55,758 bases of DNA from Pseudomonadota bacterium (GTDB lineage: Bacteria > Pseudomonadota > Gammaproteobacteria > Burkholderiales > Thiobacillaceae): assembly GCA_030684775.1 (NCBI GenBank), contig JAUXXW010000138.1, positions 1 to 55,758 on the forward strand, given 5' to 3'. The notes beneath the pieces are model-generated. The model worked only from the letters and a program-made list of their open reading frames with translations. It had not been told where the DNA came from and made no database searches. Shown here piece after piece: positions 1-55,758 of the stretch. Numbering within the stretch: the stretch's first letter is position 1; each line of letters opens with the position of its first letter. The translations under genes were made by a program, and so were the position numbers.

Positions 1-219
1 GATAGCGCCAGGCAAGGGGTTTGTGGGACGACCCCATAAATAATAAGGCACTACACCACGAATTCAGGACGGAAGCAACAAAGAATCAATGGGTTACGTG
101 CGGAAATCAATGGGAATCGAGAGGGAGTTGTTAAACGTGGGGTAAGCCGCTAAAGCGGACAACGACTCCGCTGCCCAACCTACGTTCGCTACAGGAAAAG
201 CAGGGGGCCACTGATTTCG
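1..219. other. Left-edge non-coding stretch
   Basis: I see no convincing gene here. The sequence downstream of the thioredoxin gene holds a short direct repeat (AATCAATGGG, twice, around 90-115) and GCCCAACCTACG at 173-184. That 12-mer is identical to the outer end of the long inverted repeat at 50843-50917, so it may be a worn copy of that repeat family. Confidence 0.4.
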
Positions 220-588
220 CTACGCCTTCTCGCCCTCGGCGGCGATCTCGGCGTGCACCTGAGCCATGTCCACTTCGCCGGCACGGGCGATCAGGTCGTC
301 GAGCTGGCTGGCCTGCATGGCGCCGGGCTGCGAGTAGATGATGACGTGTTCGCGGAAGATCATCAGGGTGGGAATGGAGCGGATCTGGAAATGCCCGGCC
401 AGCCCCTGTTCGTCCTGGGTGTTCACTTTGGTGAAAGTGATGTTCGGGTATTTGTCCGAAGCTTCGTCATAGACAGGGGCAAAACCCTGGCAGGGGCCGC
501 ACCAGGGCGCCCAGAAGTCGATGATGACGAAATCGTTATTGAGAATGGTTTCTTCGAAGTTCTGCTCGTTGAGTTCCAGTACGGCCAT
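220..588 (-). CDS. Thioredoxin family protein
   Basis: A 122-residue protein with the thioredoxin fold and the redox motif WCGPC at residues 29-33, preceded by the usual DFWAP. The cis-proline loop (RSIPTLMIF, about 70-78) is also present. It should act as a cytoplasmic dithiol-disulfide oxidoreductase fed by thioredoxin reductase. The ATG at 586-588 is chosen because homology begins at once (MAVLEL); the open frame continues upstream to 840 only as a shadow of the next gene. The C-terminal tail (AQVHAEIAAEGEKA) runs a little past a standard 108-residue thioredoxin, so it is a thioredoxin-like paralogue, not necessarily TrxA. It lies 67 bp downstream of rsuA on the same strand and may be cotranscribed. 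Confidence 0.93.
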   Translation of the reverse strand: MAVLELNEQNFEETILNNDFVIIDFWAPWCGPCQGFAPVYDEASDKYPNITFTKVNTQDEQGLAGHFQIRSIPTLMIFREHVIIYSQPGAMQASQLDDLIARAGEVDMAQVHAEIAAEGEKA

Positions 589-655
589 GGCTAACCCCTG
601 CAAAGTAGGCAAAAAAAATCCGGCGCGTGGCCGGTCAAGCGAATGGTACAGCGGC

Positions 656-1363
656 TTACGTCGATTCCGCCAGACGCGCCAGGTCTTCCTCTTCCAGGAA
701 ACGCCACTCCCTCGGCGCCAGATCATCGGGCAGCGCATAGCCGCCGACCTGGGTGCGGCAGAGCGCTTCGACGCGATTTCCGGCGGCGGCCAGCATGCGT
801 TTGACCTGATGGTATTTGCCTTCGGCGATACCCAGATCAATCACGTTCTCGCTCACCCGGGTACAGGCCCGTGCGGCCAACGGCGCGGGTTCATCGCGCA
901 GTAGCACCCCCGCCAGCAGGGCGGCGATCTGTTCCTCGCTGACCGGGTGTTTGCACACCACCCGATAACGCTTGCCGACTTCTTTTTTCGGCGAGGTATA
1001 GCGGTGGATGAAGTCGCCGTCATCGGACAGCAGCAACAGGCCGGTGCTGTCCTGATCCAGGCGTCCGACGGGCTGCACGCCACGTAACAGGAGGGGTTCG
1101 GGCAGCAGGCTGAATACGCTGGGATGGTGCTGCGCCTGGCGGGAACACTCGAAACCGGCCGGCTTGTGCAGGGCCAGGTAGACCTTCTCGCGGTAACGCC
1201 AGTCCTGGCCATCCAGCGTCAGGGTCAGATCCGGCGTGTCGCACTCGAAATCGGGCTCTTCGACCACCACGCCATTGACCTGGATGTGCCCCGTTTCAAT
1301 CAACTCGCGGCAGGCGCGGCGCACGCCGAAGCCCTGGGATTGCAGAATACGTAAGAGTTGCAT
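656..1363 (-). CDS. rsuA: 16S rRNA pseudouridine(516) synthase RsuA-type
   Basis: 235 residues. An N-terminal S4 RNA-binding domain (about 1-60) is followed by the RsuA/RluB/E/F catalytic domain. The signature GRLDQDSTGLLLLSDDG carries the catalytic aspartate, and the C-terminal EGKYHQVKRM motif is present. RsuA isomerises uridine 516 of 16S rRNA during small-subunit assembly in the cytoplasm. Family members are hard to separate by eye: length and the EGKYHQVKRM form favour RsuA over RluB/RluE. It is divergent from the ppk2-like gene, and the thioredoxin gene follows downstream on the same strand. Confidence 0.9.
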   Translation of the reverse strand: MQLLRILQSQGFGVRRACRELIETGHIQVNGVVVEEPDFECDTPDLTLTLDGQDWRYREKVYLALHKPAGFECSRQAQHHPSVFSLLPEPLLLRGVQPVGRLDQDSTGLLLLSDDGDFIHRYTSPKKEVGKRYRVVCKHPVSEEQIAALLAGVLLRDEPAPLAARACTRVSENVIDLGIAEGKYHQVKRMLAAAGNRVEALCRTQVGGYALPDDLAPREWRFLEEEDLARLAEST

Positions 1364-1495
1364 GAGGTAGCCATAAACGGGACGAATGAGAGAAGCGCGA
1401 GTCTACGGATTTGCCGGCTCGGGGATAAGAACAATCCATCACACAACGCAAATCCGAGGTGGATAATTCCAGGATTTTTGACCCAGGAGAATGCC

Positions 1496-2563
1496 ATGAC
1501 GGACCCCAAGCCTGCCACGACCCGCGCCGCACCCAAACCACGGCGCCGCAAGCCACTCGCGGAAACCACTGGCGTCCTCCAGGCGGCCGATCTGGCCCCG
1601 GTCACGGGCGCGGTTGCCGCGCCATTGGCAGCTACGGCACCGGTCGAAGCACCCGCCCCCAACCCCGCCGCTGCCGCTGAAATCGAAGCGGTCAGCCATG
1701 GGCAGGCGGCGCTGACGGTGGCCCATGCGCCGCACGGCAGCAACGAGGAGAGTGATTACGCGCCTCTGCCGGAGAGTTACCCGTACCGCACCCGGATGCG
1801 CCGTGCCGATTACGAGGCGCAGAAGGAAAAGTTACAGATCGAGCTGCTCAAAGTGCAGAACTGGGTGCGCGAGACCGGGCAGAAGATCGTAATTCTGTTC
1901 GAGGGCCGCGATGCCGCCGGCAAGGGCGGCACCATCAAGCGCTACATGGAACATCTGAACCCGCGCGGCGCCCGCGTGGTGGCCCTGGACAAGCCCTCCG
2001 ACCGCGAGCGCGGGCAGTGGTTCTTCCAGCGCTATGTCCAGCATCTGCCCACCGCCGGTGAAATGGTCTTCTTCGACCGCTCCTGGTACAACCGCGCCGG
2101 GGTCGAGCGGGTGATGGGCTTCTGCACACCGCACGATTACCTGGAATTCATGCGCCAGACGCCACAACTGGAACGTATGTTGGTGAACAGTGGTGTGCTG
2201 TTCTACAAGTACTGGTTCTCGGTCAGCCGCGAGGAACAGTTGCGCCGCTTCATCTCGCGACGTGACGACCCGCTCAAGCACTGGAAGTTGTCGCCCATCG
2301 ACATCAAGTCGCTGGATATGTGGGATGAGTACACCGACGCCAAGAACGCGATGTTCTTCCACACCGATACGGCGGATGCCCCCTGGATCGTGATCAAGTC
2401 CGACGACAAGAAACGCGCGCGTCTCAACTGCATGCGCCATTTCCTGCACAGCCTGCCCTACCCCGACAAGGACGAGCACGTCGCCCACGCGCCCGATCAT
2501 CTGCTGGTGGGCTCCGGCTCCGAGGTGCTGGCCAACGAGGACAACAAAATCACGCGCTTCTGA
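1496..2563 (+). CDS. ppk2: Polyphosphate kinase 2 (PPK2)
   Basis: 355 residues. An Ala/Pro-rich, low-complexity N-terminal extension (about 1-85) precedes the PPK2 kinase domain. Walker A lies at about 137-145 (GRDAAGKGG), the lid arginines in KPSDRERGQWFFQRY, and Walker B around residue 194 (VFFDRSWYNR). The enzyme moves phosphate between inorganic polyphosphate and nucleoside di- or monophosphates; direction and nucleotide preference cannot be read from sequence. ATG 1496 is preferred because AGGAG sits 7 bp before it; the frame is open back to 1358 but that part has no domain character. The single-gene setting, without ppk1 or ppx nearby, gives no further hint. Confidence 0.93.
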   Translation: MTDPKPATTRAAPKPRRRKPLAETTGVLQAADLAPVTGAVAAPLAATAPVEAPAPNPAAAAEIEAVSHGQAALTVAHAPHGSNEESDYAPLPESYPYRTRMRRADYEAQKEKLQIELLKVQNWVRETGQKIVILFEGRDAAGKGGTIKRYMEHLNPRGARVVALDKPSDRERGQWFFQRYVQHLPTAGEMVFFDRSWYNRAGVERVMGFCTPHDYLEFMRQTPQLERMLVNSGVLFYKYWFSVSREEQLRRFISRRDDPLKHWKLSPIDIKSLDMWDEYTDAKNAMFFHTDTADAPWIVIKSDDKKRARLNCMRHFLHSLPYPDKDEHVAHAPDHLLVGSGSEVLANEDNKITRF

Positions 2564-2771
2564 GTACTTCATGGGGTGCGGCTCGTCCCTCACCGCACAC
2601 CGCACAAGGCGCGCCGCAATCGGTATAGCGCGGGGCATTGCCGACCAACTTGTTGGGAATTCGCCCCAGCAAAACCGGGTCGGTTTGCAGGCAATAGGCG
2701 CTGTCATGAATCCGAAAACGCAGACTTTGGCGAAACCCGCGCGCGGGTGGCGTCCCCGCGTCCATGAAGGA

Positions 2772-3401
2772 TCAGGCCGTTTCGTTGAGGCCCATCTTCT
2801 GGGCCACCAGCACGGCTTCCGTGCGGTTGTTGACCTTGAGGATGCGGAAAATGGCGGCCAGATGGATTTTTACCGTGCCCTCGGTGACATTGAGCGCCAC
2901 GGCAATCTGCTTGTTGCTCTGGCCCTTGACCAGCTCACGCAATACTTGCACCTGGCGTGAAGTAAGCGGGGCGGGGCGCGAGGAATCCTGGTCGAACCCG
3001 TTGGGGTGATTGAGCAGGCTGAGCGGGATATAGACACCACCGGCCAGCACCAGGCGCAGCGCGCCGAGTATCACCTCGCTGGGCGAGGATTTGGTGATAT
3101 AGCCCAGAGCCCCGGCGGCAAGCAGGCGATGGATATCCTCGGCCAGCTCGGATGCGGACAGCACGACCAGGGGGATGTCGGGGAACGCGGCGCGGAATCG
3201 GATCACGCCCTCCACTCCGGACATACCCGGCATGTGCAGGTCGATCAGGACCAGATCGACTTCACCGGTCTGATGCATGGCGGAAAATGCTGACGGGTAA
3301 TCGATCGCCTCGATGATTTGCAGCCGCGCGTCCAGCTTGTGCAACACAGGCTTGACCCCTTCACGAAACAGGGGGTGGTCATCCGCCAGCAACACTTTCA
3401 C
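2772..3401 (-). CDS. NarL/FixJ-type response regulator
   Basis: 209 residues. The receiver domain (1-120) has acidic residues D7/D8, phospho-acceptor D54 (LVLIDLHMPG), and the T/S and K switch residues (VVLSAS, GYITKSS). A LuxR-type helix-turn-helix follows at about 143-205 (LTSRQVQVLREL, NKQIAVALNVTEGTVKIHL). It should be a phosphorylation-controlled DNA-binding activator. The start is GTG at 3399-3401 with AGGAG about 8 bp upstream. No histidine kinase is encoded on either side, so it is an orphan regulator in this window and its signal is unknown. Confidence 0.92.
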   Translation of the reverse strand: MKVLLADDHPLFREGVKPVLHKLDARLQIIEAIDYPSAFSAMHQTGEVDLVLIDLHMPGMSGVEGVIRFRAAFPDIPLVVLSASELAEDIHRLLAAGALGYITKSSPSEVILGALRLVLAGGVYIPLSLLNHPNGFDQDSSRPAPLTSRQVQVLRELVKGQSNKQIAVALNVTEGTVKIHLAAIFRILKVNNRTEAVLVAQKMGLNETA

Positions 3402-3553
3402 GACCGACTCCTTATGGCTTAAGTGCTAGTAAAGCTGTACTAAAGATAGATACCGCCAGGGTGATTTCCGGCATTACCATCCAGGGCCGTGTTTAACGCA
3501 AGCCCCTGACACCAGTGGTGGTTGGGGAGGTTACAAGAAATGCGCCGTACTTG

Positions 3554-3597
3554 ACCGGACATCGGAGTGTCACTTCGATGTCCGGTTTCTTTTTTTC
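3554..3597 (+). terminator. Strong rho-independent terminator without an assigned gene
   Basis: A perfect 11-bp stem, ACCGGACATCG (3554-3564) with CGATGTCCGGT (3576-3586), is followed by a T-rich run (3587-3596). The T-tract is on the plus strand, so it ends rightward transcripts, yet no plus-strand gene precedes it after ppk2 (ending 2563). The two flanking genes (2772-3401 and metF) are both on the minus strand. A short unannotated transcript may start in 3402-3550. Confidence 0.8.
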
Positions 3598-3625
3598 AGG
3601 GCTCCGGACCTCGGCCGCGCGACGT

Positions 3626-4459
3626 TCAATCCAGCCCCAGACGTTGCCAAAGCGTGGTGGTCAGTCCGGCCTGGTTCAGGGTGTAGAAATGCAGGCCGGG
3701 GGCGCCGCCTTCGATCAGGCGCTCACACAGCCCGGTCATGAAATCCAGCCCGAATGCCTTGATCGACGCAGTGTCGTCGGAATAGCTCTCCATCTTGCGC
3801 GCCAGCCAGCGCGGAATGTCGGCGCCACACATGGCTGAAAAACGCGACAACTGGCTGTAATTCGAAATAGGCATGATGCCCGGCACGATCGGCAGGGTGA
3901 CGCCCAGTTCCGCGCAGTCGTCGACGAAGTTGAAATAGGCGTCGGCGTTGAAGAAATACTGGGTGATGGCGGCATTGGCGCCCGCGTCCACCTTGCGTTT
4001 GAAATTGAGCAGGTCTTCCCGGTAGTTGCGCGCCTGCGGGTGGGTTTCCGGGTAGGCGGCCACTTCGATTTCGAACCAGTCGCCGGTTTCCTGGCGGATG
4101 AAACTCACCAGCTCATTGGCATAGCGGAATTCGCCCGGATCGGCCATGCCGGATGGCAGGTCGCCGCGTAGCGCGACGATGTGGCGGATACCGTTGGCGC
4201 GGAAGGTCTCCAGGATTTCCCGGATGTTCTCGCCGGTGGAGCCGACGCAGGACAGGTGCGGCGCGGCGGCCAGGCCCTCGCGCTGGATTTCCAGCACGGT
4301 TTCCAGGGTGCGGTCGCGCGTGGAACCCCCGGCGCCGAACGTCACGGAAAAGAACTTGGGATTGAGTTGTGCCAGTTGGCGCCGTGCCTGGCGCAGTTTT
4401 TCCACGCCCTCGGGCGTTTTGGGCGGAAAGAATTCGATGCTGAAGGTACGGTCTGTCAT
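3626..4459 (-). CDS. metF: Methylenetetrahydrofolate reductase
   Basis: 277 residues, full length for bacterial MetF. It reduces 5,10-methylene-THF to 5-methyl-THF with NADH and FAD, supplying methyl groups for methionine synthesis. Seen: an N-terminal SIEFFPPKT with the active-site glutamate, VTFGAGGSTRD, and the GANAAITQYFF and PGIMPI stretches of the TIM barrel. The gene lies 34 bp after the stop of the VIT-family gene and may be read with it. No S-adenosylhomocysteine or SAM riboswitch can sit in the 34-bp gap before the ATG. Confidence 0.96.
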   Translation of the reverse strand: MTDRTFSIEFFPPKTPEGVEKLRQARRQLAQLNPKFFSVTFGAGGSTRDRTLETVLEIQREGLAAAPHLSCVGSTGENIREILETFRANGIRHIVALRGDLPSGMADPGEFRYANELVSFIRQETGDWFEIEVAAYPETHPQARNYREDLLNFKRKVDAGANAAITQYFFNADAYFNFVDDCAELGVTLPIVPGIMPISNYSQLSRFSAMCGADIPRWLARKMESYSDDTASIKAFGLDFMTGLCERLIEGGAPGLHFYTLNQAGLTTTLWQRLGLD

Positions 4460-4493
4460 GGCGAGGCGTGAGCGAGCGGCGTGGGCGCCGAGT

Positions 4494-5525
4494 TTAGCCC
4501 AGGGCTACCCCCAGTGCCCGACCTATCAGCCAGGTGGCGCCCCCCGCCGCCGCGCCGATGCCCAGCATACGCAAGCCACCCAACAGCGCCTGTTTGCCGG
4601 TGAACAGGCTGATCGCCGCCCCCACGCTGAACAGGCTGATACCGGTGGCGAGCAAGGTGCCGGCGAGCGCGGTGCTATCGGAGAGCAGCAGAAACGGCAG
4701 CAGGGGGATGAACGCGCCCAGAGAAAACGCCAGGAAAGAGGAAATCGCGGCGCCCCAGGGTGAACCGAGTTCATCCGGGTTGAGGCCCAACTCCTCGCGC
4801 GCCAGGGTATCGAGGGCACGGTCGGGGTCCAGCAACAGGGTATCGGCCATGCGCCGTGCTTCTTCCTTGCCGACGCCCTTGGCCTGATAGATCAGGGCCA
4901 GTTCCGCCGCCTCTTCCTGCGGATACTGGTCCAGTTCCTCCCGCTCCAGGGCGATCTGGTATTCGTAGAACTCGCGTTGCGAGCGCACCGAAACGTACTC
5001 CCCCGCCGCCATCGAGAACGCGCCCGCGAGCAGGCCGGCGACACCGGAGAGCAGGATGACCGAAGGCGTGGCGGCGGCGCCGGCGACGCCGAGGATCAGG
5101 CTGGCATTGGAGATCAAGCCGTCGTTGACGCCAAACACCGCCGCGCGCAGATTGCCGCTGCCGGCGGTTTGATGGCGCTTGTGGTCGAGTTGCTCCAGGC
5201 TGGTCGGGATGCCGTGTGGCGCGGGCGCGTTGTAGAGGCTCATGCCGCGCACCTTCATGGCGGCCAGCACGCCCTTGAGTGGACGCACCCCCAGGCGCGG
5301 AATCAGCCATCCGACCAGGCGGGTACGTGCATCGATCCGATAGGTGGCGGGCGGCGCAACCCCCGATTTCGCCATTTCCGCCACCCACAAGCCGGCCTGA
5401 TGCTCGGCGGCTTGCGCCAGTTCCAGGAACAACACCTGACGCGGGGTGCCGGATTCGCAGTCGGAAACGATGCGATAGAGCCAGGCGGAACGCTTTTCCT
5501 CGGCCCAGCCTTCCAGTGCGTGCAT
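4494..5525 (-). CDS. VIT1/CCC1-family (EVIT/MbfA-like) iron/manganese transporter
   Basis: 343 residues. The C-terminal part (about 125-343) is a VIT1/CCC1 domain with hydrophobic helices and the family stretch AVFGVNDGLISNASLILGV, then GAFSMAAGEYVSVRSQREFYE. The N-terminal 115 residues are helical and resemble the ferritin-like half of erythrin-VIT proteins, though I cannot place a complete diiron site. Members export or sequester Fe2+ or Mn2+ across a membrane. It starts 3 bp after the stop of the AI-2E-family gene and is followed closely by metF, so the three look cotranscribed, although no shared function is apparent. Confidence 0.85.
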   Translation of the reverse strand: MHALEGWAEEKRSAWLYRIVSDCESGTPRQVLFLELAQAAEHQAGLWVAEMAKSGVAPPATYRIDARTRLVGWLIPRLGVRPLKGVLAAMKVRGMSLYNAPAPHGIPTSLEQLDHKRHQTAGSGNLRAAVFGVNDGLISNASLILGVAGAAATPSVILLSGVAGLLAGAFSMAAGEYVSVRSQREFYEYQIALEREELDQYPQEEAAELALIYQAKGVGKEEARRMADTLLLDPDRALDTLAREELGLNPDELGSPWGAAISSFLAFSLGAFIPLLPFLLLSDSTALAGTLLATGISLFSVGAAISLFTGKQALLGGLRMLGIGAAAGGATWLIGRALGVALG

Positions 5526-5528
5526 GGA

Positions 5529-6566
5529 TTAGTCCAGTTGTGCTTTGAGATGGCGCAATGCCACCAGGGAGGCGGCGGCGGCGGGAATGGCCAGCAGCAC
5601 GCCGACGAAGCCGAACAACTGGCCGAAGGCCATCAGCGCGAAGATGACCGCCACCGGATGCAGGCCGACCCGCTCGCCCACCAGCCAGGGGGTGATGACC
5701 ATGCCTTCGAGCAACTGGCCGACGGCGAACACCGCCCAGATCGGGATCAGGCCGGCAATCTCGCCAAATTGTGCCCAGCCGGCCAGAGTGCCGAGCAGCA
5801 CCCCCACCACCACGCCCATATAGGGCACGAACACCAGGATGCCGGCCAGCAGGCCCACCGCCAGCGCGTATTCGAGACCCGCCAGCCACAGCGCCAGACT
5901 GTAGAACACGCACATGACCAGAATGACCATGATCTGGCCGCGCACGAATTCGGACAGCACCCTGTCGACCTCGCGCGCGATGGAGTCGGTCTTCTCGCGC
6001 AACGGCGCCGGAATCCAGCCGACCAGATGCTTGATGACGCCATGCCAGTCGCGCAACAGGTAGAACAACACCACCGGAATCAACAACAGGTTGGCGAGAA
6101 AGCCCAGCAGCGCCAGGCCGCTGTCCTTGAGTTTCGGCAGATAACGGGTCAGTTGCGAGAGCTCGGAAACATGCGACTTCAGCCAGGCCAGGATGGCGGC
6201 CTGATCGTTCATCAGATCGACACCAAAGGTGGCGGAAAACCAGGGCAGCAGCGTCTGGCTACCCCACTCCAGCAGGCGCGGTGCTTGCTGCATCAGCAAC
6301 CGCGCCTGCGCCTGGAACAACGGCGCCATCACCGCCACCACCAGCAGGAATGACAATACAAGCCCGAGCAGCACCAGCGCCGTCGCCAGCGCGCGGTTCA
6401 CACCCCGGCGTTGCAGGCGATCCACCAGCGGATTGCAGAGATAGGCCAGCGCCGCCGCCACCAGGAAGGGCGCCAGGATGGGCGAAAGCAGGTAAAACAG
6501 GTAAACGCAGGCGGCGCCGACCAGAATGGTGAGCAGAGAACGGTTGGCGGCTGGGGAGAAGGGCAT
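5529..6566 (-). CDS. AI-2E family transporter (PerM-like)
   Basis: 345 residues with a paired N-terminal hydrophobic region (about 10-75), a soluble central part and four or five C-terminal membrane segments including the family stretch VFVPYMGVVVGVLLGTLAG. It belongs to the AI-2E/PerM permease family, whose members move small molecules or ions; the substrate here is unknown. ATG 6564-6566 is chosen because homology begins there. The frame stays open much further upstream, but only as a shadow of purM. It is divergent from purM with a 45-bp gap, an arrangement common in beta- and gammaproteobacteria. Confidence 0.9.
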   Translation of the reverse strand: MPFSPAANRSLLTILVGAACVYLFYLLSPILAPFLVAAALAYLCNPLVDRLQRRGVNRALATALVLLGLVLSFLLVVAVMAPLFQAQARLLMQQAPRLLEWGSQTLLPWFSATFGVDLMNDQAAILAWLKSHVSELSQLTRYLPKLKDSGLALLGFLANLLLIPVVLFYLLRDWHGVIKHLVGWIPAPLREKTDSIAREVDRVLSEFVRGQIMVILVMCVFYSLALWLAGLEYALAVGLLAGILVFVPYMGVVVGVLLGTLAGWAQFGEIAGLIPIWAVFAVGQLLEGMVITPWLVGERVGLHPVAVIFALMAFGQLFGFVGVLLAIPAAAASLVALRHLKAQLD

Positions 6567-6611
6567 GTACGGTAGAATATCACCGTTTTTTTCAGCCTCC
6601 TGGCCCACTCC

Positions 6612-7673
6612 GTGTCCACTCAATCCGCCCCCCAGACCTCCCTTTCCTACCGCGATGCCGGTGTCGATATCGACGCTGGCGACTCCCTCGTGGAACGCAT
6701 CAAGCCTCATGCCAAACGCACCATGCGGCCGGAAGTCCTGGCCGGCATCGGCGGTTTCGGCGCCCTCATGGAGTTGCCGAAGTACTACAAGGAGCCGGTG
6801 CTGATCTCCGGCACCGATGGCGTCGGCACCAAGCTGAAGCTGGCATTCCAGATGAACAAGCACGACAGCATCGGCCAGGATCTGGTCGCCATGAGCGTCA
6901 ACGACATCCTGGTGCAGGGCGCGGAACCCTTGTTCTTCCTCGACTACTTCGCCTGCGGCCATCTCGACGTGGACGTCGCGGAACAGGTGATCGCCGGCAT
7001 CGCGCGCGGCTGCGAACTCTCCGGCTGCGCCCTGATCGGCGGCGAAACCGCCGAGATGCCCGGCATGTACCCGGCCGGCGAATACGACCTGGCCGGCTTC
7101 GCGGTGGGCGTGGCGGAAAAATCCAAAGTCATCGGTGGCCGCGACATCCGTCCCGGCGACGCCGTGCTCGGCCTCGGTTCCAGTGGCCCGCATTCCAACG
7201 GCTATTCCCTGGTGCGCAAGATCGTCGAAGTCAGCGGCGCCGACCTCGCTGGCGAATTTGCTGGCAACCCCGGCGGCAAGACCCTGGGCGAAACCCTGCT
7301 GGAACCGACCCGCATCTATGTGAAGCCGCTGCTCGCGCTGATGAAGGAAATGCAGATCAAAGGCATGGCCCACATCACCGGCGGTGGCATCACCGGCAAC
7401 GTCCCGCGCATCCTCGCCGACGACCTCACCGCCGTAATCCGGGCCGATTCCTGGACCTTCCCGCCGGTGTTCCAGTGGCTACAGGAAAAGGGCAACGTCG
7501 CCCTGGCGGAAATGCACCGCACCTTCAACTGCGGCATCGGCATGGTGGTCGTGGTCGCGGCGGGCGACTCCGAAGCCGCCATGCGCTTCCTCACCGCCCA
7601 GGGCGAAACGGTGTATCGCCTGGGCGAAATCGCCACCCGCGAGGCGGGACAGGAACAGACGGTGATCGTTTGA
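6612..7673 (+). CDS. purM: Phosphoribosylformylglycinamidine cyclo-ligase (AIR synthetase)
   Basis: 353 residues, the normal length for PurM, which closes FGAM to AIR with ATP in purine synthesis. Seen: [12 protein letters not shown] at the N-terminus, [15 protein letters not shown] (substrate loop), [30 protein letters not shown] and [13 protein letters not shown]. The start codon is GTG at 6612. The purN gene that often follows purM is absent; a repeat and a gene remnant lie downstream instead. Confidence 0.97.
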
Positions 7674-7722
7674 CGCCGGCAGTCGCCTTTTTCGGTCGGT
7701 TCAGCGTTTTCAGGCTGGGTTA

Positions 7723-7788
7723 CGCCGCCTCATAGTCGAACTACGGGGCAAGAAGCCGGCGAAAAATGGGCCGTCGCGGTCGATTCGC
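7723..7788. repeat. 66-bp repeat, copy 1 (core of the element at 20354-20520)
   Basis: The stretch beginning CGCCGCCTCATAGTCGAACT is repeated at 20423-20488 with only about three mismatches by eye. The second copy is the middle of an element with 21-bp terminal inverted repeats. This first copy lacks both termini, so it is a truncated relic. It abuts the remnant of a minus-strand gene. Confidence 0.75.
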
Positions 7789-7947
7789 GGGCTGCGCAAT
7801 CCGACCAGGAGGCGTTGCTGATCCGGGGTGATCTCCAGAGCTTCGATGTTGAGGCCGCACTCTGCCTTGACGTCCAGGATAGCGGCCGCTTCCGCCAGTA
7901 CCGGCGCGACCACCCGATTGGTCGTGGCGGGATTTGTCGCGGGTGGC
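7789..7947 (-). pseudogene. Remnant of a DUF3616-like gene
   Basis: Read on the minus strand, this stretch gives about 50 residues resembling the middle of DUF3616 proteins (key part GLNIEALEITPDQQRLLVG, then LRSP). It is cut off at its 3' side exactly where the 66-bp repeat begins and has no credible start on the other side, where it meets the hemN stop region. The family match rests on recall of a short motif, so it is tentative. Confidence 0.35.
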
Positions 7948-7956
7948 GAGCGTGCG

Positions 7957-9327
7957 TTATGCCGTGCGCGAGTAGCGCGGCTGGTCCTGGTTGGCTTGTT
8001 TCAGGTAGCCGTCGAAGCACATGGCGATGTTGCGCAGGAACAGGCGGCCGAGGTCGCTGACGACGATGCGCGTGGGTTCCAGGTTGACCAGTCCGTCGTC
8101 GACCAGGGGCGGCAGGTCGGTCAAACCGTCCGCGAAATAACTGTCGAAGTCGATGTTCCAGGCGGTGGCGAAGCTGGCCTTGTCCAGTTCCAGGTCGCAC
8201 ATGATGCGGGTGATGGCGTCGCGGCGGATCTGGTCGTCGCGCGTCAGTTTCAGGCCGCGCTCCACCGCCAGTCCGCCCTTGCCGATCCTCTCCTGATACT
8301 TCTTCAGGTTTTTCTCGTTCTGCATGTAGCAGTTGGGCGTCTGGCTGATGCTGGAGGCGCCGAAGGCGTAGATGTCGCAATCCTTGTGCGTGGTGTAGCC
8401 CTGGAAGTTGCGCCACAGGGTCTTGCTTGCCTGCGCCTTGATCATCTCGTCTTCGGGACGGGCGTAGTGGTCCATGCCGATATTGTCGTAGCCGGCCGCA
8501 CCGAGGCGCTCGTGGATGAGTTGTTGCAGGTCGAGGCGGGTTGCGAAGCTGGGCAGGTCGCTCTCATTGATCAGCTTCTGGTGCTTCTTCATCCACGGCA
8601 CATGGGCGTAGGCGAAGATGGCGAAGCGGTCCGGCGCCCACGGCACCACCTTGTCCAGGGTGTGCGCGAAGCTTTCCAGGGTCTGGTGCGGCAGGCCGAC
8701 GATCAGATCCATGTTGATGCTGGAAAAGCCCAGTTCACGCGCCCAGCCGTAGACGGTCTTGATCAGTTCTTCCGACTGCACCCGGTTGACTGACTTCTGC
8801 ACTTGCTCGTTCAGATCCTGCACGCCGATGGAGAGGCGGTTGAAACCGGATTCGCGCAGGGCGACCAGATGCTCGCGGGTCAGTTCGCGCGGGTCGGCCT
8901 CGCAGCCCATCTCGGCGTCCGGCGCGATGCTGAAGCGGCTGCGCAGCATGTCCATCAGGCGGCGGATGTCATCGGGCTTGAGGTAGGTCGGCGTGCCGCC
9001 ACCCCAGTGCAACTGCTTCACCTGCCGGCGCGGGTCGGTGAGTTTCGCGACCCGGTCCATTTCCTGTTCCAGGAAACCCAGGTAGTGGCTGGCCTTGCTG
9101 TAGTCACCGGTGGCGACCATGTTGCAGCCGCAGTAATAACAAAGCGTGTCGCAGAACGGGATGTGCGCATACAGCGAGAGGCCGCGCGCCGGGTCTTGCG
9201 AGGTCGTGATTTCTTCGATCCAGTCGGCTTCGCTGAAGTCGGTATGGAAATAGGGTGCGGTGGGATACGAGGTATAGCGCGGCCCCGGTTTGCTGTATTT
9301 CTCGAGGAGGGCGGTGAACTGGGACAT
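7957..9327 (-). CDS. hemN: Oxygen-independent coproporphyrinogen III dehydrogenase
   Basis: 456 residues, the length of true HemN rather than the shorter HemW. The radical-SAM motif is C59-x3-C63-x2-C66-x-C68 (PFCDTLCYYCGCN), followed by HWGGGTPTYL and GCEADPRELT. It decarboxylates coproporphyrinogen III to protoporphyrinogen IX without oxygen, using a 4Fe-4S cluster and SAM. The ATG at 9325-9327 has an FNR/Anr-like palindrome centred about 79 bp upstream, fitting anaerobic induction. It is a single gene, divergent from the small-RNA candidate and the phosphomannomutase gene. Confidence 0.96.
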   Translation of the reverse strand: MSQFTALLEKYSKPGPRYTSYPTAPYFHTDFSEADWIEEITTSQDPARGLSLYAHIPFCDTLCYYCGCNMVATGDYSKASHYLGFLEQEMDRVAKLTDPRRQVKQLHWGGGTPTYLKPDDIRRLMDMLRSRFSIAPDAEMGCEADPRELTREHLVALRESGFNRLSIGVQDLNEQVQKSVNRVQSEELIKTVYGWARELGFSSINMDLIVGLPHQTLESFAHTLDKVVPWAPDRFAIFAYAHVPWMKKHQKLINESDLPSFATRLDLQQLIHERLGAAGYDNIGMDHYARPEDEMIKAQASKTLWRNFQGYTTHKDCDIYAFGASSISQTPNCYMQNEKNLKKYQERIGKGGLAVERGLKLTRDDQIRRDAITRIMCDLELDKASFATAWNIDFDSYFADGLTDLPPLVDDGLVNLEPTRIVVSDLGRLFLRNIAMCFDGYLKQANQDQPRYSRTA

Positions 9328-9398
9328 GGCGGCTATTCCGAGGACGGCTAGGGGCGGGGATTGTAGGCGGGGCGCGAAAGTACAGGCAAGGAAGGTCC

Positions 9399-9412
9399 GT
9401 GACCTGGGTCAA
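9399..9412 (-). promoter_or_regulatory. FNR/Anr-type binding site upstream of hemN
   Basis: On the minus strand the sequence reads TTGACCCAGGTCAC, one base from the palindrome TTGAC-N4-GTCAA that FNR/Anr/Dnr regulators accept (consensus TTGAT-N4-ATCAA). It lies about 72-85 bp before the hemN ATG. Anaerobic hemN genes of proteobacteria are commonly FNR-family targets, so the position fits; binding itself is inferred. Confidence 0.5.
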
Positions 9413-9562
9413 GCCGGATGCCGATGGCGGCCTGGCCCACTAAAAGGTAAAAAGATGAAACCCTGACGAAATCGTCAAAATGTCGACATACTCCGCGTAG
9501 TACAAATCTATCCAGAAGCAATAACTTATTGATATTTAAGGGCTGTATTTCATTCCAAATCA

Positions 9563-9576
9563 GGCACGGCCATTGC
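9563..9576 (+). promoter_or_regulatory. Sigma-54 (RpoN) promoter
   Basis: GGCACGGCCATTGC carries GG at 9563-9564 and GC at 9575-9576 with exactly 10 bases between, and matches the -24/-12 consensus TGGCACG-N4-TTGCW at all but the first position. Transcription would start near 9587. The AT-rich 9430-9560 region upstream could hold activator sites, but I cannot identify them. No CDS begins within 200 bp; the two terminators downstream imply a short RNA. Confidence 0.72.
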
Positions 9577-9586
9577 TTATATAAAA

Positions 9587-9676
9587 GCACTGGACGAGAG
9601 TTCAACCCAACCTCCCTGACCGCCGCAATGGCGGTTTTTCAAGCGGCATCGGTTCCCGATGCCGCTCTTTTTTTGT
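9587..9676 (+). ncRNA. Candidate sigma-54-dependent small RNA, about 90 nt
   Basis: Bounded upstream by the RpoN promoter and downstream by two hairpins: a 6-bp stem with pentaloop (9619-9635) followed by TTTT, then a perfect 10-bp stem (GCGGCATCGG 9643-9652 with CCGATGCCGC 9656-9665) followed by TCTTTTTTT. The 5' part before the first hairpin is apparently unstructured and contains CAACCCAACCTCCCTGA, in which CCTCCC could pair with Shine-Dalgarno sequences, a common layout for Hfq-type regulatory RNAs. It has no open frame. It precedes the phosphomannomutase gene, whose product feeds polysaccharide synthesis. Confidence 0.62.
9643..9674 (+). terminator. Rho-independent terminator of the small-RNA candidate
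   Basis: A perfect 10-bp GC-rich stem with a 3-nt loop, followed by a T-run (TCTTTTTTT, 9666-9674). A weaker hairpin with its own T-run sits directly before it at 9619-9639. Together they should insulate the downstream gene from the RpoN promoter. Confidence 0.85.
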
Positions 9677-9832
9677 GCGGCCGAAACGTACACGGCAGGG
9701 GCAGACTTCTGCCATGTGCATTTCCTCACCCCCTGGGAGAGGGGAGCTTGAAGCGACGCTAATTGCTCCGCTTGCTGGCGGGTGGGCCGGCAAATCAAAG
9801 ATAATCGCCCGGCTCTCACTGTCTGGACCGTC

Positions 9833-11209
9833 ATGGGCGGCATCTCCCCGGAAATCTTCAAGGCCTACGATATACGCGGCATCGTCGGCAAGACCTTGAC
9901 CCCCGAAATCGTCGAATTGATCGGTCGCGCCGTCGCCTCCGAGGCGCGCGCACGCGGCCTGCGCGACATCGTCATCGGCCGCGACGGGCGCCTCTCCGGC
10001 CCCGCGCTCAGCGCCGCCCTGGCCAAGGGTATTCAGGGTGGCGGCGGCAATGTCATCGACCTGGGGCAGGTTACGACGCCGATGGCCTATTTCGCCGCCT
10101 GCCATCTCGCTACGCGCTGTGCCGTCATGCTGACCGGCTCGCACAACCCGCCCGACTACAACGGCCTGAAGCTGGTGATTGCCGATGAAACGCTGTCCGG
10201 CGACGCCATCCAGGATTTACGCCGGCGCATCGAAGCCGACGACTTCAGCCGTGGTGAGGGCGGTTACCGGCAACATGACATCCGCGACGAGTACATCGCG
10301 CGCATCGTCGGCGACGTGAAACTTGCTCGCCCCATGAAGATCGTCCTCGATGCCGGCAACGGTGTGGCCGGCGCCTTTGCGCCCGCCCTGTTCGAGGCGC
10401 TCGGCTGCGAAGTGGAGGCCCTGTTCTGCGAGGTGGACGGCACTTTCCCCAACCATCATCCCGATCCCTCGGTGCCTGGGAACCTGGCCGATCTGATCGC
10501 CCGCCTGCGGCAAAGCGATGGCGAAATCGGCCTGGCCTTCGACGGCGATGGTGATCGCCTGGGCGTGGTGGCCAAGGATGGAACCATCATCTATCCGGAT
10601 CGCCAGCTCATGCTGTTTGCCGCCGATGTGCTGGCGCGCAATCCCGGCGCCCTGGTCATTTATGACGTGAAATCCACCCGCAATCTGCGCCCGTGGATTA
10701 CCGCGCACGGCGGCCAGTCGATGATCTGGAAGACCGGCCATTCGCTGATGAAGGCGAAAATGCGGGAAACCGGCGCCCCGTTGGCGGGTGAAATGAGTGG
10801 CCATATGTTCTTCAAGGAGCGCTGGTACGGTTTCGACGATGGCCTCTATGCCGGCGCCCGCCTGCTCGAAACCCTGTCGCGGCAGCCCGACCTGGACGCC
10901 ACCCTGCGCGGCCTGCCGGATAGCTTGAACACGCCGGAACTGCACATCCAGATGCGCGAAGGCGAGCCACACCGGGTAATCAATCAACTCAAGGAAAGTG
11001 CTCATTTCGACGGCGCGCGCGAGGTCATCACCCTGGATGGCTTGCGCGTGGAATACGACGACGGTTTCGGCCTGATGCGCGCCTCCAATACCACGCCGGT
11101 CATCACGCTGCGTTTCGAGGCCGACAACCTGGCTGCGCTGAAGCGCATCCAGGAACAATTCCGCCGCCTGATCAGCGTCGCGATGCCCGCCGCGCAACTT
11201 CCTTTTTAA
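9833..11209 (+). CDS. Phosphomannomutase/phosphoglucomutase (AlgC/ManB type)
   Basis: 458 residues, an alpha-D-phosphohexomutase. Seen: N-terminal FKAYDIRGIVG, the phosphoserine loop TGSHNPPDYNG, the Mg2+-binding FDGDGDRLGVV, the sugar-binding GEMSGHMFF and the C-terminal phosphate-binding RASNTTPVITLR. It interconverts 6-phospho and 1-phospho mannose or glucose, the entry to GDP-mannose and UDP-glucose precursors for surface glycans. ATG 9833 is chosen because homology starts within a few residues; the frame is open 51 bp further upstream. It precedes purE by 18 bp and lies 5' of the large polysaccharide locus, to which it probably contributes precursors. Confidence 0.95.
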   Translation: MGGISPEIFKAYDIRGIVGKTLTPEIVELIGRAVASEARARGLRDIVIGRDGRLSGPALSAALAKGIQGGGGNVIDLGQVTTPMAYFAACHLATRCAVMLTGSHNPPDYNGLKLVIADETLSGDAIQDLRRRIEADDFSRGEGGYRQHDIRDEYIARIVGDVKLARPMKIVLDAGNGVAGAFAPALFEALGCEVEALFCEVDGTFPNHHPDPSVPGNLADLIARLRQSDGEIGLAFDGDGDRLGVVAKDGTIIYPDRQLMLFAADVLARNPGALVIYDVKSTRNLRPWITAHGGQSMIWKTGHSLMKAKMRETGAPLAGEMSGHMFFKERWYGFDDGLYAGARLLETLSRQPDLDATLRGLPDSLNTPELHIQMREGEPHRVINQLKESAHFDGAREVITLDGLRVEYDDGFGLMRASNTTPVITLRFEADNLAALKRIQEQFRRLISVAMPAAQLPF

Positions 11210-11227
11210 GCACTCAATGGATCGAAT

Positions 11228-11725
11228 ATGACTACTCCCCTCGTTGGACTCATCATGGGCAGCGTGAGCGACTGGGACACCATGCGCCATGCCGCCGACC
11301 TGCTGACCCAGTTCGGAATTCCCTTCGAAAAGCGCGTGGTGTCCGCGCACCGCACGCCGGACATGCTGTTCCAGTACGCCGAGAGTGCCGCCGAGCGCGG
11401 CCTCAAATGCATCATCGCCGGGGCCGGTGGCGCCGCCCATCTGCCCGGCATGACCGCCGCCAAGACGCACTTGCCTGTACTCGGCGTGCCGGTGATGTCG
11501 AAGGCGCTAAAGGGTATGGACTCCCTGCTCTCCATCGTGCAGATGCCCAAGGGCATCCCCACCGCCACCTTCGCCATCGGCGAGGCGGGCGCCGCCAACG
11601 CCGCCCTGTTCGCGGTGTCGATGCTGGCCAACGAATTCCCGGAAATACGCGAACGTCTGATCGCCTTCCGCCAACGCCAGACGAAAAGCGTGCTGGGCAT
11701 GATTTTGCCGGACGAGCAATCATGA
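11228..11725 (+). CDS. purE: N5-carboxyaminoimidazole ribonucleotide mutase
   Basis: 165 residues, class I PurE. Seen: [12 protein letters not shown] (phosphate-binding loop), SAHRTPD with the active-site histidine, and [11 protein letters not shown]. It moves the carboxylate of N5-CAIR to C4, forming CAIR in purine synthesis. Its stop overlaps the purK ATG (ATGA at 11722-11725), so the two are translationally coupled. Confidence 0.97.
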
Positions 11726-12867
11726 TCCTCCCCGGAGCCACCCTCGGCGTGCTCGGTGGCGGTCAACTCGGCCGCATGTTCACCCTCGCCGCCAAAGTCA
11801 TGGGCTACCAGGTGGTGGTGCTCGACCCGGACCCGCAATCCCCCGCCGGCCAGCTCGCCGACATTCACCTCAAGGCCGATTACCGCGACGCCGTCGCCCT
11901 GATCCGCATGGGTGGCCTGTGCCAGGCGGTCACCACGGAGTTCGAGAACGTGCCGGCGGCAAGCCTGGAGACGCTGGCCAAACATTGCCTGGTGGCGCCC
12001 TCGGCGGCCGCCCTGGCGGTGGCGCAGGATCGTTTGCAGGAGAAAACCCACGCGCGCGATTCCGGCTGCATCACCGCGCCGTTCGCGAATATCGAATCCG
12101 CCGCCGACCTCACCGCCGCCTGGCAACAGATCGGCGCCCCCGCCCTGCTGAAAACCCGCCGCCTGGGTTATGACGGCAAGGGCCAGATGCGGGTGGACAG
12201 CGCCGAAGGTCTGGCCGCCGCGTTCCATGAGTTGGGTAACGTGCCCTGCCTGCTGGAAGGTTTTCTGCCGTTGGAGCGCGAGGTCTCCGTGGTGCTGGCG
12301 CGCAACGCGATGGACCAGATCGCCTTCTTCCCGCTGGCGGAAAACCAGCATCGCAACGGTGTTCTCGACATCAGCATCGTGCCCGCGCGGATTCCGGAAA
12401 GCCTCGCTGAAACGGCGCGTGACATGGCCGCGCATCTGGCGCGCGAACTCGACTACGTGGGCGTGATGGCGGTGGAATTTTTCGTGCTCAAGGATGGCCG
12501 CATCGTGTTCAACGAAATGGCCCCGCGCCCGCACAACAGCGGCCATTACACCCTGGATGCCACCGCCTGCGACCAGTTCCAGCAACAGGTGCGGGCGCTG
12601 TGCGGCCTGCCGCTGGGCGACCCGCGCCTGCTCTCGCCGGTGGTGATGGTCAATCTGCTGGGCGATGTCTGGCAGGAGGGCGGGAACACCCCGCCGGATT
12701 GGGCGGAACTGCTCAAACACCCCGGCGTGCATCTCCACCTCTACGGCAAGGCCGAAGCCCGGCCCGGCCGCAAGATGGGGCACTACAACTGCCTGGCCCC
12801 CAGCGTCGAGGAAGCACAGGCACTGGCGCTGGAGACACGCGCAGCATTGGGAATCGGCGCGGATTGA
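11722..12867 (+). CDS. purK: 5-(carboxyamino)imidazole ribonucleotide synthase
   Basis: 381 residues of the ATP-grasp superfamily. Seen: N-terminal [32 protein letters not shown] (ATP-grasp loop) and the metal-binding [13 protein letters not shown]. It makes N5-CAIR from AIR, ATP and bicarbonate, the substrate of PurE. ATG 11722 overlaps the purE stop; the longer open frame upstream is a purE shadow. A REP-like half palindrome begins 8 bp after its stop. Confidence 0.97.
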
Positions 12868-12874
12868 GCACGAC

Positions 12875-12897
12875 GTAGGAGCGGACCGCGTCCGCGA
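12875..12897. repeat. REP-like half palindrome, copy 1
   Basis: GTAGGAGCGGACCGCGTCCG followed by CGA, identical to the left arm of the two complete palindromes at 14051-14112 and 14778-14839. It fills the short gap between the convergent purK and dgt genes. Only one arm is present. Confidence 0.8.
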
Positions 12898-12904
12898 TCT
12901 TTTG

Positions 12905-14029
12905 CTAAGCCAATTCCTCGATGTCGTAGATGCGCCGGTGCTCGCGTATCGCGTAGCGGTCGGTCATGCCGGCGATGTAGTCGGCGACCGCGCGGTGCGG
13001 GTCGAGATCGGCGCGGGCGCGGTGTTCCGGCGGCATCAGGCGTGGTTCGTTGCTGAAGGCCTGGAACAGTTCGCGCAGCAGGCGCTGCGCCTTTTCGCTC
13101 ATGCGCGCGACCTTGTAGTGGCGATACAGGTTCTGGAACAGGAAACGCTTCAACGCCCGATGCTGCTCCAGCACCTCCGGGCTGAACGCGGCCAGCGGCG
13201 GGCAGGCGCGCACGTCGTCCAGGCTTTCCGGCTGGTGTAGGGCGATGTTGCGGCGGGTCTGTTCGAGTAAATCCACGACCAGGGTATTGATCATGCGCCG
13301 CACGGTTTCGTGGATCAGGCGGCGGTCGTTGAGCGCCGGGTAGAGGCCCCGCACGATGTTCAGGTGGCGGGCGAAGATGTCCACTTCTTCCAGTTGTTCC
13401 ACCGTGATGAGTCCGGAACGCAGGCCGTCGTCGACGTCGTGGTTGTTGTAGGCGATCTCGTCGGCCAGGTTGGTGACCTGGGCTTCCAGCGAGGGTTGCC
13501 GGCCTTCGATGAAACGCCGCCCAACATCGCCCAGCTTGGCCGCGTTCTTCAGCGAGCAGTGCTTGAGGATGCCTTCGCGCGCCTCGAAGGTGAGATTAAG
13601 CCCGTCGAATTCGGCGTATTTCTGTTCCAGCTCGTCCACCACCCGCAGTGATTGCAGGTTGTGCTCGAAGCCGCCGTGTTCCTTCATGCAGTCGTTGAGC
13701 ACGTCCTGGCCGACATGGCCGAACGGGGTGTGGCCGAGGTCGTGTGCTAGCGCCAGGGTCTCCGCGAGGTCTTCGTCCAGGCCCAGCATCCGCGCCAGGG
13801 TGCGGCCAATCTGGGCGACTTCCAGGCTGTGAGTGAGGCGGGTGCGGAACAGGTCGCCCTCGTGATTAATGAATACCTGGGTTTTGTATTCCAGGCGGCG
13901 GAAGGCGGTGGAATGGATGATGCGGTCGCGGTCGCGCTGATACTCGGAGCGCGGCGCGGCGGCGGGTTCCGGATGGCGGCGGCCGCGAGTGTGGGCGGAT
14001 AGAGCAGCGTAGGAGGCGAGGTCGGTCAT
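12905..14029 (-). CDS. dgt: Deoxyguanosinetriphosphate triphosphohydrolase-like protein
   Basis: 374 residues of the HD superfamily. The metal site is visible as H67 ([11 protein letters not shown]), H96-D97 ([14 protein letters not shown]) and a later aspartate in [12 protein letters not shown]. Family members cleave dNTPs to the deoxynucleoside and triphosphate, helping to balance dNTP pools. ATG 14027-14029 is preferred; 20 further codons upstream are encoded by the REP palindrome. The dgt and aroB genes are neighbours in many beta- and gammaproteobacteria; here a hipB and hipA remnant is wedged between them. Confidence 0.93.
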
Positions 14030-14050
14030 GGCATTCGAATCCGTTACGTT

Positions 14051-14112
14051 GTAGGAGCGGACCGCGTCCGCGATCTTTTGCGTGGGCAATCGCGGACGCG
14101 GTCCGCTCCTAC
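14051..14112. repeat. REP-like palindrome, copy 2
   Basis: A 62-bp imperfect palindrome: left arm 14051-14074 (GTAGGAGCGGACCGCGTCCG, then CGAT), loop CTTTTGCGTGGGC, right arm 14087-14112. The arms are almost perfectly complementary. The CTAC end supplies the TAG stop codon of the hipA remnant at 14109-14111. Confidence 0.88.
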
Positions 14113-14420
14113 GGGGGCCGGGTCAGGCGGCGGTCGATGTCACTGACGAAGCGGGCGACTTCTTCGCAGATGCCGGCAGCGCCGGAAACGCCCCATTTGC
14201 GCCCGAGCGCGGCCAGGCCATCCGGCCCCGGCGTGTCACCCGGCGTGAGCGGCAAGTTGGCGGGGTCGAGCGGAAAAGCGCGCGGATCATCAAAGTAATC
14301 CGGGGTGTAGCGGAAGGCGCTGGCATAACGGCCCTGGCTATCGGCGTCGCCGCAGGCCAACTCACCGGCTTGCAGGCGCTCGCCGGTCTGCAGGGTGAGC
14401 CAGAGATCGAGCCGGATCAT
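14109..14420 (-). pseudogene. HipA remnant with internal deletion
   Basis: 103 residues. The first 60 look like the N-terminal HipA domain (MIRLDLWLTLQTGERLQAGE, then AFRYTPDYF and FPLDPANLPL). The end (GRKWGVSGAAGICEEVARFV) looks like the far C-terminus of HipA. The whole kinase core of about 300 residues is missing, so no toxin activity is expected. It overlaps the upstream hipB-like gene by ATGA, the classic hipBA arrangement, and ends with a TAG inside a REP palindrome. The deletion may have been mediated by such repeats, but that is inference. Confidence 0.75.
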
Positions 14421-14722
14421 GTCCGCTGTCTGGCGCGCTGTCGCGCCTTGGGCGCGTCCACGGCGGCGTCGAACAGGCTGTAGCGCGGCGCCAGCAGGGC
14501 CTCGGCATCCGGCAGACGGCCCAGCACCTCCAGCGCGGCCAGCCAATGCCCGATCTGGGCGCTGGCATCGCCCTGCTCCAGGCGGCGCAGGGTGGGGACG
14601 GAAATGCCCAGGCGCGCCGCGAAGCGGGCCTGGGGTTCGTTGCGAGCCAGCCGCTCGGCGCGCAGGCGGGCGCCCATCCGGGTCAATTGTGTATGCAGGT
14701 TATCGGAAAGCATGGTTTGCAT
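14417..14722 (-). CDS. HipB-like XRE-family antitoxin
   Basis: 101 residues with a Cro/CI helix-turn-helix at about 20-75 (RLRAERLARNEPQARFAARL, SVPTLRRLEQGD). The partner hipA overlaps its stop, and HipB proteins both repress hipBA and neutralise HipA. With the partner deleted, the gene may persist as an orphan repressor. The start is ATG 14722; a second ATG three codons in (14713) is equally possible. Confidence 0.85.
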   Translation of the reverse strand: MQTMLSDNLHTQLTRMGARLRAERLARNEPQARFAARLGISVPTLRRLEQGDASAQIGHWLAALEVLGRLPDAEALLAPRYSLFDAAVDAPKARQRARQRT

Positions 14723-14777
14723 TATGTGCCGACTGGAACGTTAATAGCACATATTGTTTTCGATGTGACGATCCCCC

Positions 14778-14839
14778 GTAGGAGCGGACCGCGTCCGCGA
14801 TTTTTTCCGTGGGCAATCGCGGACACGGTCCGCTCCTAC
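14778..14839. repeat. REP-like palindrome, copy 3
   Basis: The same 62-bp palindrome as copy 2 with small changes in the loop (TTTTTTCCGTGGGC) and one arm mismatch (GACACGG for GACGCGG). It lies between hipB and aroB, and its CTA at 14836-14838 is the stop codon of aroB. Confidence 0.88.
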
Positions 14840-15909
14840 GGGGTCAACGTTGCTCGTAGCGCCGCCGGGTCGTAATCGCCACTGACGAACGCCTCGCCCA
14901 ACTTGCGCAACAGGACGAAGCGGATGCGCCCCGCCTCCACCTTTTTGTCCACCGCCATATAGTTCATGTAGGCGTCGTAGCCCAGATCGGGCGCGGCCAC
15001 CGGCAGCCCGGCGCGCCGGAACAAGTCCGCCATGCGCTCCACATCGGCTTGCGCCAGCAGGCCCATCCGACGCGACAGATCAGCCGCCTGCATGGTGCCA
15101 GCGGAAACGCCCTCGCCATGCAGCCAGACGCCATAGCCCATGCCGGTCTCGATGGCGTGGCCGAAGGTGTGGCCCAGGTTGAGCAGGGCGCGCTGCCCGG
15201 ATTCCCGCTCGTCAGCCGCCACGACCTCCGCCTTGTTCTGGCAGGAGCGATAAATCGCGTACATGAGTGCTTCGGTGTCGCGCTCCACCAGTTTCTCCAT
15301 GTTGGTTTCAAGCCATTCCAGGAAAGGCAGGTCACGGATCAGGCCGTACTTGATGACCTCGGCCAGACCGGCCGACAACTCGCGGTCGGGCAGGGTCGCC
15401 AGCGTGCCGATATCCGCCAGCACCAGTTGCGGCTGGTAGAAGGCACCGATCATGTTCTTGCCCTTCGGATGGTTGATGCCGGTCTTGCCGCCGACCGAGG
15501 AATCCACCTGCGCCAGCAAGGTCGTGGGCACCTGAATGAACGGCATGCCGCGCTGATAGCAGGCCGCCGCGAAACCGGTGAGATCGCCGATCACTCCGCC
15601 GCCAAGCGCGATCAGCGTGGTCTTGCGTTCGGCTCTTTGAGTCAGCAGCGCGTCGAAAATGGTGTTCAGGGTTTCCCAGTTCTTGTAGGCCTCGCCATCG
15701 GGCAGCACCACCGATTCCACCTGAACACCGGCGCCGGCCAAAGTGCGCGAGAACCGCTCCAGGTAGAGCGGTCCGACTGTGGTGTTGGTAACGATGACGA
15801 CACGCTTCCGCGCCAGATGCGGCAACACCAGATCGGCGCGATCCAGCAGGCCGGGGGCGATGTGGATAGGGTAGGCGCGGTCGCCGAGATCGACGGTGAG
15901 GGTTTGCAT
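14836..15909 (-). CDS. aroB: 3-dehydroquinate synthase
   Basis: 357 residues, normal for AroB, which turns DAHP into 3-dehydroquinate in the shikimate pathway with NAD and Zn2+. Seen: the NAD-binding loop [35 protein letters not shown], the zinc ligands in [12 protein letters not shown] and [13 protein letters not shown] 15907-15909 gives the usual N-terminus ([15 protein letters not shown]). Its TAG stop is provided by REP copy 3. The gene that normally precedes it, aroK, would lie at 15.9-16.4 kb but is replaced by the edge of the polysaccharide locus. Confidence 0.97.
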
Positions 15910-16091
15910 GGAAATGCCAGTCTGAAATGAAGAGCGGTAATGATAATCCGCCGCCTGCCGTCCATCGCACTCTGTGTATGGTGGACAGACGCAACCATCT
16001 GTTAACCTTGCCGGCCTGCTATTCGACAACGCCACCAAATACATAGACATAGGCGACTGATTCAAGATTTCAGGCGCCATTCGGACACTTC

Positions 16092-16486
16092 ATGACCGGC
16101 ATAATCAAAAACCTGATCGAATACCGCGAACTCATGGCCTGGAACATCGCCGTACGCTACAAGCAGTCCTGCATGGGCATCCTCTGGGCGGTGCTGAAAC
16201 CCATTTATGCTGGTGCTCATCTTCATGGTGCCGCGCAGCGTCGTCGGCAACGCCAATCTGATTCGCAAGATCTACTTCCCGCGCGAGTTGTTCCCGCTTA
16301 CCCGCGTGTTGACCAAACTGCTGATGCAACAAGCTGCGGGAGAATGGTCGGAACTCCTCTATACCGTGTTCACCCTCAACCCGCTGGCCGGGCGACCGAC
16401 GCCTTCCAGAACCTCACGCTGGTGCTGCTGCCGTTCAGTTACCTTTATTTCAAGCGCGCCGAGTCGTAGTTCGCGGACATCATCTG
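16092..16486 (+). pseudogene. Decayed polysaccharide ABC permease (wzm remnant)
   Basis: The reading frame is broken into pieces in two or three frames that still align in order with a Wzm-type permease. The N-terminus is VIK-type with WNIAVRYKQSCMGILWAVLK, then SVVGNANLIRKIYFPRELFP, then AAGEWSELLYTVFTLNPLAG, and a C-terminal LLPFSYLYFKRAES followed by a stop and the FADII tail. Large internal segments, including several membrane helices, are gone. It belongs with the wzt fragment at 17969-18127; together they were an earlier exporter, now replaced by the intact pair at 18135-20279. Confidence 0.82.
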
Positions 16487-16559
16487 ACCATGTACGACAG
16501 CACAAGTCACAAGGCTCTATCCACAATAGCGGTGGGTATGCGCGAAAGCGGATGGGAAT

Positions 16560-16670
16560 GTGACCTCCCCCTTTGGAAAAGAGGGGGACCTCGCCTGTCC
16601 GCGTCACCAGCTAACGCGAAAAGAGCCATTTTCAAAGAGGGGACAGGATGGGGGGGGGTGAAATACCCGA
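16560..16670. repeat. Intergenic G/C-run hairpin repeats
   Basis: Runs such as CCTCCCCCTTTGGAAAAGAG and CAAAGAGGGGACAGGATGGG form purine/pyrimidine inverted repeats. A similar CCCCCTTT...AAAGGGGG arrangement occurs at 39929-40022. They appear to be an intergenic repeat family. The rest of 16487-16779 holds no gene that I can support. Confidence 0.5.
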
Positions 16671-16779
16671 ATATCGATGAGTCCAAGGCGCCGCCCCTGG
16701 TCCGGCAAGGGCGCCATGAGTTCGCGGCCGTTTTGTTACTGCCCCAGCCGTGCGGCCACGGGAAATCACAGGGTTGATC

Positions 16780-17079
16780 GTGCGCCTCCCACCCAACCAG
16801 GTACAGACCATTAAAGCCACCGTGGCTCGACTCGTCGGCCCAGCCAGTCGAGTCTGGTTGTTTGGCTCTCGTGTAGACGACAGCCTGCGTGGAGGCGATA
16901 TCGACCTTTTCGTGGAAACGGATGAAGTTGTGTCCAACCGCACCCAAACCCTCTGCGATATCGAGGGCGCACTCGTCATAGCCTTGGGTAACCGGAAAAT
17001 GGATATCCTTCTTAAGGATGCGCGCACGCCAGATGTCCCGGTATTCCAGGTCGCCCGTCGTACGGGTGTCATGCTATGA
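16780..17079 (+). CDS. MNT-domain nucleotidyltransferase antitoxin (MntA-like), first copy
   Basis: 99 residues of the minimal nucleotidyltransferase family. The motif FGSRVDDSLRGGDIDLF carries the GS and DxD metal-binding pair, and a third acidic residue lies in RKMDILLKD. MntA-type enzymes adenylylate a HEPN partner toxin and silence it. GTG 16780 is preferred because it gives MRLPPNQVQTI, matching the MRLTEAQRQAI start of the second copy at 17563, and because AGGG lies just upstream; GTG 16750 is the longest possible start. It overlaps the HEPN gene by ATGA at 17076-17079. Confidence 0.85.
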   Translation: MRLPPNQVQTIKATVARLVGPASRVWLFGSRVDDSLRGGDIDLFVETDEVVSNRTQTLCDIEGALVIALGNRKMDILLKDARTPDVPVFQVARRTGVML

Positions 17080-17576
17080 GTCTTGCCTATCTGGCGGAAC
17101 ATGCCGAGAACGCCTTGTTCGCGCTGGAACTGGCCGAGCGTGAAGCCGCTCACCTGGCCTATACCCATAAAACCTTGTTTGCACTTCAGATTGACCTGTC
17201 ATGGGTGAAGTCCCTTGCCACATACGAGGACAGAGCCGAGAAAATCGACGCGTTTGTCAGTCGATTCGGACGCCTGCAAGACCATATTGGGGAAAAACTT
17301 TATCCAAGATTTGCCAGATTGATGGGGGAACAGCCCAAATCACTACTTGATGTGCTCGCCTACGCGGAAAGAATGCAATGGCTGGATAGCGCCGAGGCGT
17401 TTGTCGGTAGCCGCAAGTTGCGTAATCAACTGGTACACGAATATATGGCCGCACCGGAATTGTTTCTTGAAGCCCTGCAAACCGCCGATACAGCCACACT
17501 CATGTTGCTTGAAGTCGTCGCACGCATGCGGGATCAGTCGCAACAACTTGGCTTGAACAGACATGCGGCTGACTGA
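17076..17576 (+). CDS. HEPN-domain toxin (HepT-like)
   Basis: 166 residues, mostly helical. The HEPN ribonuclease signature RX4HXY is exact: R116, H121, Y123 in RNQLVHEY. In HepT/MntA systems the R and H form the RNase site and the Y is adenylylated by the MNT partner. The gene starts inside the stop of MNT copy 1 and its 3' end overlaps MNT copy 2 by 14 bp, so it is sandwiched between two putative antitoxins. It sits in the gap between the decayed wzm and wzt fragments. Confidence 0.85.
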   Translation: MSLAYLAEHAENALFALELAEREAAHLAYTHKTLFALQIDLSWVKSLATYEDRAEKIDAFVSRFGRLQDHIGEKLYPRFARLMGEQPKSLLDVLAYAERMQWLDSAEAFVGSRKLRNQLVHEYMAAPELFLEALQTADTATLMLLEVVARMRDQSQQLGLNRHAAD

Positions 17577-17844
17577 AGCCCAACGACAAGCCATCACCGA
17601 CACCCTCCACGGTGCCGACACCGACGCGCCTGTTTTCTTGTTCGGGTCGCACATCGATGATCGCGCAAAGGGGGGCGATATCGACCTCCTGGTAATTTCA
17701 TCGCAGATCGACTTGATGGCGGAGCTGGACATCCTGGCCCGATTGCATCGCCAGATTGGCGATCGACAAAACGACCTCGTCATCCAGACCGACCCCTCTC
17801 GCTCCTTCGGGCGTCTCGCCGTCAAGGGAGGTGTTCGGCTGTGA
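17563..17844 (+). CDS. MNT-domain nucleotidyltransferase antitoxin, second copy
   Basis: 93 residues. FLFGSHIDDRAKGGDIDLLV has the GS-x9-DxD nucleotidyltransferase motif, and a third acidic residue lies in NDLVIQTD. It is clearly paralogous to the copy at 16780 but not a recent duplicate. It overlaps the HEPN gene upstream. A GTGA overlap (17841-17844) leads into a truncated frame that was probably its own HEPN partner. Confidence 0.83.
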   Translation: MRLTEAQRQAITDTLHGADTDAPVFLFGSHIDDRAKGGDIDLLVISSQIDLMAELDILARLHRQIGDRQNDLVIQTDPSRSFGRLAVKGGVRL

Positions 17845-17888
17845 ACCCGGACAAGTTGTTACTGCTGAGGAATGAATTGGCAGACTAA
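17841..17888 (+). pseudogene. Truncated HEPN-partner remnant
   Basis: A GTG overlapping the stop of MNT copy 2 opens a 15-codon frame (MNPDKLLLLRNELAD) that ends at TAA 17886-17888. The N-terminus looks like that of HEPN proteins paired with MNT genes. A second frame continues with plausible protein sequence (TNLHDLPQLIAMLNSALG) up to 17968, suggesting a frameshift plus a large deletion. The assignment is inferred mainly from the overlap with an MNT gene. Confidence 0.4.
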
Positions 17889-17968
17889 CCTGCATGATCT
17901 TCCCCAACTCATCGCAATGCTCAACAGCGCACTTGGCAATACAGAGAACCCGAGAAAAGAACACTGAC

Positions 17969-18127
17969 ATGCCCATCATCCAACTCGACCACGTCACCAA
18001 GGAATATCACCTGGGACAACTGCAATGCATCAAGCAGAGCGCGCTCAATGTCTGGGTGCGTTCTCTAGGCCATCCCTCACAAGCCCTCGCATCAGTTCCA
18101 ATGGCTTTATCAATCAAGGGTACATAA
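17969..18127 (+). pseudogene. N-terminal fragment of a Wzt-type ABC ATPase
   Basis: 52 codons beginning MPIIQLDHVTKEYHLGQLQ, the usual opening of a polysaccharide-export ATPase. The frame ends before the Walker A motif, so it cannot bind ATP. It must be the partner of the wzm remnant at 16092-16486, the two now separated by the MNT/HEPN genes. The intact wzm starts 7 bp further on. Confidence 0.75.
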
Positions 18128-18134
18128 GCCAATC

Positions 18135-18986
18135 ATGTACAAGCCAAGCGTCACCACCTATACACCGCACTCATCCGTCTCCAATCCGCTCGCCATGCTC
18201 GTCCAGATGTTCCGCGATCTGGCCAGAAGTCGCGATTTAGGCTGGCGGCTTGCTGTGCGCGACATCCAAGCGCAGTACCGCCAAGCCTACCTCGGGGTCA
18301 TTTGGGCCTTCATAGCCCCGCTCTCCACCACGATCACCTGGCTCTTCTTGAACGGCACCGGCATTATCTCGGTAGGGGAAACGGAGCTGCCCTACCCGGT
18401 CTACATCATCACCGGCACCATCCTGTGGTCCATCATGATCGATGCCATGAACGCCCCATTGCAGCAGACCAATGCCGCCAGGGACATGCTGGCCAAACTC
18501 AACTTTCCGCGAGAGGGAATACTGCTCTCTGGCCTCTATCAGGTGCTGTTCAATAGCGGCATCAAGCTCATTATCCTGATCTGCGCGCTACTGGTGCTTG
18601 GCATCACCCCTGGCTGGGGCTTACTTCTCTTCCCCCTTGGCATCTTGTCGTTAGTGTTGGTGGGAACGGTCATCGGTCTTCTGATCACACCGATCGGCAT
18701 GCTATACACGGACATCGGCCGGGCAGTTCCACTGTTTATGAATTTCGTCATGTACCTTACGCCTGTGGTATTTCCCATGCCCAAAGAGGGCTGGGTCGCC
18801 ACCCTTTTCCAGATCAACCCCATGACGCCCATCATCCTCACGGCTCGAGACTGGCTTACCGGATTCCCGCCCGATTACCTAATGTATTTTCTGGGGGTGA
18901 ATGCTGTCGCCCTCTTCCTGCTCATACTCGCATGGAGCGCCTATCGTCTGGCAATGCCAATATTGATCGAGCGAATGAGTTCATGA
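18135..18986 (+). CDS. wzm: Polysaccharide ABC transporter permease (Wzm type)
   Basis: 283 residues of the ABC-2 permease family with six predicted membrane segments. The N-terminal amphipathic part (LARSRDLGWRLAVRDIQAQY) and VIWAFIAPLSTTITWLF are typical of O-antigen and capsule exporters, as is YLTPVVFPMP near the C-terminus. With the Wzt at 19071 it should export an undecaprenyl-linked polysaccharide across the inner membrane. It is not closely similar to the decayed permease at 16092, so it appears to come from a different source. Confidence 0.92.
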   Translation: MYKPSVTTYTPHSSVSNPLAMLVQMFRDLARSRDLGWRLAVRDIQAQYRQAYLGVIWAFIAPLSTTITWLFLNGTGIISVGETELPYPVYIITGTILWSIMIDAMNAPLQQTNAARDMLAKLNFPREGILLSGLYQVLFNSGIKLIILICALLVLGITPGWGLLLFPLGILSLVLVGTVIGLLITPIGMLYTDIGRAVPLFMNFVMYLTPVVFPMPKEGWVATLFQINPMTPIILTARDWLTGFPPDYLMYFLGVNAVALFLLILAWSAYRLAMPILIERMSS

Positions 18987-19070
18987 TCACGGCTGTGGGA
19001 ATATATTCAAACCAGAAACCAGCAGTCTATTACAAACACTGCGAGCAATAGTGAACATACGGACGAGACC

Positions 19071-20279
19071 ATGACTGACAGCCTGATTCAAGTGGAGGGA
19101 CTCTCGAAAAAGTTTTGCCGCAGCCTCAAGCGATCCTTATGGTATGGATTGCACGATATCGGAAGCGAATTACGTGGTGGACAGCGGAATAATACGAATG
19201 AATTGAGAGCGGAAGAATTCTGGTCAGTCAAAGACATCAGCTTTGAAGTCAATCGCGGTGATTGCCTCGCATTGATAGGCCCGAACGGGGCGGGTAAAAG
19301 CACGCTGCTGCGCATGTTGAATGGCCTGATCAAACCAGATCAAGGGCAAATCACCATGCGCGGAAGAATCAATGCCTTGATTGCTCTCGGTGCCGGATTC
19401 AACCCGGTGCTGACTGGTAAAGAAAACGTCTATGTCAATGGCTCGGTATTGGGATTTACAAAGAAAGAAATTGATGAGAAGTACGAGACGATCGTGGAGT
19501 TCTCCGAGTTGCGGGATTTCATGGATACCCCGGTTCGTAATTACAGCTCCGGCATGAATGTGCGTCTGGGTTTTGCTGTCGCTGCCCAGATGGAACCGGA
19601 TGTCTTGTTGCTTGACGAAGTGCTGGCGGTGGGTGATGCCGGCTTCCGGGCTAAATGTTTCAATACCATCATGGATATCATGCAGCATGCGGCCGTGATC
19701 TTCGTCTCCCATAGCATGCCGCAAATCGCTAGAGTCGCGAGCAAGGTACTGGTGATGGAGCATGGACGCTGCATACTTCAGACCAGCGATGTCGGAAAGG
19801 CCATGGAGACTTATTACTCCACATTCACCCAATGTGAAGCTCAACAGCAGATATCCGGCAACGGCAAGTCCACACCGCGCTGGATTCGCCTGGAGGATCT
19901 CTCGGGCAATCAGATCAACAAGGTAGCGTTCGCCGCGCCATTCAATGTCTCCTGCGGTTTAGCCATCGATCCCGGCATCAAAGAATACAGGGTACAGTTG
20001 GACATCCGCTCGCGCGAACAGCAACTGGTGCTCCAGTTTTCATCGGAGATGGATGGGGTGGCATTCAACAAGACCGGCGATGTCGTAGTGAAGGTGGGTA
20101 TCAACGCCATGCGCCTCAGCCCTGGACAATATGTCATGAATCTGTTCGTCGCCGACGCACAAACTCACGAGGTATTGCTTGCATTTCGCGAATGCCTGTC
20201 CTTTGAGGTCACAGGCAACATTGTCGGCTACGCGCCGGTAAGTCAATCGGGAGATTGGACCCTTGAACCAGCACGCTAA
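19071..20279 (+). CDS. wzt: Polysaccharide ABC transporter ATPase with C-terminal domain (Wzt type)
   Basis: 402 residues. The nucleotide-binding domain (1-250) has Walker A at 70-77 (GPNGAGKS), the signature NYSSGMNVRLGFAVAA and Walker B DVLLLDEVLAVGD. The C-terminal 130 residues (after about 265) form a beta-rich extension that in Wzt proteins recognises the chemically capped end of the finished chain. Its presence predicts export coupled to a terminal modification; the methyltransferase at 39084 is a candidate but the link is inferred. An 84-bp gap separates it from wzm. Confidence 0.93.
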   Translation: MTDSLIQVEGLSKKFCRSLKRSLWYGLHDIGSELRGGQRNNTNELRAEEFWSVKDISFEVNRGDCLALIGPNGAGKSTLLRMLNGLIKPDQGQITMRGRINALIALGAGFNPVLTGKENVYVNGSVLGFTKKEIDEKYETIVEFSELRDFMDTPVRNYSSGMNVRLGFAVAAQMEPDVLLLDEVLAVGDAGFRAKCFNTIMDIMQHAAVIFVSHSMPQIARVASKVLVMEHGRCILQTSDVGKAMETYYSTFTQCEAQQQISGNGKSTPRWIRLEDLSGNQINKVAFAAPFNVSCGLAIDPGIKEYRVQLDIRSREQQLVLQFSSEMDGVAFNKTGDVVVKVGINAMRLSPGQYVMNLFVADAQTHEVLLAFRECLSFEVTGNIVGYAPVSQSGDWTLEPAR

Positions 20280-20353
20280 GATTCTCGTCACGGGGGCTGA
20301 TGGATTCATCGGCTCGCATCTCGTCGAGACACACGTTAGCGAGGCACTTACCC
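20263..20353 (+). pseudogene. N-terminal fragment of a legB-like NAD-dependent dehydratase
   Basis: About 30 residues starting with the Rossmann glycine motif KILVTGADGFIGSHLVE, as in UDP-sugar 4,6-dehydratases of the legionaminic/bacillosamine pathway (LegB). The frame then runs into the inverted-repeat element at 20354. All catalytic residues are lost. The LegB assignment rests on the adjoining legC-like remnant and NeuD/NeuB genes; the fragment alone could be any extended SDR. It overlaps the end of wzt by 17 bp. Confidence 0.65.
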
Positions 20354-20520
20354 TAGCAGCCTGTCGGACTTTGGTCGTCGAAAGCGAAAAGCGACCCCGG
20401 GGAGGCCAGTTTTTGCCGGATTCGCCGCCTCATAGTCGAACTAAGGGGCAAGAAGCCGGCGAAAAATGGGCCGTCGCGGTTGATTTGCAGCCGACGATTC
20501 CAAAGTCCGACAGGCTGCTA
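20354..20520. mobile_element. MITE-like element with 21-bp perfect terminal inverted repeats
   Basis: A 167-bp non-coding element bounded by TAGCAGCCTGTCGGACTTTG (20354-20373, plus one G) and its exact complement at 20500-20520. It sits exactly where the legB-like fragment stops and the legC-like fragment starts. Both ends carry TA, consistent with a TA target duplication, although the palindrome makes this ambiguous. The termini recall IS1182-like ends, from memory only. Its core (20423-20488) is shared with the relic at 7723-7788. It encodes no transposase. Confidence 0.82.
20423..20488. repeat. 66-bp repeat, copy 2
   Basis: The core of the inverted-repeat element, nearly identical (about three mismatches by eye) to 7723-7788 in the same orientation. 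The shared part excludes both termini. Confidence 0.75.
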
Positions 20521-20976
20521 CGCGTGGATGCCATAAAAATACGCGACTATCTTTCCCACCACACAGAACAAGGCGTCGGCCTGTGCGTCAATCGTGTCAA
20601 CGTTGATATTATTCGAGCCTTGGTGCCCATGCATATCTTCGGCCATCCAGTGGACGTGAATGGCCTACCGGCCGTGGCACGAGACTTCAACCCTGCACTG
20701 ATCGAAGATGCGGCCGAGCTACAGCATTACAAAACAGCGTTCGCCACCGTAAACGGAATCAGGCTGGTATCAGAGTCCGAACAGAACGGTCAACGCGACG
20801 CCCTATTGCAAGCCACTATTAGCGCTGGTTTAATGACGCACACTGCCTGGGTAACGATGCACGAATTGACGCCGCTCAAGTATTGCCCAAACATGGATCT
20901 GGCAGGTGCTCAGTCACTCTCACATCAATTGCTCAATGTTCAAAGCAGTTCGGGTTTGGCACCCGTCGCCTTATGA
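20521..20976 (+). pseudogene. Fragment of a legC-like DegT/DnrJ aminotransferase
   Basis: The translation keeps recognisable pieces of a LegC-family PLP aminotransferase: ALVPMHIFGHPVDVNGLPAV with LIEDAAE, then directly the C-terminal stretch QRDALLQATISAGLMTHTAW and LAGAQSLSHQLLNV. Roughly 120 residues between them, including the PLP-binding lysine, are deleted, as is the whole N-terminus. The open frame is continuous from 20263 through the MITE, so an automated call may report one nonsense fusion protein. It overlaps the NeuD-like gene (ATGA at 20973). Confidence 0.75.
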
Positions 20977-21602
20977 GCAAACCCGGCGTGATCCTGATCG
21001 GTGCCGGTGGTCACGCCCATGCCTGTATCGATGTCATCGAGCAACACGCCCAATATCAGATAGTGGGGTTGGTTGGTATGCCATGTGAGATGCATAGCCA
21101 GCACCTCGGGTATACCGTGATCGCTACGGACGAAGACCTGCCGCTACTAGCCAAAGACTACCAATACGCAGTCATTGCTGTGGGCCAGATTCGGTCACCA
21201 GACAGCCGTATCCGCCTTTATCAGCAAGTCCTTCAGCTTGGCTTTAGCTTGCCAGACATAATCGCGCCAACCGCCCATGTCTCCTATCACGCAACCATTG
21301 GCGTAGGCACCATCGTGATGCACGGCGCTATCGTTAATGCCGGTGCCAAGGTGGGCAACAACTGCATCATCAATACGCGTACCCTGCTTGAGCACGACTC
21401 AACAGTCGAAGACCACTGTCATATCTCGACCGGCGCCATCCTAAATGGAGGTGTGCACATTGGAGCAGGCAGCTTTGTAGGCAGCGGCTGTGTAATTAAA
21501 GATGGTATTACGCTTGGGAGAGGCTGCCTTGTAGGAATGGGCCTGTGTGTGCGGCATAACCAGGCGGATCACACCCGATTTATAGGTCACGATATATCAT
21601 GA
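20973..21602 (+). CDS. NeuD/PglD-family sugar O/N-acyltransferase
   Basis: 209 residues. A Rossmann-like N-terminal part (GVILIGAGGHAHACIDVIEQ) is followed by left-handed beta-helix hexapeptide repeats (IGVGTIVMHGAIVNAGAKVG, TGAILNGGVHIGAGSFVG), with the catalytic histidine of the family probably in TLLEHDS. Such enzymes acetylate amino sugars or sialic acids (NeuD, PglD, LegH). ATG 20973 is preferred; the longer frame overlaps the aminotransferase remnant. Its stop overlaps the neuB start by ATGA, so the two are coupled. Confidence 0.9.
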   Translation: MSKPGVILIGAGGHAHACIDVIEQHAQYQIVGLVGMPCEMHSQHLGYTVIATDEDLPLLAKDYQYAVIAVGQIRSPDSRIRLYQQVLQLGFSLPDIIAPTAHVSYHATIGVGTIVMHGAIVNAGAKVGNNCIINTRTLLEHDSTVEDHCHISTGAILNGGVHIGAGSFVGSGCVIKDGITLGRGCLVGMGLCVRHNQADHTRFIGHDIS

Positions 21603-22606
21603 AAAATAAAACCCTAATCATCGCCGAAGCCGGCGTCAATCATAACGGCGACCTCGCTCTGGCCAAACAATTGATCGATATGGCCGCCAAAGCGGGAGCC
21701 GACCTCGTCAAATTCCAGACCTTCAACGCAACCCGCCAAGTCACGAGAACTGCTGTAAAGGCTGACTACCAGAGACAGACCACAAACAACAAAGAATCCC
21801 AGCAAGAAATGCTTCGCCGTCTGGAACTCACCGCTGAGATGCACAAGGAACTCATCGCGCACTGTGCGGCACGGAACATCGGCTTTTTCTCTACCGGTTT
21901 TGATATTGAGAGCGTCGATCTGCTGGTGAGCCTCGGCCAGGATCACTTCAAGATACCATCTGGCGAGATCACCAACCTGCCGTACCTGCGCCATATTGGC
22001 CGGCTCGGTCAGGCTGTTATCCTCTCTACCGGCATGGCGACGCTGGGCGAGATTGAATCGGCAATCGATGTGCTCGAGCAGGCTGGTACGCCGCGTGACA
22101 ATATCACGGTACTGCACTGCACCACTGAATACCCCACGCCCATGGGCGAAGTAAATCTGCGCGCAATGCAGAGCATTCAACGTGCCTTTGGCGTAAAAGT
22201 GGGCTATTCCGACCACACGCCCGGGATTGAGGTGGCGATTGCTGCTGTGGCCATGGGAGCTTCCGTCATTGAAAAGCACTTCACGCTAGATCGCAACCTG
22301 CCCGGACCCGACCACAAAGCCAGCCTTGAGCCAGAAGATCTTATTGCTATGGTCGCAGCAATTCGCAACATTGAAATCGCGTTAGGCGATGGTATCAAAC
22401 GCCTTACTCAAAGCGAAGTCAGAAACAAACCAGTGATGCGTAAATCGTTAGTGGCTAGCCAAACAATTAAAGCGGGTGAAATCTTCAGCACGAAGAACAT
22501 AACAACAAAGCGGCCCGGAACGGGCATCTCGCCAATGCGCTGGGATGATGTCATTGGTCGCACAGCGACTCGTGATTTTGCGGAAGAGGCGTTGATTGAT
22601 CTATGA
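21599..22606 (+). CDS. neuB: N-acetylneuraminate/legionaminate synthase family protein (NeuB)
   Basis: 335 residues. The TIM-barrel NeuB domain (about 1-270: IIAEAGVNHNGDLALAKQLI, DLVKFQTF, FKIPSGEITNLPYLR, GYSDHTPG) is followed by the C-terminal SAF antifreeze-like domain (from about 280: MRKSLVASQTIKAGEIFS). It condenses phosphoenolpyruvate with a six-carbon N-acyl sugar to give a nine-carbon nonulosonic acid. I cannot tell NeuB, LegI and PseI apart by eye; the legB/legC remnants favour LegI. Both domains look intact. Confidence 0.93.
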   Translation: MKNKTLIIAEAGVNHNGDLALAKQLIDMAAKAGADLVKFQTFNATRQVTRTAVKADYQRQTTNNKESQQEMLRRLELTAEMHKELIAHCAARNIGFFSTGFDIESVDLLVSLGQDHFKIPSGEITNLPYLRHIGRLGQAVILSTGMATLGEIESAIDVLEQAGTPRDNITVLHCTTEYPTPMGEVNLRAMQSIQRAFGVKVGYSDHTPGIEVAIAAVAMGASVIEKHFTLDRNLPGPDHKASLEPEDLIAMVAAIRNIEIALGDGIKRLTQSEVRNKPVMRKSLVASQTIKAGEIFSTKNITTKRPGTGISPMRWDDVIGRTATRDFAEEALIDL

Positions 22607-22687
22607 CGTACGTAATTGTGGAGTCGGCATTGACCATTTAAATATTCAATATTACTGAAAATGTAATTCTTCTAGGATGGGGGAGAC

Positions 22688-23551
22688 GTGATATATATTT
22701 CGACAGGTGGTTTTCGTGGAAGAGTAGCAGGTGCCGTCTCCGAAGATCTATTAAGTGCAGGCATTAAATTTATAGAGCTTTCTGGAGGCGCATATTCAGA
22801 CACATTATTGAGCGATTTACAGGCATTAGCGCAAGACATACACTTCCAGATTCATAATTATTTCCCCCCTCCGGAAGATGCTTTTGTCTTAAATCTTGGT
22901 TCGTTAGACACCGTGATAGGTGAACGTAGTATTGCACATGTTGAACAAGCGCTCAAATGGTGCGTGGCACTAGGCGCAGATCGATATAGTTTTCATGCTG
23001 GTTTTTTACTTGACCCTAAAGTTGATGAGTTGGGACAGCGTATACCAAGCCGAAGTCTTTTTGACCGCGATGAATGTATAGAAGCCTTCGTCAGTCGTGT
23101 AACACGCTTGGCTGAAATAGCCGAAAGAGCAGGGGTTACCCTTATGGTTGAGAATAATGTACTTTCAGCAAAGAATGCCTATGAGTTCCCCGTCAATCCC
23201 TTGCTGATGTGCGATCCACAAGAATGCCAAAAGATCATGGGGTACTTACCTAGTAGCGTAAGGCTTCTAATAGATGTTGCGCACCTTAAGGTATCGGCAA
23301 ACTCCCTGTGCTTTGATTCGCTACAAATGTTTGATTTGTGTCACGAAAGAACCGCTGGTTATCATCTCAGTGATAATAATGGGCTAGAAGATTCGAACAA
23401 GCTTTTTGGCGAAGACGCATGGTTTTGGCCACACATTAGATCAGATGTTGATTATTACTCTGTAGAAGTGTACGACTGCACGCCAGATCAATTATTAAAG
23501 CAAGCAAACCTTGTTCGATCGAAGTTACAACTATTTAATCAGGCAATATGA
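22688..23551 (+). CDS. Sugar phosphate isomerase/epimerase-like TIM-barrel protein
   Basis: 287 residues with a xylose-isomerase-like TIM-barrel pattern: FIELSGGAYSD, HFQIHNYFPPPEDAFVLNLG, YSFHAGFLLD, TLMVENNVLS, LLIDVAHLKVSA and GYHLSDNNG, with H and E/D residues suited to a divalent metal site. The start is GTG 22688 behind GGGGGAG. Its ATGA-type overlap with the CBS-aminotransferase gene (23548) suggests the two act in the same pathway, presumably on a nonulosonic acid precursor. The gene is notably AT-rich compared with neuB. The reaction is unknown. Confidence 0.8.
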   Translation: MIYISTGGFRGRVAGAVSEDLLSAGIKFIELSGGAYSDTLLSDLQALAQDIHFQIHNYFPPPEDAFVLNLGSLDTVIGERSIAHVEQALKWCVALGADRYSFHAGFLLDPKVDELGQRIPSRSLFDRDECIEAFVSRVTRLAEIAERAGVTLMVENNVLSAKNAYEFPVNPLLMCDPQECQKIMGYLPSSVRLLIDVAHLKVSANSLCFDSLQMFDLCHERTAGYHLSDNNGLEDSNKLFGEDAWFWPHIRSDVDYYSVEVYDCTPDQLLKQANLVRSKLQLFNQAI

Positions 23552-25023
23552 TAGTCACTAATAGAATCACCCTAGAAAGCTTGCTAGTAAAGTTACCTGC
23601 AACGTTTCATGAAGCGCTAGAGGCCATTAACACTAATACCCTGGGTATTGTCTTTTTTGTAGGCAATGACCGTCAACTAATTGGCGTATTTACTGATGGT
23701 GATGCACGTCGTGCACTCTTAGCAGGGGCCGCCTTAAGCGACTTAATTACGGCTGACTCGTTCTATTTCAATAAATCACCTCATTACCTGCCGTTTGATT
23801 GTGATATTTCAGAAATATGGAGTCTTCTCGAACAGAACTTGCGTTGCATCCCTTTGCTGGATGCATCCCATCGTGTTGTGGATTTCTCAACTCGAGCACG
23901 AATTAGGCGATTTCCGGTGCTGGAGCCTGACATTGGACAACAAGAAATTTGCAATGTTCTTGAATGCGTTACTAGTGGCTGGATATCCTCCCAGGGCCGA
24001 TTCATCGGGGAATTCGAGAGGGCATTTAGTGACTATTTAGGTGGTGGGCACGCAATTGCAGTTGCAAATGGGACAGTCGCTTTACAGCTGGGATTGACGG
24101 CACTGGGTATTGGCCATGGTGATGAAGTTATTGTTCCTAACTTTACCTTTGGCGCCAGCATTAATGCCATTATTCATTCTGGTGCCATACCAGTACTTGC
24201 TGACGTTGATCTAGATACTTGGACTATTGATCTTGATGAGTTGCGTAAGTTGATTACACCGCAAACCAAGGCAATTATGCCAGTGCACATTTACGGACAA
24301 CCCGCACGAATTGATGAAATCAAGGAGATAGCGTCTGAAAAGGGCATCATTATTATTGAGGACTGCGCAGAGGCGCTTGGTGCCACGTATAAGAACAGGC
24401 GCGTTGGACTCGATGGTGATTGCACGTGCTTTAGTTTTTTTGCCAACAAGACTATCACCACTGGTGAAGGTGGAATGGTGGTATTTAAGGATGCTGGAAT
24501 GGCACAGCGAGCTCGAATCTTAAGGGATCATGGCATGAGCCCGCAGAAACGTTATTGGCACGATTATGCAGGCTTTAACTTTAGAATGACAAATATGCAG
24601 GCTGCAATTGGTGTTGCACAGATGGGTCGGATTGAGGAATTACTCAACCGAAAGAAATTGATATTTCAGGCATACGACAGCCTATTATCAGAGCATCAAG
24701 TTTTATCCCTGCCGCCTAAGAATAATTGGTCAGAAAACTCTTACTGGCTATACACGGTTATCTTAAACGGATATGAAGGCGATGTTCGTGACAAACTAAT
24801 AACGCAACTTGGGTATCGTGGTATTGACGCACGCCCCGGGTTTTATCCCATGCACCAGATGGCCCCCTACCATCAGTATGGTCATGGAGCATATCCAGTT
24901 TCCAGTTATCTTTCAGCAAACTCAATAAGCCTTCCGTCTTCACCTGGTTTGTCTGATGAAGAGATACATCACATAGTCGGAATATTCATTGATGAACTCT
25001 CGTCATTTACAAGTGAGATTTAA
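23548..25023 (+). CDS. CBS-domain pair fused to DegT/DnrJ/EryC1 aminotransferase
   Basis: 491 residues. Residues 1-125 form a CBS pair with LIGVFTDGDARRALLAG, the form seen in the nucleotidyltransferase PtmE and in KpsF-like proteins of nonulosonic acid pathways. From about 135 on is a complete type I PLP sugar aminotransferase: VANGTVALQLGLTALG, DEVIVPNFTFGASINAI, IIEDCAEALGA, PLP-lysine K301 in FFANKTITTGEGG, and RMTNMQAAIG. It should transaminate a keto-sugar nucleotide, perhaps gated by a nucleotide bound to the CBS part. It may replace the broken legC-like gene upstream. Confidence 0.88.
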   Translation: MIVTNRITLESLLVKLPATFHEALEAINTNTLGIVFFVGNDRQLIGVFTDGDARRALLAGAALSDLITADSFYFNKSPHYLPFDCDISEIWSLLEQNLRCIPLLDASHRVVDFSTRARIRRFPVLEPDIGQQEICNVLECVTSGWISSQGRFIGEFERAFSDYLGGGHAIAVANGTVALQLGLTALGIGHGDEVIVPNFTFGASINAIIHSGAIPVLADVDLDTWTIDLDELRKLITPQTKAIMPVHIYGQPARIDEIKEIASEKGIIIIEDCAEALGATYKNRRVGLDGDCTCFSFFANKTITTGEGGMVVFKDAGMAQRARILRDHGMSPQKRYWHDYAGFNFRMTNMQAAIGVAQMGRIEELLNRKKLIFQAYDSLLSEHQVLSLPPKNNWSENSYWLYTVILNGYEGDVRDKLITQLGYRGIDARPGFYPMHQMAPYHQYGHGAYPVSSYLSANSISLPSSPGLSDEEIHHIVGIFIDELSSFTSEI

Positions 25024-25073
25024 GTTCTGGCGCAATTTATATTGTGAGTAACCAGATATAAGAGAGGAACAAA

Positions 25074-26011
25074 TGCGCAACAGAATCAAGTCCGCCAATG
25101 CCACTCCACTGCCACTACCACAAACCCTCATAGAACAGGGATACGCGAGTTGCTTCAAAGATTGGGCGCAATAAGAAATGAAAACGTAGAGGTGTTTTCA
25201 ATTGGCACTAGAGACAGAAAAGATCTACCCGTATATAGAGATAAAATCAGTAAAGTTATATTTAATGATGAGTATTATGTAGGCGACGAGGAATGTCATA
25301 GCGGAAAATATAGGCATAAGCCCGAGTCTCCTATAAGGACTATTGGCCGAGATCATGAGGATCTAGCTGATATCGAGAGAAGATATTAATAAATACGTCA
25401 GTTTATTGTTGCTAAGTCTATTTGTGATTTTGGATGTGGGGCTGGGAATTCTTTGAGCCTGTCAGCGCCACTGGCAAAGAATGTTTGCGGTATAGAGCTT
25501 CAAAAGTATTTCTCTGATGCTTTAAATAATGAAGGAATTAGTTGCTACCAGATCGTTGAGCAACTAAGTAATGGACAAGACTCGATATTATTTCACTGCC
25601 TTGAGCATCTACCAGACCCCATAAAGCCGCTAAAAGATTTACACAAAACACTCAAGCAAGAGGGCAAAGGAAAAATTGTTATTGCAGCGCCTCACGCTCG
25701 AGTTTTATTATTTGGGTAAGTTAAGGAATAAGTCATTTGTTGACTTCACACTTTGGTCGCAACACTTGGTGCTTCACACACGTGAATCTCTTACTCTTAT
25801 GTTGACTGATGCAGGATTTCAAATAATTAGCATAGAAGGTGTACAAAGGTATGGCATTGCGAATCACCTTTATTGGCTAACGGAAGGCAAGCCTGGCGGG
25901 CACAAAGAAATACTATCTATTATTGTAACAGTCAATCTTATTCATTCTTATTCTGATGCATTATCAAGACTTGATGCCAACGATACAATAGTTGCCATAG
26001 CAACTACCTGA
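25074..26011 (+). pseudogene. Frameshifted class I SAM-dependent methyltransferase
   Basis: Three consecutive frames give one protein-like reading: LLQRLGAIRNENVEVFSIGT (25150-25389), SICDFGCGAGNSLSLSAPLA with the SAM motif I and FHCLEHLPDPIKPLKDLHK (to about 25719), then LGKLRNKSFVDFTLWSQHLV to the end (to 26011). The joins fall near 25140-25150, 25389 and 25705, and at least three indels are needed. It resembles the methyltransferases that modify sugars in O-antigen loci. It is strongly AT-rich like its neighbours, and inactive unless the breaks are sequencing errors. Confidence 0.8.
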
Positions 26012-26053
26012 TGTCAAAACCAACATAATTATTAACTTACGTTTACTAACACT

Positions 26054-26779
26054 ATGAGAGTTCTAGCTTTAATTCTTGCCCGTGGTGGCTCAAAACGCCT
26101 TCCAGGGAAGAATATCCGTACTCTTGGCGGCAAACCTCTAATAGTCTGGTCCATTGACGCGGCAAGAGACATACCGGAGATTTGCGATATTCTGGTTTCT
26201 ACAGACGACCCCGCGATTGCAGGAGTTTGCAGAGAGGCCGGCACCCTAGTGCCTTGGTTGCGCCCCGATGAATTTGCGACCGATACCGCAACTTCGATCG
26301 ATGCCTGCCTACATGCGCTGGATTGGTACGAGTCACATAAGGGCAAGGTCGATGGCTTACTGTTATTGCAACCCACATCGCCCTTCCGCTCTCGGCAAAC
26401 AATCATTACCGGTATCACTCTTTTCCGAGAGCATGGAGGTAGGCCAGTAGTCGCCTTCTCTCCCGCCGAATCCCACCCGATGTGGTGCTTCAAGATCGAA
26501 GGCGACTGCCTTCGTCCATTCATGGACGCGGGTGGGTTGTCCATGCGGTCGCAGGATTTACCCCCGGCGTATGTGGTCAATGGTGCTTTATATTTGTCCA
26601 CTCCATCTGATCTAAGGGCTCATGGTAGTTTTTTTTCCGATGACATGTTGCCATTGGTAATTAACTCACGGCGGCAATCGCTGGATATTGACACGGAGTG
26701 GGATTGGCTCCTCGCCGAAAGTATTCACTCAAGAACCGCAACGATTGACGATGAATCTGCTGCTGCAACAGCTACATGA
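26054..26779 (+). CDS. neuA: Acylneuraminate (CMP-nonulosonate) cytidylyltransferase
   Basis: 241 residues of the NeuA/LegF/PseF family: ALILARGGSKRLPGKNIRTL (CTP-binding loop), ILVSTDDPAIA, LLLLQPTSPFRS, and a C-terminal DIDTEWDW metal site. It activates a nonulosonic acid as its CMP derivative, the donor for the following transferase. It overlaps the gene at 26776 by ATGA. Together with neuB it shows that the cluster can still activate such an acid if a six-carbon substrate is supplied. Confidence 0.93.
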   Translation: MRVLALILARGGSKRLPGKNIRTLGGKPLIVWSIDAARDIPEICDILVSTDDPAIAGVCREAGTLVPWLRPDEFATDTATSIDACLHALDWYESHKGKVDGLLLLQPTSPFRSRQTIITGITLFREHGGRPVVAFSPAESHPMWCFKIEGDCLRPFMDAGGLSMRSQDLPPAYVVNGALYLSTPSDLRAHGSFFSDDMLPLVINSRRQSLDIDTEWDWLLAESIHSRTATIDDESAAATAT

Positions 26780-27774
26780 TATTGCTCATGCCTAATCTTG
26801 CCAAAAAAGCTTATTGGCAGTTTAATAGCATATGCCGCAGGCTTGCGCATACATCTGCTTGCAATCTTGACTTGACACTTTCAGGAATACGCCCGGGATC
26901 GGCTGTGGGGAAGAGCCTTCGGCAGTGGGAACAATATAATCAAGAGGCGAAAACTCAGGCGGTCAATTCCGGATTCACCTTGGCATCCAAGGAGATGCTA
27001 ATAAGGCACAAGACCAGTGACACTCTTTTTGTTCTGGGTTCTAGCCCCTCGATAAATACCATGGATGATGCCATGTGGCATCAAATTGGCCGCCATGACA
27101 GTATCGCTTTCAACTATTTCCTTGCCCACCCCTTTGTGCCGACTTATTATCATTTGGAGTTACTGAATCAGCACCTAGGAATTTTCCGTTCCTGCTATTC
27201 GCAACGAAGCGAGGCATATCGAAACATACCTTTCATGGTGAACTACCTCCATATAGCCGGCGAACTTAAGCAATCAGATCTGGATTTTGTCCATAATCTA
27301 TCAGTTACCGTGCCACGCAGATACGCAGGCACAAGTGCCTCCGAATTCCATAGCATTCTTGATTACGCCTACCGCAAGATTGAACCAGTAGACAACACTT
27401 ACCTGGTGCATAACAGGGCTTCAGTGAGCTTAATGGTTTCTTTTGCCGTTCTGTTAGGCTACACCCGCATTGTGTTTGCTGGTGTCGACCTCAATAGCAC
27501 TGGCTATTTCTATTGCGATGAGCGCTACGCATGTGAGGCGATTCGCGACCTTTTGGAGTTGCGCTGCCAAGATAAAGCAGAAGCAAAGCCTTCTGAAGCG
27601 CAGGGATTTCTGCACATCACGGCCGACCCCGCCTTGTGGCCAGAGCATATCACTATTGATCGCGCGCTAGAGGTGTTTCGAGATAGCGTACTTAAGAGAC
27701 GTGGAATCGAACTATATGTAACAGATAGGCGTTCATTGCTCTATCCAGCATTTCCCGTCTGGAAAAACAAATGA
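26776..27774 (+). CDS. Putative GT42-like sialyl/nonulosonyltransferase
   Basis: 332 residues. I do not recognise it by name, but two landmarks match the layout of GT42 sialyltransferases such as CstII: an N-terminal nucleotide loop LFVLGSSPSINTMDD (about 85-99; CstII has GNGPSL) and the later LGYTRIVFAGVDL (about 227-239; CstII has LGYKEIYLSGIDF). H280 in GFLHITADP could be the general base. It is translationally coupled to neuA, as expected for a CMP-nonulosonate user. An 80-residue N-terminal extension has no counterpart that I know. Confidence 0.55.
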   Translation: MILLMPNLAKKAYWQFNSICRRLAHTSACNLDLTLSGIRPGSAVGKSLRQWEQYNQEAKTQAVNSGFTLASKEMLIRHKTSDTLFVLGSSPSINTMDDAMWHQIGRHDSIAFNYFLAHPFVPTYYHLELLNQHLGIFRSCYSQRSEAYRNIPFMVNYLHIAGELKQSDLDFVHNLSVTVPRRYAGTSASEFHSILDYAYRKIEPVDNTYLVHNRASVSLMVSFAVLLGYTRIVFAGVDLNSTGYFYCDERYACEAIRDLLELRCQDKAEAKPSEAQGFLHITADPALWPEHITIDRALEVFRDSVLKRRGIELYVTDRRSLLYPAFPVWKNK

Positions 27775-28038
27775 TTTGCGTGACTGCTGTTTTTACTTTG
27801 TTTCTGTTTGCGTACAGAGAGATTTATTTGACGTGTGGTCATGCCTAGCAAGTAAAGTCAAAGATGTAATTATCGACAACATATTTATGGCATATTTGTT
27901 TTGAATGTTGGTGTGGCTTTCATGTGATAGGGCTTGTACGATGCCCCGGACATCATGGCCATATCACCATTGACCAGACACAAGCAACAGCCATGGCCAA
28001 ACCCAATCGACAATAGAATATGAGTCAATCCGAACCAT

Positions 28039-29316
28039 ATGACCGCGCACTTAAGATTCGTCATTAAACTTTTTGAAATATTATCTGGCTCTTTGAGCCG
28101 GACGTATAGCCATCTAAAGGACAAAGCTAATTTTCAGAGCATCGAGAATTCTGGGGCGCCGAGCATCGTCTGCGTCTCACACGACGCTATTTTTCACGGT
28201 GCTCAATTGCTACTGCTACACATCAACCAGGTATTGAAGGAACGGTTTGGTTTCCGGGTTACTACTATCCTATTAGCAGGCGGCCCACTCAGGGAACAGT
28301 TCAGTAGCGCCGGGAAAGTGGTTGACTTTACGAATCCTCCCTGGCATATGCCGGCCAGTTCTGAAGTTATGCGGGCCAGGCAGCTAGAGATCAAGCGGCT
28401 GTACCTTGAGGGGGCACGCTATGCGATATGCAACACTACAGTGTCTGGTTCTATCTTGCATATGTTCAAGAATGAGGGATTCCAGGTTATCTCTTTGATT
28501 CACGAGTTACCGAACCTGATTCGAGAATTCCAGTTGGAGCCGGCAGTAAAGGAGATTGGTCGCTGGGCGGACCGAGTAGTGTTTCCCGCAGAATTCGTCC
28601 GTGATCGTTTCTTGCCTATTTCCGAATTGAATGCTTCGCGTGCGGTGATCAGACCACAAGGCCTTTACCGTTCAAACCCTTATCGGAATGACAAGGCTGA
28701 TGCCAGGACGAATCTGATTGCTGCTCTGCACATCGGATCAAATGCTCGCATTGTTGTAGCGGCAGGACCATGTGATCGACGTAAGGGAGTAGACATATTT
28801 TGCCAGGTAGCTGAGCTAGTTGTACGTTCATCGCCTGAAGTGCACTTCGTCTGGATTGGCGAAGACGGTACAGACATGGGAAGCAGCTTCAAGGCATGGG
28901 TGGAATCAGTGGGACTCAATCGCAACGTACACTTCACAGGCGTAGTGAAGGATCCAGACTTGTATTTACGGTATATCGCTGCTGCTGATATTTACCTCAT
29001 TACTTCACGAGAAGACCCGTATCCAAGTGTTGTTCTGGATGCGATGGATGTGGGCGTGCCTGTGGTAGGGTTTGAAAATGCTGGGGGGTTTGCAGAACTT
29101 CTAGAAGAGGGCGCGGGAATTCTTGTTCCCTATGAGGACCGCGATGCAATGGCTGCGGCACTGAATACCCTACTCGTTGACTCAGATCGCGCGACTCGGA
29201 TGGGAGTGACAGGTCAGCACATCATAGATACCCGTTTCGATTTTCAGGATTATGTACATGATCTGCTACGGTATGTTGGGTACCCTATAAGCCTTAGTCG
29301 TGACAATGACGCCTGA
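28039..29316 (+). CDS. Glycosyltransferase family 4 protein
   Basis: 425 residues of GT-B type. The N-terminal half has VCVSHDAIFHGAQLLLLHI. The C-terminal half has GT4 hallmarks: VVAAGPCDRRKGVDIF, ADIYLITSREDPYPSVVLDA with the E-x7-E type nucleotide-sugar site, and VPVVGFENAGGFAELLEEG. It transfers a sugar from an NDP donor in the cytoplasm during polysaccharide assembly; donor and acceptor are unknown. The 265-bp region before it (27775-28038) holds no gene I can support. Confidence 0.9.
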   Translation: MTAHLRFVIKLFEILSGSLSRTYSHLKDKANFQSIENSGAPSIVCVSHDAIFHGAQLLLLHINQVLKERFGFRVTTILLAGGPLREQFSSAGKVVDFTNPPWHMPASSEVMRARQLEIKRLYLEGARYAICNTTVSGSILHMFKNEGFQVISLIHELPNLIREFQLEPAVKEIGRWADRVVFPAEFVRDRFLPISELNASRAVIRPQGLYRSNPYRNDKADARTNLIAALHIGSNARIVVAAGPCDRRKGVDIFCQVAELVVRSSPEVHFVWIGEDGTDMGSSFKAWVESVGLNRNVHFTGVVKDPDLYLRYIAAADIYLITSREDPYPSVVLDAMDVGVPVVGFENAGGFAELLEEGAGILVPYEDRDAMAAALNTLLVDSDRATRMGVTGQHIIDTRFDFQDYVHDLLRYVGYPISLSRDNDA

Positions 29317-29381
29317 AAAAGCAATCATTGCACTACAATCCTTACATTTTTAATAGACTATGGCCGTGAGGTTGAGCTGAT

Positions 29382-30335
29382 ATGGTTTGCTGTGTCATCG
29401 GAGGTAGTGGCTTTATCGGCCGTCATGTGGTTCAACGACTATTGGCGGATGGCCGCGAGGTACGAGTTATAGGCAGGCATGATCGATTACCCATCGGCCT
29501 CGATGCAAGGGTATCCTATTTAAGTGGCGATTATGGGGATAGAGCATTTCTGGAAAGGGCCATTTCTGATGTAGAGGAAATCATCGACCTGGCTTACTCG
29601 ACAGTTCCCAAGAGTAGCTTCGATAACCCCATTCACGATATAACGACCAATTTGCCACAGGCGGTCAATCTTTTTCAGGTTGCGGCGGAGGGTAATAGAA
29701 TTCGTAAGCTTGTGGTTGTTTCATCGGGAGGAACAGTATACGGTCCCGCGCAGCATGTTCCCATCATTGAAGACCATCAGACCAACCCAATATCACCTTA
29801 TGGAATAACCAAGCTGGCAGTCGAAAAATATGCCCTGATGTACCACCGTTTGTTTAATGTGCCTGTCACTATAGTTCGGCCCGGCAATGCTTACGGAGAG
29901 GGTCAACTCCCCTATCGTGGCCAAGGCTTTATTGCCACGGCAATCGCCTCCATTCTTAACGGCAAATCGGTCACGGTATTCGGTGGGGATCAAATAATCC
30001 GTGATTACATTCATGTATCTGATGTTGCATCCGGGATCATTTCGGCTATGGAGTCCGGCCATATCGGTCGCTGTTACAATTTAGGCAGCGGTACCGGACT
30101 GACAACAAACGAGGTGCTGCACTACATTTCCGCTCTATCCGAACAATCCGGCATGGTCGTAGTCGCGGAACAAATGCCTTTGCGCACGTTTGATGTACCA
30201 ATCAATGTCCTTGATTGCTGCCGGCTCCAATCCGATACTGGATGGCGAGCCAAGATAGACTTCTGCGAGGGCCTGGAAAGGGTATGGCGCTGGTTCCTTG
30301 ACGGCCGCGCTGAATTGCATGGACATCAGAAATGA
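29382..30335 (+). CDS. NAD-dependent sugar epimerase/dehydratase
   Basis: 317 residues of the extended SDR family: GGSGFIGRHVVQRL (NAD-binding GxxGxxG), VVSSGGTVYGPAQH, the catalytic pair Y-x3-K in SPYGITKLAVEKY, and VRPGNAYGEGQ. It probably epimerises or dehydrates a UDP-sugar (GalE/WbpP-like) to feed the adjacent glycosyltransferases. The exact substrate cannot be read from the sequence. Confidence 0.9.
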   Translation: MVCCVIGGSGFIGRHVVQRLLADGREVRVIGRHDRLPIGLDARVSYLSGDYGDRAFLERAISDVEEIIDLAYSTVPKSSFDNPIHDITTNLPQAVNLFQVAAEGNRIRKLVVVSSGGTVYGPAQHVPIIEDHQTNPISPYGITKLAVEKYALMYHRLFNVPVTIVRPGNAYGEGQLPYRGQGFIATAIASILNGKSVTVFGGDQIIRDYIHVSDVASGIISAMESGHIGRCYNLGSGTGLTTNEVLHYISALSEQSGMVVVAEQMPLRTFDVPINVLDCCRLQSDTGWRAKIDFCEGLERVWRWFLDGRAELHGHQK

Positions 30336-30787
30336 GTTTTCCTGTCTCGCTACCTGTGACGATGCGGGAAACAATCAGTTTAGCTACCATACTGCGTGTT
30401 CAATTAATAAGTTCCGATCATTAACAGGCCGATACCCATGCAGCCGATGACGCTCACAGAACAATTAACGGCCACTTAGGTGTATGCAATCGCATATTAT
30501 CTTTCTCGACACGCACTTTAGTGGATAGTTACAGTTTCAGTGTCGCATAAATACACCAAATAGATAAATCCGAGAATAAACACGTTGGCATAGTTTATAT
30601 GGTCAGCAAACCAGTCTGGACCCAGCACCTCGAAGTATTCGAGTTTGTTTATGAAGACTTTTGGCATTATTTCCGGCGACTAGTTATTGATACAGTCCAT
30701 CTAACGTTCTACATACCAAACTGCGTCAACCGCCACAATATAATTAATTAATATATTTGGCTTCAACCTTTACAGCCCGCTTTCTTT
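30336..30787. other. 452-bp AT-rich gap with a possible gene relic
   Basis: No intact gene is visible between the epimerase and the first WbsX gene. On the minus strand, 30518-30667 reads as 49 residues with a hydrophobic helix and protein-like composition (KLEYFEVLGPDW, YANVFILGFIYLVYL), reminiscent of a piece of an acyltransferase-3 membrane protein, opened by a stop just upstream and closed by TAA. It may be a relic of an acyltransferase gene; this is weak. A promoter for the downstream operon may also lie here. Confidence 0.3.
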
Positions 30788-32020
30788 ATGACTCGACTTA
30801 TATCTTTTTATTTACCCCAGTATCATCCAGTACCAGAGAACGATGATTGGTGGGGAGTTGGCTTTACAGAATGGCATAATGTTGCCAAAACCAAACCTCG
30901 CTTTTTTGGCCACTATCAACCCCATCTGCCAGCAGACCTCGGGTTTTATGACCTCCGTCTGCCCGAAGCGCGGCAGGCGCAAGCGGATCTTGCTCGAGAA
31001 TATGGGATCTATGGTTTCTGTTATTACCACTACTGGTTTGCCGGCAGACGTATTCTTGAGCGTCCCTTTAATGATGTTTTAGAGTCTGGAAAGCCTGACT
31101 TCCCTTTCTGCCTGTGTTGGGCCAACGAAAACTGGAGTCGCGCCTGGGATGGTGGCGACAAACACATACTGCTCGAGCAGCAACACTCTATTGAGGATGA
31201 CCGCATCCATATTCGGACACTGCTGCCCGCCTTTGCTGACCCGCGTTACATCCGTATCGACGGTAAGCCGTTATTTCTGGTGTACCGAACGGAGCTGTTG
31301 CCAGACCCCGCCAGCACTGCCGAGATATGGCGCGATGAGGCCCGTATCGCCGGTATAGGCGAGATCTATCTGGCTCGTGTGGAACAATTTGTCAGTGATA
31401 TTGACCCTGCCAGCATTGGTTTTGATGCAGCGGTAGAGTTTGCCCCTTCGGGTGATTATCTTGGTCCACTTCAATTTCGTGGTGGATTACCAGCATTGTT
31501 GACAAAACTCGGGGTTTTTCCACCTGCATACCAAGATGACAATGTTATTCCCTATGCAACCGCCGCAAGCACTTTCATGAACAAATTAGAGCCGTCATTT
31601 AAACGATTTCACTGTGTTACCCCTATGTGGGATAACAGTGCGCGGAGAAAATTAAACGCCCGCATTCTCGTGGGCTCTACTCCTGAGTTATATGAAGAAT
31701 GGCTGCGACACACGGTTGCACGAACACAAAAAGCACATCAGGGTGACGAGCAGATTTTGTTTGTCAATGCTTGGAACGAATGGGCTGAGGGCTGCCACCT
31801 GGAACCCGATGTCGAATCGGGGAGAGCCTATCTTGAGGCCACCCGGCGAGCATTGGTGGTTACTGAACCAAATGAGGTTATCAATTCAGAAGTATCGACT
31901 GAAGACTTCAAGTTACCTTCCCCCTTGCACAGACTTATCTGGCGCATTAGCCTGGCATTGCGAAAATATAAAAATATCGCAAAGCAGATTTCCTGCCCCG
32001 GTAAATTCACGGACAAATGA
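30788..32020 (+). CDS. WbsX family glycan-biosynthesis protein, first copy
   Basis: 410 residues of the WbsX family, which has a GH99-like (endo-mannosidase-type) TIM barrel and recurs in O-antigen and rhamnan loci. Seen: LISFYLPQYHPVPENDDWWG, GFTEWHNVAKTKP, YGFCYYHYWFAGRRILERP, FPFCLCWANENWSRAWDGG and the C-terminal VNAWNEWAEGCHLEPD. It is annotated by databases either as a glycosyltransferase or a glycoside hydrolase; the reaction is unsettled. It ends directly before the GT2 gene (TGA followed by ATG). It is AT-richer than the second copy at 35001. Confidence 0.88.
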   Translation: MTRLISFYLPQYHPVPENDDWWGVGFTEWHNVAKTKPRFFGHYQPHLPADLGFYDLRLPEARQAQADLAREYGIYGFCYYHYWFAGRRILERPFNDVLESGKPDFPFCLCWANENWSRAWDGGDKHILLEQQHSIEDDRIHIRTLLPAFADPRYIRIDGKPLFLVYRTELLPDPASTAEIWRDEARIAGIGEIYLARVEQFVSDIDPASIGFDAAVEFAPSGDYLGPLQFRGGLPALLTKLGVFPPAYQDDNVIPYATAASTFMNKLEPSFKRFHCVTPMWDNSARRKLNARILVGSTPELYEEWLRHTVARTQKAHQGDEQILFVNAWNEWAEGCHLEPDVESGRAYLEATRRALVVTEPNEVINSEVSTEDFKLPSPLHRLIWRISLALRKYKNIAKQISCPGKFTDK

Positions 32021-33070
32021 ATGCCTGACACTCAATCTTTTTTTTCTAACTGCACTGACAGTCCAAAAGTGGTTGTGGTTATCCTTAACTGGAATGGCAT
32101 GAGGGATACACTAGAATGTCTGGCTTCGGTGGATGTGCTTAATTATCCGAATTATCTGGCAGTTGTGGTTGATAATGGTTCTTTCGATGAATCTGTCGAG
32201 GCCATCAGGACAGCATACCCGCATATTCAGATAATCGAAACAGGCCGCAATCTTGGTTATGCAGGTGGTAATAATGTAGGGATGCAATGGGCTATTAATC
32301 AGTCCGCAGATTATATACTCCTGCTTAATAATGACACTGTAGTCGATGCTGGCCTACTAGATGAGTATGTCAAGTGCGCAGAAAATCGACTAGATGGTGC
32401 GCTGTTTAGCGCAAAAATCTTTTACTTCAATCGCCCCACTGTACTTTGGAATGCTGGCTCAGACTGGTTGCCGCTTCAGGGGTGCCACGCCACTCGTGGC
32501 AGTCAAAAACAGGATGATGGTTCATTCGATCAGGTTTGTGAGACCGCTTACGCCAATGGTTGTGCTTTTTTTGCCAGGGCAGATGTTCTGCGTGAAGTAG
32601 GTTTTTTTGACGAGTCATTCTTTCTAATCTACGAAGAAACGGATTTGTCCTATCGTGTAAAAAAAGCTGGTTACAAAATATATTATGTCCCTACTGCCAA
32701 GCTTTGGCACAAGGTGTCAGCATCTCTAGATGGGGATGATTCCCCAATTGCACGTTATTTCAATGCGCGCAATCAGTTGCTGTGGTCACGACGCCATCTT
32801 GGTTGGTTAGACAGACTAAGGGTGTATCGACATGTTCTACATAGACTCCGTAGCGCTTTTTTTCCACGATTTCATCTTGGAGAACGAGAGGGTGGTTTGC
32901 CGCGAAGTGTAGTCTGGGGGCTAAGTAGTTGGTGGCGTGAAGTTATGCGCAATCTATCAGCTTCAGGAAATCATGCGGAGCTGATGGGGTTAAGAGATTA
33001 CTTCTTAGCCAGATTTGGTGATTGTCCGCAAGACGTAAGGTCTTTGCCCAAGCAGGTGCGGCAACGTTGA
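32021..33070 (+). CDS. Glycosyltransferase family 2 protein (rhamnosyltransferase-like)
   Basis: 349 residues, GT-A fold. Seen: VVVILNWNGMRDTLECLASV, VVVDNGSFDESVEAI, NLGYAGGNNVGMQWA, the DxD-like LLLNNDTVVD, and FFDESFFLIYEETDLSYR. This layout is typical of WcaA/RfbF-like GT2 enzymes that often add rhamnose or similar sugars to a growing chain. It follows WbsX copy 1 without a gap. Confidence 0.9.
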   Translation: MPDTQSFFSNCTDSPKVVVVILNWNGMRDTLECLASVDVLNYPNYLAVVVDNGSFDESVEAIRTAYPHIQIIETGRNLGYAGGNNVGMQWAINQSADYILLLNNDTVVDAGLLDEYVKCAENRLDGALFSAKIFYFNRPTVLWNAGSDWLPLQGCHATRGSQKQDDGSFDQVCETAYANGCAFFARADVLREVGFFDESFFLIYEETDLSYRVKKAGYKIYYVPTAKLWHKVSASLDGDDSPIARYFNARNQLLWSRRHLGWLDRLRVYRHVLHRLRSAFFPRFHLGEREGGLPRSVVWGLSSWWREVMRNLSASGNHAELMGLRDYFLARFGDCPQDVRSLPKQVRQR

Positions 33071-33108
33071 CGTACAGCATACGCTCTGTTTATTTTGGAT
33101 AATTTACG

Positions 33109-34170
33109 ATGCCGATTTACTTTCTCTGCCCGGAACAAAAAACCCCTGTAGGTGGAATTCGTATTATATACCGGCATGTGGACATTCTTAATAAATCAGG
33201 AATTCCCGCCTATATTGTCCATAAAACCAATGGTTTTCGTGTAAGCTGGTTTGAAAACAATACGCCTATTGTCTATTGGCGCAACGGCGTCGCTGACAGG
33301 CTGGTGAACAAGATCAAGCGGCGACTCAACGCGGATTATATTGTCGAATTACCTATCAGTGGTGGGCCTGCTTCTAGAATTGGCGCCGGTGATATTCTTG
33401 TCATTCCCGAGAATTATGGCCCCGATTTGGCGGTGGCTTATGGGCGTGGCATAAAAAAGGTGGTGTTGAACCAGAATTGCTATTTGACTTTTCATGGCTA
33501 TTCATTCCAGCGCGACAGATTGATCACGCCATATCAACACCATGATGTGCTTGCCACCATGATAAATTCAGTTGATGGTGAAGCATATCTTAAGCACGTA
33601 TTTCCAGAGATGCCATTACATCTTTTTCGCCTGTCCATTGATCCACAGCGATTTTTCTTTCAGGCGAAGAAAAAGAAACAAATCTGTTTCTCACGAATCA
33701 AGAACCAGGCTGATGCAATGCAGGTCATCAATATCCTGAAGTTTCGGGGTGTCTTGAAGGGCTTTGACATCGTACCTTTTATCAACATGCCACAGACTGA
33801 AGTGGCCAGCATTTACCGTGATTCATTGCTGTTCCTGAGTTTTGGCTACCCTGAGGGCTTCGGCCTGCCCCCCGCCGAGGCAATGGCGTGCGGTTGTGTT
33901 GCCATCGGCTTTCATGGAGGTGGTGGCAGGGAATTCTTCCGTCCAGAGTTTTCTTACCCAATTGAGCAGGGCGACATTATCGGTTTTGCCAGGACGGTGG
34001 AGGAAGTCATCAAGTCTTATGAGCAGAATCCCGCCACTGTTCTGGAAAAGGGTCGCTTAGCCGCCGATTTTATCCGTGAGCACTATTCGCCAGCGAGGGA
34101 AGAGGCGGAGGTCGGTGCGGCTTGGCGGGCTATTCTCCGCGACTTGGATAAGACGGCACTTGACAAGTAG
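33109..34170 (+). CDS. Glycosyltransferase, GT4-like C-terminal domain
   Basis: 353 residues. The N-terminus IYFLCPEQKTPVGGIRIIYR and the C-terminal FLSFGYPEGFGLPPAEAMAC with GFHGGGGREFF fit a GT-B enzyme in which E and G residues bind the NDP-sugar. The N-terminal half is divergent from standard GT4 enzymes. It belongs to the same assembly line as the flanking GT2 and WbsX genes. The AT-rich segment of the locus ends just after it. Confidence 0.85.
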   Translation: MPIYFLCPEQKTPVGGIRIIYRHVDILNKSGIPAYIVHKTNGFRVSWFENNTPIVYWRNGVADRLVNKIKRRLNADYIVELPISGGPASRIGAGDILVIPENYGPDLAVAYGRGIKKVVLNQNCYLTFHGYSFQRDRLITPYQHHDVLATMINSVDGEAYLKHVFPEMPLHLFRLSIDPQRFFFQAKKKKQICFSRIKNQADAMQVINILKFRGVLKGFDIVPFINMPQTEVASIYRDSLLFLSFGYPEGFGLPPAEAMACGCVAIGFHGGGGREFFRPEFSYPIEQGDIIGFARTVEEVIKSYEQNPATVLEKGRLAADFIREHYSPAREEAEVGAAWRAILRDLDKTALDK

Positions 34171-34222
34171 TAGTGGCGATAAACCTGGTTTGACACTTGC
34201 CGTGTCACCGCATGACAATCGT

Positions 34223-34243
34223 ATTGTTGAAATCTTCAACAAT
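34223..34243. promoter_or_regulatory. Palindromic operator before vapBC
   Basis: ATTGTTGAA-ATC-TTCAACAAT is a perfect 9-bp inverted repeat, centred 27 bp before the vapB ATG, where VapB-type antitoxins usually bind to repress their own operon. A -35-like TTGACA lies upstream at 34190-34195. Confidence 0.6.
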
Positions 34244-34259
34244 GGTAATGGAGGCCCTC

Positions 34260-34493
34260 ATGAGTACCGTCAATTTCAGCGTCCCGGAAGAAGTGAAACA
34301 GGTCTTCAACGAGACTTTTCTGGGCCAGAACAAGAGCGCGATCATTTCCGAACTGATGCTGGAGGCGGTGGAACGCGCGCGGCGCAGGCAACTGAGCCAC
34401 GATGCCATTGCTCGAATTCTGGAACGACGCACGCACGCGCCTCTCGTTACTGCTGAAGAACTACAGGCCGCGCGGGAAGCGGATCGTTCATGA
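34260..34493 (+). CDS. vapB: VapB-type antitoxin
   Basis: 77 residues with a short beta strand followed by two helices, a ribbon-helix-helix pattern (MSTVNFSVPEEVKQVFNETF, NKSAIISELMLEAVERARR). It should bind its own promoter and neutralise the overlapping PIN toxin. ATG 34260 is chosen for the GGAGG 7-11 bp upstream and for the normal start of the fold; the frame is open to 34197. The end overlaps vapC by ATGA. Confidence 0.82.
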   Translation: MSTVNFSVPEEVKQVFNETFLGQNKSAIISELMLEAVERARRRQLSHDAIARILERRTHAPLVTAEELQAAREADRS

Positions 34494-34924
34494 CTTTGGT
34501 CGTGTTAGATGCCAGTGTTGCCCTGAAATGGTTCTTGCAGCTCCACGACAATGAGCGGGAGGTGGAGCACGCTCTAGCCCTCTTGACTCGTATCGGTGAT
34601 GCACGCATCCGAATGATTCAGCCGCCTCATTTCATCGCCGAGGTTGCCGCTGTACTTGTTCGTGAAAAGCCGTGTGAGGCTCACGACGACCTGCTGGATT
34701 TGATCAATATCGAGCGTCGCACGCTCGATACGCCTGATATTCACGCCACCGCACTGGACCTTGCCCTCCGTTACCAGCACCACCTGTTCGATACCCTTTA
34801 TCATGCCGTGGCCTTGCATACCCCAGGCGCCACGCTGATCACCGCCGACCGGCGGTATTACGAAAAAGTCAGGGATGAAGGCCGTATCAATCTGCTGGCG
34901 GACTGGGAGCAAGAAACCCTATGA
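34490..34924 (+). CDS. vapC: PIN-domain toxin (VapC type)
   Basis: 144 residues with the PIN acidic quartet visible: D7 (VVLDASVALKWF), E51 (FIAEVAAV), D101 (LFDTLYHAVAL) and D120 (ITADRRYY). PIN toxins are Mg2+-dependent ribonucleases. Gene order, overlap and the upstream palindrome make a complete type II module. It sits exactly where the locus changes from AT-rich to GC-rich sequence and may stabilise the region. Confidence 0.88.
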   Translation: MTLVVLDASVALKWFLQLHDNEREVEHALALLTRIGDARIRMIQPPHFIAEVAAVLVREKPCEAHDDLLDLINIERRTLDTPDIHATALDLALRYQHHLFDTLYHAVALHTPGATLITADRRYYEKVRDEGRINLLADWEQETL

Positions 34925-35000
34925 ACACCCTTTTTTTGGCTATGCCACTTTTATTTGTTGAACATTCATTCATCGCAGCGCCCCGTGTGGGAGCGGCCCC

Positions 35001-36077
35001 ATGACTTCACGCGCTCGCCTCATCGCCTTCCACCTGCCCCAATTTCACCCTACCCCGGAGAACGACGTCTGGTGGGGCAAGGGGTTCACGGAGTGGACCA
35101 ACGTGGCCAAGGCCAAGCCCTTGTTTCCAGGGCATTATCAGCCCCATGTTCCGGCCGATCTGGGCTTCTACGACTTGCGTCTGGCTGAATCGCGCCACGC
35201 GCAGGCCGATCTGGCCAAGGAATACGGCGTAGGCGGTTTCTGTTATTACCACTACTGGTTTGGTGATGGTCGCCGCATCCTGGAGCGTCCAGTCAACGAG
35301 ATTCTCGATTCCGGCGAGCCTGATTTCCCGTTCTGCCTATGCTGGGCCAACCATTCTTGGAACAGTATCTGGCAGGGCACCAACGACACGCTCATCGAGC
35401 AACGCTATCCGGGATGGGATGACCATGCCGCCCACTTCGACTGGTTGCTGCGTGCTTTCACCGATCACCGCTATCTCACTGTCGACGGAAAGCCTGTCTT
35501 CGTCATCTATGACCCTGATGACATCCCCGAGGTGAGCAACGTAGTCGAATTCTGGCGTGAACGGGCAGCCAAGGCTGGCCTCCCCGGGCTTTATCTGATC
35601 GGTATTTCACATTACCAGCAACATTGGGACCCGCGCCCGCGCGGACTCGATGCCAGCACCATGCAGGCGTTGCCGGACAAAAACGGGCGGATTCCGTGGC
35701 GGCACTTCAGCACCAAGGTCAAGCTTGCTCTACAAGGGAACAAGCACAAGCTGTCTATTTGGGATTACCGGGAAGTGCTGCCCATACTGCTGCGCACACA
35801 TCCCGCCGATTGGCCGGATTACCCGCTTGTGCTGCCAAACTGGGATAACTCGCCGCGCTCGGGTATGCGAGGACTGGTCATTGAGAATGCGACCCCGGAG
35901 CTCTTTCGTGGGCTGCTGCACGAGGCCGTCACGCGGGTCAGTGATCGCCCGTCCGACGAGCGCATCGTCTTCCTCAAGGCCTGGAATGAGTGGGCGGAGG
36001 GGAATTATGTCGAGCCCGATCAAAAATGGGGACGGGCCTACCTTGATGTCATACGTCAAGAGATCATGGGAGCCTGA
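35001..36077 (+). CDS. WbsX family glycan-biosynthesis protein, second copy
   Basis: 358 residues, homologous over its whole length to the protein at 30788-32020: LIAFHLPQFHPTPENDVWWG, GFTEWTNVAKAKP, FCYYHYWFGDGRRILERPVN, FPFCLCWANHSWNSIWQG, LKAWNEWAEGNYVEPD. The first copy has ANENWSRAWDGG where this one has ANHSWNSIWQG, so substrate pockets may differ. Codon use is GC-rich, unlike copy 1, so the two are probably independent acquisitions rather than a local duplication. It starts 76 bp after vapC and leads into the asnB-like gene 3 bp downstream. Confidence 0.88.
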   Translation: MTSRARLIAFHLPQFHPTPENDVWWGKGFTEWTNVAKAKPLFPGHYQPHVPADLGFYDLRLAESRHAQADLAKEYGVGGFCYYHYWFGDGRRILERPVNEILDSGEPDFPFCLCWANHSWNSIWQGTNDTLIEQRYPGWDDHAAHFDWLLRAFTDHRYLTVDGKPVFVIYDPDDIPEVSNVVEFWRERAAKAGLPGLYLIGISHYQQHWDPRPRGLDASTMQALPDKNGRIPWRHFSTKVKLALQGNKHKLSIWDYREVLPILLRTHPADWPDYPLVLPNWDNSPRSGMRGLVIENATPELFRGLLHEAVTRVSDRPSDERIVFLKAWNEWAEGNYVEPDQKWGRAYLDVIRQEIMGA

Positions 36078-36080
36078 AGC

Positions 36081-37934
36081 GTGTGTGGAATCAATGGCAT
36101 CTACGCTTATGCGGCTGGTGCCCCAGAGGTAGACCGCGCGGAAATATTGCGTACCCGTGATGCGATGTGGGCGCGTGGACCGGATGGGGCCGGGGTCTGG
36201 TATTCGTCCGCTGGACGGGTGGGCCTGGGGCACCGCAGGCTGGCAATCATCGATCTGTCGGAACTTGGTACTCAACCAATGTCGACCAGCGATGGCCGCT
36301 ACACCATCAGTTACAACGGCGAGATTTTCAACTACGTGGAACTGCGCGAGGAGCTTGCCCGCTCTGGAACGGTATTCCGTGGCCACAGTGATACCGAGGT
36401 GCTGTTGCAACTTTACCGGCGCGACGGCGTGGACATGCTCCAGCGCCTGCGCGGCATGTTTGCCTTCGCTATCTGGGATGAACAGGAACAACAGTTATTC
36501 CTGGCGCGAGACCGCCACGGAATCAAACCGCTCTATTACTCGGACAATGGCAATACCTTCCGTTTCGCTTCCCAGGTGCAGGCGCTGCTTGCCGGAGGCG
36601 CGTTGCCGCGTCGCGTTTCGCCGGGTGGACTCACGGGCTTTCTGATCTGGGGCAGTGTGCCCGAGCCCCTTACGTTCTATCAGGGAATACATGAACTTCG
36701 GGCAGGGCACATGCTGCTGCTCAGCCGCCAGCGGACAGCGGCGCCGGTAGCCTACTGGCGTCTTGGCGATGCGCTATTGCAATCGATTGAAGCAGCGCGG
36801 GCGATCCCCCTGGGCCAGGAGGTCGACTTTCTACGGGCGGCGTTGGCTGATTCGATGCGCGCTCATCTGGTGGCGGATGTCCCGGTGGGAGCCTTTCTTT
36901 CAGCCGGGCTTGATTCCTGCACACTGGTGGGCCTTGCTCACGAAGCCGGCCAGAATATCCAGACATTTACCGTCACGGCCGATGAATTCCTCGGCAAGGA
37001 TAGCGACGAGGCACCTGCTGCCGCAGCGGCGGCGCGCCATTTCGGAGTGCCGAACACCGTCGCCACTATTGCCCTGGGGCACGCACACGAGACGGTACCG
37101 GCTTTCCTTGCCGCCATGGATCAGCCCACGGTGGATGGCATCAATACCTGGCTGGTCACGGAAGCGACCCGCCGTGCGGGGCTCAAGGTTGCCATTTCCG
37201 GCCTTGGCGGCGATGAATTGTTAGGGGGCTACTCGTCTTTTGATCGAATCGCCGCAATACAGGCGGGTGCCTCTAGCTGGCAGGGTCAGCCCTGGGTAGG
37301 AAGCGCCTATGGCAAAGCCTATGCGCTGCTGGCCAAGATGTTGAAGCACATGCCGCCGCGCGATAGCGAAAAGTGGTCGGCGGTGGGTGATCCGCAAGTC
37401 GCTTACCTATGGCAACGCGGTTTGCTTATGCCCTGGGAACTGGCGAAGCTACTGCCGCGTGAGGTATGCCTCGCGGGCCTGGATGAGCTGCTTGGCGCCT
37501 CCACCTGGGAAGTTCTGCCGAAAGGTCTCACTCCTTTTGCGCAGGTCAGCCTTCTGGAGTCGACCCGCTACATGCGCAATCAGTTGCTGCGTGATAGCGA
37601 CTGGGTGGGCATGGCGCATTCCATGGAACTGCGCACGCCACTGGTGGATCACCGTCTGACGGAACAAGTGGCCGGCCTGGCCGCGCTCGGGCGATTCGGG
37701 AAAGGCAAGTCGGTGTTGTCGCGTGTCCTGGCCAATGGTCTTCCCGAAGCCATACTCAACCGACCCAAAACGGGGTTCACGCTGCCCATCTGGGCCTGGC
37801 TGCACACGATGGATGAACTGTCCGGATGGAAACGCAACTCCTGGCTTCGTAGCAGGCATGCCAGGCACCCTTATACCCGCTGGGGCTATGCGGTAATCGC
37901 GCGCATGCCCGAAGTAAAAGGCTTGTTGCTCTAG
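36081..37934 (+). CDS. asnB: Asparagine synthase-like glutamine amidotransferase
   Basis: 617 residues, AsnB family. Start GTG exposes Cys2 (MCGINGIYAYAAG) as the glutaminase nucleophile after Met removal; RGPDGAGVWY, YNGEIFNY and GHSDTEVLLQLY follow. The synthetase half has the PP-loop FLSAGLDSCTLVGLA and SGLGGDELLGGYSSFDR. In surface-glycan clusters such proteins commonly amidate sugar carboxyl groups (uronamides) rather than aspartate, and that is the likely role here; it could still make asparagine. It stands 3 bp after WbsX copy 2 and 8 bp before a GT2 gene. Confidence 0.9.
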   Translation: MCGINGIYAYAAGAPEVDRAEILRTRDAMWARGPDGAGVWYSSAGRVGLGHRRLAIIDLSELGTQPMSTSDGRYTISYNGEIFNYVELREELARSGTVFRGHSDTEVLLQLYRRDGVDMLQRLRGMFAFAIWDEQEQQLFLARDRHGIKPLYYSDNGNTFRFASQVQALLAGGALPRRVSPGGLTGFLIWGSVPEPLTFYQGIHELRAGHMLLLSRQRTAAPVAYWRLGDALLQSIEAARAIPLGQEVDFLRAALADSMRAHLVADVPVGAFLSAGLDSCTLVGLAHEAGQNIQTFTVTADEFLGKDSDEAPAAAAAARHFGVPNTVATIALGHAHETVPAFLAAMDQPTVDGINTWLVTEATRRAGLKVAISGLGGDELLGGYSSFDRIAAIQAGASSWQGQPWVGSAYGKAYALLAKMLKHMPPRDSEKWSAVGDPQVAYLWQRGLLMPWELAKLLPREVCLAGLDELLGASTWEVLPKGLTPFAQVSLLESTRYMRNQLLRDSDWVGMAHSMELRTPLVDHRLTEQVAGLAALGRFGKGKSVLSRVLANGLPEAILNRPKTGFTLPIWAWLHTMDELSGWKRNSWLRSRHARHPYTRWGYAVIARMPEVKGLLL

Positions 37935-37942
37935 GAGACGCC

Positions 37943-38899
37943 ATGTCGCTACCACCGCCTGTCCCGGACCGCATCAGTGTGGTCATGCCCTGCTACAACG
38001 CCGCGCCCTATGTGGAAGAGGCGGTGCGCTGTGTCATGGGGCAGAGCTGGCCCGAGGTTGAATTGATTGTGGTGGACGACGGCTCCAGCGACCACTCCGT
38101 GGACCTGGTACAGGGCCTGGCTGAAATACATCCAGGGCGCATCAAACTGCTGCACAGCAGCCGTCTGGGTCCGTTTCCGGCACGGAACATCGGGCTGAAG
38201 AATTGCACGGGGAAATACATCGCCTTCCTGGACGCGGATGACTGGTGGTTGCCCGATACGCTGGAAAAACTGTACGGCGCGCTCATGGACAATGCGGTGG
38301 ACCTTGCCTACTGCGGCTGGCAAAACGTTGGCGATGGCGTCACGTCCGAGCCCTATGTGCCACCGGAGTACGAAACGGGGGACCCGGTTGCCACTTTCGT
38401 GCGCACCTGCCCCTGGCCCATCCATGCCGCCCTGATGCCGAAAAGCCTGGTCGACCAACTCGGTGGTTTCTCGGAACGGCGCTTTTCCGCGATGGACTAC
38501 GATTTCTGGCTGCGCGCACTCGCACTGACACGCCGCATCAAGCGGGTGCCGGAGGTGCTGGCCTTCTATCGCTGGCATGACAAGGGGCAGGTATCAGCGG
38601 TGAAGTGGCGGCAGGTTCTCGATGCGCTGACAGCGCAGAAGGATTTCATCCGCGCCAATCCCGCGCTGGTCAGGCACCTACCCAAGGCTAAGATGCGCGA
38701 TCTCACGGAAGGCCAGGTGTTGCGCCAGGCCTACCGGGCATTCTGGAAACGCGATCTGGTTTCGGCACATAAGTTGTTTCGCCATGCGGCGGCGAGTCGC
38801 AGTTATGCGCTCCGGGACTTGCGCCACATCATTGCCGCGCTGCTCCCGCTATCGCTGTATCGCGGCATCGTCAACCTGTCCGACTGGAAACGTACATGA
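37943..38899 (+). CDS. Glycosyltransferase family 2 protein
   Basis: 318 residues, GT-A. Seen: ISVVMPCYNAAPYVEEAVRC, LIVVDDGSSDHSVDLVQ, FPARNIGLKNCTGKYIAFLD with DADDWW, and the late MDYDFWLRAL acidic site. It is part of the WbsX-asnB-GT2 unit. Similarity to the GT2 at 43801-44709 is evident (FLDADDWWLP in both). The MITE-like element begins 26 bp after its stop. Confidence 0.92.
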   Translation: MSLPPPVPDRISVVMPCYNAAPYVEEAVRCVMGQSWPEVELIVVDDGSSDHSVDLVQGLAEIHPGRIKLLHSSRLGPFPARNIGLKNCTGKYIAFLDADDWWLPDTLEKLYGALMDNAVDLAYCGWQNVGDGVTSEPYVPPEYETGDPVATFVRTCPWPIHAALMPKSLVDQLGGFSERRFSAMDYDFWLRALALTRRIKRVPEVLAFYRWHDKGQVSAVKWRQVLDALTAQKDFIRANPALVRHLPKAKMRDLTEGQVLRQAYRAFWKRDLVSAHKLFRHAAASRSYALRDLRHIIAALLPLSLYRGIVNLSDWKRT

Positions 38900-38925
38900 A
38901 CGTCTGTCGCAATGCTTGAAACAAG

Positions 38926-39066
38926 GTGACTGTTCAGCCCGTCGCAATCGCACCGGAGAAACGGGCCTTTCCTGTAGCGCCGGCGCCTCGTCGGCGTCTT
39001 TTAAAAACACCGGCGAGGCGCCAACACTACACACAAGCAAAATGCCCCAGCGGGCTGAACAGTCAC
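38926..39066. mobile_element. 141-bp MITE-like element with 8-bp target site duplication
   Basis: Perfect 16-bp terminal inverted repeats GTGACTGTTCAGCCCG (38926-38941) and its complement (39051-39066) are flanked on both sides by the direct repeat GAAACAAG (38918-38925 and 39067-39074). Inside is an imperfect hairpin (38974-38994 with 39010-39030). It has no coding capacity, so it must have been moved in trans; an 8-bp duplication fits families such as IS66, but the donor is not in the window. The right-hand duplication contributes to the Shine-Dalgarno of the methyltransferase gene. Confidence 0.88.
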
Positions 39067-39083
39067 GAAACAAGGAGAAACCA

Positions 39084-39827
39084 ATGAAAACAACGTCCGT
39101 GAGCGATTCTATGATTACTTCCATCAAGCGTGGCATCAATGCAATCTTGTCGCCATTGGATCTACAGATAACCAGGATATATCCAAATCAGGCCTGCACA
39201 CTCCAATGGCTTGAGGAGGCGAAACAAGCCGGTATGGAAATCAATGAATTCATCGAAAAGGACCAGCTCAAGCCGGCCTTGCGGGAACTTGAAAAACTGG
39301 TATTTCCCCGCATTTCCGCGACATCGAGAATATGCGAGCTCGGGCCTGGTTCCGGTTGTTATACGAGGCATCTCAATAATAAAATTTCGCAAGGCGAATT
39401 TCACATTGTCGATATCGATACTTTTGCCATCGAGTTTCTTAAATCATATCTGCCGAATAATCCCGCCACACATTTCCACCTGAATTCCGGAACGTCACTG
39501 CCGTTTGAATCCGATGGCTGGCTCGACCTGGGGTTTTGCACATCCATGTTCACGGGCGTCAATCTCACTTATTTCTACCGTTACCTCCAGGAGTTTTCGC
39601 GCGTTCTGAAGCCGGGTGGGTTTTTCGTATTCGACCATTTCGATATATCCACCGATGCCGGCTGGAAAGTGTTAATCGAAAACATGGCCAAGAAAGATCC
39701 CGTCTATGCGTACAATTACCACTCTACTGAAACAATCGACAAAGTGGTTTCCCTGTTGGGATTCAAGATAGTGGATCGTTATCCGACGATCAGGGGCAGT
39801 GTATTCATTACCGCGCAAAAGCTCTGA
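39084..39827 (+). CDS. Class I SAM-dependent methyltransferase
   Basis: 247 residues. The SAM-binding motif I is ICELGPGSGCYTRHL, with the acidic residue after beta-2 in FHIVDIDTFAIEFL, and motif LKPGGFFVFDHFD later. The N-terminal 80 residues form a helical cap. It may methylate a sugar or the chain end; the Wzt C-terminal domain makes an end-capping role attractive but unproven. ATG 39084 follows AAGGAG; the frame upstream runs only through the MITE. Confidence 0.88.
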   Translation: MKTTSVSDSMITSIKRGINAILSPLDLQITRIYPNQACTLQWLEEAKQAGMEINEFIEKDQLKPALRELEKLVFPRISATSRICELGPGSGCYTRHLNNKISQGEFHIVDIDTFAIEFLKSYLPNNPATHFHLNSGTSLPFESDGWLDLGFCTSMFTGVNLTYFYRYLQEFSRVLKPGGFFVFDHFDISTDAGWKVLIENMAKKDPVYAYNYHSTETIDKVVSLLGFKIVDRYPTIRGSVFITAQKL

Positions 39828-40157
39828 ATCCACCAATTCGACGACTGAAATGCCCATATCAGATACCTTTTGCACGGCTCTGTCCGTGTTAGTCGTTGAT
39901 CAACGTAAAAACGCGTGGTGGAGTGGCGTCCCCCTTTCTCGAAGGGGGAATGGGGATTTGGCCGCTTTTGCCGGTACATCGGCCTCAGGAATCCCCCCCG
40001 CCCTCCCTTTTAAAAAGGGGGGAATATGTGCCCCAACATCATCAACGGCCAACGTGAGCAGAGCATCTCGCGGGCTTGCGGGCTTCCGCCATGCCGCATC
40101 CAGAATCCCCATTCCTCTTCGCAGCGGGGAAGCGCGGCTGACCAGGAAGGGGGCGTG
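39828..40157. other. 330-bp intergenic region with G/C-run hairpins
   Basis: No gene is supported. It holds a hairpin TCCCCCTTTCTCGAAGGGGG (39929-39948) and a second pyrimidine/purine inverted repeat around 40003-40022 (CTCCCTTTTAAAAAGGGGGG). They resemble the repeats at 16560-16670, with CGTGGTGGAGTGGCG between the parts, and look like an intergenic repeat family rather than terminators, since no T-run follows. Confidence 0.5.
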
Positions 40158-40958
40158 ATGAGCCATACACAGCGCGTACCCGTGCTCATGTATCACCGCG
40201 TCGGTGAGGCGCATAACGCCTGGGAGGCGCGCTACGCCATCAGTGCCGCCGGCTTTGCCGCGCACGTGCGGGCACTGGCCGGCGCTGGCTACCAGCCAGT
40301 CGGGATCGACGCGTTCGTGGCCTGGCTGGAGGGGGGCGACGCGTTGCCGGAGGGGGCGTTCCTTCTGACTTTTGATGACGGCTTTCAAGGCGTGCGCGAG
40401 CACGCGCTGCCCGTATTGGAGTCATTGCGGTGGCCGTTCACCGTATTCCTGTTGAGCGATTTGATTGGTGGCCAGGATGTCTGGACACGACAATCCAACC
40501 CATCGGGCCAGACCTATCCGCTGCTGAACGAGGATGAAATACGCGACATGCGGGGACGCGGGTGCAGCTTTCATTCCCACACCCGCAGCCATGCCAGCCT
40601 GCCGACGCTGAATGACGCCGAGCTCGCCGATCAGCTTGCCGGTTCAAGGCGGGCGCTTTCCGGACTACTGGGCCATGCGGTGGACTACATCGCCTACCCG
40701 TTCGGCCACCTCGACGAACGGGTCGTGGCGGCAACCCGGGCGGCCGGATACCGCGCCGCGTTCGCCACACAGCCCGGTTTCAACCGACAGGATGTGGATC
40801 GTTACCGGATACGCCGTCTGGATATTTTCGGCACCGATACACCGGCCATGTTGTTGCGGAAGATGCGATTCGGCGGCAACGACGGCAGCCTCGCGCAGGT
40901 CGTCCGTTATTTTCTGGCGCGGCTGCTTAGTCGCCTCCCCGGAGGGGGCGGCGCATGA
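40158..40958 (+). CDS. Polysaccharide deacetylase family protein
   Basis: 266 residues of the CE4/NodB superfamily: VLMYHRVGEA, the metal-site TFDDGFQGVREHALPVL (D-D pair), the H-x3-H ligands in SFHSHTRSHASL, and YIAYPFGHLDERVV. It should remove N- or O-acetyl groups from a glycan. There is no signal peptide, so it may act on a lipid-linked intermediate in the cytoplasm or be misassigned in location. ATG 40158 is preferred with AGGAAGGGGG before it. It overlaps the next GT2 by ATGA. Confidence 0.9.
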   Translation: MSHTQRVPVLMYHRVGEAHNAWEARYAISAAGFAAHVRALAGAGYQPVGIDAFVAWLEGGDALPEGAFLLTFDDGFQGVREHALPVLESLRWPFTVFLLSDLIGGQDVWTRQSNPSGQTYPLLNEDEIRDMRGRGCSFHSHTRSHASLPTLNDAELADQLAGSRRALSGLLGHAVDYIAYPFGHLDERVVAATRAAGYRAAFATQPGFNRQDVDRYRIRRLDIFGTDTPAMLLRKMRFGGNDGSLAQVVRYFLARLLSRLPGGGGA

Positions 40959-41872
40959 CCCTCGCCTATACCGTCGCGCTCTGCACACACAATCATGCTG
41001 ATCGTCTGGTGCGCACGCTGGCCGATTTGCCGCGGATACGCTCGCCCAGGGAAAACTGGGAACTCCTGATTATCGACAACGCCAGCAGCGACCCAACCCG
41101 GGAGGTGCTGGCTCGGCATGTCTGGCCGCAAGGCTGGGACACCAGGATCGTGCGTGAAGAGCGACTTGGCATTGCCAGCGCACGCAACCGGGCCATCCAG
41201 GAAGCAAGAGGGAAATATCTGATCTTCATCGACGACGATGAAACCGCCGACCCGGACTGGCTATGCGCCTACGAACGGCTGATCGAAACTCACGCGCCCG
41301 ACGCCTTCGGCGGACGTATCGAGGTGCTGTTCGAGGACCCTCGTCCAGCTTGGCTAAGTGATGAATTGCTGGGTTTTCTCGGAAAATTGGACTGGTCCGA
41401 CCAGGCCATGCCGCTGACGCTACCCTCCACTCCCCTCTACACGGGCAATTTTGGGTTTCGCCTCAACCTCTGCGACAGCGTGGGCCGATTCGACACCGCG
41501 CTTGGACGCCTGGGTAGCGAAAACAACGGTGGCGAAGACGTGGATTTCTACCGCCGGCTTCTGCGAGCCGGATTCAAGATATGGTGGGCGCCCGAAGCGG
41601 TGATCCACCACCGCATCCAGGCGGTCAAACTGAATCGACGCTACTTCCTCGATCTGCATTACCGCCAGGGTCGCATGGAGGCGATCCGGGAGCGGGGTAC
41701 GGGATCGCGCCTGCCACCTCGATATTTCTATGGCCAACTGCTGCGCGCCTGCGTCGCCGTCTGGCGCGATTTCCGAGCGGGCGGTCGCAACGCGACGCTG
41801 CGCCGGGAGATGAACGTCGCCTATTTCCTGGGCCAGATCATCGGCTGGGCCAGGGGGCGGCCTTCGCCATGA
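40955..41872 (+). CDS. Glycosyltransferase family 2 protein
   Basis: 305 residues: YTVALCTHNHADRLVRTLAD, LLIIDNASSDPTREVLA, GIASARNRAIQEARGKYLIF with the DDDE metal site, and NGGEDVDFYRRLLRAG. It is translationally coupled to the deacetylase and followed 19 bp later by a related GT2, so the three form one unit. The frame and GC content match the housekeeping arms rather than the AT-rich segment. Confidence 0.92.
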   Translation: MTLAYTVALCTHNHADRLVRTLADLPRIRSPRENWELLIIDNASSDPTREVLARHVWPQGWDTRIVREERLGIASARNRAIQEARGKYLIFIDDDETADPDWLCAYERLIETHAPDAFGGRIEVLFEDPRPAWLSDELLGFLGKLDWSDQAMPLTLPSTPLYTGNFGFRLNLCDSVGRFDTALGRLGSENNGGEDVDFYRRLLRAGFKIWWAPEAVIHHRIQAVKLNRRYFLDLHYRQGRMEAIRERGTGSRLPPRYFYGQLLRACVAVWRDFRAGGRNATLRREMNVAYFLGQIIGWARGRPSP

Positions 41873-41891
41873 CTGAAGACCGGAGCACGCG

Positions 41892-42839
41892 ATGAACCGC
41901 CTCACCATCCTGATCTGCACGCACAACCGCGCCGACCTGCTGGAACGGACGCTGGACTCGCTGAATGGCATCCCGCGCCCGGTCGGGTGGCGGGTGGACA
42001 TTCTGGTGGTGGCCAACGCCTGTCGTGATGAAACCCAGGCCTTCCTTGAGCACTATCGCGAACAGGCCGAATCGCGGGGCTGGTTGCCGCTCACCTGGTT
42101 CGAGGAACCGGCCCCGGGGAAATCCCATGCGCTGAACCAGGCGATGCCGCGTGTCGTCGCGGACATCGTCGCCTTTGTCGACGACGACCATCGGGTCGAT
42201 GCCGATTATCTGTGCGCCATCGCCGAGTCCGCCGCCGCCCATCCCACGGTGGATCTGTTCTGCGGCCGCATCCTGCCCGACTGGAATGGAAGCGAGCCCA
42301 CATGGGTGCATGACGACGGCCCCTATCGCATCTACCCCTTGCCGGTGCCACGCTACGACCTTGGACCCGAGGCTCGGGACATCGACGACGACGGCCCGTT
42401 GCCCGGCGGCGGCAACCTGTTCATGCGCGGCGCATTGCTGGCGCAGGTGGGCGCGTTCTCCACCGATTTCGGGCCGAAAGGCCATGACCTGGGCGGCGCG
42501 GAAGACCTCGAATGGGTACGCCGCGCGTTGGCGCAGAATGCGCGGCTGCGCTATCAGCCGGCGGTGGTGCAACATCACTATGTCGATGCCGAGCGTCTGC
42601 GCCTGTTCTATCTGATCCGCAAGGCGTTCGAGCGCTCGTCCTCATCGGTGCGCCTGCGCCATAGCGCCGACAAGGTGCCGCTGTTCACCTACCGCAAGGC
42701 GGCAGGCTATCTCGTTCGGGCACTGTTCAGCCTGCACTGGCCGCGCACCCGTTTCTTCCTCATCCGGTTCGCCGCCGCCCTGGGCGAAATCAAGGGCTAT
42801 CGCCAGGTGGTGCTCGACCAGTCCACCCGGCGCGGCTGA
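41892..42839 (+). CDS. Glycosyltransferase family 2 protein
   Basis: 315 residues: LTILICTHNRADLLERTLDS, VANACRDETQAFLEHY, GKSHALNQAMPRVVADIVAF with VDDDHRVDAD, LPGGGNLFMRGALL and DLGGAEDLEWVRRAL. It resembles the preceding GT2 in domain plan. A sulfotransferase gene follows after 27 bp. Confidence 0.92.
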   Translation: MNRLTILICTHNRADLLERTLDSLNGIPRPVGWRVDILVVANACRDETQAFLEHYREQAESRGWLPLTWFEEPAPGKSHALNQAMPRVVADIVAFVDDDHRVDADYLCAIAESAAAHPTVDLFCGRILPDWNGSEPTWVHDDGPYRIYPLPVPRYDLGPEARDIDDDGPLPGGGNLFMRGALLAQVGAFSTDFGPKGHDLGGAEDLEWVRRALAQNARLRYQPAVVQHHYVDAERLRLFYLIRKAFERSSSSVRLRHSADKVPLFTYRKAAGYLVRALFSLHWPRTRFFLIRFAAALGEIKGYRQVVLDQSTRRG

Positions 42840-42866
42840 TTCCAACCACGCTTTCCGTCAGCCATC

Positions 42867-43817
42867 GTGCCCAGCCCGCGAAAACTGCTCAAACTGCTCG
42901 ACCCGGAGATCCGGGCGAAGAACCTGCGCGCGCTGAAATACCGCGCGCGTGGCCTGTATTTCGACGCTGTCCGGCCGGCCATGCCCGATCCGGTATTCGT
43001 GCTGGGCTGCTCCCGTTCCGGCACCACGGTGACCTATGAAACCCTGGCGGCGGTGCCGCAATTTCTCAGCCTGGGGGTGGAAATTCCGGAGTTCTGGAAT
43101 GGTCTGTATGGCCCGCTCAACAATGGCTGGCTGTCCGAGGCGGCGGGCGCGGAACAGGCGCGGCCGGAACATCGCCAGGCGGCGCTGCGTTTTTTCTATC
43201 AGCGCCTGGGGCGTGGCCAGGTGCTGGACAAGACCTGCATCAACACCCTGCGTGTGCCCTATCTGCACACGCTGTTTCCCAACGCGAAGTACGTCTTCAT
43301 CCAGCGCGATGGGCGCGACAACATCAGTTCCATGATGGATGGCTGGCGTTTGGGCCGGAGCGACGGCGCCTTTCATCTGAGCCAGTTCTTCGGCCCCTCG
43401 CCGGAGCCCGTGGCGATCAACGATGGCGAATTCAGCGAGTGGCATTTCTTTCTGCCACCCGGCTGGCGCGACTACAACCAGGCCAGCCTGGAACAGGTTT
43501 GCGCGTTTCAGTGGCTGAGCGCGAACCGTCTGGCCCTGGAAGGCAAGCGCCTGATTCCACAAGATCGCTGGGTTCAGTTGCGCTACGAAGACCTGTTCGA
43601 GCGGCCGGTGGAGATGTTCCAGGAAGCCTTCGCGCGCCTGGACATTCCCTTCGACGCGGCCCTGCGCGCGCGTTGCGCCAACCTCGCCCCGACCAGCATC
43701 GTCAAGGGCGCGCCCCGGAAACAGAAGTGGAAGGACCACAATCCCGAGGCGGTCGAACGCATCCTGCCGATGATCCGGCCGCTGATGAATGAACTGGGCT
43801 ATGACACGGATGCCTGA
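42867..43817 (+). CDS. Sulfotransferase family protein
   Basis: 316 residues. The PAPS 5'-phosphosulfate loop is VFVLGCSRSGTTVTYE and the 3'-phosphate motif is FIQRDGRDNISSMMDG. The C-terminal RKQKWKDHNPEAVERILPM is typical of Stf0/Sulfotransfer-3 enzymes. It would transfer sulfate from PAPS to a hydroxyl or amino group of the glycan. The start is GTG 42867. No PAPS-forming cysDNC genes are present in the window. Its last codons overlap the next GT2. Confidence 0.88.
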   Translation: MPSPRKLLKLLDPEIRAKNLRALKYRARGLYFDAVRPAMPDPVFVLGCSRSGTTVTYETLAAVPQFLSLGVEIPEFWNGLYGPLNNGWLSEAAGAEQARPEHRQAALRFFYQRLGRGQVLDKTCINTLRVPYLHTLFPNAKYVFIQRDGRDNISSMMDGWRLGRSDGAFHLSQFFGPSPEPVAINDGEFSEWHFFLPPGWRDYNQASLEQVCAFQWLSANRLALEGKRLIPQDRWVQLRYEDLFERPVEMFQEAFARLDIPFDAALRARCANLAPTSIVKGAPRKQKWKDHNPEAVERILPMIRPLMNELGYDTDA

Positions 43818-44709
43818 AACCCCGCCCCGCGTCTCGGTCATCATCCCCGCCTACAACGCCGCCTGGTGTGTGGCCCGCGCGCTGGACAGCGTGCTGGCGC
43901 AGACCTGGCGCGACTTCGAGCTGATCGTCGTCGACGACGGCAGCCGCGACGGCACCAGCGAAATCCTGGCCGGCTACGGCGCCGCCGTGCGAGTGGTCGT
44001 TAAAACCAATGGCGGTTTGTCCAGCGCGCGCAATGCCGGCATCGCCGCCGCGCGCGGCGAGTACGTCGCCTTTCTCGACGCCGACGACTGGTGGTTGCCG
44101 GAAAAACTCGAACGCCAGATGGCGCTGCTGGATAGCCGGCCGTCGCTGTTGTTCTGCTCCACGACCACCCTGGTGTTCACCCCGGAGGGGCGGCGTCTGG
44201 CCGACTGGCGCTGCCACGCCGAGGAACGGCCGGCGTTGCAATGCATCTTCGCGGCCAATGCCCATGTCGCCGGCAGCGGCTCGGCCGTGATGGCCCGGCG
44301 CGAGGCCTTCACGCGCGCGGGCGGCTTCGACGAATCGCTACGCAGCCTGGAAGACATCGACATGTGGATGCGGCTGGCGGCGCTGGGCGACTACGCCTGC
44401 CTCGACGACCCCCTGACGGCCATCGAAAAACGCGGCGACAGCATGAGCGGCAATCTCGACGTGATGCGCGCCGCCGCCATTCGGGTGATGCGCAAGAACC
44501 GCCGCCTGCTGCCTCCGACCCTGCGCGGCGGGTTCTGGCGGAGTGCCTACGCCGCCATGCTCTCCGACTACGCCAAGTGGGCCTATCGCAAAGGCCATGC
44601 CGCGCGGGCGGCGGGCGATCTGCTGCATGCCCTGCTGCTGGCCCCGCTCAGCCGGGGCCGGCGCTCGCTGGGCCTGCTGCTGGCGGTCGTGACGCGGCAA
44701 AAGCTCTGA
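43801..44709 (+). CDS. Glycosyltransferase family 2 protein
   Basis: 302 residues: RVSVIIPAYNAAWCVARALD, LIVVDDGSRDGTSEILAGYG, LSSARNAGIAAARGEYVAFL with DADDWW, and SLEDIDMWMRLAALGDY. ATG at 43789, 43801 and 43810 are all in frame; 43801 is a compromise. The start overlaps the sulfotransferase end. The sulfatase-like gene follows 6 bp after the stop. Confidence 0.9.
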   Translation: MTRMPETPPRVSVIIPAYNAAWCVARALDSVLAQTWRDFELIVVDDGSRDGTSEILAGYGAAVRVVVKTNGGLSSARNAGIAAARGEYVAFLDADDWWLPEKLERQMALLDSRPSLLFCSTTTLVFTPEGRRLADWRCHAEERPALQCIFAANAHVAGSGSAVMARREAFTRAGGFDESLRSLEDIDMWMRLAALGDYACLDDPLTAIEKRGDSMSGNLDVMRAAAIRVMRKNRRLLPPTLRGGFWRSAYAAMLSDYAKWAYRKGHAARAAGDLLHALLLAPLSRGRRSLGLLLAVVTRQKL

Positions 44710-44715
44710 CCCCCT

Positions 44716-46839
44716 ATGGATGATTCGAGTTTTCTCGCCCTGGCCATCCGGGCCAGCAACACGGCGGGCCTGGTGGCGCTTGGCTTTGCGCTGTTGTTGT
44801 TGGCCAAGTCGCTGGTCGACTTTAGCCAGACCGGGCCGGTGCGGCGCGAAATTCTGGCGCGCCACCGCGCTTATGCCCTGCTCAGCCTGGTCAGGCTGAC
44901 CCTGGCCGTGTTTCTGCTGGCCAACCTGCTGGCCCTGCCGGGCGGCCTGGCCTATCTGCTGGGGGTGGTAGTTTTCGCCACCCCCTATCACCCGGAAGCC
45001 GCAGCGCTGGCTTCGATCAGTTCGTTTGGGTTGCTGGCCTTTCTCCAGTTCTGCCGGGTATTGCACCGTTCCCCGGGGGTGATCGTCGCCTCCTCCCTGT
45101 ATGCGGCGCATCGCTTCTATCCGCTTTGGGAGCGCCTGTCTCCCGGCCGGCTGGCCGCCGTGTCGCGTCTGCTGCGGGGGATTTATCTCGCCTGGGTGGC
45201 AATCGGCGCGGTCATGCTGCTCATGCATGGCGCCGTGCTTTCCGTGCTCGGCATCGTCGTGTTGCATGGGCTGGCCCTGTTGTTCTATCGGGCCTTTGTG
45301 GAGGAAAGCGAGCCGGCGCCGCTGGAAGTTTCCCCCCCCCAATCTCGCCCCAACCTGCTGATGATCGGCTCCGATACGCTGCGCGCCGACCGCCTGGGAC
45401 ATGCCGGTTATCGCCGCGCCCTCACGCCCAATCTGGACCGTTTGGCGCAACGTGGCGCCACCCTCACGCATTGCTATGTGCCCTGCGCGCGCACGGCGCC
45501 CAGCCTGCTTTCCCTGATGACCGGCACCTGGCCGCATACCCACGGCGTTCGCGACAACTTCGTCACCGACCGGCAGACCCGGCTGGCCTTGCCCACCCTG
45601 CCCGGCCTCCTGGCCGAGGCCGGCTATCACACGGCGGCGCTGAGCGACTGGGCCGGCTCGGACCTGGGGAAATTCGACCTCGGGTTTCAGGAGCTCGATT
45701 TGCCGGGCGACCAGTGGAACATTCGTTTCCTCATGCGCCAGGGGCCGAAAGACATCCGGCTGTTCCTGTCCCTGTTCCTGGCCAATCGCATCGGCAAGTT
45801 TTTCCTGGAGGAGGTTTATTACCTGGCCGGCGTGCCGCTCACCCGCCAGTTGGGCCTGCGCGCGCGCCAGATGCTGCGGCGCCTGGGCGGCGAAGAACAG
45901 CCGTTCTTTCTCAACGTATTCATGGCCAGCACCCACCCGCCGTTCGCCAGCGAATACCCTTATTACACGATGTACGCCGACCCCAACTATCGCGGCCCCT
46001 CCAAGTTCGCCATGGCGAAACTGACCGACCCGTTCGAGATCATCCGGCGCCAGGGCGAACCGCGCGCGGAGTTCGACCTGGAGCAGATCCTCGATCTCTA
46101 CGACGGCTGTGTGAAAAGCTTCGACGACGAGGCGGGCCGCATTCTCGATTACCTGCAAGCCAGCGGCCTGGCCGAAAACACCCTGGTGGTGGTCTACAGC
46201 GACCACGGCATGGAGTTCTTCGAACATGAAACCTGGGGCCAGGGCAACTCCGCCATCGGCGACTTCTCGGCGCGGGTGCCGGTGGTCATGGCCGGGCCGT
46301 CGCTGCCGGCGGCCACTCGCCTGGATGGCATCACCCGCAGCGTCGATCTGGCCCCCACCCTGCTGGAATTGCTGGGCCTGCCCGCCGTCCCCGTGATGGA
46401 GGGCGTGTCTCTGGTGGACGCCTTGCGCGGCGGCGCGCAACCGGATCTACCCGCCTTCCACGAAACCGGCACCTGGTTGACCAAGGTGCCGGGCCGGCCG
46501 GACGGCCATCTGAGTTACCCAAGTTTGCTGGAGATGCTGGAGATACCGGACCCGGGCACCGGCACGATGGCGATCAAACCGGAATACCAGGATCGGATCG
46601 TCGTCGCCAAGGACCGCATGGTGCGATGCGGGCGCTGGAAACTGGTCTATCAGCCGCTGGTCGAGGGCCGGCTGCTGCGGCTGTTCGACCTGGAGACCGA
46701 CCCGGATTGCCGCCGCGATGTGGCGGCGGCACAGCCGGAAATCACTTCCAGTCTCTGGGCACAACTCCAGGCGTGGATGGAGAAGAAGCCGGTGGCGCGG
46801 CAGGCGTGTCAGTGCAGAAACGGCACCAGGGATTCGTAG
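44716..46839 (+). CDS. Membrane-anchored sulfatase/phosphotransferase-fold protein
   Basis: 707 residues. The N-terminal 195 residues contain about five hydrophobic segments; the remainder is an alkaline-phosphatase/sulfatase-fold domain with NLLMIGSDTLRADRLG (metal D220), TAPSLLSLMTGTWPHTHGV and VVYSDHGMEFFEHETWGQG (metal D and H). The nucleophile position that is Cys or Ser in true sulfatases (C/S-x-P-S-R) is Thr260 (T-A-P-S-L), as in phosphoglycerol and phosphoethanolamine transferases and related hydrolases. A formylglycine sulfatase is therefore unlikely. It may attach or remove a phospho-group on the glycan. Its 3' end overlaps the convergent gene at 46742 by 98 bp. Confidence 0.85.
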   Translation: MDDSSFLALAIRASNTAGLVALGFALLLLAKSLVDFSQTGPVRREILARHRAYALLSLVRLTLAVFLLANLLALPGGLAYLLGVVVFATPYHPEAAALASISSFGLLAFLQFCRVLHRSPGVIVASSLYAAHRFYPLWERLSPGRLAAVSRLLRGIYLAWVAIGAVMLLMHGAVLSVLGIVVLHGLALLFYRAFVEESEPAPLEVSPPQSRPNLLMIGSDTLRADRLGHAGYRRALTPNLDRLAQRGATLTHCYVPCARTAPSLLSLMTGTWPHTHGVRDNFVTDRQTRLALPTLPGLLAEAGYHTAALSDWAGSDLGKFDLGFQELDLPGDQWNIRFLMRQGPKDIRLFLSLFLANRIGKFFLEEVYYLAGVPLTRQLGLRARQMLRRLGGEEQPFFLNVFMASTHPPFASEYPYYTMYADPNYRGPSKFAMAKLTDPFEIIRRQGEPRAEFDLEQILDLYDGCVKSFDDEAGRILDYLQASGLAENTLVVVYSDHGMEFFEHETWGQGNSAIGDFSARVPVVMAGPSLPAATRLDGITRSVDLAPTLLELLGLPAVPVMEGVSLVDALRGGAQPDLPAFHETGTWLTKVPGRPDGHLSYPSLLEMLEIPDPGTGTMAIKPEYQDRIVVAKDRMVRCGRWKLVYQPLVEGRLLRLFDLETDPDCRRDVAAAQPEITSSLWAQLQAWMEKKPVARQACQCRNGTRDS

Positions 46840-47581
46840 GCGAGCCGATCTCTCTGTACCCCGCCACCGGCGAGTTTATTTCCGCCCCCATGGCTTCCTG
46901 CTTTTCTACCTTATCCCGCGGCCGCGACGGTTCCGCAACAGGTGCCGGAACAGTTGCTTCACTATCAACCACAGGTTGCTCAACCCGAGCTACCGGTGTG
47001 GGTGCCGATGGCGCGGGGTAGGGCATATTCCCGCCCAACTCCTTGTACATTCGCTTTAGAGCCTTGCTTTCAGGATTGTTTTGCAAACCCTTGGTTATTA
47101 TTTCCAGCCCTTTTTTCTTGTCGTTTTTCTTGATGAAGAATTCGGCCATACCGACATAGGCCTTAACCAGACTCTGATCGCTGTTTATTGCCTTTAGATA
47201 TTCTGCTGCGGCAAGAGCATCCTGCCCTTGTAATGAATAAATTATTCCTTTCTGAAGATATATCTCCGGGAGCAATATAAAATCCGGAGTCACACGGCTA
47301 ATAACATAGTTGCAGCCACCCAAGGCCTCGCCAAGGTTGTATTTAAAATCTGCCTTGCTTTTCACCATTGAACGATATGCCCGGTGGGTAAAGCGAACAC
47401 AGTCACAGTAGTGGTGAACATGCGACCAATTCTGGTCTCCATGGACCTGTCGGTTCCATATTGTAGCCACACACATTTTTGTTTCTTCTGGGGTAGCCGT
47501 GAAATCAGCCATTGCCAGTGGATGCAATGACAAAGCCATAAGGCCAACCAATATGGCTCGAAAAAGAACTACGGTATTCAT
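46742..47581 (-). CDS. Secreted TPR-containing protein of unknown function
   Basis: 279 residues. An N-terminal signal peptide (MNTVVLFRAILVGLMALSLH, cut near AMADF) is followed by a Cys- and His-rich segment (KMCVATIW, HVHHYCDCVRF, GGCNYVI), then at least two tetratricopeptide repeats (about 115-200: QKGIIYSLQGQDALAAAEYL, VKAYVGMAEFFIKKNDKKKG) and a Pro-rich tail. It is probably periplasmic and may scaffold assembly or export factors. I do not recognise the family. ATG 47579-47581 has GGGAG upstream; the longer frame overlaps the GT4 gene. The gene is AT-richer than both neighbours. Confidence 0.75.
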   Translation of the reverse strand: MNTVVLFRAILVGLMALSLHPLAMADFTATPEETKMCVATIWNRQVHGDQNWSHVHHYCDCVRFTHRAYRSMVKSKADFKYNLGEALGGCNYVISRVTPDFILLPEIYLQKGIIYSLQGQDALAAAEYLKAINSDQSLVKAYVGMAEFFIKKNDKKKGLEIITKGLQNNPESKALKRMYKELGGNMPYPAPSAPTPVARVEQPVVDSEATVPAPVAEPSRPRDKVEKQEAMGAEINSPVAGYREIGSPTNPWCRFCTDTPAAPPASSPSTPGVVPRDWK

Positions 47582-47612
47582 CTGATCGATCTCCCTTTTC
47601 AATTGCCTGGCG

Positions 47613-48755
47613 TCATACGAGCGCACGAGTCTTCGTAGCCACCGAATCCCAACTGAACTCCGACTCCACGCGTTTCTGCCCTGCGCGTGCCAATCGCTCC
47701 GCCAATGACTTGTCACCCAGCACGGTGGCTAATGCGCTTGCCACGGCCTGAACACTGGTGCCATCGACGCGATACCCGGTTTCCCCCTCCAGCACCGCCG
47801 CCCCGGTACCACCGGCGTCACCGGCGATGGCGGGTTTGCGGCAGGCCGCCGCTTCCAGGAACACCATGCCGAAGCCCTCGGTGTCGCCGTTGATTTCGCG
47901 GTTGGCCATGATGAAAACGTCGCAGGCGTTGTACCAACGCGGCAGGTCTTCCGGGCTGACCGGGCCGATCAGATGCACGCGATCAGCCACCCCCAGTTCC
48001 CGCGCCAGGCTGGAGAGGTAGTCGTGGTCTTCGCCGATACCGATCAAGACATGGCGTGCGTCGATTCCCTGGCGAACCAATTCCGGAATCGCGCGGATAA
48101 CCTGATCGAAGCCCTTGCGCCTGACCAGACGGCCAACCGACAGAATCAACTTCTGCCCCGGTTTCAGATCGATGGATTGCTTCAGGTCGTCGCAAGGCAA
48201 GCCCGGGCGGAAACGCGCGGTATCGACGCCGGGGTAGATCAGGGTGATGGACTCGCGCGGCACGCCCAGGCGCACCATTTCTTCCAGCGTGTACTCGCTG
48301 TTGGCGATGTTGGCGTCGGCATGGTGATACACCCATAGCATGGCGCGAAACTTACGCCCCTTGCCCCAGGTGGTGAGTTCCTCGCCGTGGCAGTAGATCA
48401 GCAGGGGTTTACGGATGAGGCGTGCCACCATCCAGGCCACCAGGCCCTCGGGCAGGGCGCGCGCGCCGTGCACCGCGTCGAAACGGTGGCGCGGCACCAG
48501 TACCAGCGATTGCAGCAGCATCCTGAGATACATGCCCAGCGATTCCGGCTTCAGCCACCAGACCCGCCGCAGCCAGACCCGGTGGATGCTGTTGGGGTGG
48601 TCGCGGTCGAAAGCTTCGGCATCTGGCACGGCGGCGGTGACGATGTGCGTCCCCTTGCCGCCCAGACGGCGATACACCGCGTCGTACCACACGGTGGTGC
48701 CGCCCTTGGTGGGCAGGAACAACTCGGAAATGACCAGCAAACGAGAGGGCTTCAT
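47613..48755 (-). CDS. Glycosyltransferase family 4 protein
   Basis: 380 residues, GT-B: LLVISELFLPTKGGTTVWYD, VGRLVRRKGFDQVIRAIPEL, NACDVFIMANREINGDTEGF with GMVFLEAAACRKPAIAGDAG, the classic PimB/PimC-like donor site. It transfers a hexose from an NDP- or GDP-sugar to a lipid or glycan acceptor. It overlaps the upstream deacetylase-like gene by ATGA (48752-48755), so the two are coupled, and runs opposite to the main gene cluster. Confidence 0.93.
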   Translation of the reverse strand: MKPSRLLVISELFLPTKGGTTVWYDAVYRRLGGKGTHIVTAAVPDAEAFDRDHPNSIHRVWLRRVWWLKPESLGMYLRMLLQSLVLVPRHRFDAVHGARALPEGLVAWMVARLIRKPLLIYCHGEELTTWGKGRKFRAMLWVYHHADANIANSEYTLEEMVRLGVPRESITLIYPGVDTARFRPGLPCDDLKQSIDLKPGQKLILSVGRLVRRKGFDQVIRAIPELVRQGIDARHVLIGIGEDHDYLSSLARELGVADRVHLIGPVSPEDLPRWYNACDVFIMANREINGDTEGFGMVFLEAAACRKPAIAGDAGGTGAAVLEGETGYRVDGTSVQAVASALATVLGDKSLAERLARAGQKRVESEFSWDSVATKTRALV

Positions 48756-49942
48756 GGATGGAGGCGGTCGGGTCGGGCGAACAGGTTGAGCAATGGCAAC
48801 AGGCCGATCAGGCGCGCGGCCTTGCCGAAACGCGGCAGGCCGGCCACGCGGCGCAGCCAGATGGTAAACCGGCGGTGACGGTCGCGCTCGACCCAGGCGG
48901 GATCGTTGTCATACAAGGCCTGTCCCAGTTCCGCGCAGGACAGGAAACGCACGGTGGGGTAATCGGCGAGCGCCCGCCGGTAAAGGCGGTCGAGCGCGGC
49001 GAGCGACTGATCGGGGTCGCCACCCGCCGCCGTCAGGAAATTGTTGCGATGCGTCTCCAGCAGGCAGGGGCGCCCCAGTTCGGTCTTGCGCGCCAGGGCG
49101 GCGAGCGCGTGTTCCGGGGTATGCCCAAGTAGCGGCTCGAAGTAATCGTCGCGCACCAGATAGATGGCCTCTCCCTCGCCCGGCTCGCCGTTGCGCATGG
49201 TCTTGTCGATGCCGGCCGGGCGCCCCGCGCCATCGCGGCTGGTGAAGCGCCGGCCCGGCGTCACCAGCACGCGCAGGCCCGCCGCTGCCCAGGCCGCCTC
49301 CACCGTGGCGGTCCAGACGAAGGTGGGCGGCACCACCACCTCCGGCGGCGTGCCCAGCAAGCGGGTATAGGCGGCCACCTCCTCGGCGACCGCCGCGCGG
49401 ACCAGCGCGTCATCCAGCGGCAGCGAAGGCAGTTCGGATGCATCGGTCCAGCGGCTTTGCAGGGGAGAAGGCAGTTGCTCGGTCAAGTCGGGCGCCGCCA
49501 GCCAGGCTGCCACCTGCGGTTGAACCAATGCGGCGCGGGCCAGGGCGGGCGGCCAGAAGTGCGTCATCCCATGCAGTTGCGGCGCCAGCACGCCGCGCGC
49601 GATGCCGGCTTGCAGCGCCGTGAATATCGGCGCGAATTCGGGGCTATCCAGGAGGCGCGCGCGGGTGGCCGCGTTCGCCTCGGGCAGGGCCAGGATCAGG
49701 GCCACGGTCATCACCGGCGAGCGGCCCCGGCTGTCGTGGTGCCGCGCCAGGCAATCCGTGATGGCGGTGAGCGCCGCCGCCTGCTCCAGCGGCCCGGCGC
49801 CCCAGTCGTCGCTCTCCACGATCAGCAGCGGATGGCGCATGACCGGCTCGCGCCACAGCGCGATCAGCGCGCGCCGATGCGGTAATAGAATGGCGGCCAC
49901 AGCCAGGCACCAGGCCACGCCGAGCAGAGTCAGAAGTTGCAT
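48752..49942 (-). CDS. Polysaccharide deacetylase-like (NodB-fold) protein, membrane anchored
   Basis: 396 residues. An N-terminal hydrophobic helix ([19 protein letters not shown]) precedes a domain with a D-D pair in [30 protein letters not shown] (His ligand region), [20 protein letters not shown] and LLETHRNNF, consistent with a glycoside hydrolase/deacetylase beta/alpha barrel. It could trim or deacetylate the exported glycan at the membrane. The substrate is unknown. ATG 49940-49942 is chosen because the helix begins there; the frame upstream is a shadow of xthA. It is divergent from xthA. Confidence 0.78.
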
Positions 49943-49984
49943 GGCGCGGCAGTCTACCACCCCACTTTTGCGCGCTTCCGCCCC

Positions 49985-50755
49985 ATGAAAATCGCCACCT
50001 GGAACGTCAATTCCCTGAAAGTGCGCCTGCCACATCTGCTCGACTGGCTGGCCACGACCCAGACTGATGTGGTCTGCCTCCAGGAAACCAAAACAGAAGA
50101 CGCGAAGTTTCCGCGCGCGGAAATCGAAGCCGCCGGTTACCAGGTCGCCTACGCCGGACAGAAGACCTATAACGGCGTCGCCATCGTCAGCCGCGCGCCG
50201 CTGGCCGATGTCCAGGCCGACATTCCCGGTTTCGCGGATGAACAGAAGCGGGTGCTGGCGGCCACGGTGGACGGCATTCGTATGGTCTGCGTCTACATCC
50301 CCAACGGCCAGAGCCTGGACTCCGACAAATATCTCTACAAACTGCGTTGGCTGAATGCGCTGAACGCCTGGCTCAAGGACGAACTGGCGCGCCACCCGCG
50401 TCTGGCGCTGCTGGGCGACTACAACATCGCGCCGGAAGACCGCGACGTGCATGACCCGGCGGCCTGGGTGGGCAATGTGCTGGTGTCGGAACCGGAGCGC
50501 GAGCAATTCCGGGCGCTGCTGGGCCTTGGCCTGACGGATGCCTTTCGCCTGTTCGAGCAGCCGGAAAAAAGTTTTTCCTGGTGGGATTACCGCGCCGCGG
50601 GTTTCCGCCGCAACCTGGGCATGCGCATCGACCACATCCTGTTATCGCCGGAACTGGCCACGCGCTGCACGGCGGTGGAGGTCGACAAGGCACCGCGCAA
50701 GCTGGAACGCCCTTCGGACCATACGCCGGTAGTGGCGACGCTCACCAGCCCCTGA
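49985..50755 (+). CDS. xthA: Exodeoxyribonuclease III
   Basis: 256 residues of the EEP family: [20 protein letters not shown], the metal glutamate in [19 protein letters not shown], the [17 protein letters not shown] active site, and [11 protein letters not shown] with the C-terminal SDHTPVVA. It is the AP endonuclease and 3'-exonuclease of base-excision repair. ATG 49985 matches the family start. It marks the return to housekeeping genes on the right. Confidence 0.96.
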
Positions 50756-50842
50756 TTTTTCCCTTTCCGGCAGAAATGCCGCCGCCGTGGTGGGCCGCAG
50801 GAAACGCCAAGTTTCAGCAACCTGATTAGCAAGGGATTGAAG

Positions 50843-50917
50843 CGTAGGTTGGGCAAAGCGAAGCGTGCCCAACAATCCGTCGCCATGTTGGGCACGCTTC
50901 GCTTTGCCCAACCTACG
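50843..50917. repeat. Perfect 32-bp inverted repeat
   Basis: CGTAGGTTGGGCAAAGCGAA plus 12 more bases (50843-50874) is exactly complementary to 50886-50917, separated by an 11-base loop. No T-run follows either arm, so it is more likely a dispersed intergenic element than a terminator. The outer 12 bases recur at 173-184. Confidence 0.88.
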
Positions 50918-50969
50918 ATTACCGAGGCAGTTTGCGAATCAGGTTCAGCAATGAAAATAGTGCTTGAAA

Positions 50970-50985
50970 ACACTGCCCATAGTGT
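50970..50985. promoter_or_regulatory. NrdR box 1 (upstream of nrdJ)
   Basis: ACACTGCCCATAGTGT matches the palindromic NrdR consensus ACACWATATATWGTGT at 12 of 16 positions, with both outer ACACT/AGTGT arms intact. Its centre is 32 bp (about three helical turns) from box 2, the spacing typical of tandem NrdR sites that repress ribonucleotide reductase genes when dATP is high. Confidence 0.7.
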
Positions 50986-51001
50986 CTAAAAAGCGACTTC
51001 C

Positions 51002-51017
51002 ACCATATATCTAGTGT
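51002..51017. promoter_or_regulatory. NrdR box 2 (upstream of nrdJ)
   Basis: ACCATATATCTAGTGT matches the NrdR consensus at 13 of 16 positions and lies 12 bp before the nrdJ ATG. The nrdR gene itself is not in the window. Confidence 0.72.
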
Positions 51018-51029
51018 GAGGACACCACC

Positions 51030-53918
51030 ATGCAGGAAGCCCTGTTCCCCGAACTGGCCGATCAGGCCATCTCCAGTGAAGTGCTGTTGGAAAAATATGC
51101 CAAAGGCGACGAACAGAACGTCGTCGATGTGCGCGTCAGGGTGGCGCAGGCACTGGCTTCGGTGGAGAAAAAGGCGCAGCGGGCGCACTGGGAAAAGACT
51201 TTCTTCCACGCCATGGAGGCCGGCTTCATCCCGGCCGGGCGCATCAACTCGGCGGCTGGCACCGGCCTCCAGGCGACCCTGATCAACTGTTTCGTGCAGC
51301 CGGTGGGCGATGCGATCTCCGGGATCAGCGACGGCCGGCCGGGCATCTACGTGGCCCTGGAAGAGGCCGCCGAAACCATGCGCCGGGGCGGTGGCGTCGG
51401 CTACGATTTCTCCACCATCCGCCCCAAGGGTGCGCTGGTGAAAGGCACCCAGTCGCGCGCCAGCGGCCCGGTTTCCTACATGCGCGTGTTCGACCGTTCC
51501 TGTGAGACGGTGGAATCCGCCGGCAGCCGGCGCGGCGCGCAGATGGGCGTGATGCGCTGCGACCATCCCGACATCGAGGACTTCATCCACGCCAAGGACA
51601 AGGGCGACCTGAAGAACTTCAACATCTCCGTGGGCATCACCGATGCCTTCATGGAGGCGGTGGAAGCCGACGGCGACGTGGAACTGGTGCACAAATCGGA
51701 ACCCGGCGCCGAGCAGAAAGCCAACGGCGCTTATCAACATCAAAGCGATAGCGGCGACGGCCTCTGGGTCTACCGCAAACTGCCGGCGCGTGAACTGTGG
51801 ACCCAGATCATGGCCTCCACCTATGACCACGCCGAACCCGGCGTGTTGTTCATCGACCGCATCAACCGCGACAACAACCTCGGCTATTGCGAGACCATCG
51901 AGGCGACCAACCCATGCGGAGAGCAGCCATTGCCGCCCTACGGCTGCTGCTGCCTCGGCTCGGTCAACCTCACCCGCTTCGTCAGCAGCCCCTTCAGCGA
52001 TGAGGCCAGCTTCGACTTCGACGGCCTCAAGCGCATCCTGCCGATCTGTGTGCGCGCGCTCGACAACGTGCTCGACCTGACCGCCTGGCCCATGGAGAAG
52101 CAGCAGAACGAAGCCCACAGCAAGCGCCGCGTCGGCTTGGGCTTCACCGGCCTGGGCGATGCCCTGGTCATGCTCGGCCTGCGCTACGACACCCCGGCGG
52201 CGCTGGCCTTCTCCACCAAAGTGGCCGAGTTCATGCGTGACCAGTCTTATCTGGCCTCGGTGGAACTGGCGATCGAACGCGACCCCTTCCCGCTGTTCAA
52301 CGCCGACCTCTACCTGTCCGGCGGCAACTTCGCCTCGCGCCTGCCGGAAGAGATCAAGGCAAAAATCCGCGAACACGGCATCCGCAATTCGCACCTGCTC
52401 TCCATCGCCCCCACCGGCACGATTTCCCTGGCCTTCGCCGACAACGCCAGCAACGGCATCGAGCCGCCGTTCTCCTGGGCCTACACGCGCAAAAAGCGCC
52501 TCGCCGAAGGCGGCTGGAAGGAATATCAGGTGGAAGACCATGCCTGGCGCGTTTACCGCGAACAGGGCGGCGACATGGAAAACCTGCCGGACGCCTTCGT
52601 CACCGCGCTGGAAATCTCCGCCCTGGCGCACATGAATATCGTCGCCGCCGTCGCGCCCTACGTCGATTCCGCCATTTCCAAGACCGTCAACGTCCCGGTC
52701 GATTATCCCTATACCGACTTCGAAGGCCTCTACATGGCGGGCTGGAAAGCCGGCCTCAAGGGGCTGGCCACCTACCGGCCCAACGCCGTGCTGGGCAGTG
52801 TGCTGTCCACCGGCACGGAACCGGCGGCCAACGCTCCGACAAAGGCCAACAGCAACCCGCAGGATTTCGAGCTCTCCGACGTCAACCGCCGCATCGAAAT
52901 CAAGGCCCTGCCGGCGCCGGTGCTGGAAAGCCTGAAATGGCCCGGCCGCCCGAAACTGTCCGGCGGCAACCCGGCCTGGTGCTACATGCTCGACAGTGAA
53001 TGCGGCAGCTTCGCCCTGTTCGTCGGCCACACCGAAAGTGAGGGCCGCGCCTGGCCATTCGAGGTCTGGGTCAACGGCGCGGAACAGCCGCGCGGCCTCG
53101 GCGCGGTAGCGAAAACCCTGTCCATGGACATGCGCGCCAACGATCGCGGCTGGCTCAAGCTGAAGCTCGACACCCTGGCGAAAACCCGCGGCGACGACAG
53201 TTGCTCGATTCCCTTCCCGCCCGACGGCGAACCCAAGCTGATGCCCAGCCTGGTCTCCGCCACCGCGCAACTCCTGCGCTGGCGCCTGGATGAACTGCAC
53301 GCGCTCGATGGCGGCGGCACCACGCCGGTGCTCGACGCCCTGTTCTCACCCAAGGAACCCAAGACCGGCACCGACGGCACCCTGTCCTGGACCGTGGACG
53401 TCTACAACCCGCACACCGGCGACGACTTCGTCCTCGGCCTCAAGGAAATCACCCTGCCGGACGGCGTCACCCGCCCCTATTCGCTCTGGCTCGCCGGCGA
53501 ATACCCGCGCGCGCTCGACGGCCTGTGCAAGCTCCTGTCGCTGGACATGCGCGTGATGGACCCCGCCTGGGCCGGCATGAAGCTCAGGAAGCTGCTCAAC
53601 TACCCGGAACCCCTGGGCGACTTCATGGCCTTCGTCCCCGGCCAATCGAAACAGACCAACTGGCCCTCCACCGTCGCCTACGTCGCCCGCCTCATCATCC
53701 ACCGCTACGCCATGCTCGGCATCCTCACCGAAGAAGGCCTGCCGGTGAAGGAAATGGGCATCCTGCAAACCCCCTCGCTGCCCCCGTCCCCTACCGGCGA
53801 ACCCGCCAAAGTCGTCATGACCGGCTCGGTGTGCAAGGAATGTGGCAACGCCACGGTGATCAGAAGGGATGGCTGCGATTTCTGCACGGCCTGCGGAGCG
53901 GTGGGGGCGTGCGGGTAA
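51030..53918 (+). CDS. nrdJ: Adenosylcobalamin-dependent (class II) ribonucleotide reductase
   Basis: 962 residues, as expected for the long proteobacterial NrdJ. Seen: [19 protein letters not shown], the finger-loop motif [14 protein letters not shown] (N294, C296, E298), [20 protein letters not shown], and a C-terminal Cys-rich tail CKECG...CDFCTACG that relays electrons and may bind zinc. It reduces ribonucleotides to deoxyribonucleotides with a B12-derived thiyl radical, independently of oxygen. Between about 640 and 900 is a repeated beta-rich segment ([40 protein letters not shown]). Control is by the two NrdR boxes; no cobalamin riboswitch is apparent. Confidence 0.96.
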
Positions 53919-53933
53919 GGCTGCGGGCCTTGA

Positions 53934-53970
53934 AATAGCCCTGGCGATGTTGCCGGGGCTATTGTTTTTT
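53934..53970 (+). terminator. Rho-independent terminator of nrdJ
   Basis: AATAGCCCTGGC (53934-53945) pairs with GCCGGGGCTATT (53952-53963) around a 6-nt loop with one internal mismatch, followed by GTTTTTT. It lies 15 bp after the nrdJ stop. Confidence 0.85.
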
Positions 53971-54005
53971 GGCGCTATGTGATTCGTGGTGGGTAACGCG
54001 CAGCC

Positions 54006-54161
54006 TCAAGACTCGTTCTTGAGCCAATACCAAGCCTCGTTAATGACCAAATGCTTTCGCTTTATAACTTTATGCACGTCGATCTCACTGCCGCAATTCG
54101 CGGCATTATGTAGCAAACGCACCCACGCATAATCAATGACTTGCGAGCGGAACATCGGCAT
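54006..54161 (-). CDS. Small unknown protein downstream of HipA
   Basis: A 51-codon frame beginning MPMFRSQVIDYAWVRLLHNA and ending WYWLKNES, starting 8 bp after the hipA-like stop on the same strand. Composition is protein-like with no low complexity. I do not recognise it; it may be a fragment of a longer protein or a small partner of the HipA-like kinase. Confidence 0.35.
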   Translation of the reverse strand: MPMFRSQVIDYAWVRLLHNAANCGSEIDVHKVIKRKHLVINEAWYWLKNES

Positions 54162-54169
54162 CCCCACGC

Positions 54170-55429
54170 CTACCGCTCCTTGCCTTTCCCCGACGCGACG
54201 GGTTCAACAACCTTCAGCACCCCATCCCGATAGCGAACTTCGATTCTCGCCCCGACCTCGGGTAATGCCTGGAACAATCCTCGTGCATGCGCAACCTGCT
54301 TGCCCTGGCCGACATGCTGTATCACCCGATCCTCAAGCACGGCAACCACCGTTCCGGAGTGGGTGCCCGTGGATACAAGCGGAATATTCTCGGCAAGTGG
54401 TTGTGCAGTCTCCCGTCCTTCACCTCGTCCCCGTGTCTTGGCAAAGGTCGCTTCAATTGCCTGCCTGGCTTCACCCAGCGTTTTCGCGAATCCGTCCACG
54501 TCAGGAGCACGGTATCGTCTGCGGGCCTCCGGCAGCGACTCCAGTACCGCCAACGCCTCTTCCCGGAAGCCTTCGGTCTTCACCAACAGGCCGGCGATGA
54601 AGTCCCTGGAACGCCTGGGATCAATCCCTATCGACTTACCGAAATCCACCAGCAGCTTCCCGAGATTCGTAGGCGTCTCGCCGGATGCCGAGTACGGCAG
54701 ATAACCATCAAGCCGTTCATCCCCGCCGATCCCGGCGAACGGCAGGGCGGACAAGAGATCGTGTTTGTTCCGTCCACCTCGGTAAGCCCGCATCGGGGCC
54801 GGGTCGAACACAGGGGACAGCCCGCATGAACCGGCGCCCCCCAGGATCGCCATGTTTTCCAGGTGCAAGTCACCGTTGCCGGTCAGGAACGACATGACGA
54901 AACGGCGATACCAATCATCCCGCATGCCGGCGGGCAGGTTCAGCACGGTGAAGACCTTTGCCGCGTCTTCCATCGTTCCATCGGTCGTGCCGAAATACTT
55001 GGCGGGGCTGCCGGTCTTGAGCAGGCTGAAGAAGCTCTCCAGAGGCACCGGCACGCCATCCTTCCGGTCGAATCGCTCTACTGCAAGCAACGTCACCGCC
55101 TCGCCGTGATGTTCCAGTGTTTTCAGCCAGGTCTTCGGTACCGGGAATCCGGCCTCGCGGTGGTAGCGGTAGCTCAGTTCCTCCAAGGCGAGAAGCCCTG
55201 GGTAGTTGTCCCGCTCCAGCTTCACGATGGCCGGCACGGCGTTTGCGCCGAACAGGCCACCATTCCACTGTCCATCCTCGGTAATGGGGATGGGCACGGC
55301 CAACTTGGGCATGAAGCCGGATACCCCCGGTGTCGGGCCTACCGTCTCCAACACGTACTCCTGTTCCACCTCGTTGGCGGTTTCCGCCACAAACCGGCTG
55401 AACGCGAACCAGAGTGACGAACCGGACAA
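54170..55429 (-). CDS. HipA-family kinase, frameshifted near its N-terminus
   Basis: 419 residues of HipA-like Ser/Thr kinase. The core is complete by eye: AIVKLERDNYPGLLALEELS (ATP lysine), LLAVERFDRKDG, the catalytic loop NGDLHLENMAIL and SPVFDPAPMRAY (metal-binding D). HipA toxins phosphorylate tRNA-charging factors such as GltX. The listed start is a TTG inside open frame. The frame continues upstream (about GLTVEPRGAGHLDVFENDEA), and a better start, GTG at 55558-55560 (MSNEIKELSD), is separated from it by one missing base near 55530. No HipB-type gene adjoins it; the upstream flank is an insertion-sequence remnant. It is either a recent pseudogene or carries a sequencing error. Confidence 0.75.
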   Translation of the reverse strand: MSGSSLWFAFSRFVAETANEVEQEYVLETVGPTPGVSGFMPKLAVPIPITEDGQWNGGLFGANAVPAIVKLERDNYPGLLALEELSYRYHREAGFPVPKTWLKTLEHHGEAVTLLAVERFDRKDGVPVPLESFFSLLKTGSPAKYFGTTDGTMEDAAKVFTVLNLPAGMRDDWYRRFVMSFLTGNGDLHLENMAILGGAGSCGLSPVFDPAPMRAYRGGRNKHDLLSALPFAGIGGDERLDGYLPYSASGETPTNLGKLLVDFGKSIGIDPRRSRDFIAGLLVKTEGFREEALAVLESLPEARRRYRAPDVDGFAKTLGEARQAIEATFAKTRGRGEGRETAQPLAENIPLVSTGTHSGTVVAVLEDRVIQHVGQGKQVAHARGLFQALPEVGARIEVRYRDGVLKVVEPVASGKGKER

Positions 55430-55577
55430 GGGCTTGGCCTGTGTGATGTCGTTGCCCTGGTAGTAACGGTTGGCGGCTTCGTCGTTCTCGAATACGTCCA
55501 GGTGGCCGGCGCCCCGGGGTTCGACAGTTAATCCGACAACTCCTTGATTTCGTTAGACACGAATTCAAAACGCTCCA

Positions 55578-55757
55578 CTACAACAGGGTCAACTGCTGCG
55601 TGGCGACTGGTTTTTTTACCCGGAGGGCACTGAACACCTCGCTCTGTCCTTCGTTGATGGAAGACACCCCTGTCACTGGCTTGGCGCCGTTGAGACGGAT
55701 GCGGTGATGCTGGATGCGGCGTAGTTGCTCCAGCGCGCGTTCCGGCGTCAGCCCGGT
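55578..55757 (-). pseudogene. C-terminal end of a probable transposase (window edge)
   Basis: The last 180 bp encode, on the minus strand, 59 residues ending at TAG 55578-55580: TGLTPERALEQLRRIQHHRI then VTGVSSINEGQSEVFSALRV. This looks like the extreme C-terminus of an IS1634-type transposase, from memory of the family ending. The gene continues beyond the window, so it may be intact there. It abuts the damaged 5' end of the HipA-like gene. Confidence 0.45.
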
Positions 55758-55758
55758 G

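Follow-up and report, generated by a model that had tools for sequence, protein, structure and literature searches.

The RNA locus and its conservation

The element of interest lies in an intergenic region of the window, a stretch of DNA of 55,758 nucleotides. On one side is the heme-biosynthesis gene hemN (7957-9327, minus strand), which encodes oxygen-independent coproporphyrinogen III oxidase (TIGR00538, 575 bits against a cut-off of 325) and is the divergent, constant neighbor of the RNA gene. On the other is a phosphomannomutase/phosphoglucomutase-like gene, here called pmm (9833-11209, plus strand; the best NCBIfam model is PgmG, matched at 474 bits where its cut-off is 600). From the sequence, we infer a transcript of about 88 nt (about 9587-9674) that would begin at the usual distance from the -12 element of a sigma-54-type site and end at an intrinsic terminator.

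The predicted fold of this RNA contains, in order, a 5' hairpin, unpaired ACCUCCCU, another hairpin (hairpin 1), and a strong terminator. The region 9586-9676 folded to -36.7 kcal/mol (z = -4.61), and none of 200 shuffled sequences was equally stable. All elements are on the plus strand. The presumed 5' extension of the sigma-54 transcript (9587-9609) has a predicted 5-bp hairpin (9591-9595 with 9600-9604). It is followed by the putative seed, ACCUCCCUG (9610-9618), which is complementary to Shine-Dalgarno-type sequences and is unpaired in the predicted fold except for its last G. Hairpin 1 (GACCGCC-GCAAU-GGCGGUU, 9618-9636) precedes a run of U's that would be, by inference, an Hfq-type feature. 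The terminator (9642-9674) has an 11-bp stem, a 3-nt loop and a T-run at 9668-9674, and is supported by a terminator scan and by covariation. The initial annotation had described two consecutive terminators. The later of these was borne out; however, it is the only one that the plus-strand scan recognized (9642-9666), and the earlier (9618-9636) is a conserved hairpin followed by U's. The pair is therefore better read as one hairpin and one terminator.

The conserved sRNA core is 65 nt long (9610-9674). A covariance model of the core, R1, was built from 30 orthologues and scored 97.6 bits (E = 1.2e-23) at the window locus, a score that is not independent because the window sequence is itself included in the model. 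The initial annotation had also held that no coding sequence follows the promoter, and we agree. The RNA as delimited above contains two ATGs and no GTG or TTG, and neither ATG is kept in all 30 orthologues: the one at 9628, in hairpin 1, is ACG in 5 (L021 and L026-L029), and the one at 9659, in the terminator arm, has no counterpart in 6. On these grounds we rejected a small-protein reading.

We found the RNA in most genomes of the window's family, betaproteobacteria of the Thiobacillaceae/Hydrogenophilales type. A BLASTN search with 9540-9700 against 61 genomes, mostly metagenome-assembled, matched 32, all inside this family of 37 genomes and spread over nine genera; none of the 24 genomes of other families matched (0/24). 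By their record titles, the relatives are betaproteobacterial and not gammaproteobacterial. Our detailed comparison covered 30 loci, and L121 and L122 bring the total to 32 genomes. hemN adjoins the RNA at all 30 compared loci (30/30), and it lies in the same locus as the RNA in 32/32 genomes. pmm is the downstream neighbor at 26/30 loci; at L008, L015, L019 and L021 it was not found, other reading frames lie downstream, and the RNA is kept. In five of the 37 family genomes hemN is present, but a search of ~1.5 kb around it found no RNA.

Searches with R1 gave a similar distribution. The covariance search of related genomes that had been proposed as a check matched 35 of the 61, of which 32 are among the 37 of the family and 3 are weak matches outside it (E = 8.6e-7 to 8.1e-5; 3/24 other-family genomes). 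Among 250 genomes drawn from the order, five matched at E ≤ 1e-5, all five in the window's family under strict filters. An exact-pattern scan of named genomes returned 32 stretches, every one titled as metagenome-assembled, whose carriers include Thiobacillaceae, Hydrogenophilales, Thiobacillus, Hydrogenophilus, Tepidiphilus, Gallionellaceae and unnamed betaproteobacteria.

We found that the core is both conserved in sequence and compensated in structure. Mean column identity over the 65 nt was 92% (30 orthologues). ACCUCCCUGAC is invariant save one change at one locus, and 8 of the 9 seed columns (9610-9618) are invariant, the remaining column being altered in one orthologue. The CCTCCC that had been noted as unpaired on the 5' side is invariant save a single C-to-T change (1/30, L015). 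Among 21 distinct core sequences, 8 of 18 pairs had double-sided changes, with 13 double-sided cells compared to 2.4 in shuffles (observed value reached by 0/500), and the covariation signal was gone in a control with a slid partner. In the terminator stem, 7 of 11 pairs had double-sided changes and 98.3% of cells were paired. Hairpin 1 was paired in 100% of cells across the 21 sequences; six of its seven pairs never vary, and the seventh is swapped, with G-C for C-G, in a single sequence. Because R1 and the structure both derive from the same 30 sequences, their own scores are not independent, and the support comes from the slid-partner and shuffle controls and from synteny.

Support for the 5' hairpin appears weaker than that for the core. 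At the nine closest loci (7 distinct sequences), all 35 cells pair and 4 are double-sided. The numbers of paired cells and of double-sided cells and the covariation score were each reached by 2/500 shuffles. Two pairs had double-sided changes, a number reached by 134/500 shuffles, and the number of further pair types was reached by 450/500.

Promoter elements and a candidate activator

A sigma-54 -24/-12 promoter sequence, GGCACGGCCATTGC, lies upstream of the core (9563-9576, plus strand). When the 90 nt preceding the core were shuffled, 0 of 500 versions scored as well. The initial annotation had called this a near-consensus GG-N10-GC promoter. That description stood, with AGGCACGGCCATTGC (9562-9576) differing from TGGCACGNNNNTTGC at one position; window-wide, however, the match is at chance level. 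A search of the whole 55.8-kb window with TGGCACGNNNNTTGCW at one mismatch or fewer gave one match where 0.80 were expected, and 56 of 100 shuffles equaled it. The promoter match alone is thus no rarer than chance, and the case for it rests on comparison. CGGCACGGCGTTTGC (55232-55246, plus strand) is the sole other site in the window within one mismatch of TGGCACGNNNNTTGC.

We scored a sigma-54 site at an orthologous locus as at least 8 of 10 positions in the 90 nt upstream of the core. Such a site was present at 20/32 loci, with the score at each reached by between 0 and 16 shuffles out of 500. Measured from its first position, the site is 49 to 86 nt away from the core; the 5' extension therefore differs among loci on a core that hardly changes. 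Of the remaining 12 loci, 7 have a TATAAT-like hexamer separated from the core by 6-7 nt, in a search that allowed gaps of 4-9 nt; some of these seven are close relatives and do not represent seven independent events. The other five had no -10-like hexamer by the same test. None of the sigma-54 loci has such a hexamer (0/20), and its background frequency, at random positions of these loci, was 3.5%.

This distribution suggests that in some lineages the RNA starts at the ACCUCCC of the core under a sigma-70 promoter, and that in others a sigma-54 promoter and a 5' extension are placed on the same core. It also suggests that the RNA is an autonomous transcription unit, served by promoter elements near the core. 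The promoters look as if they had been exchanged around a fixed RNA, and the family would offer a clean natural promoter exchange, with a near-invariant RNA and, by lineage, a sigma-54 site or a sigma-70-like -10 element. In one relative (L010:1476-1566), the 5' extension from the sigma-54 promoter is predicted to fold onto the CCUCCCUG seed. By covering the seed, the extension might make the sigma-54 form less active or hold it inactive until processing.

Elements further upstream are consistent with the ordinary layout of an enhancer-dependent promoter. The candidate activator-binding region (9464-9488), ~75-100 bp upstream of the -24 element, consists of a 14-bp perfect palindrome, TGACGAAATCGTCA (9464-9477, arms TGACGA and TCGTCA), and then TGTCGACA (9481-9488). 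Nine close orthologues keep part of the block. Across the genome, the 22-nt pattern that combines both elements is matched exactly only once, at the window site itself, and five further times at 3 mismatches, one of these being its own reverse strand. Between the palindrome and the promoter is an IHF-like site, TAACTTATTGATA (9522-9534), which reads as the reverse of the IHF consensus, WATCAANNNNTTR. Five of the 9 close orthologues have the IHF-like site exactly and the remaining 4 have it with one base changed, at a constant distance; among 1142 80-nt tiles from 30 loci, these loci included, 5 contain the exact pattern. Part of the upstream conservation may serve hemN, because transcription of hemN also sets out from this region and the palindrome overlaps a terminator-like hairpin that is on the minus strand and faces hemN (9481-9460). 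The IHF-like site could also serve hemN instead. RpoN was found in 36/37 family genomes, and the genome in which it is missing is 58% complete.

We considered whether the enhancer-binding protein PrsR drives the sRNA, which would place the RNA in the PrsK/PrsR regulon (PEP-CTERM, exopolysaccharide). This would refine the explanation that we prefer, a trans-acting sRNA with an enhancer-activated sigma-54 promoter, and is not an alternative to it; we hold the refinement only tentatively and think it more doubtful than probable. PrsR scored over its cut-off in 28/37 family genomes. Among the 32 genomes with the sRNA, the sigma-54 site was present in 20/24 with PrsR and 0/8 without it, and all 8 genomes lacking PrsR have RpoN. 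Under random assignment, 0/8 has a chance of 4.7e-5, a figure that ignores ancestry. However, the 8 genomes form ~3 groups in a hemN tree, so that shared ancestry partly explains the association, and four genomes have PrsR and no sigma-54 site (G001, G011, G013 and G014).

The binding-site evidence is also divided. For PEP-CTERM genes, Haft et al. 2006 (PMC1569441) describe a motif of 17 nt that precedes the sigma-54 site and has TTTACA as its end. The window's genome has 14 PEP-CTERM matches. For 13 of them the preceding 1.5 kb contains a sigma-54-like site, and the box TGTCGGNNTTNTTTACA is present in 11 of the 13 upstream regions, with small departures allowed and one copy a base shorter. 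We take the box to be probably a sharp version of the published motif. It lies 67-113 bp before the sigma-54 site of these 11 PEP-CTERM genes (among L166-L179). The full box is absent upstream of the window sRNA, where the best score was 4.0 bits (reached by 36/200 shuffles) compared to 24.7-30.4 bits for the ten sites of the matrix; the eleventh genuine box, one base shorter, scores 8.7 bits. None of the 20 sRNA loci reached 24.7-30.4 bits. Against this, a half-site, TGTCGACATT (the left half of the box, minus strand), lies 83 bp upstream of the -24 element, matched by 0/200 shuffles; at just 5/20 loci, though, was the half-site score reached by 2/200 shuffles or fewer. L005, L021 and L025 have partial matches to the full matrix (10.6-15.1 bits, reached by ≤2/200 shuffles), but the best match at L005 adjoins the promoter and is not at enhancer distance. 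Moreover, the genome encodes other response-regulator activators of the same type. PrsR is thus the leading but unproven candidate for the activator.

Two further loci of the window's genome touch on this system. A PEP-CTERM gene without the box (G000:C143:33239, L173) has upstream ATCGACATACTGCGC, which resembles TGTCGACATACTCCGCG upstream of the sRNA. prsT, prsR and prsK are found together at G000:C18:14000-21500 (L123), where the two parts of the prsK profile fall in separate, overlapping frames, which reflects either a gene that is truly split or a mistake in the assembly.

A broader version of the PrsR proposal, which we regard as unlikely, would make the sRNA the post-transcriptional arm of a PrsK/PrsR-RpoN matrix program, with the nearly unchanged RNA rewired to ordinary sigma-70 promoters where PrsR was lost and phages of the genus carrying seed mimics. 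Switching on PEP-CTERM proteins and exopolysaccharide would bring with it, through the same system, an anti-Shine-Dalgarno RNA that turns competing functions down. If the PrsR link were true, the PEP-CTERM/exopolysaccharide system would gain a small RNA; among the literature matches listed on its regulation, including the available portions of PMC9850573 and PMC1569441, there was no such small RNA.

Copies of the core, rival readings and mode of action

Copies of the core elsewhere in the genome keep the seed. R1 matched the window's genome at 7 places at E ≤ 0.001, the window included. Of the 6 other copies, ACCTCCCTG is kept in 4 and CTCCCTG in 5; over 19 paralogous copies, the seed is exact in 14 and CTCCCTG is present in 18. 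Three of the 6 adjoin phage-type or mobile-type genes (C12, C31 and C181), with a DNA methylase beside the C31 copy and DUF6362 beside that on C181. The sequences upstream of the copies differ from that of the window, and a loose GG-N10-GC without the TTGC half precedes 2/6. Taken together, these features point to a seed module that has been duplicated or is mobile, and they speak for action of the seed in trans.

The copy at G000:C12:7879-7940 (L102) is a double-hairpin module with CCTCCCTG, flanked by Rha and BRO-N on one side and an M15 peptidase on the other, as if it were a prophage-carried mimic of the host sRNA. Six copies, L103, L104 and L105 (G000:C182, C31 and C181) and L109, L110 and L111 (G022), have in common a conserved upstream stretch around GTAGGATT..ATCGTCGACCAG, perhaps a common promoter. 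The neighbors of four of these six include a DNA methylase (two copies), DUF6362 and a PD-(D/E)XK nuclease. A search of a phage collection gave a 22-nt match in 2 records (E = 0.04), which we took as chance, and a plasmid collection gave no match.

We weighed two other readings of the locus. The RNA might be an attenuator or leader of pmm, in which a transcript from the sigma-54 promoter would normally end at the terminator and would continue past it in response to a signal. The position of pmm, on the same strand as the RNA and following it at 26/30 loci, is what such a leader would have. However, the RNA is kept at the 4/30 loci where pmm was not found, the distance from the start of the core to the pmm match differs among loci, and the copies elsewhere in the genome keep the layout. 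In addition, the terminator stem varies with compensation and hairpin 1 is nearly fixed, so that no conserved antiterminator pairing is visible. We rejected the leader reading, which we judge improbable, on the persistence of the RNA without pmm and the lack of an antiterminator pattern. With these four loci, and with hemN as the constant neighbor, the control link to the phosphomannomutase and glycan locus that the initial annotation had suggested is not supported.

It is more improbable still that a chance terminator and a chance sigma-54-like site happen to lie next to hemN with no RNA function. By itself the promoter match does occur at chance frequency, but sequence, fold, compensatory changes and synteny are kept across 32 genomes and nine genera, and promoter elements are found near the core at orthologous loci; by this conservation the chance reading appears already contradicted. 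Comparison across genomes confirmed the overall observation from which the analysis began, a sigma-54-type site with a short structured RNA locus. The predicted short, independent sRNA, with its sigma-54 promoter, CCUCCC seed and terminator, is well supported by conservation, covariation and synteny.

Our results are most consistent with a trans-acting sRNA made from an enhancer-activated sigma-54 promoter, whose CCUCCCU would pair with a set of mRNAs and block their translation, and we consider this the likely function. An enhancer-binding protein bound near 9464-9488, helped by DNA bending at the IHF-like site (9522-9534), would activate sigma-54 polymerase at 9563-9576. Transcription would start near 9587 and stop at the terminator ending at 9674, and the 65-nt core would perhaps arise from the ~88-nt RNA by processing. 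With Hfq probably presenting it, the unpaired CCUCCCU would then pair with purine-rich ribosome-binding sites and block translation of the mRNA set. Several predicted features agree with such a role. Hfq was found in 37/37 family genomes, and the RNA has the hairpin with U's and the terminator poly-U of an Hfq-type sRNA. At 20/32 loci the -24/-12 site is placed for a non-coding transcript, as in a sigma-54-dependent sRNA.

Evidence on targets is thin. The pattern TCAGGGAGG-N3-12-ATG had 5 matches at 4 places genome-wide, compared to 0 for the reversed control; a long reading frame (273 aa) follows one of the 4 places, and the contig concerned carries a mobile-looking copy as well. Within the window, 4 start regions are partially complementary to the seed, and three of these were dropped as poor starts, judged by eye. 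The fourth is at 47581 on the minus strand, directly behind a glycosyltransferase gene, and its ATG is preceded by AAAGGGAGA, a plausible ribosome-binding site. With six pairs and -11.2 kcal/mol, its predicted duplex is weaker than those of the other three, and its product is weakly TPR-like, below the Pfam cut-off. We regard 47581 as a weak target candidate. It is also all that bears on the glycan link suggested earlier: besides 47581, the glycan genes of the window (neuB and other nonulosonic-acid genes) showed no tie to the RNA. The nonulosonic (sialic-type) acid genes lie at 20263-26779 (plus strand) and include a NeuD-type acetyltransferase and NeuB, both over their cut-offs, and a LegC/PseC-like aminotransferase and a PseF-like cytidylyltransferase, both below theirs.

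Relation to known small RNAs

The initial annotation had not recognized the sequence as any known RNA, and a search of the whole window at the Rfam gathering thresholds likewise gave 0 matches. A permissive Rfam run on 9540-9720 gave 15 matches at E ≤ 10. Among small RNAs, Qrr, CrcZ, NrsZ and GlmY are sigma-54-dependent, with RpoN and an activator driving a non-coding regulator. Their promoter logic is the same as that proposed here; none of them is among the Rfam matches of the window RNA. The anti-hemB family (RF02837) shares the letters CCUCCCUG and a terminator with the window RNA (26.2 bits, compared to a gathering score of 49.5), but its motif sits in the loop of an extra hairpin.

The best Rfam match was ncS54 (RF02871, Burkholderia sRNA 54), at 30.7 bits (E = 1.5e-5). 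The likeness consists of a CU-rich 5' end, a hairpin and a terminator. The score is below the gathering score of 43, as are those of the relatives (25.4-35.1 bits in the 10 of 13 relatives tested for which ncS54 is listed); hairpin 1 of the window RNA is shorter than that of ncS54, and the available part of the ncS54 source mentions no sigma-54 promoter. RF02278 (Betaproteobacteria toxic small RNA, gathering score 50 bits) did not match the window RNA at E ≤ 10. Another locus of the genome, on G000:C195, does encode an RF02278 member (64.9 bits), which differs in sequence.

The literature matches listed on small RNAs in Thiobacillus and Hydrogenophilales contained none on this RNA. It would be an sRNA family without a match at the Rfam gathering scores, present in 32 of 37 genomes of one family, and the family that carries it is known mostly from metagenomes.

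The layout is that of a known class. According to the available portions of two reports, the double-hairpin RNAs (RF02278; ncS03, ncS05, ncS27 and ncS62) and Bordetella S17 are ~57-92 nt long with two hairpins, have CU-rich stretches complementary to ribosome-binding sites, and occur in several copies per Burkholderia genome (PMC5688073, PMC11722255). As far as the first of these describes them, the Burkholderia RNAs were seen by RNA-seq and some also by Northern blot (PMC5688073). S17 is reported to depend on Hfq; many of the genes that it affects have matches to it at or close to their ribosome-binding sites, and it represses directly the one gene that was tested (PMC11722255). The promoter of S17 is reported there as sigma-A, with processing by RNase E, whereas the site at the window RNA is sigma-54-type. 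The window RNA shares the CU-rich double-hairpin layout with the Burkholderia RNAs and S17. It probably works like this class, at scores below the threshold of each family named, and the reading that fits these comparisons best is a trans-acting sRNA of the type, CU-rich and with a double hairpin, found in Burkholderia and Bordetella.
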